This document shows, in pieces, positions 1-64,000 of a stretch of 64,000 bases of DNA. Source of the DNA: Flavobacterium rakeshii (GTDB taxonomy: Bacteria > Bacteroidota > Bacteroidia > Flavobacteriales > Flavobacteriaceae). Each line of letters begins with the position of its first letter. The first letter of the stretch is position 1. A program made the translations under genes and the position numbers. The stretch is taken from the NCBI RefSeq assembly GCF_009741375.1, contig NZ_WOWP01000013.1, positions 186,001-250,000 on the forward strand. The letters run 5' to 3'. Below the pieces are notes generated by a model. That model was not told where the DNA came from. It saw only the letters and a list, made by a program, of their open reading frames with translations, and searched no databases.

Positions 1-338
1 TCTGCTATTATTGCCTGTCTGTGCTTTGCGCCCCATGCTGCAAGGTCATGAATAAGGCTTTGCAGGGAGCATCCATATTCTGTAAGGTTGTATTGTACCG
101 ATATTGGCTGAGTGTCTAAAACAGTACGCTTAACAAGCTTATTTAGCTCCAACTCCTTTAACTCCTTACTTAACTGCTTATTAGATATACCGTTAAGATC
201 ATTCAGTATATCTGAAAAGCGCCTTTTGTTATAATAACACATGGTTGATATAATGGATATTTTCCATTTCCCTCCTAACACATCCATGGTGTCGTGAATG
301 GCCATGATTTCCTTTTTGTGGCAAATATTTTCTGTCAT
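1..338 (-). CDS. HxlR-family winged-helix transcriptional regulator (3' end outside window)
   Basis: Reading the minus strand from the ATG at 338 gives an open frame to the window edge of about 112 residues. The N-terminus has a Cys at residue 6 and then a 'DVLGGKWKISII' segment, the hallmark of HxlR proteins, followed by 'RRFSDIL' and a helix-turn-helix with 'ISNKQLSKELKELE'. Family members are small dimeric regulators that often sense electrophiles or redox stress through the conserved Cys and control a divergent oxidoreductase gene. Here the divergent neighbour is a short-chain dehydrogenase. A -7-like box TAACTTTG lies on the minus strand at 387-380, inside a cluster of GTTAC repeats. The C-terminus is cut off by the window. 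Confidence 0.88.
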   Translation of the reverse strand, partial: MTENICHKKEIMAIHDTMDVLGGKWKISIISTMCYYNKRRFSDILNDLNGISNKQLSKELKELELNKLVKRTVLDTQPISVQYNLTEYGCSLQSLIHDLAAWGAKHRQAIIA

Positions 339-340
339 AA

Positions 341-388
341 GTTACCTGGTTACTCTAAAGTTACTGTTACTTTTAGTTACAAAGTTAC
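341..388. promoter_or_regulatory. Six GTTAC direct repeats between HxlR gene and SDR gene (candidate operator)
   Basis: GTTAC occurs at 341-345, 349-353, 360-364, 366-370, 376-380 and 384-388, all in the same orientation, with start-to-start spacings of 8, 11, 6, 10 and 8 bases. The cluster fills the gap between the two divergent genes and covers the -7-like box of the HxlR gene (TAACTTTG, 387-380, minus). The last copy sits about where a -33 element of the SDR promoter would be. The repeats are seen directly. That they are the HxlR binding array is inference from position. Confidence 0.55.
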
Positions 389-416
389 AATAATAAATTA
401 ATCCAATTTACCTTTG
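384..416 (+). promoter_or_regulatory. Promoter of the SDR gene
   Basis: TACCTTTG at 409-416 matches the Bacteroidota -7 consensus TAnnTTTG. A weak -33 region (GTTAC, 384-388) is 20 bases upstream. Transcription would start near 422, about 20 bases before the ATG at 443. Confidence 0.55.
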
Positions 417-442
417 TACTGTTAATAATTAAAAATCAAAAA

Positions 443-1186
443 ATGAGTTTAGTAAACAAGAACGTAGTAATAACCGGTGGAAGTACCGGTATAGGCTTAG
501 CAACTGCAAAAGCATTTATCAATGCAGGAGCAAACGTAGTAATAACAAGCAGAAGTGCCGATAACCTGCAAAAGGCTTCGGACGAAATCAATAATCCTAA
601 TTTAACGACTTTAGTGTCAGACACATCAAACCTTGAAGGTATCTCGGTTTTAGAAAAGTTTATTGCAGAAAGTGGTAAGAAACTGGATGTACTTTATTTA
701 AATGCAGCAATCGCCACCTTCGGATCAATTACAGAAACAACTGAAGCCGATTTTGATGCACAGTTTAATACCAATGTAAAAGGACATTACTTTACATTAC
801 AGCAATTAATACCACACTTAGCAAATGGTTCGTCTGTAATATTTACCTCATCAATAGTGGCAACAGCAGCCGGTATAGGTACCAGTGTATATTCTGCCAC
901 AAAAGGAGCTATTAATAAAATTGCCCAAATTGCAGCAAACGAACTGGCTGAAAGAAAAATACGTGTAAACCTTGTTAGTCCGGGTCCAATACAAACTCCG
1001 GGGCTTGACAGCGTAGCAAATGCCGAAGCTAAAGAAAACCTGGCAGGATCTACGGCACTGCAACGCTTAGGTAATGCCGACGAAATTGCAAAAACTGTAG
1101 TATTCTTATCTTCTGACGATGCCAGTTTTATAAGTGGTACAGAGATTACTGTTGACGGTGGTGCTATTACTTATATGCTAAAGTAA
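443..1186 (+). CDS. SDR family NAD(P)-dependent oxidoreductase
   Basis: A 247-residue classical short-chain dehydrogenase/reductase. The nucleotide-binding motif TGGSTGIG is at residues 11-18, the structural NAAIA at 88-92, catalytic Ser around 136-137, and the YxxxK pair is Tyr150/Lys154 (YSATK). The 'SPGPIQTPG' segment after the active site is typical. The length is normal for the family. The substrate cannot be read from sequence. Divergence from an HxlR regulator suggests inducible detoxification of a carbonyl or quinone compound, which is inference. The ATG at 443 follows an A-rich leader. Confidence 0.93.
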   Translation: MSLVNKNVVITGGSTGIGLATAKAFINAGANVVITSRSADNLQKASDEINNPNLTTLVSDTSNLEGISVLEKFIAESGKKLDVLYLNAAIATFGSITETTEADFDAQFNTNVKGHYFTLQQLIPHLANGSSVIFTSSIVATAAGIGTSVYSATKGAINKIAQIAANELAERKIRVNLVSPGPIQTPGLDSVANAEAKENLAGSTALQRLGNADEIAKTVVFLSSDDASFISGTEITVDGGAITYMLK

Positions 1187-1211
1187 TAGCCGTCTGTTAT
1201 CCAATTAAAAT

Positions 1212-1236
1212 AAAGCCCATACAATGTATGGGCTTT
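1212..1236. terminator. Bidirectional intrinsic terminator
   Basis: The arms 1212-1222 and 1226-1236 pair over 11 bases with an AAT loop. It lies between the convergent SDR gene and the aspartyl-protease-like gene. Confidence 0.7.
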
Positions 1237-1268
1237 ACTATATACTGATATGATATTCTTTTATAATT

Positions 1269-2429
1269 CTAAGACCGTATAAAAACCTTGAGTTTAAATT
1301 TTATATCCTTTACTTCGTTTTCCTGTTTTATTTTAAGAAGTAAATCATCATTAACTTTAAGCGAATCCAAAAACTCATCAAGATTAATATTCTTAACAGG
1401 AATATTGTTTACCTGCAAGATCTGGTCATTCATTCTAATTCCTTTTGTGTAAGGTTCTGTATCTGTTACCATACCACTTACAATCCAATATTCACCTTTG
1501 TCTAAAAAAGAGATTGCTCGAAATAGTTTATTATCGTTTTTATTGAAGTTTTTATTAGGCTTTATCCATATTTTTTCCTTTTGATGATCAAAAATTATAT
1601 TAAAATCATCCAGTAAATCGTTACCTATAATCCCCATGTAATCAGGGCTTGCTAACATTCCAAGAGAGTCTTTTGAAACTGTTGCAATAATGTTCTTAAT
1701 TTTAAAATCACCTAATTCGACACCTTTGAGAGGTAAAAAACATCCGTTTGTGTCACCCCCGAAACCTCCCTTAGCCAAAACCTCTTTCTTATCAGTCGCA
1801 TTATAAATACCATCGGTCATATATACATGACTATTCAAAACAGTTTGGGTACAACCGGTATCAAGCAGAAACTTTCCCTTAATCTTTTTTTTATTTTTAA
1901 GCGTTATTGTTAAAGGAATATAAATACGATTGTCTTTAAATTCAGCAGCTATAGGTTTATAGCCTTTAACCGAATCGGTAAATATGATTTTTTGCGAAAC
2001 ATAATCTAACATATATGGCTTTTGCTCAAAAGTATTAAGTCCCGAAATACCATCTACAGACTTGCCTAACAAACCTTTAAAATCATACATTATTGTTAAA
2101 GTAGCATAACGATATTCGTTATTAGCAAATTCAAAATCAATAGTATCGGTTATTACCTGACCTGTTGATGTTGAATTACCTATACCTTGTATTTTAATAT
2201 CTTTAGCTGAAGTGCCAAGACCGTTTTCTTGAAAAAAAAGAGAATCTACACATATTCCGTATACTCCTGTATCAAATATAAAATTACCGTATACTTTATC
2301 CTGTACCTTAACATCAAGGTATAAGTGACCATTGTATCTAAGAGGTATTGAGTTTAAAGGTGCTACTTTTTTTGAGCAGGAAACAAGAAATAAAAACGAT
2401 ATCAAAGAAAGTAAAATATATTTATTCAT
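1269..2429 (-). CDS. Retropepsin-like aspartyl protease/PDZ lipoprotein
   Basis: I chose the ATG at 2429 (386 residues) over an upstream TTG because it gives a clean lipoprotein signal, with lipobox Cys at residue 18 (FLVSC). Two Asp-Thr-Gly motifs at residues 53-55 and 190-192 mark two retropepsin-like half-domains in one chain, and roughly the last 75 residues resemble a PDZ domain ('ndqILqVNNIPV'). Family members are predicted envelope peptidases. Substrate and activity are unknown. It starts 21 bases after the stop of the upstream gene at 2451-3968, so the two are probably co-transcribed. Confidence 0.8.
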   Translation of the reverse strand: MNKYILLSLISFLFLVSCSKKVAPLNSIPLRYNGHLYLDVKVQDKVYGNFIFDTGVYGICVDSLFFQENGLGTSAKDIKIQGIGNSTSTGQVITDTIDFEFANNEYRYATLTIMYDFKGLLGKSVDGISGLNTFEQKPYMLDYVSQKIIFTDSVKGYKPIAAEFKDNRIYIPLTITLKNKKKIKGKFLLDTGCTQTVLNSHVYMTDGIYNATDKKEVLAKGGFGGDTNGCFLPLKGVELGDFKIKNIIATVSKDSLGMLASPDYMGIIGNDLLDDFNIIFDHQKEKIWIKPNKNFNKNDNKLFRAISFLDKGEYWIVSGMVTDTEPYTKGIRMNDQILQVNNIPVKNINLDEFLDSLKVNDDLLLKIKQENEVKDIKFKLKVFIRS

Positions 2430-2450
2430 GATTTGGTTAGTGTAAAACAA

Positions 2451-3968
2451 TTACTGTGCAACGCTTTTAAACTGCTTCATTTCTTCAAGAGGTTCTATAG
2501 TTGTATATTCCTTCCATATATCCGGACTATAACCATTTACTGTTTCATAATCAAAATCTTTTTCTTCAACAGCGTCAAACTCAGCTTCGGTTATAGCCGA
2601 TTTTGACACAAAACAAAACTCCTGCCTATTTAAAATATTCATTTCAACCTTTATCTCAAATTCAATTTTTTCCTTGCCTCCGTTAGTTATCTCAATAAAC
2701 TTTAAAGGCCTGTTAATGTAAACATACTCCCCCGATTCTTTTGAAGCATATTTTAGGTAATAACCTCCTTCTTCCCTTTCTTTAAATACAAGGGTCCCCC
2801 TGCTTACATTTTCCTGTTGTTTAACCCCTAAAATAAACTTCAGGTTTATGCCGCTAACTTTTCTTCCTTCAGCAAGTCCATAATCAGCCCTTACAACAGC
2901 ATAATCCTTTTCGGCTATATACAAGGTTCCGTTGTATTTTGCACGGTGTTTTCCCGGTCTGAATTTTATTATAAATACCCGTCCGTTATTACCATCTTCT
3001 GTCACTCCGGCAAAAGTGTAGTCATAAATCTCATTATTCTTCACAAAATCAAGATTACTGCTGTACAGCAAATTGTTTCCCGACTTGAAAAGACTAATTT
3101 CTGAAGTTACATCCCTAAGGTTGCTTTTCTCTGTTTTAACCTCATCTGTATCAAAGCTATTATGAGAAACAACCGTATCACGGGTACCAAACCATCCGCT
3201 TTTTATTCTGTAATACTTTTCAGGGTCAAGGTGGGTAAATAAAATTTTAGCTCCGGTTTCAAGCATATCATTTAGCGATATGGGACTACTGTTATCTTTT
3301 AGTTTTACTGCCTTTGTAACCTGATCTCTAGTAAGAAAACCCATTTTACCCTTTACCATTTTTTTTGCCATATAATGGTCAATAAGCACATCGGCAAATT
3401 CTTTGGGCGGATTTGCTTTAGCTACTGATATAAATGCCTCGAGTTCTTTATTAGCCTCTTTGATCTCTTCTTTACTGTATTTGGTAGACTGGCTTATTTT
3501 AGCTTCGGCCTTTACAGGATTTATAGCTGCCGAACTTCTGTAAAAAAATGTTGTTTTATTAGTACTGCCGTAAAACCTGTAATTGTTTTTTAGATTGCTT
3601 TTTACCGATGCCATAATACTATCGGCATTCATACTGGCGTTAGAGATATAAACTGTTTCCAGCTCAAATGCTCCTGGTTTTAACCGCACAGTACCGTCAC
3701 TGTTTTTTAAATCCCTTACAGTTAAATACTGTGTATAATACCCTAAAAAAGAAACAGTAAGCATAGTAGCATCATCAGCACTTTTTTCAGGAATAGTAAA
3801 TGCTCCCTCGGTATTACTCATTATGTTATTGGAATCGTTTATCTGTACATCGGCAAAAGAGAGTGGCACACCTGTTTCTGAGTCTATAATCCTGCCTGAA
3901 ACACTTTGAGCTACAGTAATCTGAAATCCTATTAGAAGTAACAGGACAGACAATACATTTTTTATCAT
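2451..3968 (-). CDS. Secreted protein with N-terminal carboxypeptidase-like regulatory domain
   Basis: 505 residues with a signal peptide ending near residue 20 (TVAQ). Residues about 21-105 form a CarboxypepD_reg-like beta-sandwich ('GRIIDSETGVPLSFADVQI...GYYTQYLTVRDL'), a domain common at the N-terminus of Bacteroidota outer-membrane and periplasmic proteins. The remaining 400 residues are beta-rich and I do not recognise a catalytic motif. It is the first gene of a two-gene unit with the aspartyl-protease-like lipoprotein, so the pair may act together in the envelope. No function is proposed beyond that. Confidence 0.75.
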   Translation of the reverse strand: MIKNVLSVLLLLIGFQITVAQSVSGRIIDSETGVPLSFADVQINDSNNIMSNTEGAFTIPEKSADDATMLTVSFLGYYTQYLTVRDLKNSDGTVRLKPGAFELETVYISNASMNADSIMASVKSNLKNNYRFYGSTNKTTFFYRSSAAINPVKAEAKISQSTKYSKEEIKEANKELEAFISVAKANPPKEFADVLIDHYMAKKMVKGKMGFLTRDQVTKAVKLKDNSSPISLNDMLETGAKILFTHLDPEKYYRIKSGWFGTRDTVVSHNSFDTDEVKTEKSNLRDVTSEISLFKSGNNLLYSSNLDFVKNNEIYDYTFAGVTEDGNNGRVFIIKFRPGKHRAKYNGTLYIAEKDYAVVRADYGLAEGRKVSGINLKFILGVKQQENVSRGTLVFKEREEGGYYLKYASKESGEYVYINRPLKFIEITNGGKEKIEFEIKVEMNILNRQEFCFVSKSAITEAEFDAVEEKDFDYETVNGYSPDIWKEYTTIEPLEEMKQFKSVAQ

Positions 3969-4045
3969 TTTGATTAAGTGTGGTTATTAATTGGTTGTCG
4001 CTTAAACTAACGCTGAACAAAGAGTTTTTGTTGTAGGCATTTAAT

Positions 4046-4078
4046 AAAAAAGCTCCTGAAAAAATCAGGAGCTTTTTT
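4046..4078. terminator. Intrinsic terminator after the BspA-like gene
   Basis: Perfect 14-base arms 4046-4059 and 4065-4078 with a five-A loop. On the minus strand the hairpin ends in a T-run. Confidence 0.8.
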
Positions 4079-4099
4079 GTTTATTCTGCTTAAATACTT

Positions 4100-7000
4100 T
4101 TATTTTTTTACAAGTCTGTAATCAACCCTACCACTATTAGTTTGTACTGTAACCAGATAGATTCCCGAACTTAAGTCAGAGATATCCATACTCTCAGGAT
4201 TTTGGTTAAACGACATTAGTTCACGTCCCTGTAAATTGTATATAATAACTTCCTCTGGTAATACATTGTTTTCTGCCTTAATATAAAGAACATCATTAGC
4301 TGGATTTGGATATAGTACTAAACTTTTGTTTAGAATATTATCACTAATACCTAGCAACTCTATTATTTGTGTAGTAACACTATTGGTTACAATAGGCAGG
4401 TTATAATCAAAATAAATATTCACTTCATTACTATTGATAATATCACCTACTTCAAGTCCGGCAACAGGTTTTATCTTGTAAGCTATAAAACCGTTACTTC
4501 CTGCTTCATCTTCCTCTTCAAAAGGCAGGTTTATATTTTCAAAAATAAATTCAACATGATTATCATCAGTTATCTCTATTCTGTAGTCATGACTTGAACT
4601 TACAGGTCTAAACGTACTCCAGTCTACATCGTCACTAAGTATATCTTCAACCCTTATGTTTATTGCACTTGCAGTTCCTGTATTTTGGAACCTGATGATA
4701 TAATCCAGATATTCTGTAGCCTGCTCAATGTAAATCTCACTACCCTGAACCACTCTCTTATCATTAGGATCAAATGAGTTAACTACAGTTTGAGCAAATT
4801 CAAAAGTATTATCCTGCGGAGTGTAATCATTTTCATTTGGAGTTACCGTAGCGGTAAAGTTTAATATATCATCTCCGTTAACTGTAGGAGGTGTAAATGT
4901 TTCCATAGTAATATCAATTACCCTGCTTTCAAAAGGCTGGAAATCGCTTAAGTTGAACGTTAATACGTTATCTGAATTTGATGATGCAGCCGGAACAGCA
5001 CTAACAAAAGATTGCATAGCATCATCATAAGTAAAGCTTACTGTTACTGTAGGAATGGATTGTATCCCTAAATTTTCAATAACCAACTGATATTCTGCCT
5101 CAAATCCGGGGCGGGCTTCGTTTACAGGTAATATTAAAACACTTAAGTCTTCAACAACCTCATTTGAACTCACGCAGAAACCAATTTCTTCTGTATTGCC
5201 AAACCCAGTAAAGCTTACTACAGATGTTTCAGGTACTATGGTATAGTAATCCGGTACTCCAAGTACTTCTACTTCATATGTTGTTTCTGCATAAGTTTTA
5301 AGCTCATAACTCCCGTCAACTTCTACTGTTGTAGCATAACTAAACACATCATTATTAGCCTTAACTAAAAAATTAACCATTGCAGTATCATTACTGTCGC
5401 AGCCATTATTATCTTCATCAAATAAAACAGTTCCGTTTATAGTATTCCCTTGGCATTCTTCACCTAAAGCATCTCCAAAAATCATCCATCCTAAATCATT
5501 TATAAGATAATCTCTAACATCCGTATCACAATAATAAAGATCATCTGATGTTAAAAACTGATTTTCTACCTGTAATTGAGCAAACTTATACAGTAAAGCA
5601 TCGTAATTTTCTGTACTCATGGCTGTACTGGAAACTAAAGTAAAAAAATAAAAAGCCACATTTGTAAAATCCCAACTGGAAAGATCCTGATTAAATGAAA
5701 ATGCTTGTAAAAACATACCTGAAAAATCTACAACGTTCGAAACATCCCAATTATTTAGTGGTTGGTCAAATGAACTGGAAACATTAAACATATAAGCCAT
5801 ATTAGTAACACTAGAAACGTCCCAGTTATTTAGTGGCTGGTTAAATGAAGTTGCATGACAAAACATTTCTTCCATAGTAGTAACATTGGAAACATCCCAG
5901 TTATCTAATGGCTGATTAAATAAATTTGCAGTTTTAAACATAAAAGACATATCTGTAACACTAGATACGTCCCAGCTATTTAATGGCTGATTAAACATAT
6001 CACAACTAAAAAACATGTTAGACATATTAGTAACATGAGATACGTCCCAATTATCTATTGACTGATTGAAATTAGTAGCTCTAAACATATTTGACATATC
6101 CATTACATTAGAAACATCCCAGTTATCTAATGGCTGATCAAATGCTGTATTAGATTCAAACATATTTGACATATCCGTTACATTAGAAACATCCCAATTG
6201 TTTAATGGTTGGTTAAACGAACCATTCCAAAACATATTAGACATATCTGTAACACTGGACACATCCCAGTTGTTTAATGATTGATTAAACGGACAAGCTG
6301 CAAACATAAAAGACATATCTGTAACACCAGATACATCCCAGCTATTTAATGGCTGATCAAACATAATACAACTCCAAAACATATCAGACATATCAGTTAC
6401 ATTAGAAACATCCCAGGTATCTAATGGCTGATTAAATGTAATACAACCATTAAACATCTCTTTCATAGTAGTGACACCAGAAACATCCCAGTTATTTAAA
6501 GGAGAATTAAAATAGCTTACACCAGAAAACATTCCTTCCATATTAGTAACATTAGATACGTCCCAAGTATCAAAAAGAATACTTGAAAAATAAGCTTCTT
6601 TAAACATATTTTTCATATTGGTAATATTAGAAACATCCCAGTTATCCAAATCAAGAATACCAAAACTAATATTAACCCCATAAAACATCCCCTCTGTACT
6701 GGTTACCTGGCTCAAATTTGGTGCATCTGTAGCAGATAAATCAAAACCAACACAACCATTAAAGGTATTTTCCATACTAGTCCACGGTATATCTCCCCAT
6801 TGCTGTATTTCAATCAGTTTTTCGGCCTCATCAACACTTAACGTTGAAAAATCAAGTCTTCCTAGAGTACCGTATATGGTAACCGTATATGAGTTTAATA
6901 CCTCTGACTCCTCATAGGTATGAGTACACGGACCTGTTTGATTAGTTAATATTGTTCCATCACCAAAATCAACAGTATAATTATTATTTGCATCATAAAC

Positions 7001-7117
7001 AGCCGGAATAGTTATACTCCAGTTATAAAGGGGTAGCCATACCGTAACAAATGGTTCCTGAGCATAAATAAAAGACGTTAAAAAAAATAAAAGTAAAGTA
7101 AGGTAGGTTTTTTTCAT
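4100..7117 (-). CDS. Large T9SS-secreted BspA-like (DUF285) repeat protein
   Basis: 1005 residues. A signal peptide ends near residue 19 (IYAQ). A PKD-like 'DFGDGT' segment lies near residue 50. Residues about 140-490 hold 14 repeats of roughly 23-26 residues built on 'FNQPLNNWDVSNVTDMSNMF': 13 keep Trp-Asp-Val-Ser and the last is WDFT at Trp482. Next come beta-sandwich domains, a 'DPNDK' domain near residue 780 that often precedes sorting signals, and a C-terminal type A T9SS sorting domain ('LYPNPANDVLYI...SGIYLVTV...RLVKK'). DUF285/BspA repeats occur in surface proteins linked to adhesion. It stands alone between two terminators. The ligand is unknown. Confidence 0.9.
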   Translation of the reverse strand: MKKTYLTLLLFFLTSFIYAQEPFVTVWLPLYNWSITIPAVYDANNNYTVDFGDGTILTNQTGPCTHTYEESEVLNSYTVTIYGTLGRLDFSTLSVDEAEKLIEIQQWGDIPWTSMENTFNGCVGFDLSATDAPNLSQVTSTEGMFYGVNISFGILDLDNWDVSNITNMKNMFKEAYFSSILFDTWDVSNVTNMEGMFSGVSYFNSPLNNWDVSGVTTMKEMFNGCITFNQPLDTWDVSNVTDMSDMFWSCIMFDQPLNSWDVSGVTDMSFMFAACPFNQSLNNWDVSSVTDMSNMFWNGSFNQPLNNWDVSNVTDMSNMFESNTAFDQPLDNWDVSNVMDMSNMFRATNFNQSIDNWDVSHVTNMSNMFFSCDMFNQPLNSWDVSSVTDMSFMFKTANLFNQPLDNWDVSNVTTMEEMFCHATSFNQPLNNWDVSSVTNMAYMFNVSSSFDQPLNNWDVSNVVDFSGMFLQAFSFNQDLSSWDFTNVAFYFFTLVSSTAMSTENYDALLYKFAQLQVENQFLTSDDLYYCDTDVRDYLINDLGWMIFGDALGEECQGNTINGTVLFDEDNNGCDSNDTAMVNFLVKANNDVFSYATTVEVDGSYELKTYAETTYEVEVLGVPDYYTIVPETSVVSFTGFGNTEEIGFCVSSNEVVEDLSVLILPVNEARPGFEAEYQLVIENLGIQSIPTVTVSFTYDDAMQSFVSAVPAASSNSDNVLTFNLSDFQPFESRVIDITMETFTPPTVNGDDILNFTATVTPNENDYTPQDNTFEFAQTVVNSFDPNDKRVVQGSEIYIEQATEYLDYIIRFQNTGTASAINIRVEDILSDDVDWSTFRPVSSSHDYRIEITDDNHVEFIFENINLPFEEEDEAGSNGFIAYKIKPVAGLEVGDIINSNEVNIYFDYNLPIVTNSVTTQIIELLGISDNILNKSLVLYPNPANDVLYIKAENNVLPEEVIIYNLQGRELMSFNQNPESMDISDLSSGIYLVTVQTNSGRVDYRLVKK
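5672..6640. repeat. Tandem coding repeats (14 BspA-like units)
   Basis: The 'WDVS' core recurs 14 times between 6640 and 5672, one unit about every 69-78 bases. At DNA level the minus-strand core TGGGA(T/C)GT(T/A)TC recurs with small changes. Such arrays can change copy number by recombination. Confidence 0.85.
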
Positions 7118-7187
7118 AATTTAAAGGTTGGTTTACGCCTTGCAATATAACACTTTACATATAAATTTTAACATTTTTTACTTACAA

Positions 7188-7216
7188 AAAAGTCCCGCTC
7201 ATTAAGCGGGACTTTT
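7188..7216. terminator. Intrinsic terminator after the symporter gene
   Basis: 12-base arms 7188-7199 and 7205-7216 around a CATTA loop, with a T-run on the minus strand. Confidence 0.8.
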
Positions 7217-7239
7217 AATCAATTTAAATTCTATTTATA

Positions 7240-8682
7240 CTATGCTACAACACCTTTTGGTTTGTCGGTATATTGTATTAGTACAAATGATATGAATGAA
7301 GCGGCGATACCAAAAAAGTTGGCATCAAGCCCCAATGGCAGTTTTACCTGAGTTATAATAAGGACTAGCGTTGTGAGTCCGCCTACAACCATAGCCACAA
7401 CAGCAGCCCTTGCCGAAGGCTTTTTGAGTATTAGCGTACCCAAAACAGGCACCAATAGTCCCGATACCATAAAGGCATACGAGTACAACATAAGTTCCAG
7501 TACGTTTTGCATATTAGTTGCCAGTATAATGGCTAATGCCCCTATTATTAAAGTAATAATTTGTGAGTATTTTATGTGTCCGAACTTTCTGGTGCCTTTA
7601 AAATATTCTAAAATATCGGTAGTGAAATTACCCGAAGCTGCCATTAAACAACTATCGGCTGTAGACATAATGGCCGAGAAGTAAGCCGAAAGCATAAGCC
7701 CCATTAATCCTACCGGTAGTATTGTTCTTAAAAACAGTGGTAGTCCCAGCTCGGCATCCAGTTGTGTACCGGGTGCATAACCTATAGCAGTAAATAATCC
7801 CTGCTCATAACCTACCCTTGCAAACAAACCTAAGGCTATACCCATAAATGCCATTATAGGCCATTCAAATAACCCGGCAATAAACCATGCTTTTTTGGCC
7901 GTTTTTTCATCCCTACAGGCAAAAATACGCTGGTACAATGTCATCCCTACAAACCATATAGGTACTATGGTAATAAGCCAGTTAAAAAACTGAACGAATG
8001 AAAGGTTGGATAACGACATAAATTCTGCAGGAACGGTTTTACTAATAGCTTCCCATCCGCCTATGTAAGCATACCCTACCGGAATACCAATAAATATGAG
8101 TCCGCCCATAAGTATTATCCACTGTATGGTATCGGTGTAAATTACAGCCTTAATACCGCCTACTGCCGTATAAACCACAGCAATTACTCCCATTATAAGC
8201 ACAGCCATATTAATGGATACCGAAGGAAATGTAGCTTCAACTAATTTAGCTCCTGCCAGTATTTGCGAACTGGTAAAGCCCACATAACCTATAAGAGAAA
8301 TAAACCCTGCTATAAGAGCTACTTTACCATTATAATGATGTGCCAGTGACTGAGGAAATGTAAGGAATTTATTCTCCCTTGCTACAGGATATATTTTAGG
8401 AATTAACAATACTGCGCTTAACCAGGCTCCTAAAAGTCCTGTAAAAAGCATCCAGCTACCCGATAGTCCCATCATAAAACCAAGACCTCCTAAACCTATG
8501 GAGAAACCTCCGCCTACATCGGTTGCTACTACCGAAAGACCTATATGTCCTGCCGACATGTTTCTGCCTCCTACATAATAATCGTCTTTAGATTTATTAC
8601 GTCCCATAAAATAGAAGCCAACACCCAGCATTACTATCAGGTAAACTATAAATATTATTAAATCAACAATGTGTATTTCCAT
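7240..8682 (-). CDS. Sodium:solute symporter (SSS/SSF family)
   Basis: 480 residues of almost continuous hydrophobic segments, about 13 membrane helices. 'YYVGGRNMSAGHIGLSVVATDVGGG' near the N-terminus and 'GYVGFTSSQILAGAKLVEA' in the middle are typical of sodium-coupled symporters of the proline/pantothenate/sugar type. The solute cannot be assigned from sequence. It is a single-gene unit. Its promoter (8879-8909) contains a DtxR/IdeR-like palindrome, which suggests metal-responsive control, and leaves a leader of about 190 bases before the ATG at 8682. Confidence 0.85.
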   Translation of the reverse strand: MEIHIVDLIIFIVYLIVMLGVGFYFMGRNKSKDDYYVGGRNMSAGHIGLSVVATDVGGGFSIGLGGLGFMMGLSGSWMLFTGLLGAWLSAVLLIPKIYPVARENKFLTFPQSLAHHYNGKVALIAGFISLIGYVGFTSSQILAGAKLVEATFPSVSINMAVLIMGVIAVVYTAVGGIKAVIYTDTIQWIILMGGLIFIGIPVGYAYIGGWEAISKTVPAEFMSLSNLSFVQFFNWLITIVPIWFVGMTLYQRIFACRDEKTAKKAWFIAGLFEWPIMAFMGIALGLFARVGYEQGLFTAIGYAPGTQLDAELGLPLFLRTILPVGLMGLMLSAYFSAIMSTADSCLMAASGNFTTDILEYFKGTRKFGHIKYSQIITLIIGALAIILATNMQNVLELMLYSYAFMVSGLLVPVLGTLILKKPSARAAVVAMVVGGLTTLVLIITQVKLPLGLDANFFGIAASFISFVLIQYTDKPKGVVA

Positions 8683-8878
8683 TATTTAAAAAAGTTTTAG
8701 CGTGTTTATACATGGGGATATATACATATTCCCATTATTAATTTTACTTATTTATGCTAATAGCCTTTTTTGTAATAAGCCCCAATTACCACACAGATAC
8801 TAAATTTTGGTAATACAGATAAGGGCTGAAAGGCATGAAGAATGCGATATGCAATTCTAAAAAGCGATTGAATATGAG

Positions 8879-8909
8879 CAAATATAACAATTTAGGCTCG
8901 CCTAAAAAA
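8879..8909 (-). promoter_or_regulatory. Symporter promoter with embedded DtxR/IdeR-like palindrome
   Basis: On the minus strand TATATTTG (8886-8879) is a perfect -7 box. The perfect inverted repeat TTTAGGC-TC-GCCTAAA occupies 8891-8906, exactly between the -7 box and the expected -33 position, which is only a T-run. The palindrome closely resembles DtxR/IdeR/MntR-type iron or manganese repressor boxes (TTAGG...CCTAA). A bound repressor here would block polymerase. Box and promoter are seen; the identity of the regulator is inference. Confidence 0.6.
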
Positions 8910-8975
8910 ATATAATCCCTTTACTGCAACAGCTGAGTCTTCTCATCGTTTGTTTTAAAATGGATTATAAAAAAA

Positions 8976-9003
8976 CAATCCCCTGCTTATAGGCAGGGGA
9001 TTG
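8976..9003. terminator. Intrinsic terminator after the DUF481 gene
   Basis: 11-base arms 8976-8986 and 8993-9003 (CAATCCCCTGC and its complement) with a six-base loop, followed by T-rich sequence on the minus strand. Confidence 0.75.
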
Positions 9004-9022
9004 CTTAAAAAACTAACACAAA

Positions 9023-10090
9023 TTATAGTTCCCAGCCAAAAGTAGCCTGGAGAACATAATCTTCCTTACTGGCGCCTTCCGGCGGCCTTCTGTCGTAATT
9101 ATACGTAAACCCGAATTTAATAAAAAATTCAAGAGGCAAATCGTATTTCAGGTCGAGTTTTATATCACTCCTAACCCTATGCTTTTCTGTTAAACTTGGA
9201 TAAACCACTGCATTTGTTAACAGGCTGAAATCTTTAATATCAAACATATTAAGCTCAATACCTCCAAATGCTTCGGCACTGTTCCTGTCAGCATTCAGTA
9301 TTGGTTCATATCGCTCATTATTCCATGCTCCACCTACTACCCCGCCAAAGTACAGTTTATTGGTATGTACAAAATACTTACCAAAACCCAGCTTGGTAGT
9401 AACCCTCATGTCCAGCTGCTGCTCATCATTTTGAAGCAGTTCTCCCGAAAGATTTAAAAAATAGTCGTGCTTTAAAAATACTCTTAACCCCAGGCTGGCA
9501 TCGGTACGGCTAATGTCGTTACTATTATCCTGCTTTGTTTTAATAGCATTATAACTTCCCTGCAAACTCCAGTAGTTTGCAGTATAACCTAAGGTACTCC
9601 TCATGGTAAACTGCTTAAAATTGTCTCGCTGTGTTAGGTTTACACCTAAAGACAACGAGGCATCAAGCCTGGAGATAAACCCCTGCTTGATAGATTTTAC
9701 ATACACAATATCGTGTACAGATGTATATATGTATTTCTTTTCGGCTACGTCATATAATACTACCCTTCCTCCGTTTATGGAATCGGTTTGCAGCATACTA
9801 TTTAACCTGTCTCCGTTCCTGAGGGTTATAAGGAAAGTTTGCTGACTGCTTAGTTTTTTAATGTCAAGCCATTTGACATTAAAATCACTATCACTGTAGT
9901 CTGTTTCAATAATCAGGACGCCTTTGTCCATCTCTTTAATCTCTCCAATAAGCCTATCCTTATTTTTAAGGATAATGGTATCGTTTTTCTGGGCGCGAGC
10001 ATTAAAACAACAGCATAAACATACTACCCAAAAAAGGGTAGTATGAAAACGTGGGGTTAAATTGCTAAGCCAATTTTTTGTGTGGGTCAT
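9023..10090 (-). CDS. DUF481-like outer-membrane protein
   Basis: 355 residues. A long signal peptide ends near residue 33 (NARAQ). Residues about 37-130 contain two related small beta modules ('KDRLIGEIKEMDKGVLIIETDY' and 'NGDRLNSMLQTD'), followed by about 220 residues of alternating polar/hydrophobic strands ending in an aromatic-rich C-terminus (FGWEL), as expected for a small beta-barrel. This matches DUF481 (YdiY-like) proteins, whose role is unknown. The start at 10090 is supported by the signal peptide. It is a single-gene unit with its own terminator. Confidence 0.75.
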   Translation of the reverse strand: MTHTKNWLSNLTPRFHTTLFWVVCLCCCFNARAQKNDTIILKNKDRLIGEIKEMDKGVLIIETDYSDSDFNVKWLDIKKLSSQQTFLITLRNGDRLNSMLQTDSINGGRVVLYDVAEKKYIYTSVHDIVYVKSIKQGFISRLDASLSLGVNLTQRDNFKQFTMRSTLGYTANYWSLQGSYNAIKTKQDNSNDISRTDASLGLRVFLKHDYFLNLSGELLQNDEQQLDMRVTTKLGFGKYFVHTNKLYFGGVVGGAWNNERYEPILNADRNSAEAFGGIELNMFDIKDFSLLTNAVVYPSLTEKHRVRSDIKLDLKYDLPLEFFIKFGFTYNYDRRPPEGASKEDYVLQATFGWEL

Positions 10091-10277
10091 CAGCTTAAAT
10101 TATGTGGGTGTATAATAAGGTTACTTTCTACATATAATAAGCTTTAGCATTTAATTTTCAGAAATAAGTGGGGACCTGATTTCTTATTCTTAAATATAGA
10201 AAATAATCCTTCATTTAACACATAAAGGACTACTTTTAACAAAAAATTAGATTGCCTTTTTAGGAAAAAACTGATTT

Positions 10278-10754
10278 TTAAAACAATAGCTTATTATTTT
10301 TTTTCTCTCTTACAGAAAATATATAGACCCATACAATTAAAAACACCTGTAACGGAACCCTAAACCACAAATAGCCTACCCCTTTACCTGTATAATTTGC
10401 ATGCATAAGGTTCACATTATGCAAGGTCGCATAAATATTAGCCGGAAGTATAAAGATGAAAAACAGTACCAAAATAACCCCTGTGATTTTTCGGTAAGCA
10501 GGAAATAATAGTAGTATACCAAATATAAACTCAGCCACTCCTGTTATGTACACCAAAGCCTCTCGGTAAGGTATAAAATCAGGCAACATCATTGCCATTC
10601 CCTTTGTAAACAAAAAGTGCCCCATACCCGTAAAACATAGCATACAACACATGGCAAGATTACCGTTAAAACGCCATTTAAAATCTTTTTGGGTAAGCTT
10701 ACTTATAAGTATACCTACAATAAAAGCCGTAAAAAGTACTATTACTACATTCAT
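10278..10754 (-). CDS. DoxX-like integral membrane protein
   Basis: 158 residues with four predicted membrane helices and the pattern 'GMGHFLFTKGMAMMLPDFIPYREALVYITGVAEFIFGILLLFPAYRKITG' in the middle, typical of DoxX/MauE-like small membrane proteins. Molecular function in this family is poorly defined; some members affect quinone or thiol redox systems. It lies 65 bases downstream of a Crp-like regulator on the same strand, so co-regulation is plausible. Confidence 0.75.
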   Translation of the reverse strand: MNVVIVLFTAFIVGILISKLTQKDFKWRFNGNLAMCCMLCFTGMGHFLFTKGMAMMLPDFIPYREALVYITGVAEFIFGILLLFPAYRKITGVILVLFFIFILPANIYATLHNVNLMHANYTGKGVGYLWFRVPLQVFLIVWVYIFSVREKKNNKLLF

Positions 10755-10819
10755 ATAACTGTCCGTTTTTTGATCAATGCAAAGTTGGGACTGTAATAGC
10801 CTATAAAAAATGATGTATG

Positions 10820-11401
10820 TTAGTTTCGTGCGTATTGCTTTCTTATCCGGCTAAGGCTTTCGGGTTGTATTCCTAAAAAGGAAGAAAGGTGTTTTACAGA
10901 AATAGCTGCAACAAGCTCAGGGTTTCTTTCCAATAGTGTTACATAACGCTCTTCGGCAGTAAGAGAAAGTAAATCCATTTCTTTTTCCAGTCTGTGAGCA
11001 TACTGCATTTCTGCCATTTTCCTGCCCACTGTAGCACCGTGAAATGAATTTTGGTAAAATACCTCTAAATCACTGTAAGGTATAGCTATTACTTCGGCGT
11101 CTTCTAAAAACTCAATAGTAACTACACTTGGCGTGCCTGTTATAAGGGAATAAAAAGCTGTAACAAATTCGCCCGAAAAATGAAAAGCAACAGTAAACTC
11201 CTTCCCTTCTTTTAAAAAGTAGTTACGGGTCACTCCGCTTTCTAAAAAGTAGATATGGTGTTCGTGCTCGCCTTCCTTTGTTAAGATATCACCTTTTTGA
11301 AAGGTTTTGTAGGTCAATATTTGTACAAAAATATCCCATTCGGCATCAGGTAAACGATGCAGACTAAAAACGGTTTGCTGTATTTTTTTAAGCGAATCCA
11401 T
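10820..11401 (-). CDS. Crp/Fnr-family transcriptional regulator
   Basis: 193 residues. An N-terminal cyclic-nucleotide-binding-like beta-roll (about residues 20-120, 'GDILTKEGEHEHHIYFLESG') is followed by a long dimer helix and a short C-terminal helix-turn-helix ('SVKHLSSFLGIQPESLSRIRKQ'). No Fnr-type cysteine cluster is present, so an iron-sulfur sensor is unlikely. The effector is unknown. The palindrome TTTCCC-ggtta-GGGAAA (11403-11419) lies directly upstream of the ATG. A DoxX-like gene follows. Confidence 0.88.
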   Translation of the reverse strand: MDSLKKIQQTVFSLHRLPDAEWDIFVQILTYKTFQKGDILTKEGEHEHHIYFLESGVTRNYFLKEGKEFTVAFHFSGEFVTAFYSLITGTPSVVTIEFLEDAEVIAIPYSDLEVFYQNSFHGATVGRKMAEMQYAHRLEKEMDLLSLTAEERYVTLLERNPELVAAISVKHLSSFLGIQPESLSRIRKQYARN

Positions 11402-11402
11402 A

Positions 11403-11419
11403 TTTCCCGGTTAGGGAAA
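11403..11419. repeat. Small REP-like palindrome upstream of the Crp-like gene
   Basis: TTTCCC-ggtta-GGGAAA forms a six-base hairpin immediately before the start codon at 11401. Its core resembles the ATCCC-gtta-GGGAT hairpins beside the transposase near 29.1 kb. It may be a related repeat or a local regulatory hairpin. Confidence 0.4.
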
Positions 11420-11431
11420 CTAAGATACAAT

Positions 11432-11872
11432 TTATCTTACTTTGTAGGCATTCATTACATTAACCTCATAACTGTTCTTATCTAAAAACAGTTGCAGTGT
11501 AGAACCATCGGGAGAAAACCATGCCAGGTTAACTCTTGTTTTTCCTTTCATTATCAGTTCGTTTAAATCTTTAGAAGCTTTGTTAGCTGTTCCTTCTGCC
11601 CCTACACTTTTGTAAACATCAGGTCTGCCAATCTCAAGGTTGTTCTCAATAAGCATACGCTGTACTAAGCCTATTGCCTGATCAAGTCCCTGTTCGGTTT
11701 GTTCAAATTTCATGGTAGCATCAAAGGTATTGCCTATTCTTAACCACTTATTGTAATCTGTCTTGGCAGACGAATAATCTCCTTTTACACTTAGTCCGCT
11801 GGCTCCAAAGGTTTGAGCCTGCATGGTTAATGCACCTAATAAAAAAACGAATGTTACTACAATCTTTTTCAT
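11432..11872 (-). CDS. Conserved hypothetical secreted protein
   Basis: 146 residues with a clear signal peptide (cleavage after about residue 19, MQAQ) and no domain I recognise. The mature part has 'DYNKWLRIGNTFDATMKFEQTEQGLDQAIGLVQ' and a beta-rich C-terminus. It lies 30 bases upstream of the Crp-like gene on the same strand and may be its operon partner. The divergent pentapeptide gene is separated by a 122-base region with an 18-base palindrome. Function is unknown. Confidence 0.7.
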   Translation of the reverse strand: MKKIVVTFVFLLGALTMQAQTFGASGLSVKGDYSSAKTDYNKWLRIGNTFDATMKFEQTEQGLDQAIGLVQRMLIENNLEIGRPDVYKSVGAEGTANKASKDLNELIMKGKTRVNLAWFSPDGSTLQLFLDKNSYEVNVMNAYKVR

Positions 11873-11926
11873 GTTGTTGGTTTTTATTATTTATTAGTTT
11901 CCACTAAGTTAGCCAATCTAACATTC

Positions 11927-11944
11927 ATTTTGTTTTAACAAAAT
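11927..11944. promoter_or_regulatory. 18-bp perfect palindrome in a divergent intergenic region
   Basis: ATTTTGTT-TT-AACAAAAT is an inverted repeat of two perfect 8-base arms. A second one, GTTAG-ccaat-CTAAC, lies at 11908-11922. Both are between divergent genes, where operators are expected. No regulator can be named. Confidence 0.4.
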
Positions 11945-11994
11945 CACAAAATAAGGCGCGTTTATGGTTAACTTGCCGACTTTAATACAAAAAC

Positions 11995-12567
11995 ATGTCT
12001 GCAAACTATATACTCGACACACAAATAAACAATACAGTGTTTGGTCCTGACGATATTATGTACAAGGATTACGAACGCTGTACTTTTACCGATTGTGATT
12101 TCACACAGTGCAATTACCTGGGGGTAGCATTTACCGATTGTGAATTTATAAACTGCAACTTTGCCGAAGCAAAAATTAACTATGTATCGTTTAGGGATGT
12201 GATGTTTACCGGCTGTAACTTTACAGGAGTGAATTTTGCCATGGTAGACGACCTCCTTTTTAAATTTGAGTTCAAGGAATGCATATTAGATTATACCAAG
12301 TTTTATACCCTAAAAATGAGGGGGACTGTATTTACAGGATGCCAGATTATAGCTTCCGACTTTATGAATGCTGATATTACCGACGTAATATTTGATAATT
12401 GTAACCTCCACAAGAGCATTTTTCTGGATACTATTGCCAATAAAGTAGATTTTTCTACCAGTTACAACTACACTATAGACCCCGAAAAGAATAAACTTAA
12501 AAAGGCAATATTTTCAGAGTCAGGACTTAAAGGGCTGCTTACCAAACACGAAATAATAATTAGATAA
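11995..12567 (+). CDS. Pentapeptide-repeat protein
   Basis: 190 residues made of pentapeptide repeats of A(D/N)LXX type, here with many Cys and Phe: 'CTFTDCDFTQCNYLGVAF', 'CEFINCNFAEAKINYVSF', 'CNFTGVNF', 'CNLHKSIFLDT'. Such sequences fold as a right-handed quadrilateral beta-helix. The size and a loop-like break near residues 80-90 resemble the Qnr/MfpA group of gyrase-interacting DNA mimics, but most pentapeptide proteins of this kind have no known role and resistance should not be assumed. Single-gene unit. Confidence 0.88.
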   Translation: MSANYILDTQINNTVFGPDDIMYKDYERCTFTDCDFTQCNYLGVAFTDCEFINCNFAEAKINYVSFRDVMFTGCNFTGVNFAMVDDLLFKFEFKECILDYTKFYTLKMRGTVFTGCQIIASDFMNADITDVIFDNCNLHKSIFLDTIANKVDFSTSYNYTIDPEKNKLKKAIFSESGLKGLLTKHEIIIR

Positions 12568-12580
12568 AATAAAGCAGTTT

Positions 12581-12615
12581 TTTGTAGTGTTAATCAAATT
12601 TTAGCAATACATTTG
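12581..12615 (+). promoter_or_regulatory. Promoter of a short transcription unit (candidate small RNA)
   Basis: TTTG at 12581-12584 and TACATTTG at 12608-12615, spaced 23 bases, match the Bacteroidota -33/-7 elements. Transcription would start near 12620. Confidence 0.5.
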
Positions 12616-12619
12616 CCGC

Positions 12620-12686
12620 TCATTGCTGGTCATGTTATGGGCCAACAATTTAAAGACCCAGGGGCTTCCACCCACGGGTCTTTTTC
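12620..12686 (+). ncRNA. Candidate small RNA or 5' leader with terminator
   Basis: Downstream of the promoter at 12581-12615 about 65 bases fold as two hairpins: TTGcTGG (12623-12629) with CCAaCAA (12642-12648), and AAAGACCC (12652-12659) with GGGTCTTT (12676-12683), the latter with an inner GGG/CCC stem and a following T-run. No convincing reading frame fits. It could be an independent small RNA, or an attenuated leader of the kinase gene that starts at 12805. I recognise no known RNA family. Confidence 0.4.
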
Positions 12687-12804
12687 ATTTATAGGCATTT
12701 TACAAAACAGCACCTGCACCTTTTTATCAGGAAAAAGCCAACATTCGTCAAAAAAACATACCCCTTCAAACACTTTTCGCTTATTTTTAAGGCTAAAAAA
12801 CTTT

Positions 12805-14931
12805 TTGAACGCTTTTAAACTTTACCATACCGGCTTTTTGCTTACCTTATTGTTTTGCTGCAATTTTTGTTTTGCTCAAAACGATATTAAAACCCTTGAC
12901 TCCTTAAAAACTGAGTTTGTTAACCATACATACGACACTAATGCCGTAGCTTTTTACAATAAGGCACATAAACTGGGCGAAAAACTAATTAAAGACAATA
13001 CATTAAAACAAGAAGCCCAGTCTATACTCTATACTCTGGAAGATTATATGATAGGAGTCTATTTATACAATGGTGAATATGATAAAGCCATTTCGTTAAA
13101 TACGACTAAGCTCAATAGCAGCCTAAAACAACAGGACAGCACATCAATAACCAACAGTTACCTGCTGTTTGGTAAAATTTACGCCAAAAAAAAAGAGGTT
13201 GAGAAAAGCTTTAACTACTATGATAAAGCGGCTCAATTAGCTATTACATTAAAAGACTATAGTACACTAACTGCTATTTATGAAAATATGGCTGTACTTT
13301 ATGGTGAAACAGATAATGATGAAAAGCTAATAGAATATCATTTTAAGGTTTTAAAACTTAAAGAAAAACATAACCTCCCCAACCTAACAGCTTCTTACCT
13401 CAACATAGGCCTTATTTTTTCTGACAGGAAGAAATATGATAAAGCATTAAGCTATTACCAAAAATCACTAAAAGAACTGAAAAAGAATAAGGATGATTAT
13501 ATACTTACCTATAACTACATATTCCTTTCAGATCTTTACCGAAAGAAAAAGGTATACGACTCGGTTATATACTATGCAAATAAAGCACTTCATTTAGCTA
13601 AAGCCGGAGGGTATACATCACTTGAAGCCGACGCTTATAATTCTATTGGTACTGCTAATAAAAAAACAGGAGATTACAATAATGCCATACTGCTTCACTC
13701 TAAAAGCTATGATTTATACAAACAGGTAGACAATAATGTAGGTATTATACAGGCTGCTAATCAGCTGGGAGATGATTATTTTACCATGGACTCTGTTCAA
13801 AAAGCAACAGGAAAAGTAAACAAGCCTACAGTGATACCTTCTTTTATTCCTGCTTCACATTACAATAGCCTTCCATTAGATAAGGGGCTTTTATGCCTTG
13901 ACCTTGCTAAAGAAAAAATTAAAGTATATGGTATAACAGCCGACAGGAAAACCAATATTAAATTCTATAAAAAAATATATACCGCAAAAGGGAACTATAA
14001 AAAAGCACTGGAAATGCAGACGCTAGAATTCACTATAGCCGACAGCATTAAAGAGGAACAACTAAAAGCAAAAGCTTTAAAAAAAGAGTTTCAATATGCT
14101 TATGAAAAGAAAAAAGAACTGGATAGTATAAAAATTGCCTACATAAAAACACTTGCCGATACCAAAATTGAAAAAGAAAAGAGTACCAAAAAGACACTTT
14201 ATTTTATTATAGCTATTGTAACCCTTATAATGCTGTTAGTATATGCAAGGCTTAAATACCTGCAAAAAAACAAAGAACTTATTATTGAAGGACAAAAGGC
14301 TCTGGTAGAAAAGAAACAAAAAGAAATTGTTGAAACCGAGCTGGATTACCTTAAAGCCCAAATCAATCCGCATTTTCTTTTCAACTCCCTTAATACCATT
14401 TATTTTAAAATCAATAAAGAAAATAAAGAAGCACGCGAAGCACTTATAGGTTTTTCAGAAATACTGCGTTATCAGTTATACGAGTGTAACCTGGATACTG
14501 TAAATATTGAGAAAGAAATAAAATACCTTAACGATTATGTACAACTACAGCTACTCCGCAAAAATGACAGCAATATTAAATGTAATATTGATATTACCCA
14601 TAATGTAATTAATTTCCAGATAGCCCCACTCCTACTGGTTAATTTTGTAGAAAATGCATTTAAGCATTTAAGGAACGACAGTAATCAAACAAACTCCATC
14701 AATATTCTTCTGGATAAAACCGAAGACACTTTTATCTTTGAGATTGAAAACGATAAAAACGTCAGGGAAAGCATAAAGGATAACGGAGCTAATGACAACG
14801 GTATAGGTCTGCTTAATGTAAAACGAAGGTTAGAGCTTATTTACCCTAACAGGCATACTATTAAAATTGAAGACAACACTACCACATACAAAGTTACACT
14901 CACAATAAAACTGAATGATTATGACCAGTAA
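12805..14931 (+). CDS. Sensor histidine kinase with TPR sensor region (LytS/YehU type)
   Basis: No ATG occurs near the signal peptide; TTG at 12805 gives 'NAFKLYHTGFLLTLLFCCNFCFAQ', a good signal sequence, so I use it (708 residues). Residues about 40-430 contain tetratricopeptide repeats, a membrane helix lies at about 464-484, and the His_kinase domain follows with phospho-acceptor His523 in 'AQINPHFLFNSLN', then a HATPase domain with 'NFVENAFKH' and 'GIGLLNVKRRL'. It overlaps the LytTR regulator gene by 11 bases, so they form a two-component pair. The signal is unknown. Confidence 0.88.
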   Translation: MNAFKLYHTGFLLTLLFCCNFCFAQNDIKTLDSLKTEFVNHTYDTNAVAFYNKAHKLGEKLIKDNTLKQEAQSILYTLEDYMIGVYLYNGEYDKAISLNTTKLNSSLKQQDSTSITNSYLLFGKIYAKKKEVEKSFNYYDKAAQLAITLKDYSTLTAIYENMAVLYGETDNDEKLIEYHFKVLKLKEKHNLPNLTASYLNIGLIFSDRKKYDKALSYYQKSLKELKKNKDDYILTYNYIFLSDLYRKKKVYDSVIYYANKALHLAKAGGYTSLEADAYNSIGTANKKTGDYNNAILLHSKSYDLYKQVDNNVGIIQAANQLGDDYFTMDSVQKATGKVNKPTVIPSFIPASHYNSLPLDKGLLCLDLAKEKIKVYGITADRKTNIKFYKKIYTAKGNYKKALEMQTLEFTIADSIKEEQLKAKALKKEFQYAYEKKKELDSIKIAYIKTLADTKIEKEKSTKKTLYFIIAIVTLIMLLVYARLKYLQKNKELIIEGQKALVEKKQKEIVETELDYLKAQINPHFLFNSLNTIYFKINKENKEAREALIGFSEILRYQLYECNLDTVNIEKEIKYLNDYVQLQLLRKNDSNIKCNIDITHNVINFQIAPLLLVNFVENAFKHLRNDSNQTNSINILLDKTEDTFIFEIENDKNVRESIKDNGANDNGIGLLNVKRRLELIYPNRHTIKIEDNTTTYKVTLTIKLNDYDQ

Positions 14932-15637
14932 ACTAAAATGTCTTATTGTAGATGATGAATTTACTGCCCGTAAGGGTATAACCGAATATATTGAGGATAC
15001 TGATTTCCTTGAGGCCTCTTTTGAGGCGCAGGATCCTTTTGAGGCCATGAATATTATTAAGAACAATAAAGTAGACCTTATGTTTCTTGATATTAATATG
15101 CCTAAAATGTCGGGGATTGATTTTTTAAAGCTGGGCAACATCCTCCCTCCTGTTATTATAACAACCGCCTATCAGGAATATGCCTTAGAAGGCTATGAAT
15201 TAGATATTATAGATTATCTGTTAAAACCCATTCCGTTTGAGCGTTTTGTAAAAGCTGCAAAAAAGGTTCAGGGATATATCGCATCTACAACCGATAGTCA
15301 AAACCAGGCAACCGATTCATTTTTTGTAAAAAGCAACGGTATTTATGAGCAAATTTCATACAGTGATATTAGCGCTGTAGAGTCATTGCAAAACTATGTA
15401 ATCATCCATACCAATAAAGGCCGTGTTATTGCCTACCTTACTCTAAAGCTTATTATGGAAAAACTGCCCGACAGTACTTTTATACAAATCCATAAATCAT
15501 ATGTAGTGTCAAAAAAAGCGATACAAAGTATAAGTACCGATAGTGTTTGTATTAACGACAACAACTTCCCTATTGGTAACTCTTTCAAAAACAAACTCTT
15601 TGACGAGTTTATCAATACAAAACTCTTAAAAAGGTAA
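14921..15637 (+). CDS. LytTR-family response regulator
   Basis: The preferred ATG at 14921 gives 238 residues; another ATG lies at 14915. The receiver domain has acidic residues Asp11/Asp12, phospho-acceptor Asp57 ('MFLDINMPKMSG') and the conserved Lys in 'LLKPI'. The C-terminal LytTR domain ('SDISAVESLQNYVIIHTNKGRV...FIQIHKSYVVS') binds DNA through beta-strands. It overlaps the kinase gene by 11 bases, which supports translational coupling and partnership. Target genes are unknown; the next gene, a T9SS cargo protein, is a candidate by position only. Confidence 0.92.
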   Translation: MTSKLKCLIVDDEFTARKGITEYIEDTDFLEASFEAQDPFEAMNIIKNNKVDLMFLDINMPKMSGIDFLKLGNILPPVIITTAYQEYALEGYELDIIDYLLKPIPFERFVKAAKKVQGYIASTTDSQNQATDSFFVKSNGIYEQISYSDISAVESLQNYVIIHTNKGRVIAYLTLKLIMEKLPDSTFIQIHKSYVVSKKAIQSISTDSVCINDNNFPIGNSFKNKLFDEFINTKLLKR

Positions 15638-15736
15638 ACAGGCATTTTTATCAAGAAAATAAACCACATCGTGTAATTTACTAACTGTGTTTTAGGTTAA
15701 CTGCTAATTTGGCAAAAAAATTCAAAGCCTTAAAAC

Positions 15737-17506
15737 ATGATTAAAAAAATTACGAAAAAGAAATTCTTTGCCTTTGCCACACTACTGCTAAGTATAGGCA
15801 TGCAGGCACAAAATGTAACATTACAATATGGGCAGTCTGTAGGAGGTGATTCTGAACACGGCGAACTGGCACGTGGCATGGTTACCGATGATAACGGAAA
15901 CATATACATTACAGGTATTTTCCATGATACTGTTGATTTTGACCCTTCTGAAGGTACAACACAACTTACCTCTACCGGAGATGACGATGTGTTTATAGCC
16001 AAGTATAATGCTAACGGAAACCTTGTATGGGCACACAATATACTACTGTTTGCCGAAACAAATACCTCTGGAGAGGAAAGACCTACAGCCATAGCCATCG
16101 ATGAAAATAATAATCTTTATGTTACCGGAGAATCAAGCATAGGACTTGCAGGGTATTTTGTTTCAAAATGGGATACTAACGGTACTAAAATATGGACTAA
16201 AACCCTATTTACAGATAATTTTGAAAACGACATTGCCCCTTTTGATATAGAAGCCTCGGGTGGGGTTGTAAAAATAGTAGGACGCACTGCCGGAACAAAC
16301 GATTTTGATTTTTCGGAAACCGAAACTCATAACAATACTGCTAATACGGTTGATGGTTTTATACATGCCGTTGACTATGACGGAAACTTTCTTTGGGTGA
16401 AAGACCTGAAAAGCAATGTAAGGTCGGAACTTACAGGTATAGCAACCGATAGCAACGGAAATATATTTGTTACAGGTGCATTTACCGGATCTGTTGACAC
16501 TGATTTTTCCCAGGAAACTAATATACTTTCTACAAGTGTTCCTGACCCTGATGTAAGTGCCGGTTTTCTTATCAAATACTCTCCCGAAGGCGAACTGATT
16601 TGGAACAGGCTGTTACTTAATACGGAAGGCTCATCAGTGGTATTCAATACTTTGACTACTGATACCGAAGACAATGTAATCCTTACAGGAAGCATTATAG
16701 GCACCATACAAATAATTAACAATGGGGAGGTAGAACAAACTTTTACCAACACGGCTAACTTTGGGACTTACATTGCAAAATTCAGTAGCGAAGGAAATCT
16801 AAACTGGGCTCATCATATCTCTGGTACAGAAAATAACTTTAACCTGCCTTTTGATGTAACTACAGATGAATGTAATACTATATACATATCGGGGGAATTT
16901 AGAGGAATTTGTGACTTTGACACAAGCGAGAGTGATTTTATTATGTCATCACAATCGTTTAGTAAAGACGATGTATATGTAGCTGTTTTTTCTGATGAAG
17001 GTAGCCTTAGCGGCGCATTCCAAATTGGTGGTACAGGTAACCCCGAATTTCTTGACCTTAACTCTCACATGCCTCTTACGGTAAAAAATAACAGCCTTAC
17101 TATTGCGGGTACTTATGTAGGCGGACTTGATTTAGATCCTTCATCAGGCACTACCGAGGTAGTTTCTGTAAATCAGGCTGGTACTTCAATACCTTCCAGA
17201 GACTTTTTCATTGCAAAATATACACTCGATACGGGTTGTATACTATCATTAAACGATTTTAAAGAGGCTAATACATTTACCATATCTCCTAACCCTGCTC
17301 ACGAAAGTTTCACTATAACACTGGGTAACGAATATAACGGATATGATATTTACATTTATGATGTAACAGGTAAATGTGTGCTTCAAAAAACAAACCTTAG
17401 CGGCATTACAAACACCATAAACATAAACAATTTAACATCAGGCCTGTATCTTGTAAAACTGCAAACGGGAGAGAAAACAACATCAAAAAAGGTTTTGGTT
17501 AATTAG
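15737..17506 (+). CDS. T9SS-secreted beta-propeller-like (SBBP-repeat) protein
   Basis: 589 residues. The signal peptide ends near residue 25 (MQAQ). The body carries repeats of the pattern 'DDNGNIYITGIFHDTVDFDPSEGTT..STGDDDVFIAKYNANGNLVWAH', characteristic of SBBP/beta-propeller repeats in secreted bacterial proteins. The last 80 residues form a T9SS type A sorting domain ('FTISPNPAHESFTI...LTSGLYLVKLQTGEKTTSKKVLVN'). It is probably exported to or beyond the cell surface. Ligand and role are unknown. Confidence 0.88.
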   Translation: MIKKITKKKFFAFATLLLSIGMQAQNVTLQYGQSVGGDSEHGELARGMVTDDNGNIYITGIFHDTVDFDPSEGTTQLTSTGDDDVFIAKYNANGNLVWAHNILLFAETNTSGEERPTAIAIDENNNLYVTGESSIGLAGYFVSKWDTNGTKIWTKTLFTDNFENDIAPFDIEASGGVVKIVGRTAGTNDFDFSETETHNNTANTVDGFIHAVDYDGNFLWVKDLKSNVRSELTGIATDSNGNIFVTGAFTGSVDTDFSQETNILSTSVPDPDVSAGFLIKYSPEGELIWNRLLLNTEGSSVVFNTLTTDTEDNVILTGSIIGTIQIINNGEVEQTFTNTANFGTYIAKFSSEGNLNWAHHISGTENNFNLPFDVTTDECNTIYISGEFRGICDFDTSESDFIMSSQSFSKDDVYVAVFSDEGSLSGAFQIGGTGNPEFLDLNSHMPLTVKNNSLTIAGTYVGGLDLDPSSGTTEVVSVNQAGTSIPSRDFFIAKYTLDTGCILSLNDFKEANTFTISPNPAHESFTITLGNEYNGYDIYIYDVTGKCVLQKTNLSGITNTININNLTSGLYLVKLQTGEKTTSKKVLVN

Positions 17507-17543
17507 GTTAGTCTTTTTCATAGAGACGTGTTTTCTTCTCAAA

Positions 17544-17573
17544 AAAAATCCCTCCTGATTAGGAGGGATTTTT
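17544..17573. terminator. Bidirectional terminator between convergent genes
   Basis: 13-base arms 17544-17556 and 17561-17573 with loop GATT. It serves the T9SS cargo gene and glyA. Confidence 0.85.
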
Positions 17574-17597
17574 ATATATACTATTTAGTGTTTTTTA

Positions 17598-18872
17598 TTA
17601 GTAAACAAAAATAGGTCTTTCACCCATCATACCGTTTACCTCATCAGCAACTTCTTCAATAACCTCTTCATTAGTAAAGTTAGTGATAACCTTGTCTATA
17701 AGAGCAACAACAGTTTCCATATCAGCCTCAACTAAACCACGTGTAGTGATTGCAGCCGTACCCACACGGATACCCGATGTTACAAACGGAGACTTATCAT
17801 CAAACGGAACCATGTTCTTGTTAACAGTGATTTCAGCTTTTACCAAAGCATTCTCTGCCTCTTTACCTGTAATGTTTTTGTTTCTAAGGTCAATAAGCAT
17901 CATGTGGTTATCTGTACCTCCGGAGATAATATCATATCCTCTCTTAACAAAAGCCTCGGCCATAGCCTGAGCATTTTTCTGTACCTGTAGTGTATAACGG
18001 AAGAACTCATCACTTAAAGCCTCACCAAAAGCAACAGCTTTAGCAGCAATAATGTGCTCTAACGGTCCACCTTGGTTACCAGGGAAAACAGCAGCATCAA
18101 GTAAAGACGACATCATTCTTACTTCTCCTTTAGGAGTTTTAATACCCCATGGATTTTCAAAATCTTTACCCATTAATATCATACCACCTCTTGGCCCTCT
18201 AAGGGTTTTGTGAGTTGTTGTAGTAACAACATGACAGTGAGGTATTGGGTCACTTAATAAACCTTTAGCAATAAGTCCTGCAGGGTGAGAAATATCGGCA
18301 AGAAGTAAAGCACCTACGCTATCGGCAATTTCCCTAAAGCGTTTAAAGTCCATATCACGAGAGTAGGCAGAAGCACCTGCAATAATCATTTTAGGCTGTT
18401 CCTGTGTAGCTATCTCCTGTATTTTGTCGTAGTTAAGCCTTCCGGTTTCTTTCTCTACACCATAAAATACAGGCTGGTATAACCTACCTGAAAAGTTTAC
18501 AGGAGAACCGTGAGTAAGGTGACCACCGTGAGAAAGATCAAAACCTAATATTTTATCACCCGGTTTAAGGCAAGCGTGGAATACAGAAGCATTAGCCTGA
18601 GATCCCGAGTGTGGCTGTACGTTTGCATACTCAGCACCAAACAAGGTTTTCGCCCTGTCTATGGCAATTTGCTCGATAACATCTACTACCTCACATCCGC
18701 CATAATATCTCCTTCCCGGATAACCTTCGGCATATTTATTAGTAAGTACAGAACCCGCTGCTTCCATTACCTGGTCGCTCACAAAGTTTTCTGATGCAAT
18801 AAGTTCCAGTCCGTTAATCTGCCTGTCTTGTTCTTCAAGGATCAGGTCGAAAATTTGTTCGTCGCGTAGCAT
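17598..18872 (-). CDS. glyA: Serine hydroxymethyltransferase
   Basis: 424 residues, full length. It interconverts serine and glycine with tetrahydrofolate, supplying one-carbon units in the cytoplasm. The PLP-binding lysine is Lys222 in '[16 protein letters not shown]', and the N-terminal '[12 protein letters not shown]' and 'YPGRRYYGG' motifs are canonical. It is transcribed alone toward a terminator. TATTTTTG on the minus strand (18906-18899) is a reasonable -7 box. The divergent neighbour is fumarylacetoacetase. Confidence 0.97.
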
Positions 18873-18912
18873 TTTATATTTTTTCGTTAATTTGCCGTCA
18901 AAAATACAAAAA

Positions 18913-18930
18913 ATCGTTTGTCAAAACGAT
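18913..18930. promoter_or_regulatory. Inverted repeat in the glyA/fah divergent promoter region
   Basis: ATCGTTT-gtca-AAACGAT is a perfect inverted repeat of 7-base arms that overlaps the -33 element of the fah promoter and lies just upstream of the glyA -7 box. It is a candidate operator for one or both genes. Confidence 0.4.
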
Positions 18931-18947
18931 ATAGCAAAGTATATTTG
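18917..18947 (+). promoter_or_regulatory. Promoter of the fumarylacetoacetase gene
   Basis: TTTG (18917-18920), 19 bases, TATATTTG (18940-18947): a textbook Bacteroidota promoter. The predicted start near 18953 leaves a leader of about 32 bases before the ATG at 18985. Confidence 0.7.
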
Positions 18948-18984
18948 ATAATTGAATAACAAAATCATACACAAACAAAGTAAT

Positions 18985-20271
18985 ATGACATTAACAGCAA
19001 ACGACCCTTCCAGAAAATCGTGGCTTAATGTACCCGAAAACAGCGATTTCCCTATACAGAATATTCCTTTTGGCGTTTTTATCACTAAAGACGATGTAAT
19101 TACCATAGGAACTAGAATAGGAAACTACGCAATAGACTTAGGTGCACTGCAACAGTTAAACTATTTTGAAGGCATTGAGCTTACAGATGATATGTTCATG
19201 CAGGATACCCTTAACGATTTCATATCAGACGGTAAAAAAACATGGCGTTTGGTAAGAAACCGTATTGCGGATATTTTCGACATTAACAACCCTAAACTAA
19301 GGGATAACGAGAAACAAAAAGAAATCGTAATATTTGACATTAAGGATGTGGAAATGCAGCTTCCGGTACTTATTGGTGATTACACTGATTTTTACTCAAG
19401 CCGCGAGCATGCTACAAACGTAGGTAAAATGTTCCGTGATCCTGATAATGCCCTTTTACCAAACTGGCTACATATTCCGGTAGGTTACCACGGTAGGAGT
19501 TCTACCATTGTACCATCGGGCATACCGGTACACCGTCCTAACGGGCAAACACTTCCTCCGGGAGAAACCCAGCCGGTATTCGGTCCTTCAAAAAGAGTTG
19601 ACTTTGAGCTTGAAATGGCTTTTATCACTACCGATGCTAACATAATGGGCGAACCAATCCCTGTAAACGAAACAGAAGACCATATTTTTGGTATGGTACT
19701 GTTTAACGACTGGAGCGCACGTGATATTCAAAAATGGGAATATGTGCCGCTAGGTCCGTTCCTTGCTAAAAACTTTGCATCATCAATGTCTCCTTGGATT
19801 GTAACACTGGATGCGATGGAACCATTCCGTACTGCAGGACCGGAGCAAAATGATCCTAAGCCTTTAGAGTACCTTCAGCAAACAGGAGAACACGCGTTTG
19901 ACATTAAGTTACAGGTAGGTTTAGCTCCTGAAAACGGAGAAGAAACCATTATATGTAACTCTAACTTTAAGTACATGTACTGGAGTATGTCTCAGCAACT
20001 GGCTCACCATACTGTAAACGGTTGCCGTGTTAACTCGGGCGACTTAATGGGTAGCGGTACTATTTCGGGACCAACACCAGACAGTTTCGGTTCTATGCTG
20101 GAGCTTACATGGGGCGGACAAAATCCGCTTAAATTAAACAGCGGAGAAGAACGTAAATTTATTGAAGACGGAGATACTGTAATTATGCGAGGTTACTGTC
20201 AAAACGATGAGGTTAGAATCGGTTTTGGCGAGGTAAGCAGCAAATTATTACCGCCTTTCAGCAAAAAATAA
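18985..20271 (+). CDS. fahA: Fumarylacetoacetase
   Basis: The ATG at 18985 gives 428 residues, normal for the family. The enzyme hydrolyses 4-fumarylacetoacetate to fumarate and acetoacetate, the last step of tyrosine breakdown. The N-terminal FAH domain ('SWLNVPENSDFPIQNIPFGVF') and the catalytic C-terminal domain with 'YHGRSSTIVPSG', 'FELEMAF' and 'DWSARDIQKWEYVPLGPFLAKNF' (metal and substrate residues) are intact. No other tyrosine-degradation gene is in the window. The unit ends in a hairpin terminator. Confidence 0.96.
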   Translation: MTLTANDPSRKSWLNVPENSDFPIQNIPFGVFITKDDVITIGTRIGNYAIDLGALQQLNYFEGIELTDDMFMQDTLNDFISDGKKTWRLVRNRIADIFDINNPKLRDNEKQKEIVIFDIKDVEMQLPVLIGDYTDFYSSREHATNVGKMFRDPDNALLPNWLHIPVGYHGRSSTIVPSGIPVHRPNGQTLPPGETQPVFGPSKRVDFELEMAFITTDANIMGEPIPVNETEDHIFGMVLFNDWSARDIQKWEYVPLGPFLAKNFASSMSPWIVTLDAMEPFRTAGPEQNDPKPLEYLQQTGEHAFDIKLQVGLAPENGEETIICNSNFKYMYWSMSQQLAHHTVNGCRVNSGDLMGSGTISGPTPDSFGSMLELTWGGQNPLKLNSGEERKFIEDGDTVIMRGYCQNDEVRIGFGEVSSKLLPPFSKK

Positions 20272-20277
20272 TACTTT

Positions 20278-20303
20278 AAGCCCCTCAAATGAGGGGCTTT
20301 TTT
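20278..20303 (+). terminator. Intrinsic terminator after fah
   Basis: AAGCCCCTC (20278-20286) pairs with GAGGGGCTT (20291-20299) around AAAT, followed by a T-run. Confidence 0.85.
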
Positions 20304-20460
20304 ATACCACTACCCTAATTTTTTAGCTTAAAAAAATTAATATTTAAAAATTTAAACCTCAAAAAAATTTAAAATATTAAATCAAAATCGGTTTTTGCCT
20401 TTTTTTAGTTAAAAATACAGGCTTATATAAAATTTAACAGCCATCGTTTAATTTATGTTA

Positions 20461-20468
20461 TAAATTTG
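20461..20468 (+). promoter_or_regulatory. -7 element of the arginine operon promoter
   Basis: TAAATTTG matches TAnnTTTG perfectly. The -33 region is weak. The expected start, about 5 bases after the box, falls within a few bases of the leader-peptide ATG at 20474, so the leader peptide may be translated from a nearly leaderless RNA. Confidence 0.5.
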
Positions 20469-20473
20469 CAACG

Positions 20474-20557
20474 ATGAATAAAAATAGATTTAATACTAAA
20501 CTCCCTAAAAATCAAACAGCTATCCGGCTTAACTACCGGGTTGTGCGGTTGGTATAA
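20474..20557 (+). CDS. Putative arginine leader peptide (27 residues)
   Basis: ATG at 20474 to TAA at 20555-20557 encodes 27 residues with four Arg. Three are within the last ten residues ('IRLNYRVVRLV'), each encoded by CGG (20525, 20537, 20546), a codon I see rarely in the neighbouring genes, which mainly use CGT, AGG and AGA. The frame directly follows a perfect -7 box and precedes the arginine biosynthetic operon. This is the classical layout of a ribosome-stalling attenuator: scarce charged arginine tRNA would pause the ribosome at the CGG cluster, next to the palindrome that overlaps the stop codon. Expression and function are inference. Confidence 0.55.
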   Translation: MNKNRFNTKLPKNQTAIRLNYRVVRLV

Positions 20558-20688
20558 TTATACCTGCCACATACTGGGTGTACTTTATTTAGTATTAATC
20601 TTATTTTAACGGAATTGAAAACACTATCTGTTTTTTTAAGGTCTGTAGTAAAAGATCATTCTTTTATATCTAATCCTAATTCTTTAGA

Positions 20689-20704
20689 GAATCGACGACG
20701 ATTC
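20689..20704 (+). other. Hairpin in the arginine operon leader
   Basis: GAATCG-acga-CGATTC is a perfect six-base stem with a four-base loop, followed by a weaker GGCC-gtaa-GGTC stem. It has no T-run, so it is not a standard terminator. It may control access to the GNAT start region. Confidence 0.4.
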
Positions 20705-20729
20705 AGGCCGTAAGGTCTGCAATATCACT

Positions 20730-20774
20730 ATGGTCCGGTCCGTCCGGCTCCAATTACCCTGTTTATTTTATTGA
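20730..20774 (+). CDS. Second short arginine-containing open frame (14 residues)
   Basis: ATG at 20730 to TGA at 20772-20774 encodes 'MVRSVRLQLPCLFY', with both Arg as CGG. It ends 32 bases before the GNAT start codon. The repeated use of CGG in two short frames of the same leader makes it a candidate second regulatory peptide, but it is short enough to be chance. Confidence 0.3.
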   Translation: MVRSVRLQLPCLFY

Positions 20775-20806
20775 TCATATATTAATTTATTTCTATTAGT
20801 ACTGAA

Positions 20807-21430
20807 ATGAATGTATCTATTGTAATAGCTCACGAAGAGCACTACAAATTTGCAGAAGAAATTTGTGAGACCATCAACGCTTCTGCCGTACAAAGAGGTA
20901 CGGGTATTGCCCGAAGAACCCCTGAGTATGTTATGAAGAAAATGGAGAACCGCGATGCTGTGGTAGCAACCGTAAACGGAAAGTTTGCAGGCTTTTGCTA
21001 CATAGAAAGTTGGTCTCACGGCAAGTTTGTAGCAAACTCAGGCCTTATAGTGCATCCTGATTACAGGGCACTGGGGCTTGCAAAAAAAATAAAGGAAAAA
21101 GTATTTAAATACTCTCAGGAAAAATATCCGGGAGCAAAAATATTTGGTATCACCACAGGACTGGCGGTTATGAAAATCAATTCTGATTTGGGCTACAAGC
21201 CGGTGCCTTTTAGCGAACTTACAGACGATCCAAGCTTTTGGAACGGATGCCGTGGCTGTTCAAACTTCGATATACTGGAGCGCAAAGAGTACAAAATGTG
21301 CCTTTGTACCGGTATGCTGTATGACCCGGCCAAAAAGAAAACAGAAGAAAAATACACGTTTAACAAAAAAGTGCTGCTAAGGCTTAAAAATATAAAGCTG
21401 GCACTTTTCCTTAAAAAAGAAAAAGTATAA
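20807..21430 (+). CDS. GNAT-family N-acetyltransferase, first gene of arginine operon
   Basis: 207 residues. The acetyl-CoA-binding core 'VHPDYRALGLAKKIKEKVFKYSQEKYP' is near residues 83-110. The C-terminus has several Cys ('GCRGCSNF', 'MCLCTG'), unusual for ordinary GNATs. Its stop codon overlaps the argG start (TAATG at 21428-21432), so it is translationally coupled to arginine synthesis. It probably provides the N-acylglutamate synthase step (argA function) that the operon otherwise lacks, with acetyl- or succinyl-CoA as donor. That role is inferred from context. Confidence 0.8.
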   Translation: MNVSIVIAHEEHYKFAEEICETINASAVQRGTGIARRTPEYVMKKMENRDAVVATVNGKFAGFCYIESWSHGKFVANSGLIVHPDYRALGLAKKIKEKVFKYSQEKYPGAKIFGITTGLAVMKINSDLGYKPVPFSELTDDPSFWNGCRGCSNFDILERKEYKMCLCTGMLYDPAKKKTEEKYTFNKKVLLRLKNIKLALFLKKEKV

Positions 21431-22623
21431 TGAAAAAAGTAGTTTTAGCTTACAGCGGCGGTCTTGACACCTCTTACTGCCTTAAGTACCTAAAAAACGA
21501 ACTGGGGTATGAAGTGCATACCATACTTATAAACACAGGCGGTTTTACGCCCGAAGAATTAAACGGTATAGAAACAAGGGCTTACGAGCTGGGCAGTGCC
21601 CTCCACGTAAACCTTGATATTATTGATAAATATTACGAAAAAGCAATTAAGTACCTTGTATTTGGTAATGTGCTTAAAAACAATACCTATCCGCTTTCTG
21701 TTAGTGCCGAAAGAGTTTTCCAGGCACTGGAAACGGTTAAATATGCAAAAAGCGTAGGTGCCGAAGCAATTGCTCACGGCAGTACGGGTGCAGGTAATGA
21801 TCAAATTCGTTTTGATATGGTATTCCAAACCATAGCTCCGGAAATGACTATTATTACTCCTATACGTGACCTTAAGCTTACACGTCAGGAAGAAGTGGCT
21901 TACCTACAGGAAAACGGTGTGGAGTATAGCTGGGAAAAAGCACAGTACTCTATTAACAAAGGGATATGGGGTACGAGTGTAGGCGGTAAGGAAACCCTAA
22001 CCTCATCACAACCGTTACCGGAAGAGGCCTACCCTTCTCCTTTAACAAAAACACAACCTGAAAAAGTTATTCTTCATTTTGAAAAAGGCGAACTTACAGG
22101 TATCAATAACGAATTTGACAAACCTTCGGTTAATATCCAGAAGCTTGAAGCGCTGGCTTCTGCTTTTGCTATAGGCAGAGATATACACGTAGGTGACACC
22201 ATTATTGGTATTAAAGGACGTGTGGGCTTTGAGGCAGCTGCTCCGCTTATCATCATTAAGGCACACCACCTATTGGAAAAACACGTACTGGGCAAATGGC
22301 AACTGTACTGGAAAGAGCAACTGAGCAACTGGTACGGAATGCTTTTTCATGAAGGGCAATACCTTGACCCTGTAATGAGAAATGTGGAAGTGTTTTTAGA
22401 GGACACTCAAAAAACGGTAACAGGTACGGTAACGGTAAGCCTAAAACCTTATCACTTCACACTGGACGGAATTGAGTCGGCTCACGATTTGATGAATACC
22501 AAGTTCGGGCAGTATGGTGAGGTGAACAACGCCTGGACATCAAACGATGCCAAAGGCTTTATTAAGATATTAGGCAACGCACAAAACATTTATGCACAGG
22601 TAAACGGAGAAAGCTATGATTAA
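21430..22623 (+). CDS. argG: Argininosuccinate synthase
   Basis: 397 residues. It joins citrulline and aspartate with ATP to give argininosuccinate. The N-terminal PP-loop 'LAYSGGLDTSYCL' and the 'AHGSTGAGNDQIRFD' motif are intact. The start codon shares its A with the stop of the GNAT gene, and the 3' end overlaps argC by 8 bases, so all three are translationally coupled. Confidence 0.97.
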   Translation: MKKVVLAYSGGLDTSYCLKYLKNELGYEVHTILINTGGFTPEELNGIETRAYELGSALHVNLDIIDKYYEKAIKYLVFGNVLKNNTYPLSVSAERVFQALETVKYAKSVGAEAIAHGSTGAGNDQIRFDMVFQTIAPEMTIITPIRDLKLTRQEEVAYLQENGVEYSWEKAQYSINKGIWGTSVGGKETLTSSQPLPEEAYPSPLTKTQPEKVILHFEKGELTGINNEFDKPSVNIQKLEALASAFAIGRDIHVGDTIIGIKGRVGFEAAAPLIIIKAHHLLEKHVLGKWQLYWKEQLSNWYGMLFHEGQYLDPVMRNVEVFLEDTQKTVTGTVTVSLKPYHFTLDGIESAHDLMNTKFGQYGEVNNAWTSNDAKGFIKILGNAQNIYAQVNGESYD

Positions 22624-23593
22624 CATTGGTATTATAGGCGGATCAGGTTACACAGCAGGCGAATTGTTACGACTGCTGGCTAACCATCCGCAGGCAAATA
22701 TTGATTTTGTTTACAGCACCACAAATGCGGGCAGTCCGGTAGCTAGTGTTCACCAGGACCTGTTTGGCGATCTTGAACTTAACTTTACCGATACGGTTAA
22801 CCCGAATGTTGATGTGGTTTTCCTATGCTTAGGACATGGTAAGTCGATTGCTTTTCTGGAAGCCAATGCGTTTTCGGAAAGCACGAGGATAATAGATTTA
22901 GGGAATGATTTCCGTTTAGAGAAAGATGCTGCCTTTAATGGTAAAAACTTTGTATACAGTCTTCCGGAACTGAATAAGAACCAAATTAAACAGGCACAGT
23001 ACATTGCTAATCCGGGGTGTTTTGCCACAGCTATACAGTTAGCCTTATTACCACTTGCAGCAAACAGGCTGCTAAACAATGCGGTACACATTAATGCTAC
23101 TACAGGCAGTACAGGTGCAGGAGTTCAGCCATCGGCTACTTCACACCATCCCTGGCGTATAGGTAATATGTCGCATTATAAGGCTTTTGAGCATCAGCAC
23201 ATGGGCGAAATTATACAAAGTCTTGGGCAGCTGCAAAATGGTTTTGATCAGGAGGTATTATTTATCCCAAACCGTGGTGATTTTACCCGTGGGATATTTG
23301 CAACACTTTATACCAAGTTAAGCAAAAGCTTTGATGAGGTTACAGCACTGTATGAAAAATATTACAGTAACGAACCTTTTGTTAGGGTTACTACCGATAG
23401 TATTCACCTGAAACTGGCGGTACAAACCAACAAATGCTTTGTAAGCTTGGAGCAAAAGGGCGATTACCTTTTAATCACATCGGTAATAGACAACCTTGTA
23501 AAAGGCGCTTCGGGACAGGCAATACAAAACATGAACCTGATGTTCGGGCTGGACGAAACCACCGGACTACAGCTTAAGGCTACCGGTTTTTAA
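22616..23593 (+). CDS. argC: N-acetyl-gamma-glutamyl-phosphate reductase
   Basis: 325 residues. It reduces N-acylglutamyl phosphate to the semialdehyde with NADPH. The nucleotide-binding 'GIIGGSGYTAGELLRLL' is at the N-terminus, the catalytic Cys135 lies in 'ANPGCFATA', and 'SHHPWRIGNMSHYKAFEHQH' provides the conserved histidines. It overlaps argG by 8 bases. A four-arm palindromic repeat separates it from argD. Confidence 0.96.
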   Translation: MINIGIIGGSGYTAGELLRLLANHPQANIDFVYSTTNAGSPVASVHQDLFGDLELNFTDTVNPNVDVVFLCLGHGKSIAFLEANAFSESTRIIDLGNDFRLEKDAAFNGKNFVYSLPELNKNQIKQAQYIANPGCFATAIQLALLPLAANRLLNNAVHINATTGSTGAGVQPSATSHHPWRIGNMSHYKAFEHQHMGEIIQSLGQLQNGFDQEVLFIPNRGDFTRGIFATLYTKLSKSFDEVTALYEKYYSNEPFVRVTTDSIHLKLAVQTNKCFVSLEQKGDYLLITSVIDNLVKGASGQAIQNMNLMFGLDETTGLQLKATGF

Positions 23594-23599
23594 TAATTT

Positions 23600-23674
23600 C
23601 CTGCAAGGTTTTAAAAACCTTGTAGGTATGCTAAATAAAAAACTAAACCTACAAGGATAAAGACCTTGCAGGTT
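23600..23674. repeat. Four-arm palindromic repeat between argC and argD
   Basis: Four related arms occur in order: CCTGCAAGGT (23600-23609), ACCTTGTAGGT (23617-23627), ACCTACAAGG (23647-23656) and ACCTTGCAGGT (23663-23673). Arms 1/2 and 3/4 can pair only with a wobble or mismatch, while arms 1/4 and 2/3 pair perfectly, so a nested hairpin or two side-by-side hairpins can form. It is the longest gap inside the operon and looks like a mobile intergenic repeat that was inserted there. Confidence 0.65.
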
Positions 23675-23688
23675 AAATAAAAAAAGAA

Positions 23689-24825
23689 ATGAGCAACTTA
23701 TTCAATGTATACCCTATATATAATATAACTCCGGTAAAGGCACTGGGGGCAAAAGTTTGGGACGATAAAGGACAGGAATACCTTGATTTTTACGGAGGTC
23801 ACGGGGTTATCTCTGCCGGGCATTCACACCCGCTTTATGTAAAGGCGGTGAGCGAGCAGGTAGCCAAGCTTGGCTTTTATTCCAACTCTATCGAAAATCC
23901 GTTACAGGAAGAACTGGGCAAAAAACTGGTTAGCTTTTCGGGTTATCCTGACTATAGCCTTTTCCTTTGTAACTCAGGTGCCGAAGCCAATGAAAATGCC
24001 CTTAAACTGGCATCGTTCCATAACGGTAAAAAGAAAGTTATTGCTTTTAATAAGGCTTTCCACGGACGTACCTCTGCCGCAGTAGCCGCTACAGATAACC
24101 CATCGATAGTTGCACCAATCAATGCAGGGCACGAAGTGGTTTTCCTTCCGCTTAATGATGAGGAAGCCTTAAAAGCAGAACTGGCTAAAGGTGATGTTTG
24201 CTGTGTTATTATAGAAGGGATTCAGGGTGTAGGCGGACTGGATGAGGGCACTACCCTTTTCTTTAAGGCTATAGAAAAAGCCTGCAACGATAATGATGCA
24301 GTACTTATACTGGATGAAATACAGAGTGGCTATGGGCGTTCGGGTAAATTCTTCGCACATCAGTACCATGATATAAAGCCGGACATCATCACTATGGCAA
24401 AAGGTATGGGTAACGGCTTTCCTGTAGGCGGTATCCTTATCTCTCCTAAGTTTAAGGCTTCATTCGGTTTACTGGGAACTACTTTTGGCGGTAATCATCT
24501 TGCCTGTGCAGCCGCAACTGCGGTGCTTGATGTTATAGAACAGGAAAACCTTATGGACAATGTTAATGCTATGAGTACCTATTTTAAGGAACAGGCTGCC
24601 CTTATACCACAGGTTAAAAACATCAAAGGACGCGGACTCATGCTGGGACTTGAGTTTGATTTTGAGATAAACGAATTACGGAAAAAACTGATTTATAACG
24701 AGTTTATATTCACCGGTAGCGCATCACAAAAAAACCTGCTGCGCATATTACCGCCACTGTCTATAAACAAGGAGGACATAGATCGCTTTTTTATCGGTCT
24801 TAAAAATGCATTAAAGGATTTATAA
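23689..24825 (+). CDS. argD: Acetylornithine/succinylornithine aminotransferase
   Basis: 378 residues, a class III PLP aminotransferase. It transfers an amino group from glutamate to N-acylglutamate semialdehyde to give N-acylornithine. The motifs are 'CNSGAEANENALKLA', 'FHGRTSAAVAAT', 'ILDEIQSGYGRSG' and the PLP lysine Lys238 in 'MAKGMGNGFPVGG'. It is slightly shorter than the usual 390-400 residues at the N-terminus but complete in all motifs. It lies between argC and the carbamoyltransferase gene. Confidence 0.94.
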   Translation: MSNLFNVYPIYNITPVKALGAKVWDDKGQEYLDFYGGHGVISAGHSHPLYVKAVSEQVAKLGFYSNSIENPLQEELGKKLVSFSGYPDYSLFLCNSGAEANENALKLASFHNGKKKVIAFNKAFHGRTSAAVAATDNPSIVAPINAGHEVVFLPLNDEEALKAELAKGDVCCVIIEGIQGVGGLDEGTTLFFKAIEKACNDNDAVLILDEIQSGYGRSGKFFAHQYHDIKPDIITMAKGMGNGFPVGGILISPKFKASFGLLGTTFGGNHLACAAATAVLDVIEQENLMDNVNAMSTYFKEQAALIPQVKNIKGRGLMLGLEFDFEINELRKKLIYNEFIFTGSASQKNLLRILPPLSINKEDIDRFFIGLKNALKDL

Positions 24826-24848
24826 GTTATTTTTCAATTAATTACAAA

Positions 24849-25799
24849 ATGAAATACTTCACTTCGGTAGACGACATTCAGGATCTAAACGAACTGATTA
24901 CGTTAGCTAAAAACATAAAGCAGGCACCATTTGCCAACAAAAAAACAGGAGAAAACAAAACCCTGGGACTATTGTTTTTTAACCCTAGCCTACGTACCAG
25001 GCTCAGTACACAAAAGGCTGCCCTTAATCTTGGGATGGATGCCATTGTGATGAACCTTAATACCGAAGGCTGGGCACTGGAGTTTGAAGACGGCGTAGTA
25101 ATGGACGGCAACAAAGCCGAACACATTAAAGAAGCTGCACAGGTTGTATCACAATACTGTGACATTATTGCCGTAAGAAGCTTCCCTACCCTTACCGATA
25201 AGGAAAAAGATGAGGAAGAGCAGGTAATTTCTGCCTTTAAAAAATATGCATCTGTTCCGGTAATAAGCCTTGAAGGTGCTACCGAACACCCTTTACAGGC
25301 TGTAGCTGATGCCCTGACCATAGAGGAATACAAAACCGTAAAAAGGCCTAAAGTGGTACTTACATGGGCACCACATCCTAAAGCGCTGCCGCATGCAGTA
25401 CCTAACTCTTTCGTTAAGGTGATGAAAAAGGCCGATGTTGATTTTGTTATCACACATCCCGAAGGTTATGAACTTAACCCTGAGTTTACCAAAGGGGTTA
25501 CCATTACACACAATCAGGATGAGGCTTTTGCCGATGCCGACTTTATTTATGCCAAGAACTGGAGTAATTATATAGATTACGGGCAAATAACCTGTAAAGA
25601 TCCGTCGTGGACCGTAACAGCCGATAAGATGAAACTTACCAACAATGCTAAGTTTATGCACTGCCTTCCGGTAAGGAGAAATATGATTGTTACAGATGAG
25701 GTACTGGACAGTGAAACATCTATCGTTATAGCCCAGGCCAATAACAGGACGTATGCCGCACAGGCAATACTGACCAAAATACTGGAGCATGGAGAATAA
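24849..25799 (+). CDS. argF': N-acylornithine carbamoyltransferase (acetyl- or succinyl-ornithine type)
   Basis: 316 residues. The carbamoyl-phosphate motif is 'FNPSLRTRLSTQ' (residues 44-55), the proline-rich binding loop begins 'WAPHPKALPHAVPNS', and 'MHCLPVRRNM' is near the end. These features separate it from ordinary ornithine carbamoyltransferase and place it in the transcarbamylase group of Bacteroidota and Xanthomonas that acts on N-acylated ornithine. The position that I recall as distinguishing acetyl (Glu) from succinyl (Pro) substrates appears to align with Ala90 in 'MDGNKAEH', so the acyl group is not assigned. It overlaps argB by 11 bases. Confidence 0.92.
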   Translation: MKYFTSVDDIQDLNELITLAKNIKQAPFANKKTGENKTLGLLFFNPSLRTRLSTQKAALNLGMDAIVMNLNTEGWALEFEDGVVMDGNKAEHIKEAAQVVSQYCDIIAVRSFPTLTDKEKDEEEQVISAFKKYASVPVISLEGATEHPLQAVADALTIEEYKTVKRPKVVLTWAPHPKALPHAVPNSFVKVMKKADVDFVITHPEGYELNPEFTKGVTITHNQDEAFADADFIYAKNWSNYIDYGQITCKDPSWTVTADKMKLTNNAKFMHCLPVRRNMIVTDEVLDSETSIVIAQANNRTYAAQAILTKILEHGE

Positions 25800-26574
25800 G
25801 CCAAAACTTACCGTTGTAAAAATAGGTGGCAATGTAATTGACAGTGAATCTGCCCTTAAGGCATTCCTTAAAGATTTTGCAGCACTAAACGGTTACAAAA
25901 TACTGGTACACGGCGGAGGCAAAATAGCAACCAAAATAGCCGAAGGCTTAGGCATTACTCCCGTTTTTCATGAAGGCAGGAGAATTACCGATAAGCCTAT
26001 GCTGGATGTGGCGGTAATGACCTATGCAGGACTTATCAATAAAGATATAACGGCACAGTTACAGGCATTGCAAAGCAATGCCTTGGGCTTTACAGGGGCT
26101 GATGGTAATATGATACTTTCCGAAAAAAGGAAGAATGCCGCTGTCGATTTTGGTTGGGTAGGTGATATCGTTTCAGTAAACCATGAATTAGTAAAAGTAT
26201 TATTACAGCAAAATGTAGTCCCTGTATTTTGTGCCATTACACACAATGGTAACGGGCAACTGCTTAACACCAATGCCGACACCATTGCCAGTGCACTGGC
26301 CGTAGCCTGCAGTAACGATTTTGACGTAAACCTGCTGTATTGCTTTGAGAAAAAAGGGGTGCTTAGTAATGCCGATGATGACGATTCAATTATAAAAAAC
26401 CTTAATTTTAGTAAATACAGCCAGTTACGTGAAGAAAAAGTAATCCATTCGGGAATGTTGCCTAAGCTGGAAAACTGCTATGATGCCCTTAACAAAGGGG
26501 TATCGGCAGTATATATAGGCAGTCCGGAAATGATAAAACAGAACGATACAACCTGTACACAGGTGTCGCTCTAA
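25789..26574 (+). CDS. argB: Acetylglutamate kinase
   Basis: 261 residues of the amino-acid kinase fold. It phosphorylates N-acylglutamate at the gamma carboxyl. 'VVKIGGNVID' near the N-terminus, 'LVHGGGKIATKIAEGLGI' and 'GVSAVYIGSPEMI' match the family. The short N-terminus lacks the extra helix that is typical of arginine-inhibited hexameric enzymes, so feedback inhibition by arginine may be weak (inference). It overlaps the carbamoyltransferase gene by 11 bases. Confidence 0.94.
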   Translation: MENKPKLTVVKIGGNVIDSESALKAFLKDFAALNGYKILVHGGGKIATKIAEGLGITPVFHEGRRITDKPMLDVAVMTYAGLINKDITAQLQALQSNALGFTGADGNMILSEKRKNAAVDFGWVGDIVSVNHELVKVLLQQNVVPVFCAITHNGNGQLLNTNADTIASALAVACSNDFDVNLLYCFEKKGVLSNADDDDSIIKNLNFSKYSQLREEKVIHSGMLPKLENCYDALNKGVSAVYIGSPEMIKQNDTTCTQVSL

Positions 26575-26585
26575 AAACAAAACCT

Positions 26586-27710
26586 ATGAGTTTAAAAACG
26601 ATACATACCCTAACCGAAGAAGCAATATCCCTGCTTAAATCACTTATTGCCACTCCGTCTTTTTCATCGGAAGAAGAGAATACGGCAAAACTGATTGAGG
26701 CATGGTTTAATAATAACAATATCCCTTTTAAACGGGAAAACAATAATATATGGGCTTATAACAAGCATTTTGCCGAAGGTAAGCCTACCCTGCTGCTTAA
26801 CTCACACCATGATACCGTAAAGCCCAATCAGGCTTATACTTTAGATCCGTTTGAGGCTATTGAGCAGGATGGTAAACTGTTTGGACTGGGCAGTAACGAT
26901 GCGGGAGGCTGCCTGGTATCACTAATCGCTACCTTCACCTACTTTTATGAGGCCGAAAACCTGCCTTATAATATTGTAATGGTTGCCTCGGCAGAGGAAG
27001 AAAGTAGCGGTCCTAACGGACTGAACAGTGTACTGAAGCATTTACCCGAACTGGATTGTGCCATAGTAGGCGAACCTACCGAAATGCAGCTTGCCATAGC
27101 CGAAAAAGGTTTACTGGTACTGGATGTAACCATAAACGGAACTCCGGGGCATGCTGCACATCCTAACGATGATATGGCCATTTACAACACCTTAAAGGTT
27201 ATTGAGTGGTTTAGGGATTATACATTTGAAAAGGTATCTGAAGTGTTAGGTCCGGTTAAAATGACGGTTACCCAAATCAATGCAGGAAAACAGCATAACG
27301 TTGTTCCGGCGGAATGTAATTTGGTTGTAGATGTAAGGGTAAACGACTGTTACACCAACCTTGAAGTACTGGAGACCATAAAATCGGGTATTGAGAATGG
27401 TAAAGTAACAGTAAAACCAAGGTCACTGCACCTTAACTCATCGTCTATCGCAAAAGAGCACGCACTTGTACAGGCAGGAATAGCACTAGGCAGGACAACC
27501 TATGGTTCCCCTACCCTTTCAGACCAGTCGGTACTAAGTTGCCAGTCGTTAAAACTGGGACCGGGATTATCACTGCGTTCACACTCGGCAGACGAGTTTA
27601 TTTATATCAATGAAATTAAAGAAGGGGTTGAACTGTATATAAAAATACTTTCTCAATTCCTTAATTATACTACCAAAACGGCCGATGAGGCCACATTAAA
27701 ACAACAGTAA
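26586..27710 (+). CDS. argE: M20-family deacylase, probable acetylornithine/acetylcitrulline deacetylase
   Basis: 374 residues. Metal-binding motifs of M20 hydrolases are visible: 'LNSHHDTVKP', 'GSNDAGG', 'ASAEEESSG', 'VGEPTEM' and 'LRSHSADEF'. In this pathway the enzyme would remove the acyl group from acylcitrulline after the carbamoylation step. The start is 11 bases after argB and the stop overlaps the argH start by one base (TAATG), so it is part of the same unit. Confidence 0.9.
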   Translation: MSLKTIHTLTEEAISLLKSLIATPSFSSEEENTAKLIEAWFNNNNIPFKRENNNIWAYNKHFAEGKPTLLLNSHHDTVKPNQAYTLDPFEAIEQDGKLFGLGSNDAGGCLVSLIATFTYFYEAENLPYNIVMVASAEEESSGPNGLNSVLKHLPELDCAIVGEPTEMQLAIAEKGLLVLDVTINGTPGHAAHPNDDMAIYNTLKVIEWFRDYTFEKVSEVLGPVKMTVTQINAGKQHNVVPAECNLVVDVRVNDCYTNLEVLETIKSGIENGKVTVKPRSLHLNSSSIAKEHALVQAGIALGRTTYGSPTLSDQSVLSCQSLKLGPGLSLRSHSADEFIYINEIKEGVELYIKILSQFLNYTTKTADEATLKQQ

Positions 27711-29020
27711 TGAAACTTTGGGATAAAGGCATACCAACAGATAAAAAAACCGATATATTCACCGTAGGCAATGACCGTGAGCTTGACCTTGTACTGGCAG
27801 AATATGATGTTATAGGGTCTATGGCACATGCCAAAATGCTTGGAAAAACAGGACTATTAAACGATAAGGAAGTAAGTGAACTGCTTACCGGACTGGAAGA
27901 AATACTGGCAGACATCAAAGCCGGAAACTTTGCGATTGAAGACAGCTTTGAAGATGTACACAGTAAAGTAGAATACCTGCTTACTGAAAAGGTGGGCGAT
28001 GCCGGAAAAAAAATACACACGGCACGTTCGCGTAACGATCAGGTTCTTACCGATGTTCACTTATACCTAAAAGCTGAACTTACTACCATAAAACAACAGG
28101 TAAAGGAACTTTTTGACCTGCTTATGGCTATGGCTAATGAGCATCAAAATGTACTTTTACCGGGATACACACACCTACAGGTTGCGATGCCTTCATCATT
28201 CGGGATGTGGTTTTCTGCCTATGCCGAAAGCCTTATTGACGATGTTGTTATGCTAAATGCAGCCCTAACAGTAACCGACCAGAATCCGTTAGGTTCGGCG
28301 GCAGGGTACGGAAGCTCGTTCCCTATAGACAGGACTTTTACCACAAACGAACTGGGCTTTGCTACTTTGAAATACAATTCGGTAAGCGCACAAATGAGCC
28401 GTGGTAAAACTGAAAAGACAACAGCCTTTGCACTGGCATCGGTAGCGGGGACATTATCAAAACTGGCTATGGATATTTGTTTGTACCTGAGTCAGAATTT
28501 CAATTTCATAAGTCTGCCACAGCACTTAACCACAGGGTCGAGCATTATGCCACATAAAAAGAACCCCGATATTTTTGAGCTTATTCGTGGTAAGTGTAAT
28601 AAAATACAGGCATTGCCGTATGAGCTTACTCTTATAACCAATAATTTACCAAGCGGTTATCATAGGGAATTTCAGTTGCTTAAAGAAGGGCTTTTCCCTT
28701 CTTTACAAACGTTGAAATCATGCCTTGAAATGGCACACTATTCCATTAAGGAAATCAAGGTTAATGATAATATACTTGACGATAAAAAATACGACTATCT
28801 GTTTACGGTAGATGCGCTTAACGAACTGGTAGCCCAGGGTATACCTTTTAGAGATGCTTATAAAGTTGTAGGTGAACAGGTAGAGAACGGTACGTTTGTT
28901 TCGCCTAAAGCCACAAAACATTCTCATGAAGGCAGTATAAACAATTTGTGCTTAAACGAGATTGCACAAAAAATGGAAAATATAATTATTTATTCCCTAA
29001 AGGGAAACAATACGTTATAA
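27710..29020 (+). CDS. argH: Argininosuccinate lyase
   Basis: 436 residues. It splits argininosuccinate to arginine and fumarate, ending the pathway. The signature 'GSSIMPHKKNPD' and 'HTARSRNDQV' are intact. The last residues ('YSLKGNNTL') are encoded within and just after a palindrome TTCCC-taaa-GGGAA (28993-29006) that belongs to the repeat cluster around the downstream transposase, so the native C-terminus was probably replaced. Last gene of the arginine operon. Confidence 0.96.
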   Translation: MKLWDKGIPTDKKTDIFTVGNDRELDLVLAEYDVIGSMAHAKMLGKTGLLNDKEVSELLTGLEEILADIKAGNFAIEDSFEDVHSKVEYLLTEKVGDAGKKIHTARSRNDQVLTDVHLYLKAELTTIKQQVKELFDLLMAMANEHQNVLLPGYTHLQVAMPSSFGMWFSAYAESLIDDVVMLNAALTVTDQNPLGSAAGYGSSFPIDRTFTTNELGFATLKYNSVSAQMSRGKTEKTTAFALASVAGTLSKLAMDICLYLSQNFNFISLPQHLTTGSSIMPHKKNPDIFELIRGKCNKIQALPYELTLITNNLPSGYHREFQLLKEGLFPSLQTLKSCLEMAHYSIKEIKVNDNILDDKKYDYLFTVDALNELVAQGIPFRDAYKVVGEQVENGTFVSPKATKHSHEGSINNLCLNEIAQKMENIIIYSLKGNNTL

Positions 29021-29248
29021 CATCCTATTCTCTACCAATATAAAATCCCTAACGGGATAAGCGATTTATGTATAAATATTATCTGGATTTATAGAATAAT
29101 CGTTACAGAGTTTTATGTTTTTAATATCTCTTTATACAGGATTCTGGTGTTTCCCGAAAAGAAATTATTACAAGCTAACTTCTAAATCCCGTTAGGGATT
29201 TTATATTGGTAGAAATTCACATCATGATATTTATTTTCCCATAGGGAA
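28993..29248. repeat. REP-like palindromes and perfect 28-bp inverted repeat next to the transposase
   Basis: The arms 29031-29058 and 29186-29213 are perfect reverse complements over 28 bases, 127 bases apart. Each arm contains its own small hairpin (TCCC-taac-GGGA and TCCC-gtta-GGGA). Two more hairpins of the same kind flank them: TTCCC-taaa-GGGAA at 28993-29006 and TTCCC-ata-GGGAA at 29236-29248. No copies are visible downstream of the transposase. This is the expected look of REP elements beside their own transposase gene. Confidence 0.7.
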
Positions 29249-29287
29249 TAAATAGATTTGTTATGTTTGTAGTAAACATCTTACCTC

Positions 29288-29749
29288 ATGGCAAATACCT
29301 ATACCCAAATACATTTACAGTTTGTTTTTGCAGTTAAACACAGAACTTCTCTAATCTCTCCTATTTGGAAAAAAGAGCTCTACCTTTATATTTCGGGCAT
29401 TGTAGAAAATAACGGACATAAGCTTTTAGCCATTAACGGCATGCCCGATCATATACACATTTTTATAGGAATGAGACCTACACAGTCAGTTTCTGATTTA
29501 TTACAAGATATTAAACGTAACTCATCATTATGGATTAACCAAAAAGGCTTTATTAGGGGAAAGTTTGAATGGCAGGAAGGCTATGGAGCTTTTTCATACA
29601 GTAAATCACATGTAGAAAATGTCATTAACTATATACATAAGCAGGAAGAGCATCATAAAAAGCAATCTTTCAGGGAAGAATACCTTGAATTTCTAAAAAA
29701 ATTTGACATTGACTATAATGAAAAATACATCTTTCGTGAGCCCCAATAA
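29288..29749 (+). mobile_element. IS200-like / REP-associated tyrosine transposase (RAYT)
   Basis: 153 residues of the Y1 HUH single-strand transposase family. The HUH motif is His55-Ile-His57 in 'GMPDHIHIF', and the catalytic Tyr104 lies in 'GYGAFSYSKS', where 'WQEGYGAFS' is typical of this family. The frame is intact, so it may be active. Unlike a classical IS200 it is flanked, on its upstream side only, by many GGGA/TCCC palindromes, which fits a RAYT serving REP sequences. It sits between argH and a thioredoxin-like gene. Confidence 0.88.
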
Positions 29750-29776
29750 TAGATGCTCCTTTATATTTTGAGAATA

Positions 29777-30175
29777 TTAACTATATACTATCCTCTGCAC
29801 TACACCGGCATCAATAGCGCTGTGAGAAGTATCATACACAGCCACTCCTTCTTTAATCAGTATAATTTGTGGCGACTGGTGCATTACGTCAAATCGGTCG
29901 GCAATTTCGTTAGATATATCCCTGTGAGATAATAGGTCTAAAAAGTACGGTTTAACCTTATCGGCATCAATAGCATATTCCTGTTCAAACTGCTTTAAAG
30001 CCATTCGGCTAACGGCACAGCGAGTGCTGTGTTTAAAGATAATAACAGGAATTTGCTGTGACTCCTCCACTATCTCGTCTAACTGTTTTATTTCTGTTAA
30101 ATCGTTCCACATTTCTGCTCCAGAACCGCTAACTTTACTGTTAGAATCACCGAATATCTTATCAAAAAAACTCAT
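29777..30175 (-). CDS. ytxJ: Bacillithiol-system thioredoxin-like protein YtxJ
   Basis: I chose the ATG at 30175 ('MSFFDKIFGD', 132 residues) because YtxJ proteins usually begin in this way; an ATG lies at 30184 and a GTG at 30196. The thioredoxin-like fold carries one active-site Cys in 'KHSTRCAVSRMAL' and the cis-Pro segment 'HQSPQIILIKEG'. Monothiol proteins of this family are thought to reduce bacillithiol-mixed disulfides, which occur in Bacteroidota. Single gene, divergent from clpB. Confidence 0.85.
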   Translation of the reverse strand: MSFFDKIFGDSNSKVSGSGAEMWNDLTEIKQLDEIVEESQQIPVIIFKHSTRCAVSRMALKQFEQEYAIDADKVKPYFLDLLSHRDISNEIADRFDVMHQSPQIILIKEGVAVYDTSHSAIDAGVVQRIVYS

Positions 30176-30303
30176 AATCGTCATGTTTTCAGACACTTTG
30201 TCTGTTTAAAAATTAATTTTTCCAGCAAAAACCGACATTTCGTCAGATTTTACTTATTGGAATATAAATTGAATAAAGCATATCAAATTTAAACAATTCG
30301 AAT

Positions 30304-32913
30304 ATGAACTTTAATAATTATACAATAAAATCACAGGAAGCCATACAAAGAGCACAGCAAATTGCTCAGGGTTATGGCCATCAGCAAATTGAAAACGAGC
30401 ACATTATAAAGGCTATTCTTGAAGTAGACGAAAATGTGACTCCGTTCTTACTTAAAAAACTTAATGTAAATGTACAACTGTTTCAGCAAATACTGGACAG
30501 TACCCTGCAAAGTTTCCCAAAAGTATCGGGAGGCGAAATGTCGTTATCCCGCGATGCGGCTACTGCATTGACCGAGGCATCAAACATTGCCCGTAAAATG
30601 AACGACGAGTTCGTTTCCATAGAGCATCTGTTACTGGCTATTTTCAACTCAAAAAGTAAAGTAGCTCAAATTTTAAAAGATCAGGGCGTTACCGAAAAAG
30701 GTCTTAAAGCTGCTATTGACGAACTTCGAAAAGGAGAGAGAGTAACATCGGCCAGTGCCGAGGAAACCTACAACTCACTAAACAAATATGCCAAAAACCT
30801 TAACCAGTTGGCTAACGACGGAAAGCTGGATCCGGTAATTGGTCGTGATGAAGAAATACGCCGTGTGCTGCAAATACTTTCAAGGCGAACCAAAAACAAC
30901 CCAATGCTTGTGGGTGAGCCTGGTGTGGGTAAAACCGCTATAGCCGAAGGTTTGGCACACCGTATCATTCAGGGTGATGTGCCCGAAAATCTTAAAAACA
31001 AAATTGTTTACTCGCTGGATATGGGTGCCCTTATTGCAGGTGCAAAATACAAAGGTGAGTTTGAAGAAAGGCTTAAATCGGTTGTGAAGGAAGTAACTTC
31101 TGCCGAAGGTGATATCGTACTGTTTATAGACGAGATCCATACACTTGTTGGAGCAGGTGGTGGTGAAGGCGCTATGGATGCCGCAAACATCCTAAAACCT
31201 GCCCTTGCCCGTGGTGAACTAAGAGCTATAGGTGCCACTACGCTTGATGAGTACCAAAAATACTTTGAGAAAGACAAAGCTCTGGAACGTCGTTTCCAAA
31301 AAGTATTGGTAGACGAACCGGATACCGAAAGTGCTATTTCCATACTTCGTGGTATTAAAGAGAAATATGAAACCCACCACCAGGTGCGTATTAAAGATGA
31401 TGCTATTATAGCAGCGGTGGAGCTTTCGCAACGTTATATTACCAACCGTTTCCTGCCCGATAAGGCTATCGACCTTATGGATGAGGCAGCGTCCAAACTA
31501 CGTATGGAAATCAATTCCAAACCAGAAGAACTGGATGTACTGGATCGTAAAATAATGCAGCTTGAAATTGAGATTGAGGCCATTAAACGTGAAAACGACG
31601 AGACAAAACTGAAATCGTTAGGATTGGAACTGGCTAACCTTAAGGAAGAGCGCAACGAGATATATGCCCGCTGGAAAAGCGAAAAAGATATTGTAGATAA
31701 TATTCAGGCTACAAAAACAGAGGTGGAGAACTTTAAACTGGAAGCCGAACGTGCCGAACGTGAAGGTGATTATGGTAAAGTAGCCGAGCTTCGTTATGGT
31801 AAAATCAAAGAGGCTCAGGAGAAACTGGACGAAATGGAGAAACAGCTTCAGGAGAGCCAAAAAGGAAACAGCCTTATCAAAGAGGAAGTTACCAATGAGG
31901 ATATTGCCGAAGTTGTTGCTAAATGGACTGGTATACCGGTAACTAAGATGCTACAGAGTGAGCGCGAAAAACTACTTCATCTTGAAGAAGAACTGCACAA
32001 ACGTGTTGTGGGCCAGGAAGAAGCTATACAGGCCGTGAGCGATGCCGTAAGGCGTAGCCGTGCAGGTTTACAGGATCAAAAGAAACCTATAGGTTCGTTC
32101 CTGTTCCTTGGTACAACCGGTGTGGGTAAAACCGAACTTGCTAAAGCCCTTGCCTCCTACCTGTTTGATGATGAAAATGCTATGACCCGTATTGACATGA
32201 GCGAATATCAGGAGCGTCACAGTGTGAGCAGGCTTGTAGGTGCGCCTCCGGGATATGTGGGGTATGATGAGGGCGGACAGCTTACCGAAGCCGTAAGGAG
32301 AAAACCATACAGCGTGGTACTGCTTGATGAGATAGAGAAAGCCCACCCTGATACCTTTAACATCCTGCTACAGGTGCTTGATGAAGGTCGTTTAACGGAT
32401 AATAAAGGCCGCTTAGCCGACTTTAGGAATACCATTATCATAATGACCTCAAACATGGGTAGCGGTATTATACAGGAGAAATTTGAAAACCTTAAAGGCG
32501 GTATTGAAGCAGCTACAGAGGCGGCTAAAACCGAAGTACTTGGATTGCTAAAACAAACCGTAAGACCGGAGTTTATAAATCGTATTGACGATATTGTAAT
32601 GTTCACTCCGCTTTCACAGGATAACATCAGGGAGATTGTAAGCCTTCAGCTTAAATCGGTTACCAAACTGTTGTCTAAGCAAAACATTACGCTGGATGCT
32701 ACTCCGGAAGCTATTGATTACCTTGCCAAACGAGGTTACGATCCTGATTTTGGAGCACGTCCTGTAAAACGTGTAATACAAAAAGAGGTAATGAACGAGC
32801 TGTCTAAAGAAATTCTTAGCGGTAAGGTTACCACCGATAGTATTATACTACTGGATAGTTTTGACGGTAACCTGGTTTTCAGGAACCAAACGCCTGAAAA
32901 GGATAGTGAATAA
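30304..32913 (+). CDS. clpB: ATP-dependent chaperone ClpB
   Basis: 869 residues, full length. A Clp N-domain (about 1-145) is followed by AAA1 with Walker A at Gly204-Thr211 (GEPGVGKT) and '[14 protein letters not shown]', a coiled-coil middle domain (about 400-525) and AAA2 with Walker A at Gly603-Thr610 (GTTGVGKT). ClpB dissolves protein aggregates with DnaK. The middle domain distinguishes it from ClpA/ClpC. No heat-shock operator was recognised upstream. It ends in a strong terminator. Confidence 0.98.
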
Positions 32914-32929
32914 TAATAGATATAAAAAT

Positions 32930-32959
32930 AAAAAGGGACGCTTAACAGCGTCCCTTTTT
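32930..32959. terminator. Bidirectional terminator between clpB and carbonic anhydrase
   Basis: 13-base arms 32930-32942 and 32947-32959 around TAAC, with T-runs on both strands. Confidence 0.85.
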
Positions 32960-32964
32960 TATTG

Positions 32965-33600
32965 TTACAGGCTAAGGCGGTATACCTTATCCAGATCGTT
33001 GTTATCGCTTACGTTAACGCCAAGGTCTTTTACAATCCCCGAGCCTACTCCGTATACCCATCCGTGAAGGTGAAGCGACTGTCCGTTTTTCCATGCACCC
33101 TGTACGATAGATGTTTTGGCAAGGTCATACACCTGCTCTTTTACGTTTATCTCTACAAAGGTGTTAAAACGGTCGTCCTCGTTCACAATTGAATCAAGGT
33201 ATGTTTTATGATGACGGTACACATCTTTAATATGCCTAATCCAGTTATCAATTAACCCTATCGAAGCATTACCCATAGCAGCCTTAACACCTCCACAACC
33301 ATAATGTCCGCACACAATAACGTGCTTTACTTTAAGTACGTTAACAGCATAATCCAGTACGCTAAGCATGTTCATATCAGAGTGAACAACCATATTGGCA
33401 ATATTACGGTGTACAAACACCTCTCCCGGTTGTGCGCCTACAATCTCATTTGCAGGTACACGGCTGTCACTGCATCCTATCCATAACAACGGTGGTGACT
33501 GCCCCTCGGCAAGTCTTGCAAAATATTCAGGGTCATTGTCAATTTTGCTCTCAACCCATTTCTTGTTGTTCTCTAATAACTGTTTATAAAACTCGCTCAT
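32965..33600 (-). CDS. can: Beta-class carbonic anhydrase
   Basis: 211 residues. Zinc ligands are Cys43 with Asp45-Ser-Arg (CSDSR), His99 and Cys102 ('CGHYGCGG'), complete for the beta class. It interconverts CO2 and bicarbonate in the cytoplasm. It is 32 bases downstream of a SulP transporter gene on the same strand, so it probably works with it in bicarbonate or anion handling. Confidence 0.96.
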   Translation of the reverse strand: MSEFYKQLLENNKKWVESKIDNDPEYFARLAEGQSPPLLWIGCSDSRVPANEIVGAQPGEVFVHRNIANMVVHSDMNMLSVLDYAVNVLKVKHVIVCGHYGCGGVKAAMGNASIGLIDNWIRHIKDVYRHHKTYLDSIVNEDDRFNTFVEINVKEQVYDLAKTSIVQGAWKNGQSLHLHGWVYGVGSGIVKDLGVNVSDNNDLDKVYRLSL

Positions 33601-33632
33601 ATTTATTCTAGTAAATTATATTCTTTGTAAAC

Positions 33633-35240
33633 TTAGTTGTTTTTATTGTTCCTTTTTGCGTGTTCAAAGAAAACATGTTCTGTAGTATCATCCAGTTCAT
33701 AGGCATCTTTAAAGCCCACCAGCTGTACCTTTATGTTATTCTCTTTAGCGCGTATATTTTTAAATTCTTTTATTAAATCCTGCACATCATGGGCTATATA
33801 CTCTGTTTCAGATGCGTTTATAACCACTTTTGAGTTTTGAGGAATATCGTTTAAGGTAGATTTTATTGCCGCCTTGTTAAGGAAAGACACTTCCTGCGCA
33901 AGGTCTATGTGTATTATATCGCCTTCTTCATACTGTTCTTTCCTGAAATGGTAAGCCCTTTTAAGGTTACCTTTCAGGATAAATATTATACTTATTGCCA
34001 TACCTATTGCCACACCTTTTAAAAGATCTATCGCCACAACGGCAATAAGTGTAGCCACAAATGGTACAAGCTGGTATTTACCTTTTTTCCAAAACAGTTT
34101 CAGCTTAGCAGGGTTTGCCAGTTTGTAACCAATAAGCAACAGTACAGCTGCTAAGGTAGCAAACGGAATTTTGTTTAGCACAAATGGAATGGCAAGTACA
34201 CATATCAGTAATAAAAATCCGTGAATTACTGCCGACATCTTGGTTTTTGCGCCCGAGCTGGCATTAGCAGAAGAACGTACCACTACCGATGTAATAGGCA
34301 GTCCGCCAATAAACCCGCTCACCATATTACCTATCCCCTGAGCCTTTAGCTCCCTGTTAGTATCTGTATAACGTTTTTGTACGTCCATCCTGTCGGAAGC
34401 CTCAATACAAAGCAATGTCTCTACCGATGCTACTACGGCTATGGTAGCTGCCGATATCCAAACATCGGGATTAGCAATAACAGAAAAATCAGGAGTGATT
34501 ATAAAACCGGCTATATCACTAAAAGACTCCGGCACAGGTAATGTAACCAGGTGCTCAGTGCCTAAAGCAAAATGACTTCCCGTTCTTGTAAATATCTCGT
34601 TAAGTAGTATACCGACGATTACCGCCACAAGGGCACCCGGTAACAGTTTCAGTTTTTTTAGCGCAGGGACTCTCTCCCATACAATTAGTATAAGCAGAGA
34701 TATAATAGTAATAATAACTGCTCCCCCTTCAAAACGCTGAAGAATATCTGGGATATCCGAAAAAGGATTACCACCATCCAGCCTGAAAAGTGACTCGTTA
34801 CCGTCATAGCTTTTATCATACCCCACGGCGTGTTCCATCTGTTTGATAATAATAATAACCCCAATACCCGCAAGCATCCCCTCTATCACATTAGCAGGGA
34901 TATAATTGGAGATACTACCCGCCCTTAAAAAGCCCAATGCTAACTGAATTACCCCCGAAAGGAATACAGCAAGCAAAAATGCCTCAAATGAGCCAAGGGT
35001 AGCGATGGCTGTTAACACTATGGCAATAAGCCCCGCAGCAGGACCCGATACACTTATGTGTGAGTTACTAAGGGAACCTATTACAATACCACCTACCACA
35101 CCGGCAATAATACCCGATAAAGGTGGTGCACCCGAAGCAAGGGCAATACCTAAACACAGTGGCAATGCTACTAAAAAAACAACGAGACCTGAAGGAAAAT
35201 CAGACTTAAAATTGGCAAAAAGATTATTCTTTTTTGTCAT
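33633..35240 (-). CDS. SulP-family inorganic anion transporter with STAS domain
   Basis: The ATG at 35240 ('MTKKNNLFANF', 535 residues) is preferred to an upstream start at 35261. It has 10-14 membrane helices with 'GLVVFLVALPLCLGIALASGAPPLSGIIAGVVGG' and 'SVSGPAAGL', typical of SulP, and a C-terminal cytoplasmic STAS domain (about 430-520). Family members carry sulfate, bicarbonate or other anions. Pairing with carbonic anhydrase suggests bicarbonate, but the substrate is not proven by sequence. Confidence 0.92.
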   Translation of the reverse strand: MTKKNNLFANFKSDFPSGLVVFLVALPLCLGIALASGAPPLSGIIAGVVGGIVIGSLSNSHISVSGPAAGLIAIVLTAIATLGSFEAFLLAVFLSGVIQLALGFLRAGSISNYIPANVIEGMLAGIGVIIIIKQMEHAVGYDKSYDGNESLFRLDGGNPFSDIPDILQRFEGGAVIITIISLLILIVWERVPALKKLKLLPGALVAVIVGILLNEIFTRTGSHFALGTEHLVTLPVPESFSDIAGFIITPDFSVIANPDVWISAATIAVVASVETLLCIEASDRMDVQKRYTDTNRELKAQGIGNMVSGFIGGLPITSVVVRSSANASSGAKTKMSAVIHGFLLLICVLAIPFVLNKIPFATLAAVLLLIGYKLANPAKLKLFWKKGKYQLVPFVATLIAVVAIDLLKGVAIGMAISIIFILKGNLKRAYHFRKEQYEEGDIIHIDLAQEVSFLNKAAIKSTLNDIPQNSKVVINASETEYIAHDVQDLIKEFKNIRAKENNIKVQLVGFKDAYELDDTTEHVFFEHAKRNNKNN

Positions 35241-35340
35241 AACCGATAAGATATAATACAATTAATACAGTATTAAACATCTGTAACAAACAGACATTTC
35301 ACTCAAAACCAGCTATATAAAAATAGCGGCAGTAATTGAA

Positions 35341-35625
35341 TTATACCGTTTCGGGAGGTGGAGAAAAAATATCTCCAAAGGCATTATCAAGCCTAAGGAG
35401 ATATTTTGAATTTATAACTTTAGATTTTTTTTCAACTATAATAAAAGGCATCTCGAACTCGGTTTCGGGTCCGGCTTTAATCTCTTTTATTTCTTTGTGA
35501 ATCTCTTCTTCGTTAAGACTGTATACCATAGAAATATCCGTGTCATCTTCCAAAAGGCTTATAACCGTAGGGGTTGCCAGGAATGACAGGAAAAGGAATA
35601 TTACTATTTTTACAAGAAATTTCAC
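35341..35625 (-). CDS. Small hypothetical secreted or membrane-anchored protein
   Basis: 94 residues. The N-terminus is a hydrophobic segment ('LVKIVIFLFLSFLATPTVISLL') that could be a signal peptide or anchor; the rest is polar and acidic, ending 'SPPPETV'. No recognised domain. It lies 100 bases upstream of the SulP gene on the same strand, and may belong to that unit or be separate. Function unknown. Confidence 0.6.
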   Translation of the reverse strand: MKFLVKIVIFLFLSFLATPTVISLLEDDTDISMVYSLNEEEIHKEIKEIKAGPETEFEMPFIIVEKKSKVINSKYLLRLDNAFGDIFSPPPETV

Positions 35626-35682
35626 ATTGCTAAAATAGCGAATATATTTTAAACGGTTCTAAATAAGTTTTGAATCCGTATG

Positions 35683-36186
35683 TTAAATTTCCTCTTCGCT
35701 CCAAGCCTTCATCATCCAGATGGTTTTTTCCTGCTCGGTAATAAAATCACTCATCATAGAGTTAGTACCCTCGTCATTAATTTTATCACTTTCGTCAAGT
35801 ATCACCCTTTCTATCTTTAATAAATCGCTTAAAGAGGTCATAATAAGCTGAACAGCATCTACATCTTTAGAAACGTTTTTACCTACCTGCAGTCTGTTAT
35901 TTTTAATATAATCTTCAAAAGTATGTAAAGGTGTTCCTCCCAGTGTAAGTACCCTTTCTGCTATCATATCTATTTTTAGCTGGGCATCATTATAAAGTTC
36001 TTCAAATTTTACGTGCAGGTCAAAAAAACGTTTACCGCGAATATTCCAGTGTATTCCTCTCAGGTTTTGGTAATATACCTGGAAGTTAGATAAAAGTATA
36101 TTTAACTCTGCTGCAATAACTTCGGTTTCTTTTACCGGTAAACCTAATATGTTCGTGGCTTGTTCCTTCTCTTTTTTCGTTTTCAT
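35683..36186 (-). CDS. dps: Dps-family DNA-protection / ferritin-like protein
   Basis: 167 residues, a four-helix ferritin-like chain. The ferroxidase ligands of Dps are present with the usual spacing: His46, His58, Asp73 and Glu77 ('GIHWNIRGKRFFDLHVKFEELY' region and 'KIDMIAERV'). Dps oxidises and stores iron with peroxide and protects DNA. It is divergent from oxyR. On the minus strand TAACTTTG (36233-36226) is a plausible -7 box, giving a leader of about 35 bases. Control by the adjacent OxyR is likely. Confidence 0.95.
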   Translation of the reverse strand: MKTKKEKEQATNILGLPVKETEVIAAELNILLSNFQVYYQNLRGIHWNIRGKRFFDLHVKFEELYNDAQLKIDMIAERVLTLGGTPLHTFEDYIKNNRLQVGKNVSKDVDAVQLIMTSLSDLLKIERVILDESDKINDEGTNSMMSDFITEQEKTIWMMKAWSEEEI

Positions 36187-36225
36187 GTTTTACTTGTTTT
36201 ATTATTTTTAGGTTATCTATACTCT

Positions 36226-36298
36226 CAAAGTTACAGAAAATAACCTTAAAAAAAATATAAGCGTTATCGATGATTTTTATAATTTTATCATAAAAATC
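36226..36298. promoter_or_regulatory. dps/oxyR divergent control region
   Basis: It holds the dps -7 box TAACTTTG (36233-36226, minus) and a perfect inverted repeat, GATTTTTAT (36272-36280) and ATAAAAATC (36290-36298), nine bases apart. The AT-rich dyad symmetry is what a LysR-type tetramer such as OxyR would bind. Assignment is inference. Confidence 0.45.
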
Positions 36299-36319
36299 TA
36301 TACTTAATACTTTTTAGGA

Positions 36320-37264
36320 ATGACCATAACCCAATTGCACTATGTACTGGCTGTAGCCGAATACAAAAACTTTACACTCGCTGCCGAAAAATGCTTTGTA
36401 ACCCAGCCTACCCTGAGTATGCAAATACAAAAACTGGAGGAAGAACTGGATGTACAAATTTTTGACAGGGGTAAAAAGCCTATTCAGTTAACCGACGTAG
36501 GTCAGCAAATTGTAACACAGGCAAGGAGTATTGTTAACGAGTCTAACCGTATTAAAGACATAGTAGACCAACAAAAAGGCTACATAGGCGGAGACTTTAA
36601 AATAGGTATTATACCAACGGTTATGCCTACCCTACTCCCTATGTTTATCACCAACTTTACCAATAAGTACCCTAAGGTAAACCTTATTATTGAAGAGCGT
36701 ACTACCGAGGAGATTATAAAAATGCTGAAAAGCGGGCAACTTGATGCAGCAATAGCAGCTACCCCGCTTAGCGAAGAAAGTATTAAGGAAGTAGTATTGT
36801 ACTACGAACCCTTTGTGGCTTACATACCGGAAAACAACCCTGCTTTTGGCAAAAAAGAGTTTAGTGTAAAAGATCTTGAAGACAACTTAAATAATATACT
36901 GCTATTACAGGACGGACATTGTTTCCGTAACAATGTGCTGAATATTTGTAAGGCGGCATCACTGCCTCAGCAAAACCGTTTCCACCTGGAGAGCGGCAGC
37001 TTTGAGACGATGGTTAAACTTGCCGACGAAGGTTTAGGTATGACATTGTTACCTTACCTGCATACGCTAGACATGAGTGAAAAAGCAAAATCAAAACTAC
37101 GTCATTTTACCGAGCCAAGACCATCGAGAGAAGTGAGTTTAATATACTCCAAAAAAGAACTTAAACTGCACCTTATAGACGCATTACGTACCACTATAAC
37201 AGGAGTTGTTAGAGGGGCTATCGCCTTCCATAATGTAGAGATTACCTCTCCGCTTCATAAGTAA
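36320..37264 (+). CDS. oxyR: Hydrogen-peroxide-responsive LysR regulator OxyR
   Basis: 314 residues. The N-terminal LysR helix-turn-helix covers residues 1-60. In the sensing domain, Cys201 and Cys210 lie in 'LLQDGHCFRNNVLNIC', with the same spacing and context as Cys199/Cys208 of Escherichia coli OxyR, so it should form the peroxide-induced disulfide. It is divergent from dps, a classical OxyR target. The downstream terminator closes a single-gene unit. Confidence 0.96.
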   Translation: MTITQLHYVLAVAEYKNFTLAAEKCFVTQPTLSMQIQKLEEELDVQIFDRGKKPIQLTDVGQQIVTQARSIVNESNRIKDIVDQQKGYIGGDFKIGIIPTVMPTLLPMFITNFTNKYPKVNLIIEERTTEEIIKMLKSGQLDAAIAATPLSEESIKEVVLYYEPFVAYIPENNPAFGKKEFSVKDLEDNLNNILLLQDGHCFRNNVLNICKAASLPQQNRFHLESGSFETMVKLADEGLGMTLLPYLHTLDMSEKAKSKLRHFTEPRPSREVSLIYSKKELKLHLIDALRTTITGVVRGAIAFHNVEITSPLHK

Positions 37265-37288
37265 TTATAAAGTGGTCATAAAAATAAA

Positions 37289-37311
37289 AAAGGAGCCTTG
37301 TGGGCTCCTTT
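37289..37311. terminator. Bidirectional terminator after oxyR
   Basis: AAAGGAGCC (37289-37297) pairs with GGCTCCTTT (37303-37311); loop TTGTG. Confidence 0.8.
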
Positions 37312-37316
37312 AATTT

Positions 37317-37514
37317 TTATTGTTCTACATATATAAGACAAGCTTTTAATTCAGGCTTTTCAGTCGTAAAATTATTAAGCCAGTCTACAAGCTGTTCCAC
37401 TTCATAGGGTAATAACAGCTTAATCGCTTTTTCTACTTCCTTACAAAATAATTTTGGATCAAAACTTACGTTTTCCAAAATCGTTTTTGTGTAAGCAAAC
37501 ATACTTCTGGGCAT
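37317..37514 (-). CDS. Small conserved hypothetical protein
   Basis: 65 residues, predicted mostly helical, with 'FDPKLFCKEVEKAIKLLLPYEVEQLVDWLNNF'. No signal peptide and no domain I recognise. The ATG at 37514 is followed by a second possible start (Met5). It is a single gene that ends at the shared terminator with oxyR. Function unknown. Confidence 0.6.
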   Translation of the reverse strand: MPRSMFAYTKTILENVSFDPKLFCKEVEKAIKLLLPYEVEQLVDWLNNFTTEKPELKACLIYVEQ

Positions 37515-37660
37515 AATTAAAAATAAAAATAATATTGTGTTAAATGGTTAGTGCTTCTATTAGAATGCATGTAAAGATAATAATAAAAACAACATATAGA
37601 TGAAAATTAACTATATCGATTGCGTTAAAATTTTAATTAACTTAAAGTTTTAACATAATA

Positions 37661-38323
37661 TTAATACTTAAAAGCCCTTAGCATTTCTCTTTTTCCGGGT
37701 GGTCCGGGAAGTTTTTCTGTGGTAAAACCCGCTTCCTGCATGGCTTTCTTAATACTTGTTCTGCATGCATAGGTTATCAGTACACTATTGGGTTTTAAAG
37801 CCTTATACATTTTAGAAAAAATTTCAGTAGTCCACAATTCGGGTTGGGCATGAAACCCAAAAGCATCAAAATAGACAATATCATACAATTCGACATCTTC
37901 TATCTCACTAAAAAACTGTTTTCTTTTTAGTAAAGTAAACTTATCATTTATTTCAACCTGTTTTTCCCATTCGGCATCGTGCATAGCCTCAAAAACACTA
38001 CTGTATTGCTGCGCTTCAAGCTGCTCTACATAGTTAAGCAGTTTTACCTCCTCTGCCTCTACCGGATAGGCTTCTACCCCTGTGTACTTAATTTTTTGCC
38101 CTGTTTTAACAGATTCCAAAAAAGTAATAAAAGCATTAAGCCCTGTACCAAAGCCAATTTCTAAAACAGAAACAGGCCGATCCTGTAGTAAGGTCAGCCC
38201 ATTTTGTATAAAAACATGATACGCCTCTTGAATCGCTCCAAATTTAGAGTGGTAACTTTCCTTCATATCAGGAAGATGTATCGTTACCGATCCGTCCAGC
38301 GTTTGTATAATTTCTCTTTTCAA
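37661..38323 (-). CDS. mnmD: tRNA (5-methylaminomethyl-2-thiouridine)(34)-methyltransferase MnmD
   Basis: 220 residues. The start is TTG at 38323, directly after the stop codon of the upstream gene, and gives the usual family N-terminus ('KREIIQTLDGS'). The SAM-binding motif 'VLEIGFGTGLNAF' and 'YDIVYFDAFGFHAQPELWTTEIF' match the methyltransferase half of bifunctional MnmC. It would finish the mnm5s2U modification at wobble position 34; the thiolase mnmA is also in the window. Third gene after the DUF4920 and haem-motif lipoprotein genes. Confidence 0.92.
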   Translation of the reverse strand: MKREIIQTLDGSVTIHLPDMKESYHSKFGAIQEAYHVFIQNGLTLLQDRPVSVLEIGFGTGLNAFITFLESVKTGQKIKYTGVEAYPVEAEEVKLLNYVEQLEAQQYSSVFEAMHDAEWEKQVEINDKFTLLKRKQFFSEIEDVELYDIVYFDAFGFHAQPELWTTEIFSKMYKALKPNSVLITYACRTSIKKAMQEAGFTTEKLPGPPGKREMLRAFKY

Positions 38324-38785
38324 TTACTTAATGTATAATTTTTTAATCCTTGGAATAGGACCGCCACATTTAGATGCGTGACAACTAAGGCATGAGGTTA
38401 CCCCTTCGTTAAAGCGTTCCTTAACGTTAACCGTATCAATATAAATACGCTTTTGAGCCTCAATATACTGCTTGGCATGCTCTTCAAAAAACAAGTCACG
38501 ATCTGACTCATCAGTCATCAAAGTAGTATGTATCCTTAAAAAATGTTTTGGAAAAGCCCCTATGGTATCCCCTTTTATAATACGTTCCCTTAGCCTCATG
38601 TTATCAACATACATCTGTTCCATTAAAGCTGCCATTGGAGACATTTCATACATCTCAAATTTCTTTTCGGCTTTGGTTTCCTTTACAGGAACTTCAGCCT
38701 CGGGAGCAGCTTCTTTTACAGTTTTATCTTTACATGATGCCAGCATTATAAAGACCGACAATACCGGTAATAACTTCCTTCCCAT
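38324..38785 (-). CDS. Lipoprotein with a single CxxCH haem-binding motif
   Basis: 153 residues. The lipobox Cys is at residue 18 (MLASC). Near the C-terminus 'SCLSCHASKCGG' contains one CxxCH motif, as in c-type cytochromes or cytochrome-like electron carriers, plus a further Cys. The middle is charged and helical ('MAALMEQMYVDNMRLRERI'). It may bind one c-type haem in the periplasm, which is inference. It overlaps the DUF4920 gene by one base and abuts mnmD. Confidence 0.75.
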   Translation of the reverse strand: MGRKLLPVLSVFIMLASCKDKTVKEAAPEAEVPVKETKAEKKFEMYEMSPMAALMEQMYVDNMRLRERIIKGDTIGAFPKHFLRIHTTLMTDESDRDLFFEEHAKQYIEAQKRIYIDTVNVKERFNEGVTSCLSCHASKCGGPIPRIKKLYIK

Positions 38786-39348
38786 TATTTAGTGATTAAA
38801 ACACCATCGGCCATAAAGCCATATGTTATTTCCGGTTCAGTAATCTTAGCAATCTCAGCTTCCGATTTACCTCCGTCTTTAGCATAATGCCTTAACTCAC
38901 TTACCGATATTTCACTAACAAAAGCTTTACCGCTTACAACAGCGTCCTGCCCTGCAGCGTTTAACGGCACAAAGAATGCATAGTCTTTAAACTTCACGAA
39001 AGATTCGTTTTCATCCTCAAGACCTAACGACATCCAGCAACCTTTCTTTTGGCAAACGTCATTAATATGAGCGCGGAATTTTACATTAACCGTATCGCCC
39101 GGTTTAAGGCTTTTGTACTTAGCAAACATTTCTTTGTTTGTTAATGCCTCATTAGCATCAATCTCATCGCCAAAAGATGCATATAAACCATCGTTTGCTG
39201 TTGTATCATCTTCGTTAATAGAATCGGTATCAATGTTTATTGCTCCGTTTTCCGTTTCAACAACAGTGTCTTCTGATTCCACATTTGTATTGTTTTTACA
39301 GGCTGTAAGTGCCAAAAGTAATGACACTGCAAATAATGATTTTTTCAT
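38785..39348 (-). CDS. DUF4920-like lipoprotein
   Basis: 187 residues. The signal peptide has lipobox Cys17 (LALTAC), followed by an acidic linker (about 20-55). The C-terminal domain ('GDTVNVKFRAHINDVCQKKGCWMSLGL...FFVPLNAAGQDAVVSGKAFV') matches my memory of DUF4920, with a conserved CxxxxC pair that could bind metal or form a disulfide. Function is not established. It heads a three-gene unit, with a good promoter at 39409-39377. Confidence 0.75.
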   Translation of the reverse strand: MKKSLFAVSLLLALTACKNNTNVESEDTVVETENGAINIDTDSINEDDTTANDGLYASFGDEIDANEALTNKEMFAKYKSLKPGDTVNVKFRAHINDVCQKKGCWMSLGLEDENESFVKFKDYAFFVPLNAAGQDAVVSGKAFVSEISVSELRHYAKDGGKSEAEIAKITEPEITYGFMADGVLITK

Positions 39349-39376
39349 TTTTTTAGCGAATTATGTTTAGTGTATG

Positions 39377-39409
39377 CAAATTTATACAGAAAATTATAAA
39401 GGTCACAAA
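39377..39409 (-). promoter_or_regulatory. Promoter of the DUF4920/mnmD unit
   Basis: On the minus strand TTTG (39409-39406), 21 bases, TAAATTTG (39384-39377): a good Bacteroidota promoter about 30 bases upstream of the ATG at 39348. Confidence 0.6.
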
Positions 39410-39504
39410 AAGCTAAGCATTATTTATTTTTCTAACATCCAATAATTTACACCCGTTTTACTGCGTATTTTTTAACAAATTCTGCTTTTTGGACTTTTTT
39501 TTAG

Positions 39505-39512
39505 TAAATTTG
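39505..39512 (+). promoter_or_regulatory. -7 element of the ilvE promoter
   Basis: TAAATTTG matches TAnnTTTG. The -33 region is not clear. The leader to the ATG at 39545 is about 28 bases. Confidence 0.5.
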
Positions 39513-39544
39513 CAAGAACACTACTATTATAACTAATCTAATAA

Positions 39545-40603
39545 ATGAACGAAAACGACATTACAGTAAACCTTGCCCCGGGTTCTAAAATTGATTCAGT
39601 TGATTTTGAGAATCTTACTTTCGGCAACGTGTTTACCGACCACATGCTTATTTGTGATTACAAAAACGGTGTGTGGGATAAACCTGTTATCAAACCTTAT
39701 GAACCTTTTTTAATAGATCCGTCTGCAAAAGTATTCCATTACGGTCAGGCCATTTTTGAAGGTATGAAAGCCTATAAAGATGAAAATGACGATGTATGGT
39801 TATTCCGTCCGGATCAAAATTATGAGCGTTTTAATAAGTCGGCCACAAGGCTTGCAATGCCTGAAGTACCTGAAAATGTATTTATGGACGGACTTAAAAA
39901 GCTTATTGAAATTGAAAAGGCATGGGTAAAAAAAGGTAAAGGTAATTCGCTTTATATCCGTCCGTTTATGATAGCAACAGGACCTGGTGTTTTAGCCGCT
40001 CCTGCTAATTTTTATCGATTCATGATTATACTTTCTCCTGCTAAGTCATACTACTCAGGAGAGGTTAAAGTACTTATAGCCGAGCATTTTAGCCGTGCTG
40101 CAAATGGTGGTATTGGTGCTGCAAAAGCGGCAGGTAACTATTCAGCACAGTTCTACCCTACTAAGTTAGCTAACGAGCAGGGATACCAACAGGTAATATG
40201 GACTGACGATGCTACACATACCAAGCTTGAAGAAGCCGGTACAATGAACGTATTCTTCAGGATAAACGACACTCTTTATACTGCTCCAACCAGCGAAAGG
40301 ATACTTGATGGTGTTACCAGAAAGAGCCTTATTGAGGTTGCTAAAAGAGAAGGTATTAACGTAGAGGTTCGCCCTGTATTGGTTAGCGAACTTGTGGAGG
40401 CTGCCGAAAACGGTACTCTACAGGAAGTATTTGGTGCAGGTACTGCCGCTGTGGTAAATCCTATTGTAGGCTTTAGCTACAAGGAGAAATACTACGAGTT
40501 ACCAAAACAGGAAAACTCTGTAGCACTGTTCCTTAAAGAGAAATTAAACAACATACAGTACAAACTTGCCGAAGATACCTTTGGCTGGACTGTAAAAATA
40601 TAA
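39545..40603 (+). CDS. ilvE: Branched-chain amino acid aminotransferase
   Basis: 352 residues, a fold-type IV PLP aminotransferase. The PLP lysine is Lys194 in 'GGIGAAKAAGNYSAQF'. 'VFHYGQAIFEGMKAYK' and 'EAGTMNVFF' are typical of the larger (eukaryote-like) branched-chain group. It makes or degrades leucine, isoleucine and valine with 2-oxoglutarate/glutamate. Single-gene unit with its own promoter and terminator. Confidence 0.96.
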   Translation: MNENDITVNLAPGSKIDSVDFENLTFGNVFTDHMLICDYKNGVWDKPVIKPYEPFLIDPSAKVFHYGQAIFEGMKAYKDENDDVWLFRPDQNYERFNKSATRLAMPEVPENVFMDGLKKLIEIEKAWVKKGKGNSLYIRPFMIATGPGVLAAPANFYRFMIILSPAKSYYSGEVKVLIAEHFSRAANGGIGAAKAAGNYSAQFYPTKLANEQGYQQVIWTDDATHTKLEEAGTMNVFFRINDTLYTAPTSERILDGVTRKSLIEVAKREGINVEVRPVLVSELVEAAENGTLQEVFGAGTAAVVNPIVGFSYKEKYYELPKQENSVALFLKEKLNNIQYKLAEDTFGWTVKI

Positions 40604-40623
40604 TTACCTCATTAGGTATAAAT

Positions 40624-40653
40624 AAAAAGCCTCAGCAAATGCTGAGGCTTTTT
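40624..40653. terminator. Bidirectional terminator between ilvE and the MazG-like gene
   Basis: 13-base arms 40624-40636 and 40641-40653 with loop AAAT. Confidence 0.85.
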
Positions 40654-40675
40654 ATTTATACGGTAGTTTACTATA

Positions 40676-41059
40676 CTATTTAAGTATCTCTTCAAAGTTA
40701 GGTTTAAAGTAGTTAGGTCCTTTCATTACCTTACCGTCTTCACGATAAATAGGCTTACCATCTTCACCCAGTTTACTCATATTACTACGCTGAATCTCGT
40801 CAAAAACCTCTTCAATTTTATGCTGTAGTCCGTGTTCAATAATAGTTCCGCATAAAATATAAAGCATATCACCAAGAGCATCGGCAATTTCGGTAAGGTC
40901 GTTATTTTGTACAGCCTCAAGGTATTCTTCGTTCTCCTCTTTCATCAGGTTAAACCTTAGCATATTTACAGCCTCTCCTAAATCGGCTTTAGGCTGTTCG
41001 CTTATTCCTAATCCAAAAGCACTGTGAAACTCCTTTACGGCATCTAATTGTTTTTTCAT
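40676..41059 (-). CDS. MazG-like nucleotide pyrophosphohydrolase
   Basis: 127 residues, all-alpha NTP-PPase type. The metal-binding acidic motifs are 'LMKEENEEYLEAV' and 'EIADALGDMLYIL' (ExxE and ExxD). Related enzymes hydrolyse nucleoside triphosphates to monophosphate and pyrophosphate, including house-cleaning or phosphoribosyl-ATP activity. The C-terminal 'GKPIYREDGKVMKGPNYFKPN' is common to a subgroup that I cannot assign to a substrate. Single gene. Confidence 0.85.
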   Translation of the reverse strand: MKKQLDAVKEFHSAFGLGISEQPKADLGEAVNMLRFNLMKEENEEYLEAVQNNDLTEIADALGDMLYILCGTIIEHGLQHKIEEVFDEIQRSNMSKLGEDGKPIYREDGKVMKGPNYFKPNFEEILK

Positions 41060-41134
41060 GATAATCGTATTTTAAGTTTTAAAAGTATAGAAAATTAAAC
41101 AGGCTTATTGTAGCTTTGCAAAAAAGATTTCAAC

Positions 41135-41323
41135 ATGTTTAGTACAGGCCAATTGTATTTTGCTGCATTTTTCGTTGTAGTTTTTGTAGCAGCCATGATA
41201 TACGTTTACAGGAAAGACCTTAAACTCCACAAAAAGTATTACAAAGGAAGTTACTGGATACTAATAGCTTTCCTTGCATTTATAGCAATTTTGTTTTGCA
41301 TTAAATACTTTGTAAAAGAATAA
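41135..41323 (+). CDS. Small two-helix membrane protein
   Basis: 62 residues. Two predicted membrane helices, about residues 8-24 and 42-58, are joined by a basic loop ('YRKDLKLHKKYYKGSYW'), so both ends probably face the outside of the cytoplasm. No known domain. Followed by a strong terminator, which supports a real gene. Function unknown. Confidence 0.65.
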   Translation: MFSTGQLYFAAFFVVVFVAAMIYVYRKDLKLHKKYYKGSYWILIAFLAFIAILFCIKYFVKE

Positions 41324-41352
41324 TCCTACTAAAATTGTTAAAAAAATAAAGT

Positions 41353-41378
41353 AAAAATCCCCGCTAATGGGGATTTTT
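41353..41378 (+). terminator. Intrinsic terminator
   Basis: AAAAATCCCC (41353-41362) pairs with GGGGATTTTT (41369-41378), loop GCTAAT, then a T-run. Confidence 0.85.
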
Positions 41379-41453
41379 TTTTTACCTTTTGTGTTACAAT
41401 TTTGTAAACCAACATTTTAAAACAATAATAACCAACCTTTTAAAACAAAAATT

Positions 41454-42029
41454 ATGAGTGCAACAAATCCCTATGAAACATCAGGAACTTACAGCTCTGC
41501 ATCAAGGAGCTTTAACCTGGACTTCCACATCACTAAAGAAGATCCTTTAAACAAGTATCATTTTTATCAGAAGTTTGACATCTCACAAACCATAATCGAC
41601 GAAAACGGTGACCAGAAGTTTTTAAGTGCCATTTTAGTTTTCATGAAAAAGAAAACTGATAACGGAGGAACATTACTAACAAACCTGGCTGACCATAACT
41701 TACTGGTTAACAATAGTGATTTAATTCCTTACAGTTCAGAAACATTTGATTATGATGCTGAAGACGCTTTAATTGTCCTGTTCCACGATAACACCTTTAA
41801 CTCATCATATCCAGGATATTTTCATGGAAAAGCAAATATGCTTTATAATGACATGAAAAAAAACGGTTTAACTTATTCACGCCATCAGGCACCTGACTTA
41901 AACCCTTTATTTATACCAAAATCTAATATTCCTAACCTGATTGACGAAACTCCTGATGAAGACGGTCTACCATTTATTAGACCAAGAACTGCAGGCTTAA
42001 CCATAATTAAAAGAAGTTTAAGACCTTAA
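41454..42029 (+). CDS. Protein of unknown function in an operon with a two-component system
   Basis: 191 residues, no signal peptide and no domain I recognise. The sequence is beta-rich with 'FNLDFHITKEDPLNKYHFYQKFDISQ', 'DALIVLFHDNTFNSSYPGYFHGKANMLYNDM' and a C-terminal 'PFIRPRTAGLTIIKRSL'. It ends two bases before the start of a sensor kinase gene, so the two are co-transcribed and possibly translationally coupled. It may be a signal input or an output of the system. The palindrome TTACAA-TT-TTGTAA lies upstream at 41394-41407. Confidence 0.7.
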   Translation: MSATNPYETSGTYSSASRSFNLDFHITKEDPLNKYHFYQKFDISQTIIDENGDQKFLSAILVFMKKKTDNGGTLLTNLADHNLLVNNSDLIPYSSETFDYDAEDALIVLFHDNTFNSSYPGYFHGKANMLYNDMKKNGLTYSRHQAPDLNPLFIPKSNIPNLIDETPDEDGLPFIRPRTAGLTIIKRSLRP

Positions 42030-42031
42030 CA

Positions 42032-43825
42032 TTGAAAATACGTATACAAAAATTAAAACTTATATTCATGCTCATGGCTATAACAGTCATGGGCATGACC
42101 TATGCCCAGCAGCCGGGATTTAAAGAGGTAGAAAACGATATTAATGAAAACAGGCTGGAACTGGCTACACAAAAACTAAAGCTACTGGAAAAAGACACCA
42201 CCGGTTTAGAAAACAGGGCATGGTATCATTTACTAAAAGCTAAAATTTACGATTACAAATACATTGACTCCTTAGCATTACAAAACTACATGTCTGCCCG
42301 CGACCTGTACAATAAAGCAGGACTTATAGACCAGGCAATACAAATAAACCTTAATATTGCTTACCTTATCAAGTCGCAAAAAAACAGCGACAAACTAAAT
42401 CCCGAAAAATACCTTAACGAATACTTGGACTATGCTAGGAAAAGTAACGATTCATTAAAATTAGCCAAGGCTTACATAGAAATAGCCTCTACAAAAATAT
42501 CATATGAAGAGAGTGAAGAGAGTTATGAATACTTTCAAAAGGCTAAGCAAATAAATAAAAAGCTTGGTAATAAAGAGCTTGATTCACAAATAAACAACAA
42601 TCTGGCTGCTTTATACAACGATTTTTTAAACAAGCCCGATTCGGCACTATTCTATCTTAAAAAAGACCTTATTTACCTAAAAAGCAAGCCCAATAACAAT
42701 TATGACATCTGTACAAATTACATAAATCAGGCAGCTTCATATTATTATTTAGGAAACTATACTACCTCCATACAACTCTTAAAATCGGCCGACAGCATAC
42801 CAATAAATGAATACCCTATTGGTATTAAAAGCGTGATAAATAAAATTTTATCACTCAACTATGCCGAAAAAAACGACTACAAAAAAGCCTATGAGGCTTA
42901 TATTGAATATAAAAGTTTTGAAGATAGTATAAGCGCTCAGGAACAGAGCCTTACTATCTCTGAAATGGAAACCAAATACCAAACACGCGAAAAAGAACTT
43001 CAAAATGAGGTATTAACCAACGAAGTTAAAACAGGTAAAATTTTGGTATATATATTTATTGGTCTGCTTATAGCGAGTCTTGTTATAGGTTTCCTTATCA
43101 TAAAAAATGCCCGCAGGCGGGTACATATTTCCAAACAGGAAAAACTTATAGAGCAGCAAAAACTGGAAAAAGCATTAAAGGAGTTTGAACTTAACAGTAT
43201 CGACCTTATGCTTGAAGGGCAGGAAAAAGAACGGGAGCGTATTGCAAACGATCTTCATGACAATCTTGGCAGTATGCTGGCTACACTAAAAATGAACTTT
43301 GAACACCTTCGTATGCGTAAAAACGAAATACGTGAAGAAGAAGATAAATTATACGATCGTACTGATCAGCTAATAGAAGATGCCTATCAAAAAGTACGCA
43401 CTATAGCCCATGCTAAAAATGCAGGGGTATTTGCTAACGAAGGTCTTATACCTGCCATAAGGAAAATGGCAGGAAAAATATCTATTCCGGGCAAGTTAAC
43501 CATTGAGGTTCTTGCTGTTGGTTTTAATAAAAGATTGGAAAATAAAATTGAAATTGCTATCTTTCGGATGGTTCAGGAGCTGAGTACCAACATAATAAAG
43601 CACTCTAAAGCAACAGAGGCGTCCATTCAGCTAACTAACCACGACGACAATATCAATATCATAATAGAAGATAATGGTGTAGGATTTAAAAGTACTACAG
43701 CACCATCTTCAGACGGAATGGGATTAAATACCATTACTAAAAAAGTTGAACAACTTGGCGGCACCTTTACTATAGATTCCACTCCTGGTAAGGGCACAAC
43801 CATAATAATAGACTTACCAATATGA
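42032..43825 (+). CDS. TPR sensor histidine kinase, NarX/DegS-like (HisKA_3)
   Basis: 597 residues from TTG at 42032, two bases after the previous stop; the TTG start supplies the basic N-region of the signal peptide ('KIRIQKLKLIFMLMAITVMGMTYAQ'). Tetratricopeptide repeats fill residues about 30-300, a membrane helix lies at about 336-356, and the phospho-acceptor His409 is in 'ERERIANDLHDNLGSML' of the HisKA_3 type, followed by a HATPase ('QELSTNIIKHSKA', 'IEDNGVGFKS'). It overlaps the LuxR-type regulator gene by 4 bases. Confidence 0.92.
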   Translation: MKIRIQKLKLIFMLMAITVMGMTYAQQPGFKEVENDINENRLELATQKLKLLEKDTTGLENRAWYHLLKAKIYDYKYIDSLALQNYMSARDLYNKAGLIDQAIQINLNIAYLIKSQKNSDKLNPEKYLNEYLDYARKSNDSLKLAKAYIEIASTKISYEESEESYEYFQKAKQINKKLGNKELDSQINNNLAALYNDFLNKPDSALFYLKKDLIYLKSKPNNNYDICTNYINQAASYYYLGNYTTSIQLLKSADSIPINEYPIGIKSVINKILSLNYAEKNDYKKAYEAYIEYKSFEDSISAQEQSLTISEMETKYQTREKELQNEVLTNEVKTGKILVYIFIGLLIASLVIGFLIIKNARRRVHISKQEKLIEQQKLEKALKEFELNSIDLMLEGQEKERERIANDLHDNLGSMLATLKMNFEHLRMRKNEIREEEDKLYDRTDQLIEDAYQKVRTIAHAKNAGVFANEGLIPAIRKMAGKISIPGKLTIEVLAVGFNKRLENKIEIAIFRMVQELSTNIIKHSKATEASIQLTNHDDNINIIIEDNGVGFKSTTAPSSDGMGLNTITKKVEQLGGTFTIDSTPGKGTTIIIDLPI

Positions 43826-44436
43826 TACGATTAGCTATTGCAGAAGATCATCAGTCGCTTATAGACGGTATTAAGATTTTTCTTGAATACGAAGATGACA
43901 TTAAAGTTGTAGGTGAAGCTAACGACGGCGAAAAGCTGTTGGAAATTGTACGTTCCAAAAAACCCGATATTGTAATTACCGATATACGCATGCCGAAAAC
44001 CGACGGCATTGCAGCTACAAAAGAAATAAAGAAAGAGTTCCCAAACTGCAAGGTTATTGCCTTTAGCATGTTTGAACAGGAAGAGGCCGTTAGCCAAATG
44101 ACTCACGCAGGTGTAGACGGTTATATTATGAAAAACTCTTCCCTAAAAGTAGTATTAGCAGCCATTAGAGCGGTTATGAAAGGGGAAACTTTCTTTGACG
44201 ATTCCATCAAGGCTGCCACTCCAAAAAAAGACGAAGGCGATGTACCTTTAAGCAAACGCGAAAAAGAAATTGTTAACCTTGTAGGACAGGGAAAAACATC
44301 GCAGGAAATTGCCGATCTCCTTTTTATAGGAAAAACAACTGTAGACACACACAGAAAAAACATACTTAAAAAATTAAGCCTGCATGGTAAAAGCGAACTC
44401 CTTCGCTATTCCATGGAACGGAAATATGATTTTTAG
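43822..44436 (+). CDS. NarL/FixJ-type response regulator (LuxR DNA-binding domain)
   Basis: 204 residues. The receiver domain has Glu8/Asp9 and phospho-acceptor Asp54 in 'IVITDIRMPKTDG'. The C-terminal LuxR helix-turn-helix is 'LSKREKEIVNLVGQGKTSQEIADLLFIGKTTVDTHRKNILKKL'. It is coupled to the kinase gene by a 4-base overlap, forming a cognate pair. Target genes are not evident from the window. Confidence 0.95.
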   Translation: MIRLAIAEDHQSLIDGIKIFLEYEDDIKVVGEANDGEKLLEIVRSKKPDIVITDIRMPKTDGIAATKEIKKEFPNCKVIAFSMFEQEEAVSQMTHAGVDGYIMKNSSLKVVLAAIRAVMKGETFFDDSIKAATPKKDEGDVPLSKREKEIVNLVGQGKTSQEIADLLFIGKTTVDTHRKNILKKLSLHGKSELLRYSMERKYDF

Positions 44437-44479
44437 TTTTGGTAGAATTAACAAATCATTTTTTGATTTTTTTTGTAGT

Positions 44480-44505
44480 AAAAATACCCAGCAATGGGTA
44501 TTTTT
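44480..44505 (+). terminator. Intrinsic terminator after the two-component operon
   Basis: AAAAATACCC (44480-44489) pairs with GGGTATTTTT (44496-44505), loop AGCAAT. Confidence 0.8.
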
Positions 44506-44572
44506 TTGCTTTCCCCTAAAACGGAACTTTGTAATAAATAATTTAAAGTACTAACCTTAAAATCAATTTATT

Positions 44573-44887
44573 ATGAAGACAATCAAATCAATCATGATCT
44601 TATTTATGCTACTAACTGTACCTGTGGCATTTGTATCTTGTGAAGAAGAAGAAACTACAGAAGTAAGCGGTAACGATGTTTGCCTGGATCAGCTGGAAGT
44701 ACTGGCAGATATTCTGTATGAAAAAACCCTAATTTTTAGTGACAATGCAACACCTTCTACCTGTAGCGCGGTTAGAACTGCAGCCCTAAATCTTATTAAT
44801 GCTGCCGAAGACTGTGGTTATGGTTACCTGTATCAGGAACAGGCTGATTTTTGGATTGATTACGACTGTAGTATTTTCAACGATTAA
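44573..44887 (+). CDS. Small hypothetical lipoprotein with conserved cysteines
   Basis: 104 residues. The signal peptide ends at lipobox Cys23 (FVSC), followed by an acidic stretch. The mature part contains four further Cys ('DVCLDQLE', 'PSTCSAV', 'EDCGYGY', 'YDCSIF'), a count that allows two disulfides, and looks helical. It stands between two hairpins as a single gene. No recognised domain; function unknown. Confidence 0.65.
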   Translation: MKTIKSIMILFMLLTVPVAFVSCEEEETTEVSGNDVCLDQLEVLADILYEKTLIFSDNATPSTCSAVRTAALNLINAAEDCGYGYLYQEQADFWIDYDCSIFND

Positions 44888-44937
44888 TTACAAAAAAATA
44901 ATCACCTGAAAAACAAACATTTAATTGGATTAATATA

Positions 44938-44965
44938 AGCTAAATACCCTTTCGGGTATTTAGCT
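44938..44965. other. 12-bp hairpin upstream of lpoB
   Basis: AGCTAAATACCC (44938-44949) pairs with GGGTATTTAGCT (44954-44965) around TTTC. There is no T-run on either side, so it is a weak terminator or a regulatory hairpin. Confidence 0.5.
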
Positions 44966-45031
44966 CCCAAAAAAATGGCATCAATGTTGTAAAGAGGTTT
45001 TAGTATTATTTTAACAATAACCTTTTTTAAC

Positions 45032-45039
45032 TATTTTTG
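45032..45039 (+). promoter_or_regulatory. -7 element of the lpoB operon promoter
   Basis: TATTTTTG matches TAnnTTTG, 24 bases before the ATG at 45064. No clear -33 element was seen. Confidence 0.4.
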
Positions 45040-45063
45040 AATTATTAATCAAACCGAATAATT

Positions 45064-45660
45064 ATGAAAACTTCTTACAAATTTATTTTAGCTTTTGTTT
45101 TAGGATTAGCCCTAACCAGTTGTGCTTCTAAAGTTCAGCGTATGAGTGAAGACAGTGTTACCGACCTAAGCGGAAGATGGAACGAAACCGATTCAAGACT
45201 AACTGCAGAAGAAATTACTGCCGAACTTATGTCACACTCTTGGTACAGCACTTATGCTGCCGAAAACGGAGGTAAAAAACCGGTTATTATTGTTGGTATG
45301 ATTACTAATAAATCACACGAACATATTGCTACCGAAACTTTCTCTAAAGACATTGAAAAAGAGATTATCAACTCTGGAAGAATGAAACTTGTTCAGGGTG
45401 GCCCAATGAGAGAAGAGATTAGAGCCGAAAGAGCCGATCAGCAAAACTACTCTTCTCAGTCTACCATGAAAAAATTCGGACTTGAAAACGGTGCCGATTT
45501 CATGCTTCAGGGAACAATAAACTCTATTGTAGATCAAAAATCTAAAGATAAAACTGTTTATTACCAAGTTGACCTTGAGCTTACCAATATCCAAACTAAC
45601 GATAAAGTATGGATTGGTGACAAAAAGATCAAAAAATACATTGGTAAGAAAAACATGTAA
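45064..45660 (+). CDS. lpoB: LpoB-like penicillin-binding-protein activator lipoprotein
   Basis: 198 residues. The lipobox Cys is at residue 20 (LALTSC). The domain 'VTDLSGRWNETDSRLTAEEITAELMSHSW...KPVIIVGMITNKSHEHIATETFSKDIEKEIINSGRMKLV...GADFMLQGTI' matches LpoB, which in Gram-negative bacteria reaches through the peptidoglycan to stimulate PBP1B. Whether the partner is the same here is inference. It heads an operon with a COG3014-like lipoprotein and a small secreted protein. Confidence 0.85.
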   Translation: MKTSYKFILAFVLGLALTSCASKVQRMSEDSVTDLSGRWNETDSRLTAEEITAELMSHSWYSTYAAENGGKKPVIIVGMITNKSHEHIATETFSKDIEKEIINSGRMKLVQGGPMREEIRAERADQQNYSSQSTMKKFGLENGADFMLQGTINSIVDQKSKDKTVYYQVDLELTNIQTNDKVWIGDKKIKKYIGKKNM

Positions 45661-45692
45661 TTTCTTGTTTCAACACCAAATAAACAACCAAC

Positions 45693-47927
45693 ATGAAAGC
45701 AACCAAAAACATACTTAAAATGCCTGCAAAACTGGCATTACTACTGTTATTGATTGCCTTTCAATCCTGTAGTACCTATAACACCAAAACCGCAGATATT
45801 GAAAGCGATTTATTTAATGGTGATTTTAATAAAGCCATAACAGGCATTGATAAAAATAAATTCCTTAACAAAAACAGAAACAGGCTTTTATACCTGCTGG
45901 AAAAAGGAAAAGTAGAGCATCTTAGCGGAAATTATGAGGCAAGTAATACTCTTTTTGAAGAGGCTTACATCATGATTGAAGACAGGATGACCAAAACCAA
46001 TGCAGGACAGGCCATAGCTGCGAAATTTACCAATCCTATGGCCGAGCCCTACAAAGGTGAGGATTTTGAAAAGGTAATTATTCATTATTACAAAGCCCTT
46101 AACTATTTTCATTTAGGTCAACCTGCCGAAGCCCTTGTGGAGGCAAAAAGGATTAACATTAAGTTATATGAACTCAATGAAAAGTATAAGGAAAACAAAA
46201 ACAGGTATAGTGAAGATGCCTTCTCTCAAATCCTGCAGGGTATACTTTACGAAAGTACCGGCGATATAAACAATGCCTATATTGCTTACAGGAATGCCGA
46301 AGAGATTTATGCTAAAAACGGCGACATGTACTTTGATGTACCTACTCCCCTACAGCTTAAAAAAGACCTGCTAAGGACTTCTAAGTTAATGGGCTTTAGG
46401 GACGATTATGAAAAGTACAGTAGTAAGTTCAAGCTTACAGACGATGCTGCTACTAAAGCAACTGGAGAAGCCATAGTATTTTGGGAAAACGGGTTTGGTC
46501 CGGCTAAAGATCAAATTGTGATTACTGCCAGTGGTACCGATGGTTTCTTTTACGGCACCTATTATGACGGAGCCACACAGGAAGAAATATTTATTCCTAT
46601 ACCTGTAGGCTTTAACATAGGTAATGTAAATGCCATAGCTATCCCTAAATACAGGGAAAGGGGTACTTATTACAGTAATGCTGCCATAGAGGTAAACAAT
46701 CAGGATGTTCCTTTTAACTTAGCCGAAGACATTTACCCTATTGCAAAACAGTGCCTTAAAGACAGGATGCTTCGTGAAACCATAGATCTTGTTGCTCGTT
46801 TTGCTACAAAAAAAGCAGCAAGTGCAGGTTTAGGCGCACTAGGTAAAGAGCTTTTTGGCGATACCGCCGGAGACCTTATTAAACTGGGAGGCGATGTTGC
46901 CGGAGCAGCAACCGAAAAAGCCGATACCCGTAACTGGCAAACCCTGCCGGCTACCATTAGCTACATTCGGGTACCGTTGCATGAAGGCGAAAACAAGTTC
47001 CTAATCAAAAAACAGGGGCCTCAGGGTATTGATAGAGATACGATTTATATTCAGTATAAAAAAGGGCTTCAAATAGTTAACTATTTTGATTTTGGAAGAA
47101 CAGAGCTTATACAACCTGTTAATAATAGCCCTGCAGTAGCGGCAACTCCCAGAGCAGTAGCTCCTAAAAAAGAGGTTGCTCCAACTATGTCATCGGGACT
47201 TACGGCACAAAACCAGTCTGACTTAAAGGTTAAAAAAGCACTTGCCATACCGGCAGAGAAAAGAGCATTCAATCCGGCACCAAGCCATGTAACGGTAAAG
47301 TCGGTTATTGATAATTATATTGCGGCTTCCGGTGGTGAAGACAAGATAAGGAACATAAAAACCCTTATGTCGAGAACAAATACGCTAAGCGATTACAATG
47401 GCACTACCACAAAAATTGAAGTGGTTTCTAAAATGACAAGTCAAAATGATATGTTTATTCAAAGCTATACAAACGGCAAACTAACTTATACCCTTGTAGT
47501 GAATGATAACGGAGGGTATATGAAAATGCCTGACTTAGAACCTACCGAACTGGACAAAACCCTGTATGAGTCTATTAAAAACGGAAATACACTTAGAGAT
47601 AATTACTCTGTTCCGTTAAAAGATCCAAATGCAAGGCTGGAAGGCATAGGTTTTGTAGATAAAAAGGAAGCTTATGTTATTAGTTACAAAGATGCTAAAA
47701 CCAATGCCGACATGTTAAACTATTATGATGTCGAATCGGGTCTTCTTGTAGCAAGCTCGGCAACAATAGAAACAACAAGCAGCACCTCATATTTTACTGA
47801 TTACAGAAAAGTAAACGGTCTTGCTTTCCCTTTTAAAACCAAAACAGTAACACCTACAGGTCAAACTGAGGTTATAACGGCTGAGATAAAGGTTAACGAG
47901 GGAGTAAACGCAACAGATTTCCAATAA
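45693..47927 (+). CDS. COG3014-like lipoprotein with a C-terminal LolA-like domain
   Basis: 744 residues. The lipobox Cys is at residue 27 (AFQSC). Residues about 30-460 resemble COG3014, including TPR-like helices ('YYKALNYFHLGQPAEALVEAKRINIKLYELNEKY') and an Ala/Gly-rich segment near 370-410. A low-complexity Pro/Ala linker (about 475-530) leads to about 200 C-terminal residues ('VIDNYIAASGGEDKIRNIKTLMSRTN...YYDVESGLLVASSATI...FPFKTKT') that resemble LolA/outer-membrane lipoprotein-sorting folds found in Bacteroidota. The fusion and the position beside lpoB suggest an envelope assembly role. COG3014 proteins often accompany LpoB genes. Confidence 0.78.
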   Translation: MKATKNILKMPAKLALLLLLIAFQSCSTYNTKTADIESDLFNGDFNKAITGIDKNKFLNKNRNRLLYLLEKGKVEHLSGNYEASNTLFEEAYIMIEDRMTKTNAGQAIAAKFTNPMAEPYKGEDFEKVIIHYYKALNYFHLGQPAEALVEAKRINIKLYELNEKYKENKNRYSEDAFSQILQGILYESTGDINNAYIAYRNAEEIYAKNGDMYFDVPTPLQLKKDLLRTSKLMGFRDDYEKYSSKFKLTDDAATKATGEAIVFWENGFGPAKDQIVITASGTDGFFYGTYYDGATQEEIFIPIPVGFNIGNVNAIAIPKYRERGTYYSNAAIEVNNQDVPFNLAEDIYPIAKQCLKDRMLRETIDLVARFATKKAASAGLGALGKELFGDTAGDLIKLGGDVAGAATEKADTRNWQTLPATISYIRVPLHEGENKFLIKKQGPQGIDRDTIYIQYKKGLQIVNYFDFGRTELIQPVNNSPAVAATPRAVAPKKEVAPTMSSGLTAQNQSDLKVKKALAIPAEKRAFNPAPSHVTVKSVIDNYIAASGGEDKIRNIKTLMSRTNTLSDYNGTTTKIEVVSKMTSQNDMFIQSYTNGKLTYTLVVNDNGGYMKMPDLEPTELDKTLYESIKNGNTLRDNYSVPLKDPNARLEGIGFVDKKEAYVISYKDAKTNADMLNYYDVESGLLVASSATIETTSSTSYFTDYRKVNGLAFPFKTKTVTPTGQTEVITAEIKVNEGVNATDFQ

Positions 47928-47940
47928 AAAAACAATGCTC

Positions 47941-48318
47941 ATGAAAAAGTTTATACTACTCGCATTTTTCTTTTTTGCCTTAAACACTGCTTTTGCCCAA
48001 ACCAATAACGGATGGGGAGAATGGCAAAAAACAAGCTGTTACTCAAAAATTGAGTTCCGCTTAAAATATGACGGAAAAAACGGAGAGCAGCACCATTGGA
48101 AAGTGCAGTTTAAAAATAATTACAACAGCCTTATATCATTTAACTATACAGTGACAGATAAGGTACAGCAGTACACATTAACCACTCACAGGAAAACACT
48201 TAAAGGTGGCAAACAAAGTGAAGAAGCTGATTTGTTTACTGAACTGGATGATATTTACATACTTGTAGACAAGGTAAGTATGACTCCTTATCCCGAAAAC
48301 TTTATAGAATGTGAATAA
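47941..48318 (+). CDS. Small hypothetical secreted protein
   Basis: The ATG at 47941 gives 125 residues (another ATG at 47935). The signal peptide ends near residue 19 (AFAQ). The mature part is beta-rich with Trp residues ('NNGWGEWQKTSCYSKIEFRLKYDGKNGEQHHWKVQFKNNY'). No known domain. It is the last gene of the lpoB unit, 13 bases after the COG3014-like gene, and ends at a terminator. Confidence 0.65.
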   Translation: MKKFILLAFFFFALNTAFAQTNNGWGEWQKTSCYSKIEFRLKYDGKNGEQHHWKVQFKNNYNSLISFNYTVTDKVQQYTLTTHRKTLKGGKQSEEADLFTELDDIYILVDKVSMTPYPENFIECE

Positions 48319-48334
48319 GGCATTTTAAAATTAC

Positions 48335-48361
48335 AAAAAACTCCGTTAAACGGAGTTTTTT
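48335..48361 (+). terminator. Intrinsic terminator after the lpoB operon
   Basis: Arms AAAAAACTCCG (48335-48345) and CGGAGTTTTTT (48351-48361), with a T-run. Confidence 0.8.
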
Positions 48362-48389
48362 GCTTTTTAGTACTTAAACGTAACAGTTA

Positions 48390-48420
48390 TTTGCTTTCTT
48401 ACAGGAAATTTATACATTTA
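48390..48420 (+). promoter_or_regulatory. Promoter of the SRPBCC-domain gene
   Basis: TTTG (48390-48393), 19 bases, TACATTTA (48413-48420), one mismatch to TAnnTTTG. Predicted leader about 20 bases before the ATG at 48447. Confidence 0.45.
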
Positions 48421-48446
48421 CGTAAAATAAGAAAGTCACCGCCTAT

Positions 48447-49673
48447 ATGAAAATTGTTAAGTACCTCTTCCTTCTCTTGTTGCTGGCATCAATAGCAGGA
48501 ACTGTATTTATAGCTACCCAAAACGGTAAATATGATGTTACTGAACAATTAACCATAAAAGCTCCAAAAGACCTTGTTTACAACTTTGTAGGAAATTTAA
48601 AAAACTGGGAAAACTCAGGGATTCTTACAAAAGATACTACCGCTATCTATACTTTCTCTGACACAACCACCGGCGAAGGTGCCTATGCCAACTGGGCTAC
48701 AGGCAGTGTAAAAAACCTTGCCACCTCTCCTAACGACTCCATAACACAAACATCTGTATTAAACGACAGAGATATTGAAGTACACTGGACATTTAAAGAC
48801 ACCTTAACCGAAGCTACTAAAGTTAACCTTAGAATGAAAGGACAACTTAGCTTTATGGAAAAGGCTTATGCCATACTTAAAGGCGGAACCGATAAAAAGG
48901 TATCCAACCTAATTAACCATAGCCTTAAAAGGGTTAACTACATGCTTGTAAACCGTGTCAACTTTTTTGAAATAAAGGTAGACGGTATTATGCCAAAAGA
49001 AGGAACTTATTATATAGCCGACTCCACCAGCTGCAAGATATCTGAAATGCAGCAAAAAATGCCGGGTATGTTTGCCAAGGTAAACAAATTTGTTACCGAT
49101 AATAACATTGCTACAAACGGTAAACCTTTTACCTACTATTATATTTTTGACGAAGCTAAAGATAGTACAGTGTTTATGACCTGTATTCCGCTTGAGGATG
49201 AAATACTGATGTCTGAAGGAAGTGAATTCAAAGCAGGACAAATAAAGCGTTTCAATGCGCTTAAAACGACTTTAAAAGGTGATTACAGGCATCTTAAAAA
49301 AGCTTGGGACGCTGCCTATAAAAACATTAAGAAAAACAAACTGGAAGAGAATTTTGAGCTTCCGTACCTTGAGGTATATACTAAAGGCCCTGCCGATACA
49401 AAAGAAACTACCGAATGGATTACCGATATTTATATTCCAATAGTTACTTCTTTACCTGAAGAAGAGGCAACACAGACAAACGACAGCACAATAACAGTAA
49501 CTGAGGCATCTACAGTTTCCAGACCGCGCACAACGAGAAAGAAAACTCCAACGGTTACCCCTATAAACACACAGCCTGTTAGTGTACAGCCTACAATAGC
49601 CTTACCAAAAAAGGACACAACTTCTAAAAAGAAACCCGTACAGGATACCACAAACCAGTCGGGATTAAAATAA
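48447..49673 (+). CDS. Membrane-anchored SRPBCC-family protein
   Basis: 408 residues. One N-terminal membrane helix (about 5-25) is followed by a SRPBCC (START-like) domain, 'YDVTEQLTIKAPKDLVYNFVGNLKNWENSG', about residues 30-160, then a second domain (about 180-300) that resembles the GyrI-like/effector-binding fold. The last 65 residues are a Thr/Pro/Lys-rich tail with many Thr, probably disordered. The ligand is unknown. Single gene between terminators. Confidence 0.75.
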   Translation: MKIVKYLFLLLLLASIAGTVFIATQNGKYDVTEQLTIKAPKDLVYNFVGNLKNWENSGILTKDTTAIYTFSDTTTGEGAYANWATGSVKNLATSPNDSITQTSVLNDRDIEVHWTFKDTLTEATKVNLRMKGQLSFMEKAYAILKGGTDKKVSNLINHSLKRVNYMLVNRVNFFEIKVDGIMPKEGTYYIADSTSCKISEMQQKMPGMFAKVNKFVTDNNIATNGKPFTYYYIFDEAKDSTVFMTCIPLEDEILMSEGSEFKAGQIKRFNALKTTLKGDYRHLKKAWDAAYKNIKKNKLEENFELPYLEVYTKGPADTKETTEWITDIYIPIVTSLPEEEATQTNDSTITVTEASTVSRPRTTRKKTPTVTPINTQPVSVQPTIALPKKDTTSKKKPVQDTTNQSGLK

Positions 49674-49724
49674 ATACCCTTTTATAAAAAGGGTGCTAAC
49701 CCTATCTTAACTAACATTACAAAC

Positions 49725-49751
49725 AAAAAATCCCCTTAACGGGGATTTTTT
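49725..49751. terminator. Bidirectional terminator between convergent genes
   Basis: 11-base arms 49725-49735 and 49741-49751 around TTAAC, overlapping the last codons of tcdA. Confidence 0.8.
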
Positions 49752-50466
49752 AATGCTTTAGTATATACTTTACAACGGTTTCGGCGGCATGAAGCCCAAA
49801 CAGGGCAGGCATCCAGCTGTTAGTCCCAAAGAATGACTTCTTAAAGTTTTTACCGTCGGTCATTTTAAGGCTTGTCTGATCCGGTTCTTCGGTAGAGAAA
49901 ACCGCCTTTACACCTTTTGTAATACCTTCTTTCTTTAAACGCTTCCTTATGTTTTTAGCAAGCGGACAATATTCGGTTTTACTAATGTCGGCCACTTTTA
50001 CCTTAGAAGCAAGGTATTTCCCTCCTGCTCCCATATTGCTAATAATTTTTACCTTCTTCCTTTTTGCTGCAACAATAAGGTTAAGTTTTGGCGTAACACT
50101 ATCTATACAATCCAGTACATAATCAAACTCTGGCGTTACAAGCTCAAAAGCTCTTTCGGGAGAAAGGAACTCCTCTATCCTTGTAAGGTTAAGCTCGGGG
50201 TTAATATCCATAAGCCTGTCACCTACTATTTGTACTTTTGGCTTTCCTACGGTAGAGTGCAATGCCGGCAGCTGACGGTTAATATTTGTAATATCTACAG
50301 TATCACCATCAACAATTGTCATATTACCTACTCCTGCCCTGGCAAGAAACTCGGCTGCAAACGATCCTACTCCACCAAGTCCCACAACCATTACCTTTGC
50401 GTTTTTTAATCTATCAAGCCCTTCTTTTTTAAATAAGAGCTCTGCTCTCTCGGTCCATTCAGCCAT
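49750..50466 (-). CDS. tcdA: tRNA threonylcarbamoyladenosine dehydratase
   Basis: 238 residues of the ThiF/E1 fold. The nucleotide-binding 'VMVVGLGGVGSFAAEFLARAG' and 'VLDCIDSVTPKLNLI' are intact. TcdA cyclises threonylcarbamoyladenosine at position 37 of tRNAs. 'EYCPLAKNIRKRLKKEGI' contains the conserved Cys. It overlaps the TatD hydrolase gene by 8 bases, a common pairing. Confidence 0.94.
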   Translation of the reverse strand: MAEWTERAELLFKKEGLDRLKNAKVMVVGLGGVGSFAAEFLARAGVGNMTIVDGDTVDITNINRQLPALHSTVGKPKVQIVGDRLMDINPELNLTRIEEFLSPERAFELVTPEFDYVLDCIDSVTPKLNLIVAAKRKKVKIISNMGAGGKYLASKVKVADISKTEYCPLAKNIRKRLKKEGITKGVKAVFSTEEPDQTSLKMTDGKNFKKSFFGTNSWMPALFGLHAAETVVKYILKH

Positions 50467-51103
50467 TCTTAAAAACGGTTTTAAAATTATTGCTTACTAT
50501 ATTCTTTAATTCTTCTAAATCTATATTTTTTGCGGTTGCAGCCTTTTCATATACCAGTTCCAATCCTTCTTCAATAGTATCGGTCTCCATAAAAAACCTG
50601 TCGTTAGGCACTGTAGCAAACACAGCCGAAAGTTCGGGATTACGCAACAGGTATTTTCCAAACGAAATATAAAAACCATTATCCAGTAGTTGCTTAGCTA
50701 CCTGAGCATTTTTAGAAAACCCGTGAATTATCATGGGCTCCTCAATTTTTAACTGCTTTTTAATAGCTATTGCTTCCTGATAAGCGGCAACGCAGTGCAA
50801 AATTACGGGTTTTTGATGTTTTTTTGCTAACAGAAGCTGTTTTTCAAACACTTCCTGTTGCACATTTAAGGGTATTTCAATACGTTTATCCAGTCCGCAC
50901 TCACCAAGGGCAAGACAATTATTCATTGCCAACCTTTGGTCAATTACAGCTAAATGCTCCTCCAGCCTTTCTAAATCTATATACCAGGGATGTATACCGG
51001 TAGAGAAATAAGGTACATCTATTTCCTCATAAGGGTAGCGGTTTACTATTTCAAATATGTTGCTATTAGCCGTGTAGTTATGGGTATGTAAATTATAGAG
51101 CAT
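50459..51103 (-). CDS. TatD-family metal-dependent hydrolase
   Basis: 214 residues, shorter than the usual 250-270. Metal-binding motifs: 'HTHNYTAN' at the N-terminus (HxH), 'GECGLDKRIE', 'LHCVAAYQEA', 'IHGFSKNAQ' and 'METDTIEEG'. Family members are DNases or deoxyaminoacylases. The short length comes from compact loops rather than truncation, as all motifs are present. Same strand and overlapping with tcdA. Confidence 0.9.
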   Translation of the reverse strand: MLYNLHTHNYTANSNIFEIVNRYPYEEIDVPYFSTGIHPWYIDLERLEEHLAVIDQRLAMNNCLALGECGLDKRIEIPLNVQQEVFEKQLLLAKKHQKPVILHCVAAYQEAIAIKKQLKIEEPMIIHGFSKNAQVAKQLLDNGFYISFGKYLLRNPELSAVFATVPNDRFFMETDTIEEGLELVYEKAATAKNIDLEELKNIVSNNFKTVFKNG

Positions 51104-51171
51104 TAAAATTCAGGTTCGTGTTCAATTATTTCTTTGATGATAGCCTTCGAGCCAAATTTACTAAATCATAG

Positions 51172-51864
51172 TTACATCCTATATGGACCATTATATAAGT
51201 CTGCCTCTTTAATTTTATTATCCTCAGTAAATTGTCTAAAAATATTTTTTTGATCATAACTAAAAGACATAGCACGGGTATGAAAAATAATCACATAGTT
51301 TTTAATACGACATGCAAAAGGGTTAGTGTTGAAATAAATATTATTACCATTATCTCTAATAATATCTAAAGCCTGCTTTGCTTGTTCATTATCTTTAAAC
51401 TCCCATTGTTCAATTATACCATCAGAGATAAAATTGCCTTTTTCTTTGTTATAATAAAAATAATCAACAATACTTTTAGCTTTTTGCATAAAGGCATACC
51501 CCTCATCGTTTATACCATCATTAATTCTGGCATCATCTAACACTATCTTATAAAATGGATAATTATTAATATAATGAATTGAGTCGGTATTAAGATATTT
51601 ATACTGATGTAGCTTTTTTAGTCTTACAGTGTCAGATATCAATCCCTGCTGTTCCATCTTGCTAACAAAAGTTACGACCTCATTAAGAACTAAATCTCCT
51701 GAATGATTTTGATTAACCAATGTATCTTTTTGATTATCCTGAACGACATTTGGCAAAGAATCAGTCACTGATTCAGGAACCGTAGTGACAGTAGGCATCT
51801 GCTCCGATTTTTTACAGGAAGCAAAAAATGACAATATGATTAAAGATAACAGTATTCTTTTCAT
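51172..51864 (-). CDS. Hypothetical lipoprotein
   Basis: 230 residues. The lipobox Cys is at residue 17 (FFASC), followed by a Thr/Ser/Val-rich linker (about 20-65). The rest has 'DARINDGINDEGYAFMQKAKSIVDYFYYNKEKGNFI' and 'NDNGNNIYFNTNPFACRIKNYVIIFHTR'-like segments, with no domain I recognise. It follows the terminator of mnmA and precedes the TatD gene on the same strand. Function unknown. Confidence 0.65.
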   Translation of the reverse strand: MKRILLSLIILSFFASCKKSEQMPTVTTVPESVTDSLPNVVQDNQKDTLVNQNHSGDLVLNEVVTFVSKMEQQGLISDTVRLKKLHQYKYLNTDSIHYINNYPFYKIVLDDARINDGINDEGYAFMQKAKSIVDYFYYNKEKGNFISDGIIEQWEFKDNEQAKQALDIIRDNGNNIYFNTNPFACRIKNYVIIFHTRAMSFSYDQKNIFRQFTEDNKIKEADLYNGPYRM

Positions 51865-51892
51865 ATTAACAAATATACTTTACTACAACAAA

Positions 51893-51920
51893 AAACCCAA
51901 CACTTATAAGCATTGGGTTT
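51893..51920. terminator. Terminator after mnmA
   Basis: AAACCCAA (51893-51900) pairs with TTGGGTTT (51913-51920) around a 12-base loop, with a T-run on the minus strand. Confidence 0.65.
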
Positions 51921-51944
51921 ATATAAAAAATACGATAATCTTTA

Positions 51945-53132
51945 TTATGAAATAACGCCCGAACCAATAAGTTCGTCATCAATATACCAGGCTGCAAACT
52001 GCCCTTCGGTAATTGCCGACTGTGGTTCTTCAAAAGCAATGTACATTCCGTTATCAAACATATGCAGGGTTGCTTTTTGTAACGGCTGGCGGTAACGTAT
52101 TCTAACCATTACTTCCATAGTTTCACCGTCCTTAAGTGTTAGGTCTTCACGCACCCAGTGCACCTCGTTACCCTGTATGAATAACGCTTTTCTGAACAGT
52201 CCCGGATGGGTGTGCCCCTGCCCGGTGTAAATAGCATTGCTCGCTACATCAGTAGCTATGATAAACAAAGGCTCTTTTGTACCACCCACATTAAGCCCTT
52301 TACGCTGCCCTATGGTGTAGTAATGCGCTCCCTGATGCTTTCCTACTACTTTACCCATTTCCGGCTTGTAGTTTATGTTTTTAGCCTCAAAAGCCAGTTG
52401 CTCTTTTACACTGTCAAATACCGGTTTATCCAGGTTATAAGTATCCTGAGCAGCATCAATTTCATAAATAAGCCCTTCTTTAGGTTGTAGTTGCTGCTGA
52501 AGAAACTCCGGCAGGCGAACCTTACCTATAAAGCAAAGCCCCTGAGAGTCTTTTTTCTCTGCAGTGACCAAATCCATCTTAGCTGCGATTTCGCGCACCT
52601 GAGGCTTGGTTAATTCACCTATAGGGAATAATGCTTTACCCAATTGTTCCTGCGAAAGCTGACATAAAAAGTACGACTGATCCTTATTACCGTCTACACC
52701 TGCTAAAAGCTGATACACTTCGTTACCGTCTTTCTCAATGGTGCCTTTACGGCAATAGTGTCCTGTTGCCACATAGTCTGCTCCCAGGCTAAGGGCAATT
52801 TTCATGAACACGTCAAACTTAATCTCACGGTTACATAACACGTCAGGGTTTGGAGTTCTTCCCTGCTCATATTCATTGAACATATAGTCTACTATACGTT
52901 CTTTATATTGTTCGCTAAGGTCTACCGTTTGAAAAGGTATACCTAGCTTTTCGGCTACAAGCAAAGCATCATTGCTATCTTCCAGCCACGGACATTCGTT
53001 AGAGATGGTAACCGAATCATCATGCCAGTTTTTCATAAACAGCCCTATTACCTCATACCCCTGTTCCTGCAACAGGTATGCCGCAACACTCGAATCCACT
53101 CCGCCCGAAAGCCCAACTACTACTCGTTTCAT
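51945..53132 (-). CDS. mnmA: tRNA 2-thiouridine(34) synthase MnmA
   Basis: 395 residues. The PP-loop '[13 protein letters not shown]' is at residues 7-19, and the two catalytic cysteines are Cys100 ('[11 protein letters not shown]') and Cys200 ('[11 protein letters not shown]'). It uses ATP and persulfide sulfur to thiolate U34 in Lys, Glu and Gln tRNAs. It is slightly longer than E. coli MnmA. The MORN-repeat gene is 51 bases upstream on the same strand. Confidence 0.97.
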
Positions 53133-53183
53133 TTTTAATTCCTTTCCTGAAAAAATTTCTGCAAAAGTACTACAAAATATTCA

Positions 53184-53882
53184 TTAGTCCCTTGTTACCC
53201 CTTTAGGCATTATCATGAACTCCTTTTTTAACAGTTTCTTATTTTCATAATACTCCCAGTAACCATACTTGTACCCTTTTATAAATTCGCCTTTAGACGA
53301 TACATTTCCAAACTTATCATAAAATACTGCCTGCCCGTTAAGCTTCCCGTTCTTGTAGTGGGAGTCTTCAAGTACAGTACCTTTTTCATTATATTTTTTA
53401 TAGATACCGTTAAGTACCCCATCTTTATATTCTTTTTCTTCGGCAAGCTCACCTTTAGCAAAAAACACTTTAACCATACCGTTTAACTTTCCTTTAGAGT
53501 AATGTTCCAGTAGCATCACAGTTTTTCCGTCAGGATGATATGTTTTCCATTCGCCTTCACGCTGCCTGTTTACTTCTTTACCTTCGCTTACTTTATTTCC
53601 CTTTTGATCAACAAACGTAGTAAAGCTAACACCATTACCTTCAGAGAAATCTCTTGTTGCTATAACCGAACCTTTTTGGGTATCGTCAAAAAACTTAAAC
53701 ACTCCGGTTTCCTTGCCATGATTAAAAGTACCTTCATAGCGCGGTCTTCCGGTAGCATCATAAGTGCCTTTCCAAACACCGTGGCGTTTACCGTTACTGT
53801 CAAACTTATTGATATCATCCTTGTTTTGAGCGGTAAGCCCCAAGGTTATAAAAAGAGTAATAAGTACTGTAAAGTATCTCAT
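53184..53882 (-). CDS. Secreted MORN-repeat (YwqK-like) protein
   Basis: 232 residues. The signal peptide ends near residue 19 (LTAQ). The body consists of MORN_2-type repeats, each with a 'G.W..Y...G' core: 'HGVWKGTYDATGRPRYEGTF', 'REGEWKTYHPDGKTV', 'LNGMVKVFFAKGELAEEKEY', 'YGYWEYYENKKLLKKEF'. Databases often label these 'YwqK family antitoxin', but no toxin gene is adjacent here, so I call it only a MORN-repeat protein. Confidence 0.85.
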   Translation of the reverse strand: MRYFTVLITLFITLGLTAQNKDDINKFDSNGKRHGVWKGTYDATGRPRYEGTFNHGKETGVFKFFDDTQKGSVIATRDFSEGNGVSFTTFVDQKGNKVSEGKEVNRQREGEWKTYHPDGKTVMLLEHYSKGKLNGMVKVFFAKGELAEEKEYKDGVLNGIYKKYNEKGTVLEDSHYKNGKLNGQAVFYDKFGNVSSKGEFIKGYKYGYWEYYENKKLLKKEFMIMPKGVTRD

Positions 53883-53959
53883 AATAGTATTTACGTTTTA
53901 TATCTAAACTTAAATTGTACTGTTTTTAGTATTGCAAACTGTGAGCCAATTTATTAAAA

Positions 53960-53981
53960 AAAGCACTCCGAAGAGTGCTTT
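53960..53981. terminator. Terminator after yidC
   Basis: AAAGCACTC (53960-53968) pairs with GAGTGCTTT (53973-53981) around CGAA. Confidence 0.75.
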
Positions 53982-53986
53982 ACAGT

Positions 53987-55891
53987 TTATCTTTTATTTT
54001 GTTGCTGCTTTTTTTGCTGCTCCTGTGCCTGTTCCATCATTTCCTGCATTTTCTTTTGGAAACGTCCCTGCTTTTTAGGCTTGGTTTTGTTTTCCTGAAT
54101 TTTTGCATGGATTTTCTCGTCGTTCACAATGTAGTTCTTAATTACAAACATAATACCTATGGTAATAGTGTTTGAAATGAAGTAATACAAACTCAGTCCT
54201 GAAGCATAGTTGTTAAAGAATATAAGCATCATTACAGGAGAGATGTAAATCATTACCTTCATCATTTTGCTCATATCAGGCATACCTTCCTGTGGTGGTG
54301 CCGACATACTTTGATCTCCGGTAGTCATTTTCATATAGAAGAAAATAGCAATAGAAGCAAGTATTGGGAATAAACTCACATGGTCACCGTATAAAGGAAT
54401 ACGGAATGGTAAATGATAAACAGAGTCATAAGACGAAAGGTCATCTGCCCAAAGGAAACTTTTTTGTCTTAAATCAAAATAAGACGGGAAGAACTGGAAT
54501 AAGGCATAAAATACCGGTATTTGCATTAATGCCGGTAAACAGCCTGCCATTGGGTTCACACCCGCTTTATTATAAAGCTTCATGGTTTCCTGTTGCTTTT
54601 TCATTGGGTCTTTCTTGTACTTCTCGTTTATCTCCTGTATTTCAGGACGAATAACTTTCATCTTAGCCTGAGACAGGTAAGACTTGTATGTTACCGGAGA
54701 CATTACCAACCTTACAAGGATAGTGAATATAATAATACCAATACCGTATGGAAGGAATGAAGAAAGGAAAGCAAATACCTTGATAAATATATAACGGTTA
54801 ATCCAACCGAATATACCCCATCCTAAAGGAATTACCTCGTCAAGGTTTCTGTCATAACTGTTTAATATCTTATAATCTGCAGGACCGTAGTACCAGTCCA
54901 TGTTATAACTAAGCTCGCCACCATCAAACTCAAGAGGCATTTTTGCAGTAAACTGCTTGGTATAAAGTGTATCTACCTCTTCATCTTTAACTAGGTTTTC
55001 AGATGCAAGATCGGCAGTTTTAAATGCTTTATCTGTTAAAAGGATAGAAGTAAACAGGTGTTGTTTAAAAGCTACATAAGTAACATCATCTGCTTTTTCG
55101 CTATCATTGCTACCTACACTAAGATCGTCATCCTTACCGTCTTCATACTCATAAATAACCTGAGTATATCTATTCTCGTAAGAGATACTTTTTTCGTTTC
55201 TATAAGTTTTAAGCTTCCACTCTAAATCAATAGGGTTAGAAGTATCAAGTACCTGAGATAAACCTTGTGTACGGATAGAGAAATCTACCATGTACTGTCC
55301 CGGTGTCATTTCATAACGGTATTCAAGGAAAGCATTTGCACCTGCCTTTAAACGCATGGTTAACACTTGGTTCTCACCATTTTTAGTAAGCTGTGGCTCA
55401 AAGTACATATCCCTGGTGTTAAGGATACGGTTATCTTTGGTTTTAAATTGCAGGTTAAAATCGGCGTTGTTATCCTTGATGATTTTCACCATCTCTCCCG
55501 AATCCTTTTGGAATTGCTCAAATCCAAGCGGAGTAGCTACACTAATGTAACCACCTTTGTTAGCAACCTCAAGTAAAAGCTTGTCATTTTTAAGCTCGGT
55601 TACAGCTTCTTTTGCAGAAGGTAATGATGCGCTGTAAGCAAATGCTCCAAGAGCATCCCTAAGGCCTGCCTGTTTTACAGAATCGGTTACTGTTGAATCC
55701 TGCTCAGTAATTACAGCTGTTTTTTCATCTGCAAGTTTAGCCTGTTTTTCCTGCTCTACTTTTTCTTTTTCGGCTTTCTCTTTATCAAGTTCTTCCTGTG
55801 TAGGTACCTGGTTGTATAGCATCCAGCCTAAAAGCACAGCAATTAGGGCAAAACCTATGGCCGATTTGTAATCTAATTTTTTTTCTTCCAT
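53987..55891 (-). CDS. yidC: Membrane protein insertase YidC
   Basis: 634 residues, the long Gram-negative form. The first membrane helix is about residues 10-25, a large periplasmic beta domain covers about 60-350, and the conserved insertase core of five helices is at about 360-590 ('YGIGIIIFTILVRLVMSPVTYKSY', 'NPMAGCLPALMQIPVFYALFQFFP'). The C-terminus is Gln/Lys-rich ('QEQQKKQQQNKR') and could bind ribosomes. It is 58 bases downstream of pyrG on the same strand. Confidence 0.97.
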   Translation of the reverse strand: MEEKKLDYKSAIGFALIAVLLGWMLYNQVPTQEELDKEKAEKEKVEQEKQAKLADEKTAVITEQDSTVTDSVKQAGLRDALGAFAYSASLPSAKEAVTELKNDKLLLEVANKGGYISVATPLGFEQFQKDSGEMVKIIKDNNADFNLQFKTKDNRILNTRDMYFEPQLTKNGENQVLTMRLKAGANAFLEYRYEMTPGQYMVDFSIRTQGLSQVLDTSNPIDLEWKLKTYRNEKSISYENRYTQVIYEYEDGKDDDLSVGSNDSEKADDVTYVAFKQHLFTSILLTDKAFKTADLASENLVKDEEVDTLYTKQFTAKMPLEFDGGELSYNMDWYYGPADYKILNSYDRNLDEVIPLGWGIFGWINRYIFIKVFAFLSSFLPYGIGIIIFTILVRLVMSPVTYKSYLSQAKMKVIRPEIQEINEKYKKDPMKKQQETMKLYNKAGVNPMAGCLPALMQIPVFYALFQFFPSYFDLRQKSFLWADDLSSYDSVYHLPFRIPLYGDHVSLFPILASIAIFFYMKMTTGDQSMSAPPQEGMPDMSKMMKVMIYISPVMMLIFFNNYASGLSLYYFISNTITIGIMFVIKNYIVNDEKIHAKIQENKTKPKKQGRFQKKMQEMMEQAQEQQKKQQQNKR

Positions 55892-55949
55892 CTAATTAAT
55901 TTGTTACACCAGAAAGTGTATCCTTTTACAAGGAATATAATTATCTAAA

Positions 55950-57617
<1,668 letters not shown>

Positions 57618-57683
57618 TTATCCGATAAAATGTAATCTGTAAATGAGGTTATTTGAAAATTTGAAAATACCAATACACAAAGC

Positions 57684-57707
57684 CTGAAAAACAGCTTTAT
57701 TTTTCAG
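57684..57707. terminator. Weak terminator-like hairpin after the DUF3820 gene
   Basis: CTGAAAAA (57684-57691) pairs with TTTTTCAG (57700-57707) around an eight-base loop. The stem is AT-rich, so confidence is low. Confidence 0.35.
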
Positions 57708-57743
57708 TAATTCAGGGTGTTTCTTTAACAAATTTTCAATTTT

Positions 57744-57974
57744 TCAGGGCTTTGGATATTGATTCCTGATGTTTCTTATCATCCCCTCAAGTCCGTTAAG
57801 TTTTAACTCATAAACCAGTTGCAGCTGCTTACCTAACTGCCCGGCAGGAAACCCTTTATTATGATACCAAACCACATAATGTTCAGGCAAATCAATAAGG
57901 TAACGCCCTTCATATTTACCAAAAGGCATTTTTGCATGTGCTAATTTTATTAGCAACTCCCTTTGTTCATCCAT
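57744..57974 (-). CDS. DUF3820-family small protein
   Basis: The ATG at 57974 ('MDEQRELLIKLAHAKMPFGKYEGRYLIDLPEHYVVWY') gives 76 residues, as in other DUF3820 proteins; the longer reading to 58034 would run through a terminator hairpin. The 'MPFGKYKG..L.DLP..Y..W' pattern is characteristic. Sometimes named after a quorum-sensing-regulated virulence factor, but function is unknown. Confidence 0.85.
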   Translation of the reverse strand: MDEQRELLIKLAHAKMPFGKYEGRYLIDLPEHYVVWYHNKGFPAGQLGKQLQLVYELKLNGLEGMIRNIRNQYPKP

Positions 57975-58024
57975 AAATAATACTGTAAACAGCAAAGGTA
58001 GTAACCAAAAGCCACCCTTAAAAC

Positions 58025-58054
58025 AAAAAAGCACTCTTTATACAGAGTGCTTTT
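58025..58054. terminator. Terminator upstream of the DUF3820 gene
   Basis: 12-base arms 58025-58036 and 58043-58054 around TTATAC, with T-runs on both strands. It separates the DUF3820 gene from the OsmC/LysM unit. Confidence 0.8.
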
Positions 58055-58148
58055 TATAACCAAGTGTCACGCGAATGAAACACTTTGCATAAACCAAAGG
58101 AATCTAAAAAAACTTCCAGTATCAAATGTACCATGGGTACAAAACAAA

Positions 58149-58174
58149 AAAAATACCCAATGAAGGGTATTTTT
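58149..58174. terminator. Terminator after the OsmC gene
   Basis: AAAAATACCC (58149-58158) pairs with GGGTATTTTT (58165-58174), loop AATGAA. Confidence 0.8.
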
Positions 58175-58189
58175 ATATTTAAAACCGAA

Positions 58190-58588
58190 TCACCAGTTAA
58201 ACGTTATATCTCTTTCAATATCAGAATGCAGGCTGTAATGAACCGGGCAATGCATTGCTGCCCTTTCCAGTATTACCCTTGCCTTCTCATCGGCATCGCT
58301 TTTTAGATTAAAAACAACTTTAATCTTTGAGATTCTTCGTGGGTCGGCAGCCATGGTTTTTGTCACTTCCGCAACAGATCCCTGCATACTAACCCCCATA
58401 TCTCTGGCCTTTATACCCATAATAGTAAACATACAGGTTGCCAAAGCATTTGCAACGGTATCGGTAGGTGAAAAAGCCTCTCCTTTACCATTATTATCAA
58501 GCGGAGCATCGGATATAATTTCACTACCCGATTGTAAATGAACAGATGATGTTCTTAAATCTCCTAAATAAGTTACTTTAGATGTCAT
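58190..58588 (-). CDS. OsmC-family peroxiredoxin-like protein
   Basis: 132 residues. The two catalytic-type cysteines are Cys52 ('LATCMFTIM') and Cys114 ('AMHCPVHYSL'), with 'FSPTDTVANALATC' in front, typical of OsmC/YhfA proteins that reduce organic peroxides with thiols. It begins two bases after the stop of the LysM gene at 58591, so it is the last gene of that unit. Confidence 0.92.
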   Translation of the reverse strand: MTSKVTYLGDLRTSSVHLQSGSEIISDAPLDNNGKGEAFSPTDTVANALATCMFTIMGIKARDMGVSMQGSVAEVTKTMAADPRRISKIKVVFNLKSDADEKARVILERAAMHCPVHYSLHSDIERDITFNW

Positions 58589-58590
58589 AA

Positions 58591-60528
58591 TTACTCTGCG
58601 TGTTTAATACTTAAATCCTCATCATAATACAGAATATATACTCCGTTATTATAATTACCTCCGTTAAGAGATCTGTAGGCAAATTTATTCTCTACCTGTT
58701 CTGACGATTTTGTTACTACTGTTTCTCCAAAACTTTCCGGCTGGAACAAACGTAAAATAACATCAAAAGTTACATCAAAACCTCTGGTAGCAAACTGATT
58801 TGGAGAAACTCCGTTTTTCTCCTTAAACTTCTTAACAAACAAATGTTTCTCCTGAGTATCGGTATCATTAGTTATAGAAGCATACTGCATTTTTAACTGA
58901 GTTAATAAATGCAACGGAACCTCCTCATTATCCAACACATCAGTCCTTTCAAAAACAGCCAGTTGTATTTTATAATCCTCTTTTATCTTCATAAGCACCC
59001 TAACCGTATTAGATACTTTACCGGCACTTTCGGTATCAAGCAATATATAGTTAATCCCTACCGGATCAAGTAACGGCTTAAGCAACTCTTCGGTTACCAT
59101 CTGGTCGGTAATTTTCGCTCCGGCATAGTTGTTTTTAATAAACTGTTTTGAACTCAGTTTTTTCTCATCAACAACCGCTATAAGATTAGCGTTTTTGCTT
59201 TTAATAAAATTAAGCATTGCTACTCTTACCACATCCGGACTTGGAACCGATTGATATAGGTTTTCAACCGGCTTACCCACCTCTTTAGAGAGCGGCGATA
59301 TTACCGGGACATTTGTTAGTGTTTGTGCAGCCCTTTCTACGTTACTTTGAAAAAACGGACCAATTACCGCATTCACCCCTGCAAGACTTGATTTAAGCCT
59401 GTCTACAGCTGATGAAGTTTTAGACTCCTGTGAATCCAGTATTTTAACCTTAATAGGCAGCCCTAATGTTTTTGCCGAATCGATAGCTATTAAAGCTCCG
59501 GCATAAAAATCAAGAGTCATATTAAGGAATCTGTCTGTTCTTACACGCTCTGTTTCCTCCTCACTGCTTTGATCTTTTATCAGATTAAAAGGTAGTAATA
59601 GCGCTAGTTGCTTTTCTCCCTGCACATCAAGCGAATCAACAAGACTTACAACTCCGGGTGCTTTTTTTCCGGTAATAAAACCTCCTGTTTTAGGTGCAGG
59701 AAACTTTAAAACCATACCTTCCCTAAGTCCGCCTTCTTTCAGCTCAGGGTTTAGCTCCTCTATTTTTTCTTTTGTTAAACCAGTTGTTTTGGTAAGATTA
59801 TACATTGTTTCCTTTGCAGGAACAGTATACATGGTAAATTGAGGCTCATCTTGTTTTAACTGTGCTCCGGGACCTATCTCTTTAGCCAATACCGATGTTT
59901 TATCCAGCTTAAGCTTATACCCTAACGGAAGCACATCTTTAACCTCCGGATTAAGCTCTTCCAAAAGTTGCTGGGTCATACCATACTGTTTAGCTATAGA
60001 GTATTTTGTCTCTCCCGCCTCAACGGTATGATACATATAACTTGGCGCATCTTTTTTCTCAAATACTTTCTCTGCTCTTTCGGCCTGTGCCTCAACACCA
60101 CTTCCTTTTACCGGAATAATTACTTTTTGTCCTATTTTTAACCCATCAGCCAGTTCGGGGTTTGCAGCAATAAGTTCCTGCTCGGTAACATTATACTGTT
60201 TTGTAAGCCCATACATAGTTTCTTTAGCCTTTACCTCATGTATAGGGTTAGAAATTCTGGTAGCTTTCTCTGTAACAGGTACAGCAGTAGTTTCTAATTT
60301 CACTTTACCTGCAGTAGGTATAAGTAATACCGCACCTTCGCTAATACCATTTTGAGAATCAGGGTTTAGCCTGAAAATATCATATGGGGTAACTTTATAT
60401 TTTTTTGCAATCTCGGTCACCGTTTCTCCCTTAGCTACCTGATGCTTTTTATACTTGCCCTGCGCAAAAGCCGAACCGGATAACAACACGAGTGAAAAAA
60501 ATAAAATTACAAAATGCTTCATATTCAA
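58591..60528 (-). CDS. LysM-domain protein with periplasmic-binding-protein-like domain
   Basis: 645 residues. The signal peptide ends near residue 22 (AFAQ). Four LysM domains follow, at about 25-72, 92-137, 165-210 and 228-275, each with 'VxxGET...IAKxY' and 'LNP(E/D)' features, binding peptidoglycan. Residues about 305-640 resemble the type 1 periplasmic-binding (branched-chain amino-acid/LivJ-like) fold ('QLALLLPFNLIKD', 'GPFFQSNVERAAQTLTNVPVISPLS'). This architecture is also known from the LpoA-like and amino-acid receptor families of Bacteroidota. Ligand unknown. Confidence 0.85.
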   Translation of the reverse strand: MNMKHFVILFFSLVLLSGSAFAQGKYKKHQVAKGETVTEIAKKYKVTPYDIFRLNPDSQNGISEGAVLLIPTAGKVKLETTAVPVTEKATRISNPIHEVKAKETMYGLTKQYNVTEQELIAANPELADGLKIGQKVIIPVKGSGVEAQAERAEKVFEKKDAPSYMYHTVEAGETKYSIAKQYGMTQQLLEELNPEVKDVLPLGYKLKLDKTSVLAKEIGPGAQLKQDEPQFTMYTVPAKETMYNLTKTTGLTKEKIEELNPELKEGGLREGMVLKFPAPKTGGFITGKKAPGVVSLVDSLDVQGEKQLALLLPFNLIKDQSSEEETERVRTDRFLNMTLDFYAGALIAIDSAKTLGLPIKVKILDSQESKTSSAVDRLKSSLAGVNAVIGPFFQSNVERAAQTLTNVPVISPLSKEVGKPVENLYQSVPSPDVVRVAMLNFIKSKNANLIAVVDEKKLSSKQFIKNNYAGAKITDQMVTEELLKPLLDPVGINYILLDTESAGKVSNTVRVLMKIKEDYKIQLAVFERTDVLDNEEVPLHLLTQLKMQYASITNDTDTQEKHLFVKKFKEKNGVSPNQFATRGFDVTFDVILRLFQPESFGETVVTKSSEQVENKFAYRSLNGGNYNNGVYILYYDEDLSIKHAE

Positions 60529-60642
60529 GTTTTGGTTTATACTAATTGTTTAAGTTGGTGCAAATTTAATTTATGTAACGAGTGCTGTACAGTATTTTTA
60601 TTATAAATTTCAGTTAAAATAACCGCACAATCACTGCTTCTT

Positions 60643-61080
60643 TTATTCTTCGGTATCGGTAGTAAGATGTTTCTTTTTTCTTTTTGGCGTAGGCACCTGT
60701 ATTGGTCCTCCACGTTCTTTTTCAAGCTTTTCTTTAAAAGCATCAAGATCCTTTTTCTGTGATTTATGTAACGGGATTTTCAATACACCTCCACCTGTTT
60801 TAGCATCATATCCGCTAATAGCCCATTCATTGTATTTGTAAATCTCTTTAGGGTCTATCATATACTTTCTTGATATCATAATCATTCTTTCCCCCGGTAA
60901 AATTTTATGATCAATAAAAAATGCATCAGGGTCTTCCTCCTCATACATATCATCTTCATCTGTCATCTCTACGGTATCATCATCATTGTCGTAATTTTGG
61001 TCGTCACCATAGTTATTCTGTGCCATAGCAGCAGTAAAAGAAAAGGTAGTGAACAACACCAATAATAAAAGTTTTTTCAT
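60643..61080 (-). CDS. Secreted protein with a degenerate LysM-like domain
   Basis: The ATG at 61080 gives 145 residues, with a signal peptide ending near residue 21 (AMAQ). An acidic Asp/Glu-rich segment (about 22-50) is followed by 'DHKILPGERMIMISRKYMIDPKEIYKYNEWAISG...GGVLKIPLH', which has the length and pattern of a single divergent LysM domain. A basic C-terminus ends 'RKKKHLTTDTEE'. It precedes the four-LysM gene on the same strand, so both may act on peptidoglycan. Confidence 0.72.
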   Translation of the reverse strand: MKKLLLLVLFTTFSFTAAMAQNNYGDDQNYDNDDDTVEMTDEDDMYEEEDPDAFFIDHKILPGERMIMISRKYMIDPKEIYKYNEWAISGYDAKTGGGVLKIPLHKSQKKDLDAFKEKLEKERGGPIQVPTPKRKKKHLTTDTEE

Positions 61081-61186
61081 GGCTTGTAGTTTTTTAGTCA
61101 AATTTAGTCGCTCTAAAATTAAACGTTTTTTTGGTCAAATTATTAAATCCATTTAACAATTTACCAAAACCCTGCCACAAATAAAA

Positions 61187-61218
61187 AAATAAGCCTTTGC
61201 GGTTGCAAAGGCTTATTT
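61187..61218. terminator. Terminator after guaA
   Basis: 14-base arms 61187-61200 and 61205-61218 around GGTT, with a T-rich tail on the minus strand. Confidence 0.85.
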
Positions 61219-61239
61219 AAAATATAAATTAAAGAAATA

Positions 61240-62769
61240 TTATTCCCATTCAATAGTGGCTGGTGGCTTAGAGCTAATATCATAAACAACTCTGTTTACA
61301 CCTTTCACTTTATTTATAATTTCGTTAGAAACCTTCATAAGGAAATCATATGGTAGGTGAACCCAGTCGGCAGTCATACCATCTGTAGATTCTACTGCTC
61401 TAAGGGCAACAACTTTTTCATAAGTTCTTTCATCCCCCATTACACCTACACTGTTTACAGGCAATAATATTGCACCTGCCTGCCATACCTGATTGTAAAG
61501 TCCGTGATCTTTAAGCCCCTGGATAAAGATATGGTCTACTTCCTGAAGTATACGTACTTTCTCCGGAGTGATATCTCCAAGAATCCTGATTGAAAGACCT
61601 GGTCCCGGGAACGGGTGTCTTCCTAAAAGCTCTGGGTCGATACCTAAAGTAGCACCTACTCTTCTTACCTCATCTTTAAACAGCATTCTTAGCGGCTCTA
61701 CAACCTGAAGTTTCATAAAATCAGGTAACCCACCCACATTGTGGTGAGATTTGATTGTTGCAGAAGGTCCTTTTACAGAAACCGACTCAATAACATCAGG
61801 ATAAATAGTACCCTGTGCAAGCCATTTCACATCGGTAAGTAAGTGTGCCTCGTCATCAAATACTTCGATAAACACACGACCAATGGTTTTACGCTTAGTT
61901 TCAGGATCTTCAATACCTGCAAGCTCACCAAGGAATCTTTCAGAAGCATCAACACCTTTAACGTTAAGCCCCATATCCTTGTACTGGTGAAGTACGCTTT
62001 CAAATTCATCTTTACGCAGTAATCCGTTGTTAACGAATATACAGTAAAGATTTTGGCCAATAGCCTTATTTAAAAGTACCGCTGCCACAGTAGAGTCTAC
62101 CCCTCCTGAAAGCCCCAGTACTACTTTATCATTTTGGATTTTTGTTTTAAGCTCCTCAACAATATCCTCAACAAAAGTATCCGGAGTAAAGTTTTGAGGT
62201 ACTTCTGCGATTTTCACAAGGAAGTTCTCAAGCATTTGCTTACCGTCTGTAGAGTGATATACCTCTGGGTGATACTGGATAGCATAAGTAGTTTCGCCTT
62301 CTATTTTATAGGCAGCATTTTCCACATCTTTAGTACTTGCAATTCTCACACCGTTTGTTGGTAACTGCTTAATAGTATCACTATGGCTCATCCATACCTG
62401 GCTACCTGCACTAACACCTTCAAGGAATGGTTCGTCTTCCTTAATATAAGAAAGGTTTGCACGACCGTATTCACGGATGTTACTTGGCGCTACCTCTCCT
62501 CCATGGAAATGAGCAAGATACTGCGCACCATAACAAACTGCTAATAAAGGTAGTTTGCCACGAATTTCAGAAAGGTCTGGATGCGGTGCATCTTCTGCCC
62601 TTACTGAGAATGGACTACCAGAAAGTATTACGGCTTTGTAAGACGATAAATCACCCGGTGGGTTGTTGTAAGGGAAAATTTCGCAAAAGATATTTAACTC
62701 GCGAACTCTCCTCGCAATAAGCTGTGTGTATTGCGATCCGAAATCTAGAATAAGTACATTGTGTTGCAT
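61240..62769 (-). CDS. guaA: GMP synthase (glutamine-hydrolysing)
   Basis: The ATG at 62769 gives 509 residues. The class I glutaminase domain has nucleophile Cys79 ('[12 protein letters not shown]') and '[10 protein letters not shown]'; the synthetase domain has the PP-loop '[18 protein letters not shown]' near residue 215, and the dimerisation domain ends '[11 protein letters not shown]'. It converts XMP to GMP. TACTTTTG on the minus strand at 62780-62773 is a -7-like box only four bases before the start codon, so a very short leader is possible. Confidence 0.97.
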
Positions 62770-63067
62770 GCGCAAAAGTAATTCAATATTTTGAAACTGA
62801 AAAATGAGTTTTTATGTTTTTTAATTTGATTGTTTTTTAGCAGGTTTATCAATAAATATGCACTATTAACAACTAAAACAAGTACTAGTTATCATCAAAT
62901 AAAAAGTAATTCTACATTATTATTTTATCTAAAACATAACTAATTTAAAAATCAACCATACAAAAACAACTGAAAAACGGCAGATTACATTTTAATAACA
63001 AAAGAAAAAAAATCAAATTCTGTATTTTGATATCCTTTTTATATTTTTAGCAAAATTTATTTTTTAA
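62770..63067. other. AT-rich intergenic region upstream of the TIGR04222-like gene
   Basis: About 300 bases with strong A/T bias between the divergent guaA and TIGR04222-like genes. A -7-like TACTTTTG for guaA lies at 62780-62773. No clear promoter for the plus-strand gene, no gene and no repeat were seen. Confidence 0.4.
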
Positions 63068-63613
63068 ATGACCGCACCCCAAAAAGAGCTATGGGATAAA
63101 ATCTCAAATTTCAGGCTGGATGATCCTGATGCCTCCTTTACGTTTTCGGCACGACTTGCCAGAGAAAACGGCTGGACAAAAGAATACACCAACAGCGTTA
63201 TTGAAGAATACCGAAAGTTTATCTTTCTATGCTGCGTATCAAAATCATCAGCAACCCCTTCTGATCCTGTAAACCAGGTATGGCACCTGCATTTAACTTA
63301 CACAAAATCATACTGGATAAATTTTTGCAAAAGCACCCTGCAAAGGGAAATACATCACAATCCTACCAAAGACACATACCTTCTTGGTATAGTAGTAGCT
63401 ATTAGCATTCAGGCTTCAGGTGGCATCGGCGTTGGTATAGTAATACTTATAGGTTTCATTATTGCAATATACAGTGCTATTAAAATGATGGTAACGACAA
63501 AGGCAATTCTAACAGCGGTAACACTGGGGGTAGTAACAACGACAGCTTTGACAGCGGTTGTAGCTTGCGCGGAGACAGCGGTTGCGGATATTAATTTTCT
63601 AGTTTTATGTTAA
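63068..63613 (+). pseudogene. TIGR04222-like membrane protein, probably frameshifted and shortened
   Basis: The N-terminal 98 residues ('DPDASFTFSARLARENGW', 'YRKFIFLCCVSKSSATPSDPVNQVWHLHLTYTKSYW') match the domain that starts TIGR04222 proteins. These usually continue with a soluble segment, membrane helices and a Gly/Cys-rich tail. Here the soluble segment is missing after 'HHNPTK', a hydrophobic stretch follows, and the last 45 residues are unusual Thr/Ala/Val-rich sequence. In the frame one base back (63484-63597) the same DNA encodes 'NDGNDKGNSNSGNTGG...DSGCSLRGDSGCGY' and a stop, the expected tail. A one-base change near 63482-63485 (AAAA) explains this; programmed shifting is not excluded. 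Confidence 0.6.
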
Positions 63614-63661
63614 AAATTTGATAATTTTAATTAACTTTAATCAATTCAAAACCAACCCCAT

Positions 63662-64000
63662 ATGAAACTAATCTATTCTTTGCTAATATTATTAGCGGTA
63701 CAATTTTCCTTTGCTCAGGATTTTCAGCTTGAAAAACCTGATTTTGATCTCATTGAAAAAAATGTAAAGGATAAAAACTCTCCCCTGCACTTTGATAAGC
63801 TGTATGCCAAATACATTGTGGCCGACAGCACTATGACCATTCAGGAAAGGAGACACCTGTATTTTGGGTATTCTTTTCAGGACGAATATGCTCCTTATGA
63901 GCGATCTGATGCACAACAGGAATTAAACGAAATTTTGCAAAAAGGGGAAGTTTCCCCTGAAGATTGTGAAAATATACTTGTACTTTCGGCAAAGATATTA
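63662..64000 (+). CDS. DUF4919-like secreted protein (3' end outside window)
   Basis: The ATG at 63662 opens a frame of 113 codons to the window edge. The signal peptide ends near residue 19 (FSFAQ). 'IEKNVKDKNSPLHFDKLYAKYIVADSTMTIQERRHLYFGYSFQDEYAPYERSD' matches my memory of DUF4919, a Bacteroidota family of unknown function. It follows the TIGR04222-like gene by 48 bases. Confidence 0.72.
   Translation, partial: MKLIYSLLILLAVQFSFAQDFQLEKPDFDLIEKNVKDKNSPLHFDKLYAKYIVADSTMTIQERRHLYFGYSFQDEYAPYERSDAQQELNEILQKGEVSPEDCENILVLSAKIL

Follow-up and report, generated by a model that had tools for sequence, protein, structure and literature searches.

The window, the whole 64,000-nucleotide stretch of Flavobacterium rakeshii DNA analyzed here, raises the question of how an arginine operon is controlled in bacteria that lack ArgR. 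A sequence-only reading of this DNA had proposed that a short frame with clustered arginine codons acts as a ribosome-stalling attenuator in front of the operon, and had set this against the ArgR control found in most bacteria. In the genome searches, the ArgR domain (PF02863) was absent from the window's genome and from 249 of 249 Flavobacteriaceae genomes searched, with 8 of 14 control genomes positive. Across the class Bacteroidia, ArgR was found in 8 of 149 genomes. The explanation that best accounts for the comparative data, to which we give a probability of about 0.65, is that leader translation controls the operon, with an output that would be either Rho-dependent or coupled to translation.

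As a separate observation, four genomes of this class (G428, G468, G501 and G532) carry an ArgR-domain gene directly 5' of the same first operon gene, which is the site occupied by the leader in other families.

The Arginine Operon and Its First Leader Frame

The operon is complete downstream of the leader (Table 1), and its upstream neighbor is a fumarylacetoacetase gene with its terminator at 20278-20299. The first operon gene is 100% identical to that of Flavobacterium beibuense locus L001, the window's genome being close to that species; its product is probably N-acetylglutamate synthase-like, a function assigned from the position of the gene. The frame at 29288-29749, 3' of argH, has the appearance of an IS200/REP-associated transposase.

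Table 1. Leader elements and operon genes in the window (positions counted from its first nucleotide).
Feature	Position	Strand	Basis or remark
Bacteroidota -7 promoter box, TAAATTTG	20461-20468	+	read directly
uORF1, Arg leader peptide MNKNRFNTKLPKNQTAIRLNYRVVRLV*, 27 codons	20474-20557	+	read directly and by comparison
5' part of uORF1 (codons 3-9)	20481-20500	+	85% complementary to 20588-20607; possible long-range duplex
Inverted repeat/hairpin I2	20544-20571	+	79% complementary; covers last CGG and stop of uORF1
Partner of 20481-20500	20588-20607	+	just 5' of uORF2 start
uORF2, TTG start, MKTLSVFLRSVVKDHSFISNPNSLENRRRFRP, end RRRFRP	20615-20713	+	comparison
Hairpin 1, CAGGCC-GTAA-GGTCTG	20704-20719	+	loop holds uORF2 stop codon
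Hairpin 2, GGTCCGG-TCCGT-CCGGCTC	20732-20750	+	
First operon gene, GNAT-family N-acetyltransferase	20807-21430	+	best family match below cut-off
argG	21430-22623	+	
argC	22616-23593	+	
argD	23689-24825	+	
argF' (N-acetyl/succinylornithine carbamoyltransferase type)	24849-25799	+	
argB	25789-26574	+	
argE-like deacylase	26586-27710	+	
argH	27710-29020	+	

The layout described in the sequence-only reading was confirmed by direct inspection. The promoter box is separated by 5 nt (CAACG) from the ATG of the first frame, uORF1, whose four arginine codons are AGA (codon 5) and CGG at 20525-20527, 20537-20539 and 20546-20548. The TAA stop (20555-20557) lies, as claimed, inside the palindrome GGTATAATTATACC at 20551-20564, and the distance of some 250 bases given to the operon proved to be 249 nt from this stop to the start of the first gene. 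The F. johnsoniae-like group of Flavobacterium retains a counterpart of the hairpin around the uORF1 stop, mostly by one-sided changes.

CGG is the rarest arginine codon in the window's genes, where it accounts for 12 of 18177 codons (0.66 per 1000; 2.3% of Arg codons), so that three of them among the 26 codons of uORF1 are unlikely by chance. The probability of at least three is about 7e-7 at the codon usage of the genes and 6e-5 at the local base composition. The Rfam tRNA model gave 39 matches in the draft assembly, with tRNA-Arg anticodons ACG, UCG, UCU and CCU and no CCG among these 39. CGG should hence be decoded by one tRNA alone, the single-copy tRNA-Arg(UCG), in line with the suggestion that the frame would depend on one minor tRNA.

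The upstream regions of the first gene were compared in 46 loci, nearly all from Flavobacteriaceae, and in about 190 further loci of the genus, family and class. A box of the TAnnTTTG type stands immediately 5' of the leader ATG in nearly all relatives, and within Flavobacterium a short frame follows the box directly in nearly all loci. The last arginine codon of uORF1 is CGG in 80 of 80 Flavobacterium frames, and CGG makes up 173 of their 189 arginine codons. Other genera have Arg-rich frames at the arginine operon that end in runs of CGC/CGT (e.g., ...PVRSRRRF), and arginine is kept in their leader frames through synonymous codons (CGC/CGT/CGA/AGG/AGA); the conservation expected by the sequence-only reading among Flavobacteriaceae was thus found, and the clustering of CGG is, in the loci compared, a feature of Flavobacterium, with CGC and CGT used in other genera. 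Over 55 non-redundant uORF1s, arginine accounts for a fraction of 0.156 of the codons in frame; the corresponding values for the other two frames are 0.042 and 0.050. Beyond arginine, no purifying selection on the amino acids of uORF1 was detected (pN/pS 0.79-0.96, like the out-of-frame controls). That only the arginines are under detectable selection fits a codon-counting leader.

Under a loose criterion, uORF1 or its downstream companion uORF2 is present in 183 of 188 Flavobacteriaceae loci. Short frames are common in AT-rich spacers and uORF1 has just 27 codons, which might suggest chance frames; this reading is refuted by the conservation of position, frame and arginine codons over the family, and its probability is practically nil.

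A side observation concerns the Flavobacterium loci with a divergent first gene (L119-L126), several of which, L120, L122 and L126 among them, have one CGG-rich leader frame (e.g., ...STSRSSRSRA) with its stop about 150 nt 5' of the gene.

A Second, Family-Wide Frame

The sequence-only reading described a single frame. This frame is real, but the description overlooked a second one, uORF2, as well as two hairpins that follow it (Table 1), all of them conserved in relatives. TTG is the presumed start of uORF2, whose counterparts begin with TTG, GTG or ATG and end in (R)RRP-stop. Among 59 non-redundant loci, arginine occupies position -2 in 54 and proline position -1 in 54; at position -3, CGT, CGC and CGA are exchanged between loci. 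Of the 590 codons that make up the last 10 positions of these frames, 195 encode arginine; the two other reading frames give 20 and 32. Across these loci, uORF2 is the family-wide leader and is more widely conserved than uORF1; in several genera (L155, L208, L214, L216, L220, L224, L227, L231 and L232) it is the sole leader, its ATG following the promoter box immediately. The uORF2 frame of the F. johnsoniae-like group does not stop at this place but remains open for about 60 codons until the first gene begins in 60 of 62 loci, versus 0 and 1 for the other frames, which points to translation.

The conserved end of uORF2 raises the possibility that the peptide itself is the sensor. In such an arrangement, of the TnaC type, the ...RRP-stop peptide would stall the ribosome at its own stop codon, and the ligand would be free arginine or a related metabolite rather than codon starvation. 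R-P-stop occurs in most of the 59 loci, and TnaC arrests while its Pro24 occupies the P site, with residue 23, an arginine, tuning the ligand sensitivity (PMC8429421). Furthermore, the pN/pS of uORF2 in the window's subgroup is 0.44 versus 0.93-1.03 in other frames, a figure that comes from 6 sequence pairs. However, the terminal RP-stop is conserved while the residues upstream of it vary widely between genera, and TnaC needs specific tunnel residues; moreover, the arginine run varies in length and register, as that of a codon sensor would. Nascent-peptide arrest is considered a rather unlikely rival. That ribosomes gauge the supply of arginine in uORF1 and/or uORF2 appears well supported by the comparisons.

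Conserved RNA Hairpins

In the family, hairpin 1 has the form CGCCC-GUAA-GGGUG, with the stop codon of uORF2 usually in the loop. The window's subgroup has UCCGY as the loop of hairpin 2, and the rest of the family has UGNGU, giving a nearly invariant U-S-N-G-Y overall. In two separate alignments, the covariation score of the hairpins was above that of slid controls and was reached by 0 of 500 shuffles, which ignore relatedness. Changes on both sides were found for six and seven pairs in the two alignments, respectively, the seven being all pairs of hairpin 2 in the window's subgroup.

A first RNA model (R1), built from an automatic alignment, contained 2 pairs only as MAFFT had misplaced a bulge of 1-2 nt in hairpin 2; it was replaced by a covariance model, R2, built from sequences that share one hairpin 2 bulge. 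R2 matched in 155 of 249 family genomes, at one place per genome except for one genome with two, so that the element, occurring about once per genome, should be easy to annotate and to test. The best 80 matches were checked against gene positions, and 80 of 80 precede arginine operons. Among these best 80, 78 lie 38-97 nt 5' of the first gene, and at the remaining two (L286 and L287) the next gene is acetyltransferase-like but unrelated, with argG and argC behind it. In these two loci the first gene is, judging from the gene order, replaced while the leader stayed, so that the element goes with the operon rather than with the first gene. R2 gave no significant match to the window sequence, because hairpin 2 has diverged in the window's subgroup, which was for this reason tested separately. 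At the level of sequence, comparison shows that the frames, their arginine codons and the hairpins are conserved and that they are linked exclusively to the arginine operon.

The near-invariance of the hairpin 2 loop and the strong covariation would also be expected of a ligand- or protein-binding element formed by hairpins 1 and 2, for which the overlapping frames would be secondary. No Rfam family matches the leader, for the window at the gathering threshold and for six relatives at E <= 1. Against such an element, conservation of the arginine codons extends beyond the hairpins and is confined to the reading frame, and the F. johnsoniae-like group is devoid of hairpins 1 and 2 and yet retains uORF1 with its CGG codons. 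We regard a binding element as quite improbable. With the hairpins absent from this group, the output step may differ between lineages.

Other pairings were noted in the leader. In the window, a direct repeat TAAGGTCTG occurs at 20637-20650 and 20711-20724; pairing of either copy with CAGGCC in hairpin 1 might give the window's species an alternative structure. The second pairing is the candidate duplex between the 5' part of uORF1 and the segment in front of uORF2. Among 14 sequences from the window's subgroup, the sequences' own duplexes were stronger than swapped ones (p = 0.003, by a statistic that ignores relatedness), while the other subgroup gave no signal (p = 0.62). Since its covariation is seen in one subgroup only, the duplex is kept as a lead. 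Neither pairing involves a terminator.

The Output Step: No Terminator in Front of the Arginine Operon

Attenuation in its classical sense, as known for trp and his, would let the position of the ribosome at the arginine codons choose between an antiterminator and an intrinsic terminator. The layout of promoter, leader peptide and operon is the same, and this genome has clear terminators in its his and trp leaders. The his leader MIFNQLHHHHFQTGSNARRK (LHHHHF; L273, G000 C61), 5' of hisG, and the trp leader MTTNILNNNWWWFTINIVNS (NWWWF; L274, G000 C34), 5' of trpE, are each followed by a canonical intrinsic terminator, and both terminators were recovered, as positive controls, by the same scan that was applied to the arginine leaders. 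In the window, however, no intrinsic terminator was found in the stretch from uORF1 to the first gene, where no hairpin is accompanied by a U-tract. Over 233 loci, the matches in Flavobacteriaceae leaders were weak and in most cases consisted of hairpin 1 and a poor run of T, and no terminator of a quality comparable to those of his and trp was seen in the other leaders of the family.

Another Bacteroidia family does provide such a case: at L184 and L188, Arg-rich leaders (MTTILLNLRSPRRQPNTAG and MKQVLLNYRSLRRRPYAAG) precede the first arginine gene, and the 3' arm of a strong canonical terminator recurs in the 3' end of the leader (GGCAGGCT). By its sequence, this is a textbook arginine attenuator. 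For the window's family, the lack of an intrinsic terminator before the operon leaves classical attenuation unsupported and very improbable. Of the attenuator proposed by the sequence-only reading, the conserved arginine-codon leader stands, whereas the classical mechanism is not supported.

Because no intrinsic terminator is present, the output would most likely be Rho-dependent termination or a gating of translation. The segment from hairpin 2 to the gene has C 0.163 versus G 0.069 (control, 0.150 versus 0.120) and is weakly Rho-like in composition; this and the missing terminator weakly suggest an involvement of Rho.

A purely translational route has also to be weighed, and it overlaps with one of the two outputs of the favored explanation. 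Here, translation of uORF1, or stalling in it, would open the start of uORF2, and uORF2 would pass its ribosomes on to the first gene, with no early termination at all. The complementarity of uORF1 codons 3-9 to the segment just 5' of the uORF2 start is consistent with this route, and so is the F. johnsoniae-like group, in which uORF2 typically ends one base 5' of the ATG of the first gene. However, the duplex covaries in one subgroup and not in the other, and uORF2 of the window ends 93 nt 5' of the first gene, too far for simple coupling. We consider this route unlikely, though a serious candidate.

According to the favored explanation, control by leader translation with a Rho-dependent or translation-coupled output, the supply of arginyl-tRNA would be gauged by two tandem, Arg-codon-rich short frames, uORF1 reading it via its rare CGG codons and uORF2 via the (R)RRP-stop cluster at its end. 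Under arginine shortage, ribosomes would pause in uORF1 and/or uORF2, and the leader RNA would thereby stay in a conformation through which RNA polymerase and ribosomes can enter the operon. With ample arginine, ribosomes would run through and be released, the hairpins around the uORF stops would re-form, and expression would be cut, either by Rho-dependent termination in the untranslated leader or by gating the passage of translation from uORF2 to the first gene. A tentative extension, held at somewhat below even odds, is that the RRP-stop peptide and the covarying double hairpin, with the stop codon in the first loop, form one family-wide arginine sensor that may control the arginine operon without ArgR or a terminator, and that is reinforced in Flavobacterium by an upstream sensor built on the rarest codon.

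Significance and Comparison with Known Systems

Ribosomes of this phylum make little use of Shine-Dalgarno pairing. If the favored explanation is true, it would explain how arginine synthesis is controlled in a large, ecologically important family without ArgR, add a bacterial arginine leader for the arginine operon itself, and provide a terminator-less route from leader translation to expression in a low-Shine-Dalgarno phylum. The suggestion that such a leader may be new in Bacteroidota is in line with the literature searched, where no earlier description of an arginine leader in this phylum was found. A general remark exists for F. psychrophilum, in which strong clues were noted for leader peptide attenuation 5' of amino-acid biosynthesis operons; neither an arginine leader nor a second frame or an RNA element appears in the main text of that paper (PMC9723704).

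The his and trp attenuators of the same genome share with the arginine leader the cluster of cognate codons in a leader peptide between promoter and biosynthetic operon. They differ in having an intrinsic terminator, where the arginine leader has none but two frames and, in most of the family, a conserved double hairpin. E. coli TnaC, the leader peptide of tnaCAB, resembles uORF2 in its R-P-stop end, and its output is Rho-dependent without an intrinsic terminator, although it serves a catabolic operon, responds to tryptophan and has conserved tunnel residues for which no counterparts are seen in uORF2 (PMC8429421). In rbfL of Staphylococcus aureus, rare arginine codons in a short frame likewise slow ribosomes at limiting arginine; however, this eight-residue frame overlaps the RBS, and the gene behind it, which codes for a biofilm regulator, is repressed when arginine is low (PMC13009471).

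The closest precedent, by analogy, is ORF34 of the Salmonella speF leader, in which arginine codons, a uORF and Rho are combined (PMC6386406). This short frame senses arginine through its Arg codons, its translation interferes with Rho-dependent termination, and low arginine favors expression. The likeness is one of description: ORF34 is a single frame of 34 codons from a gammaproteobacterium, and it controls ornithine decarboxylase, which is also induced by ornithine (PMC6386406).
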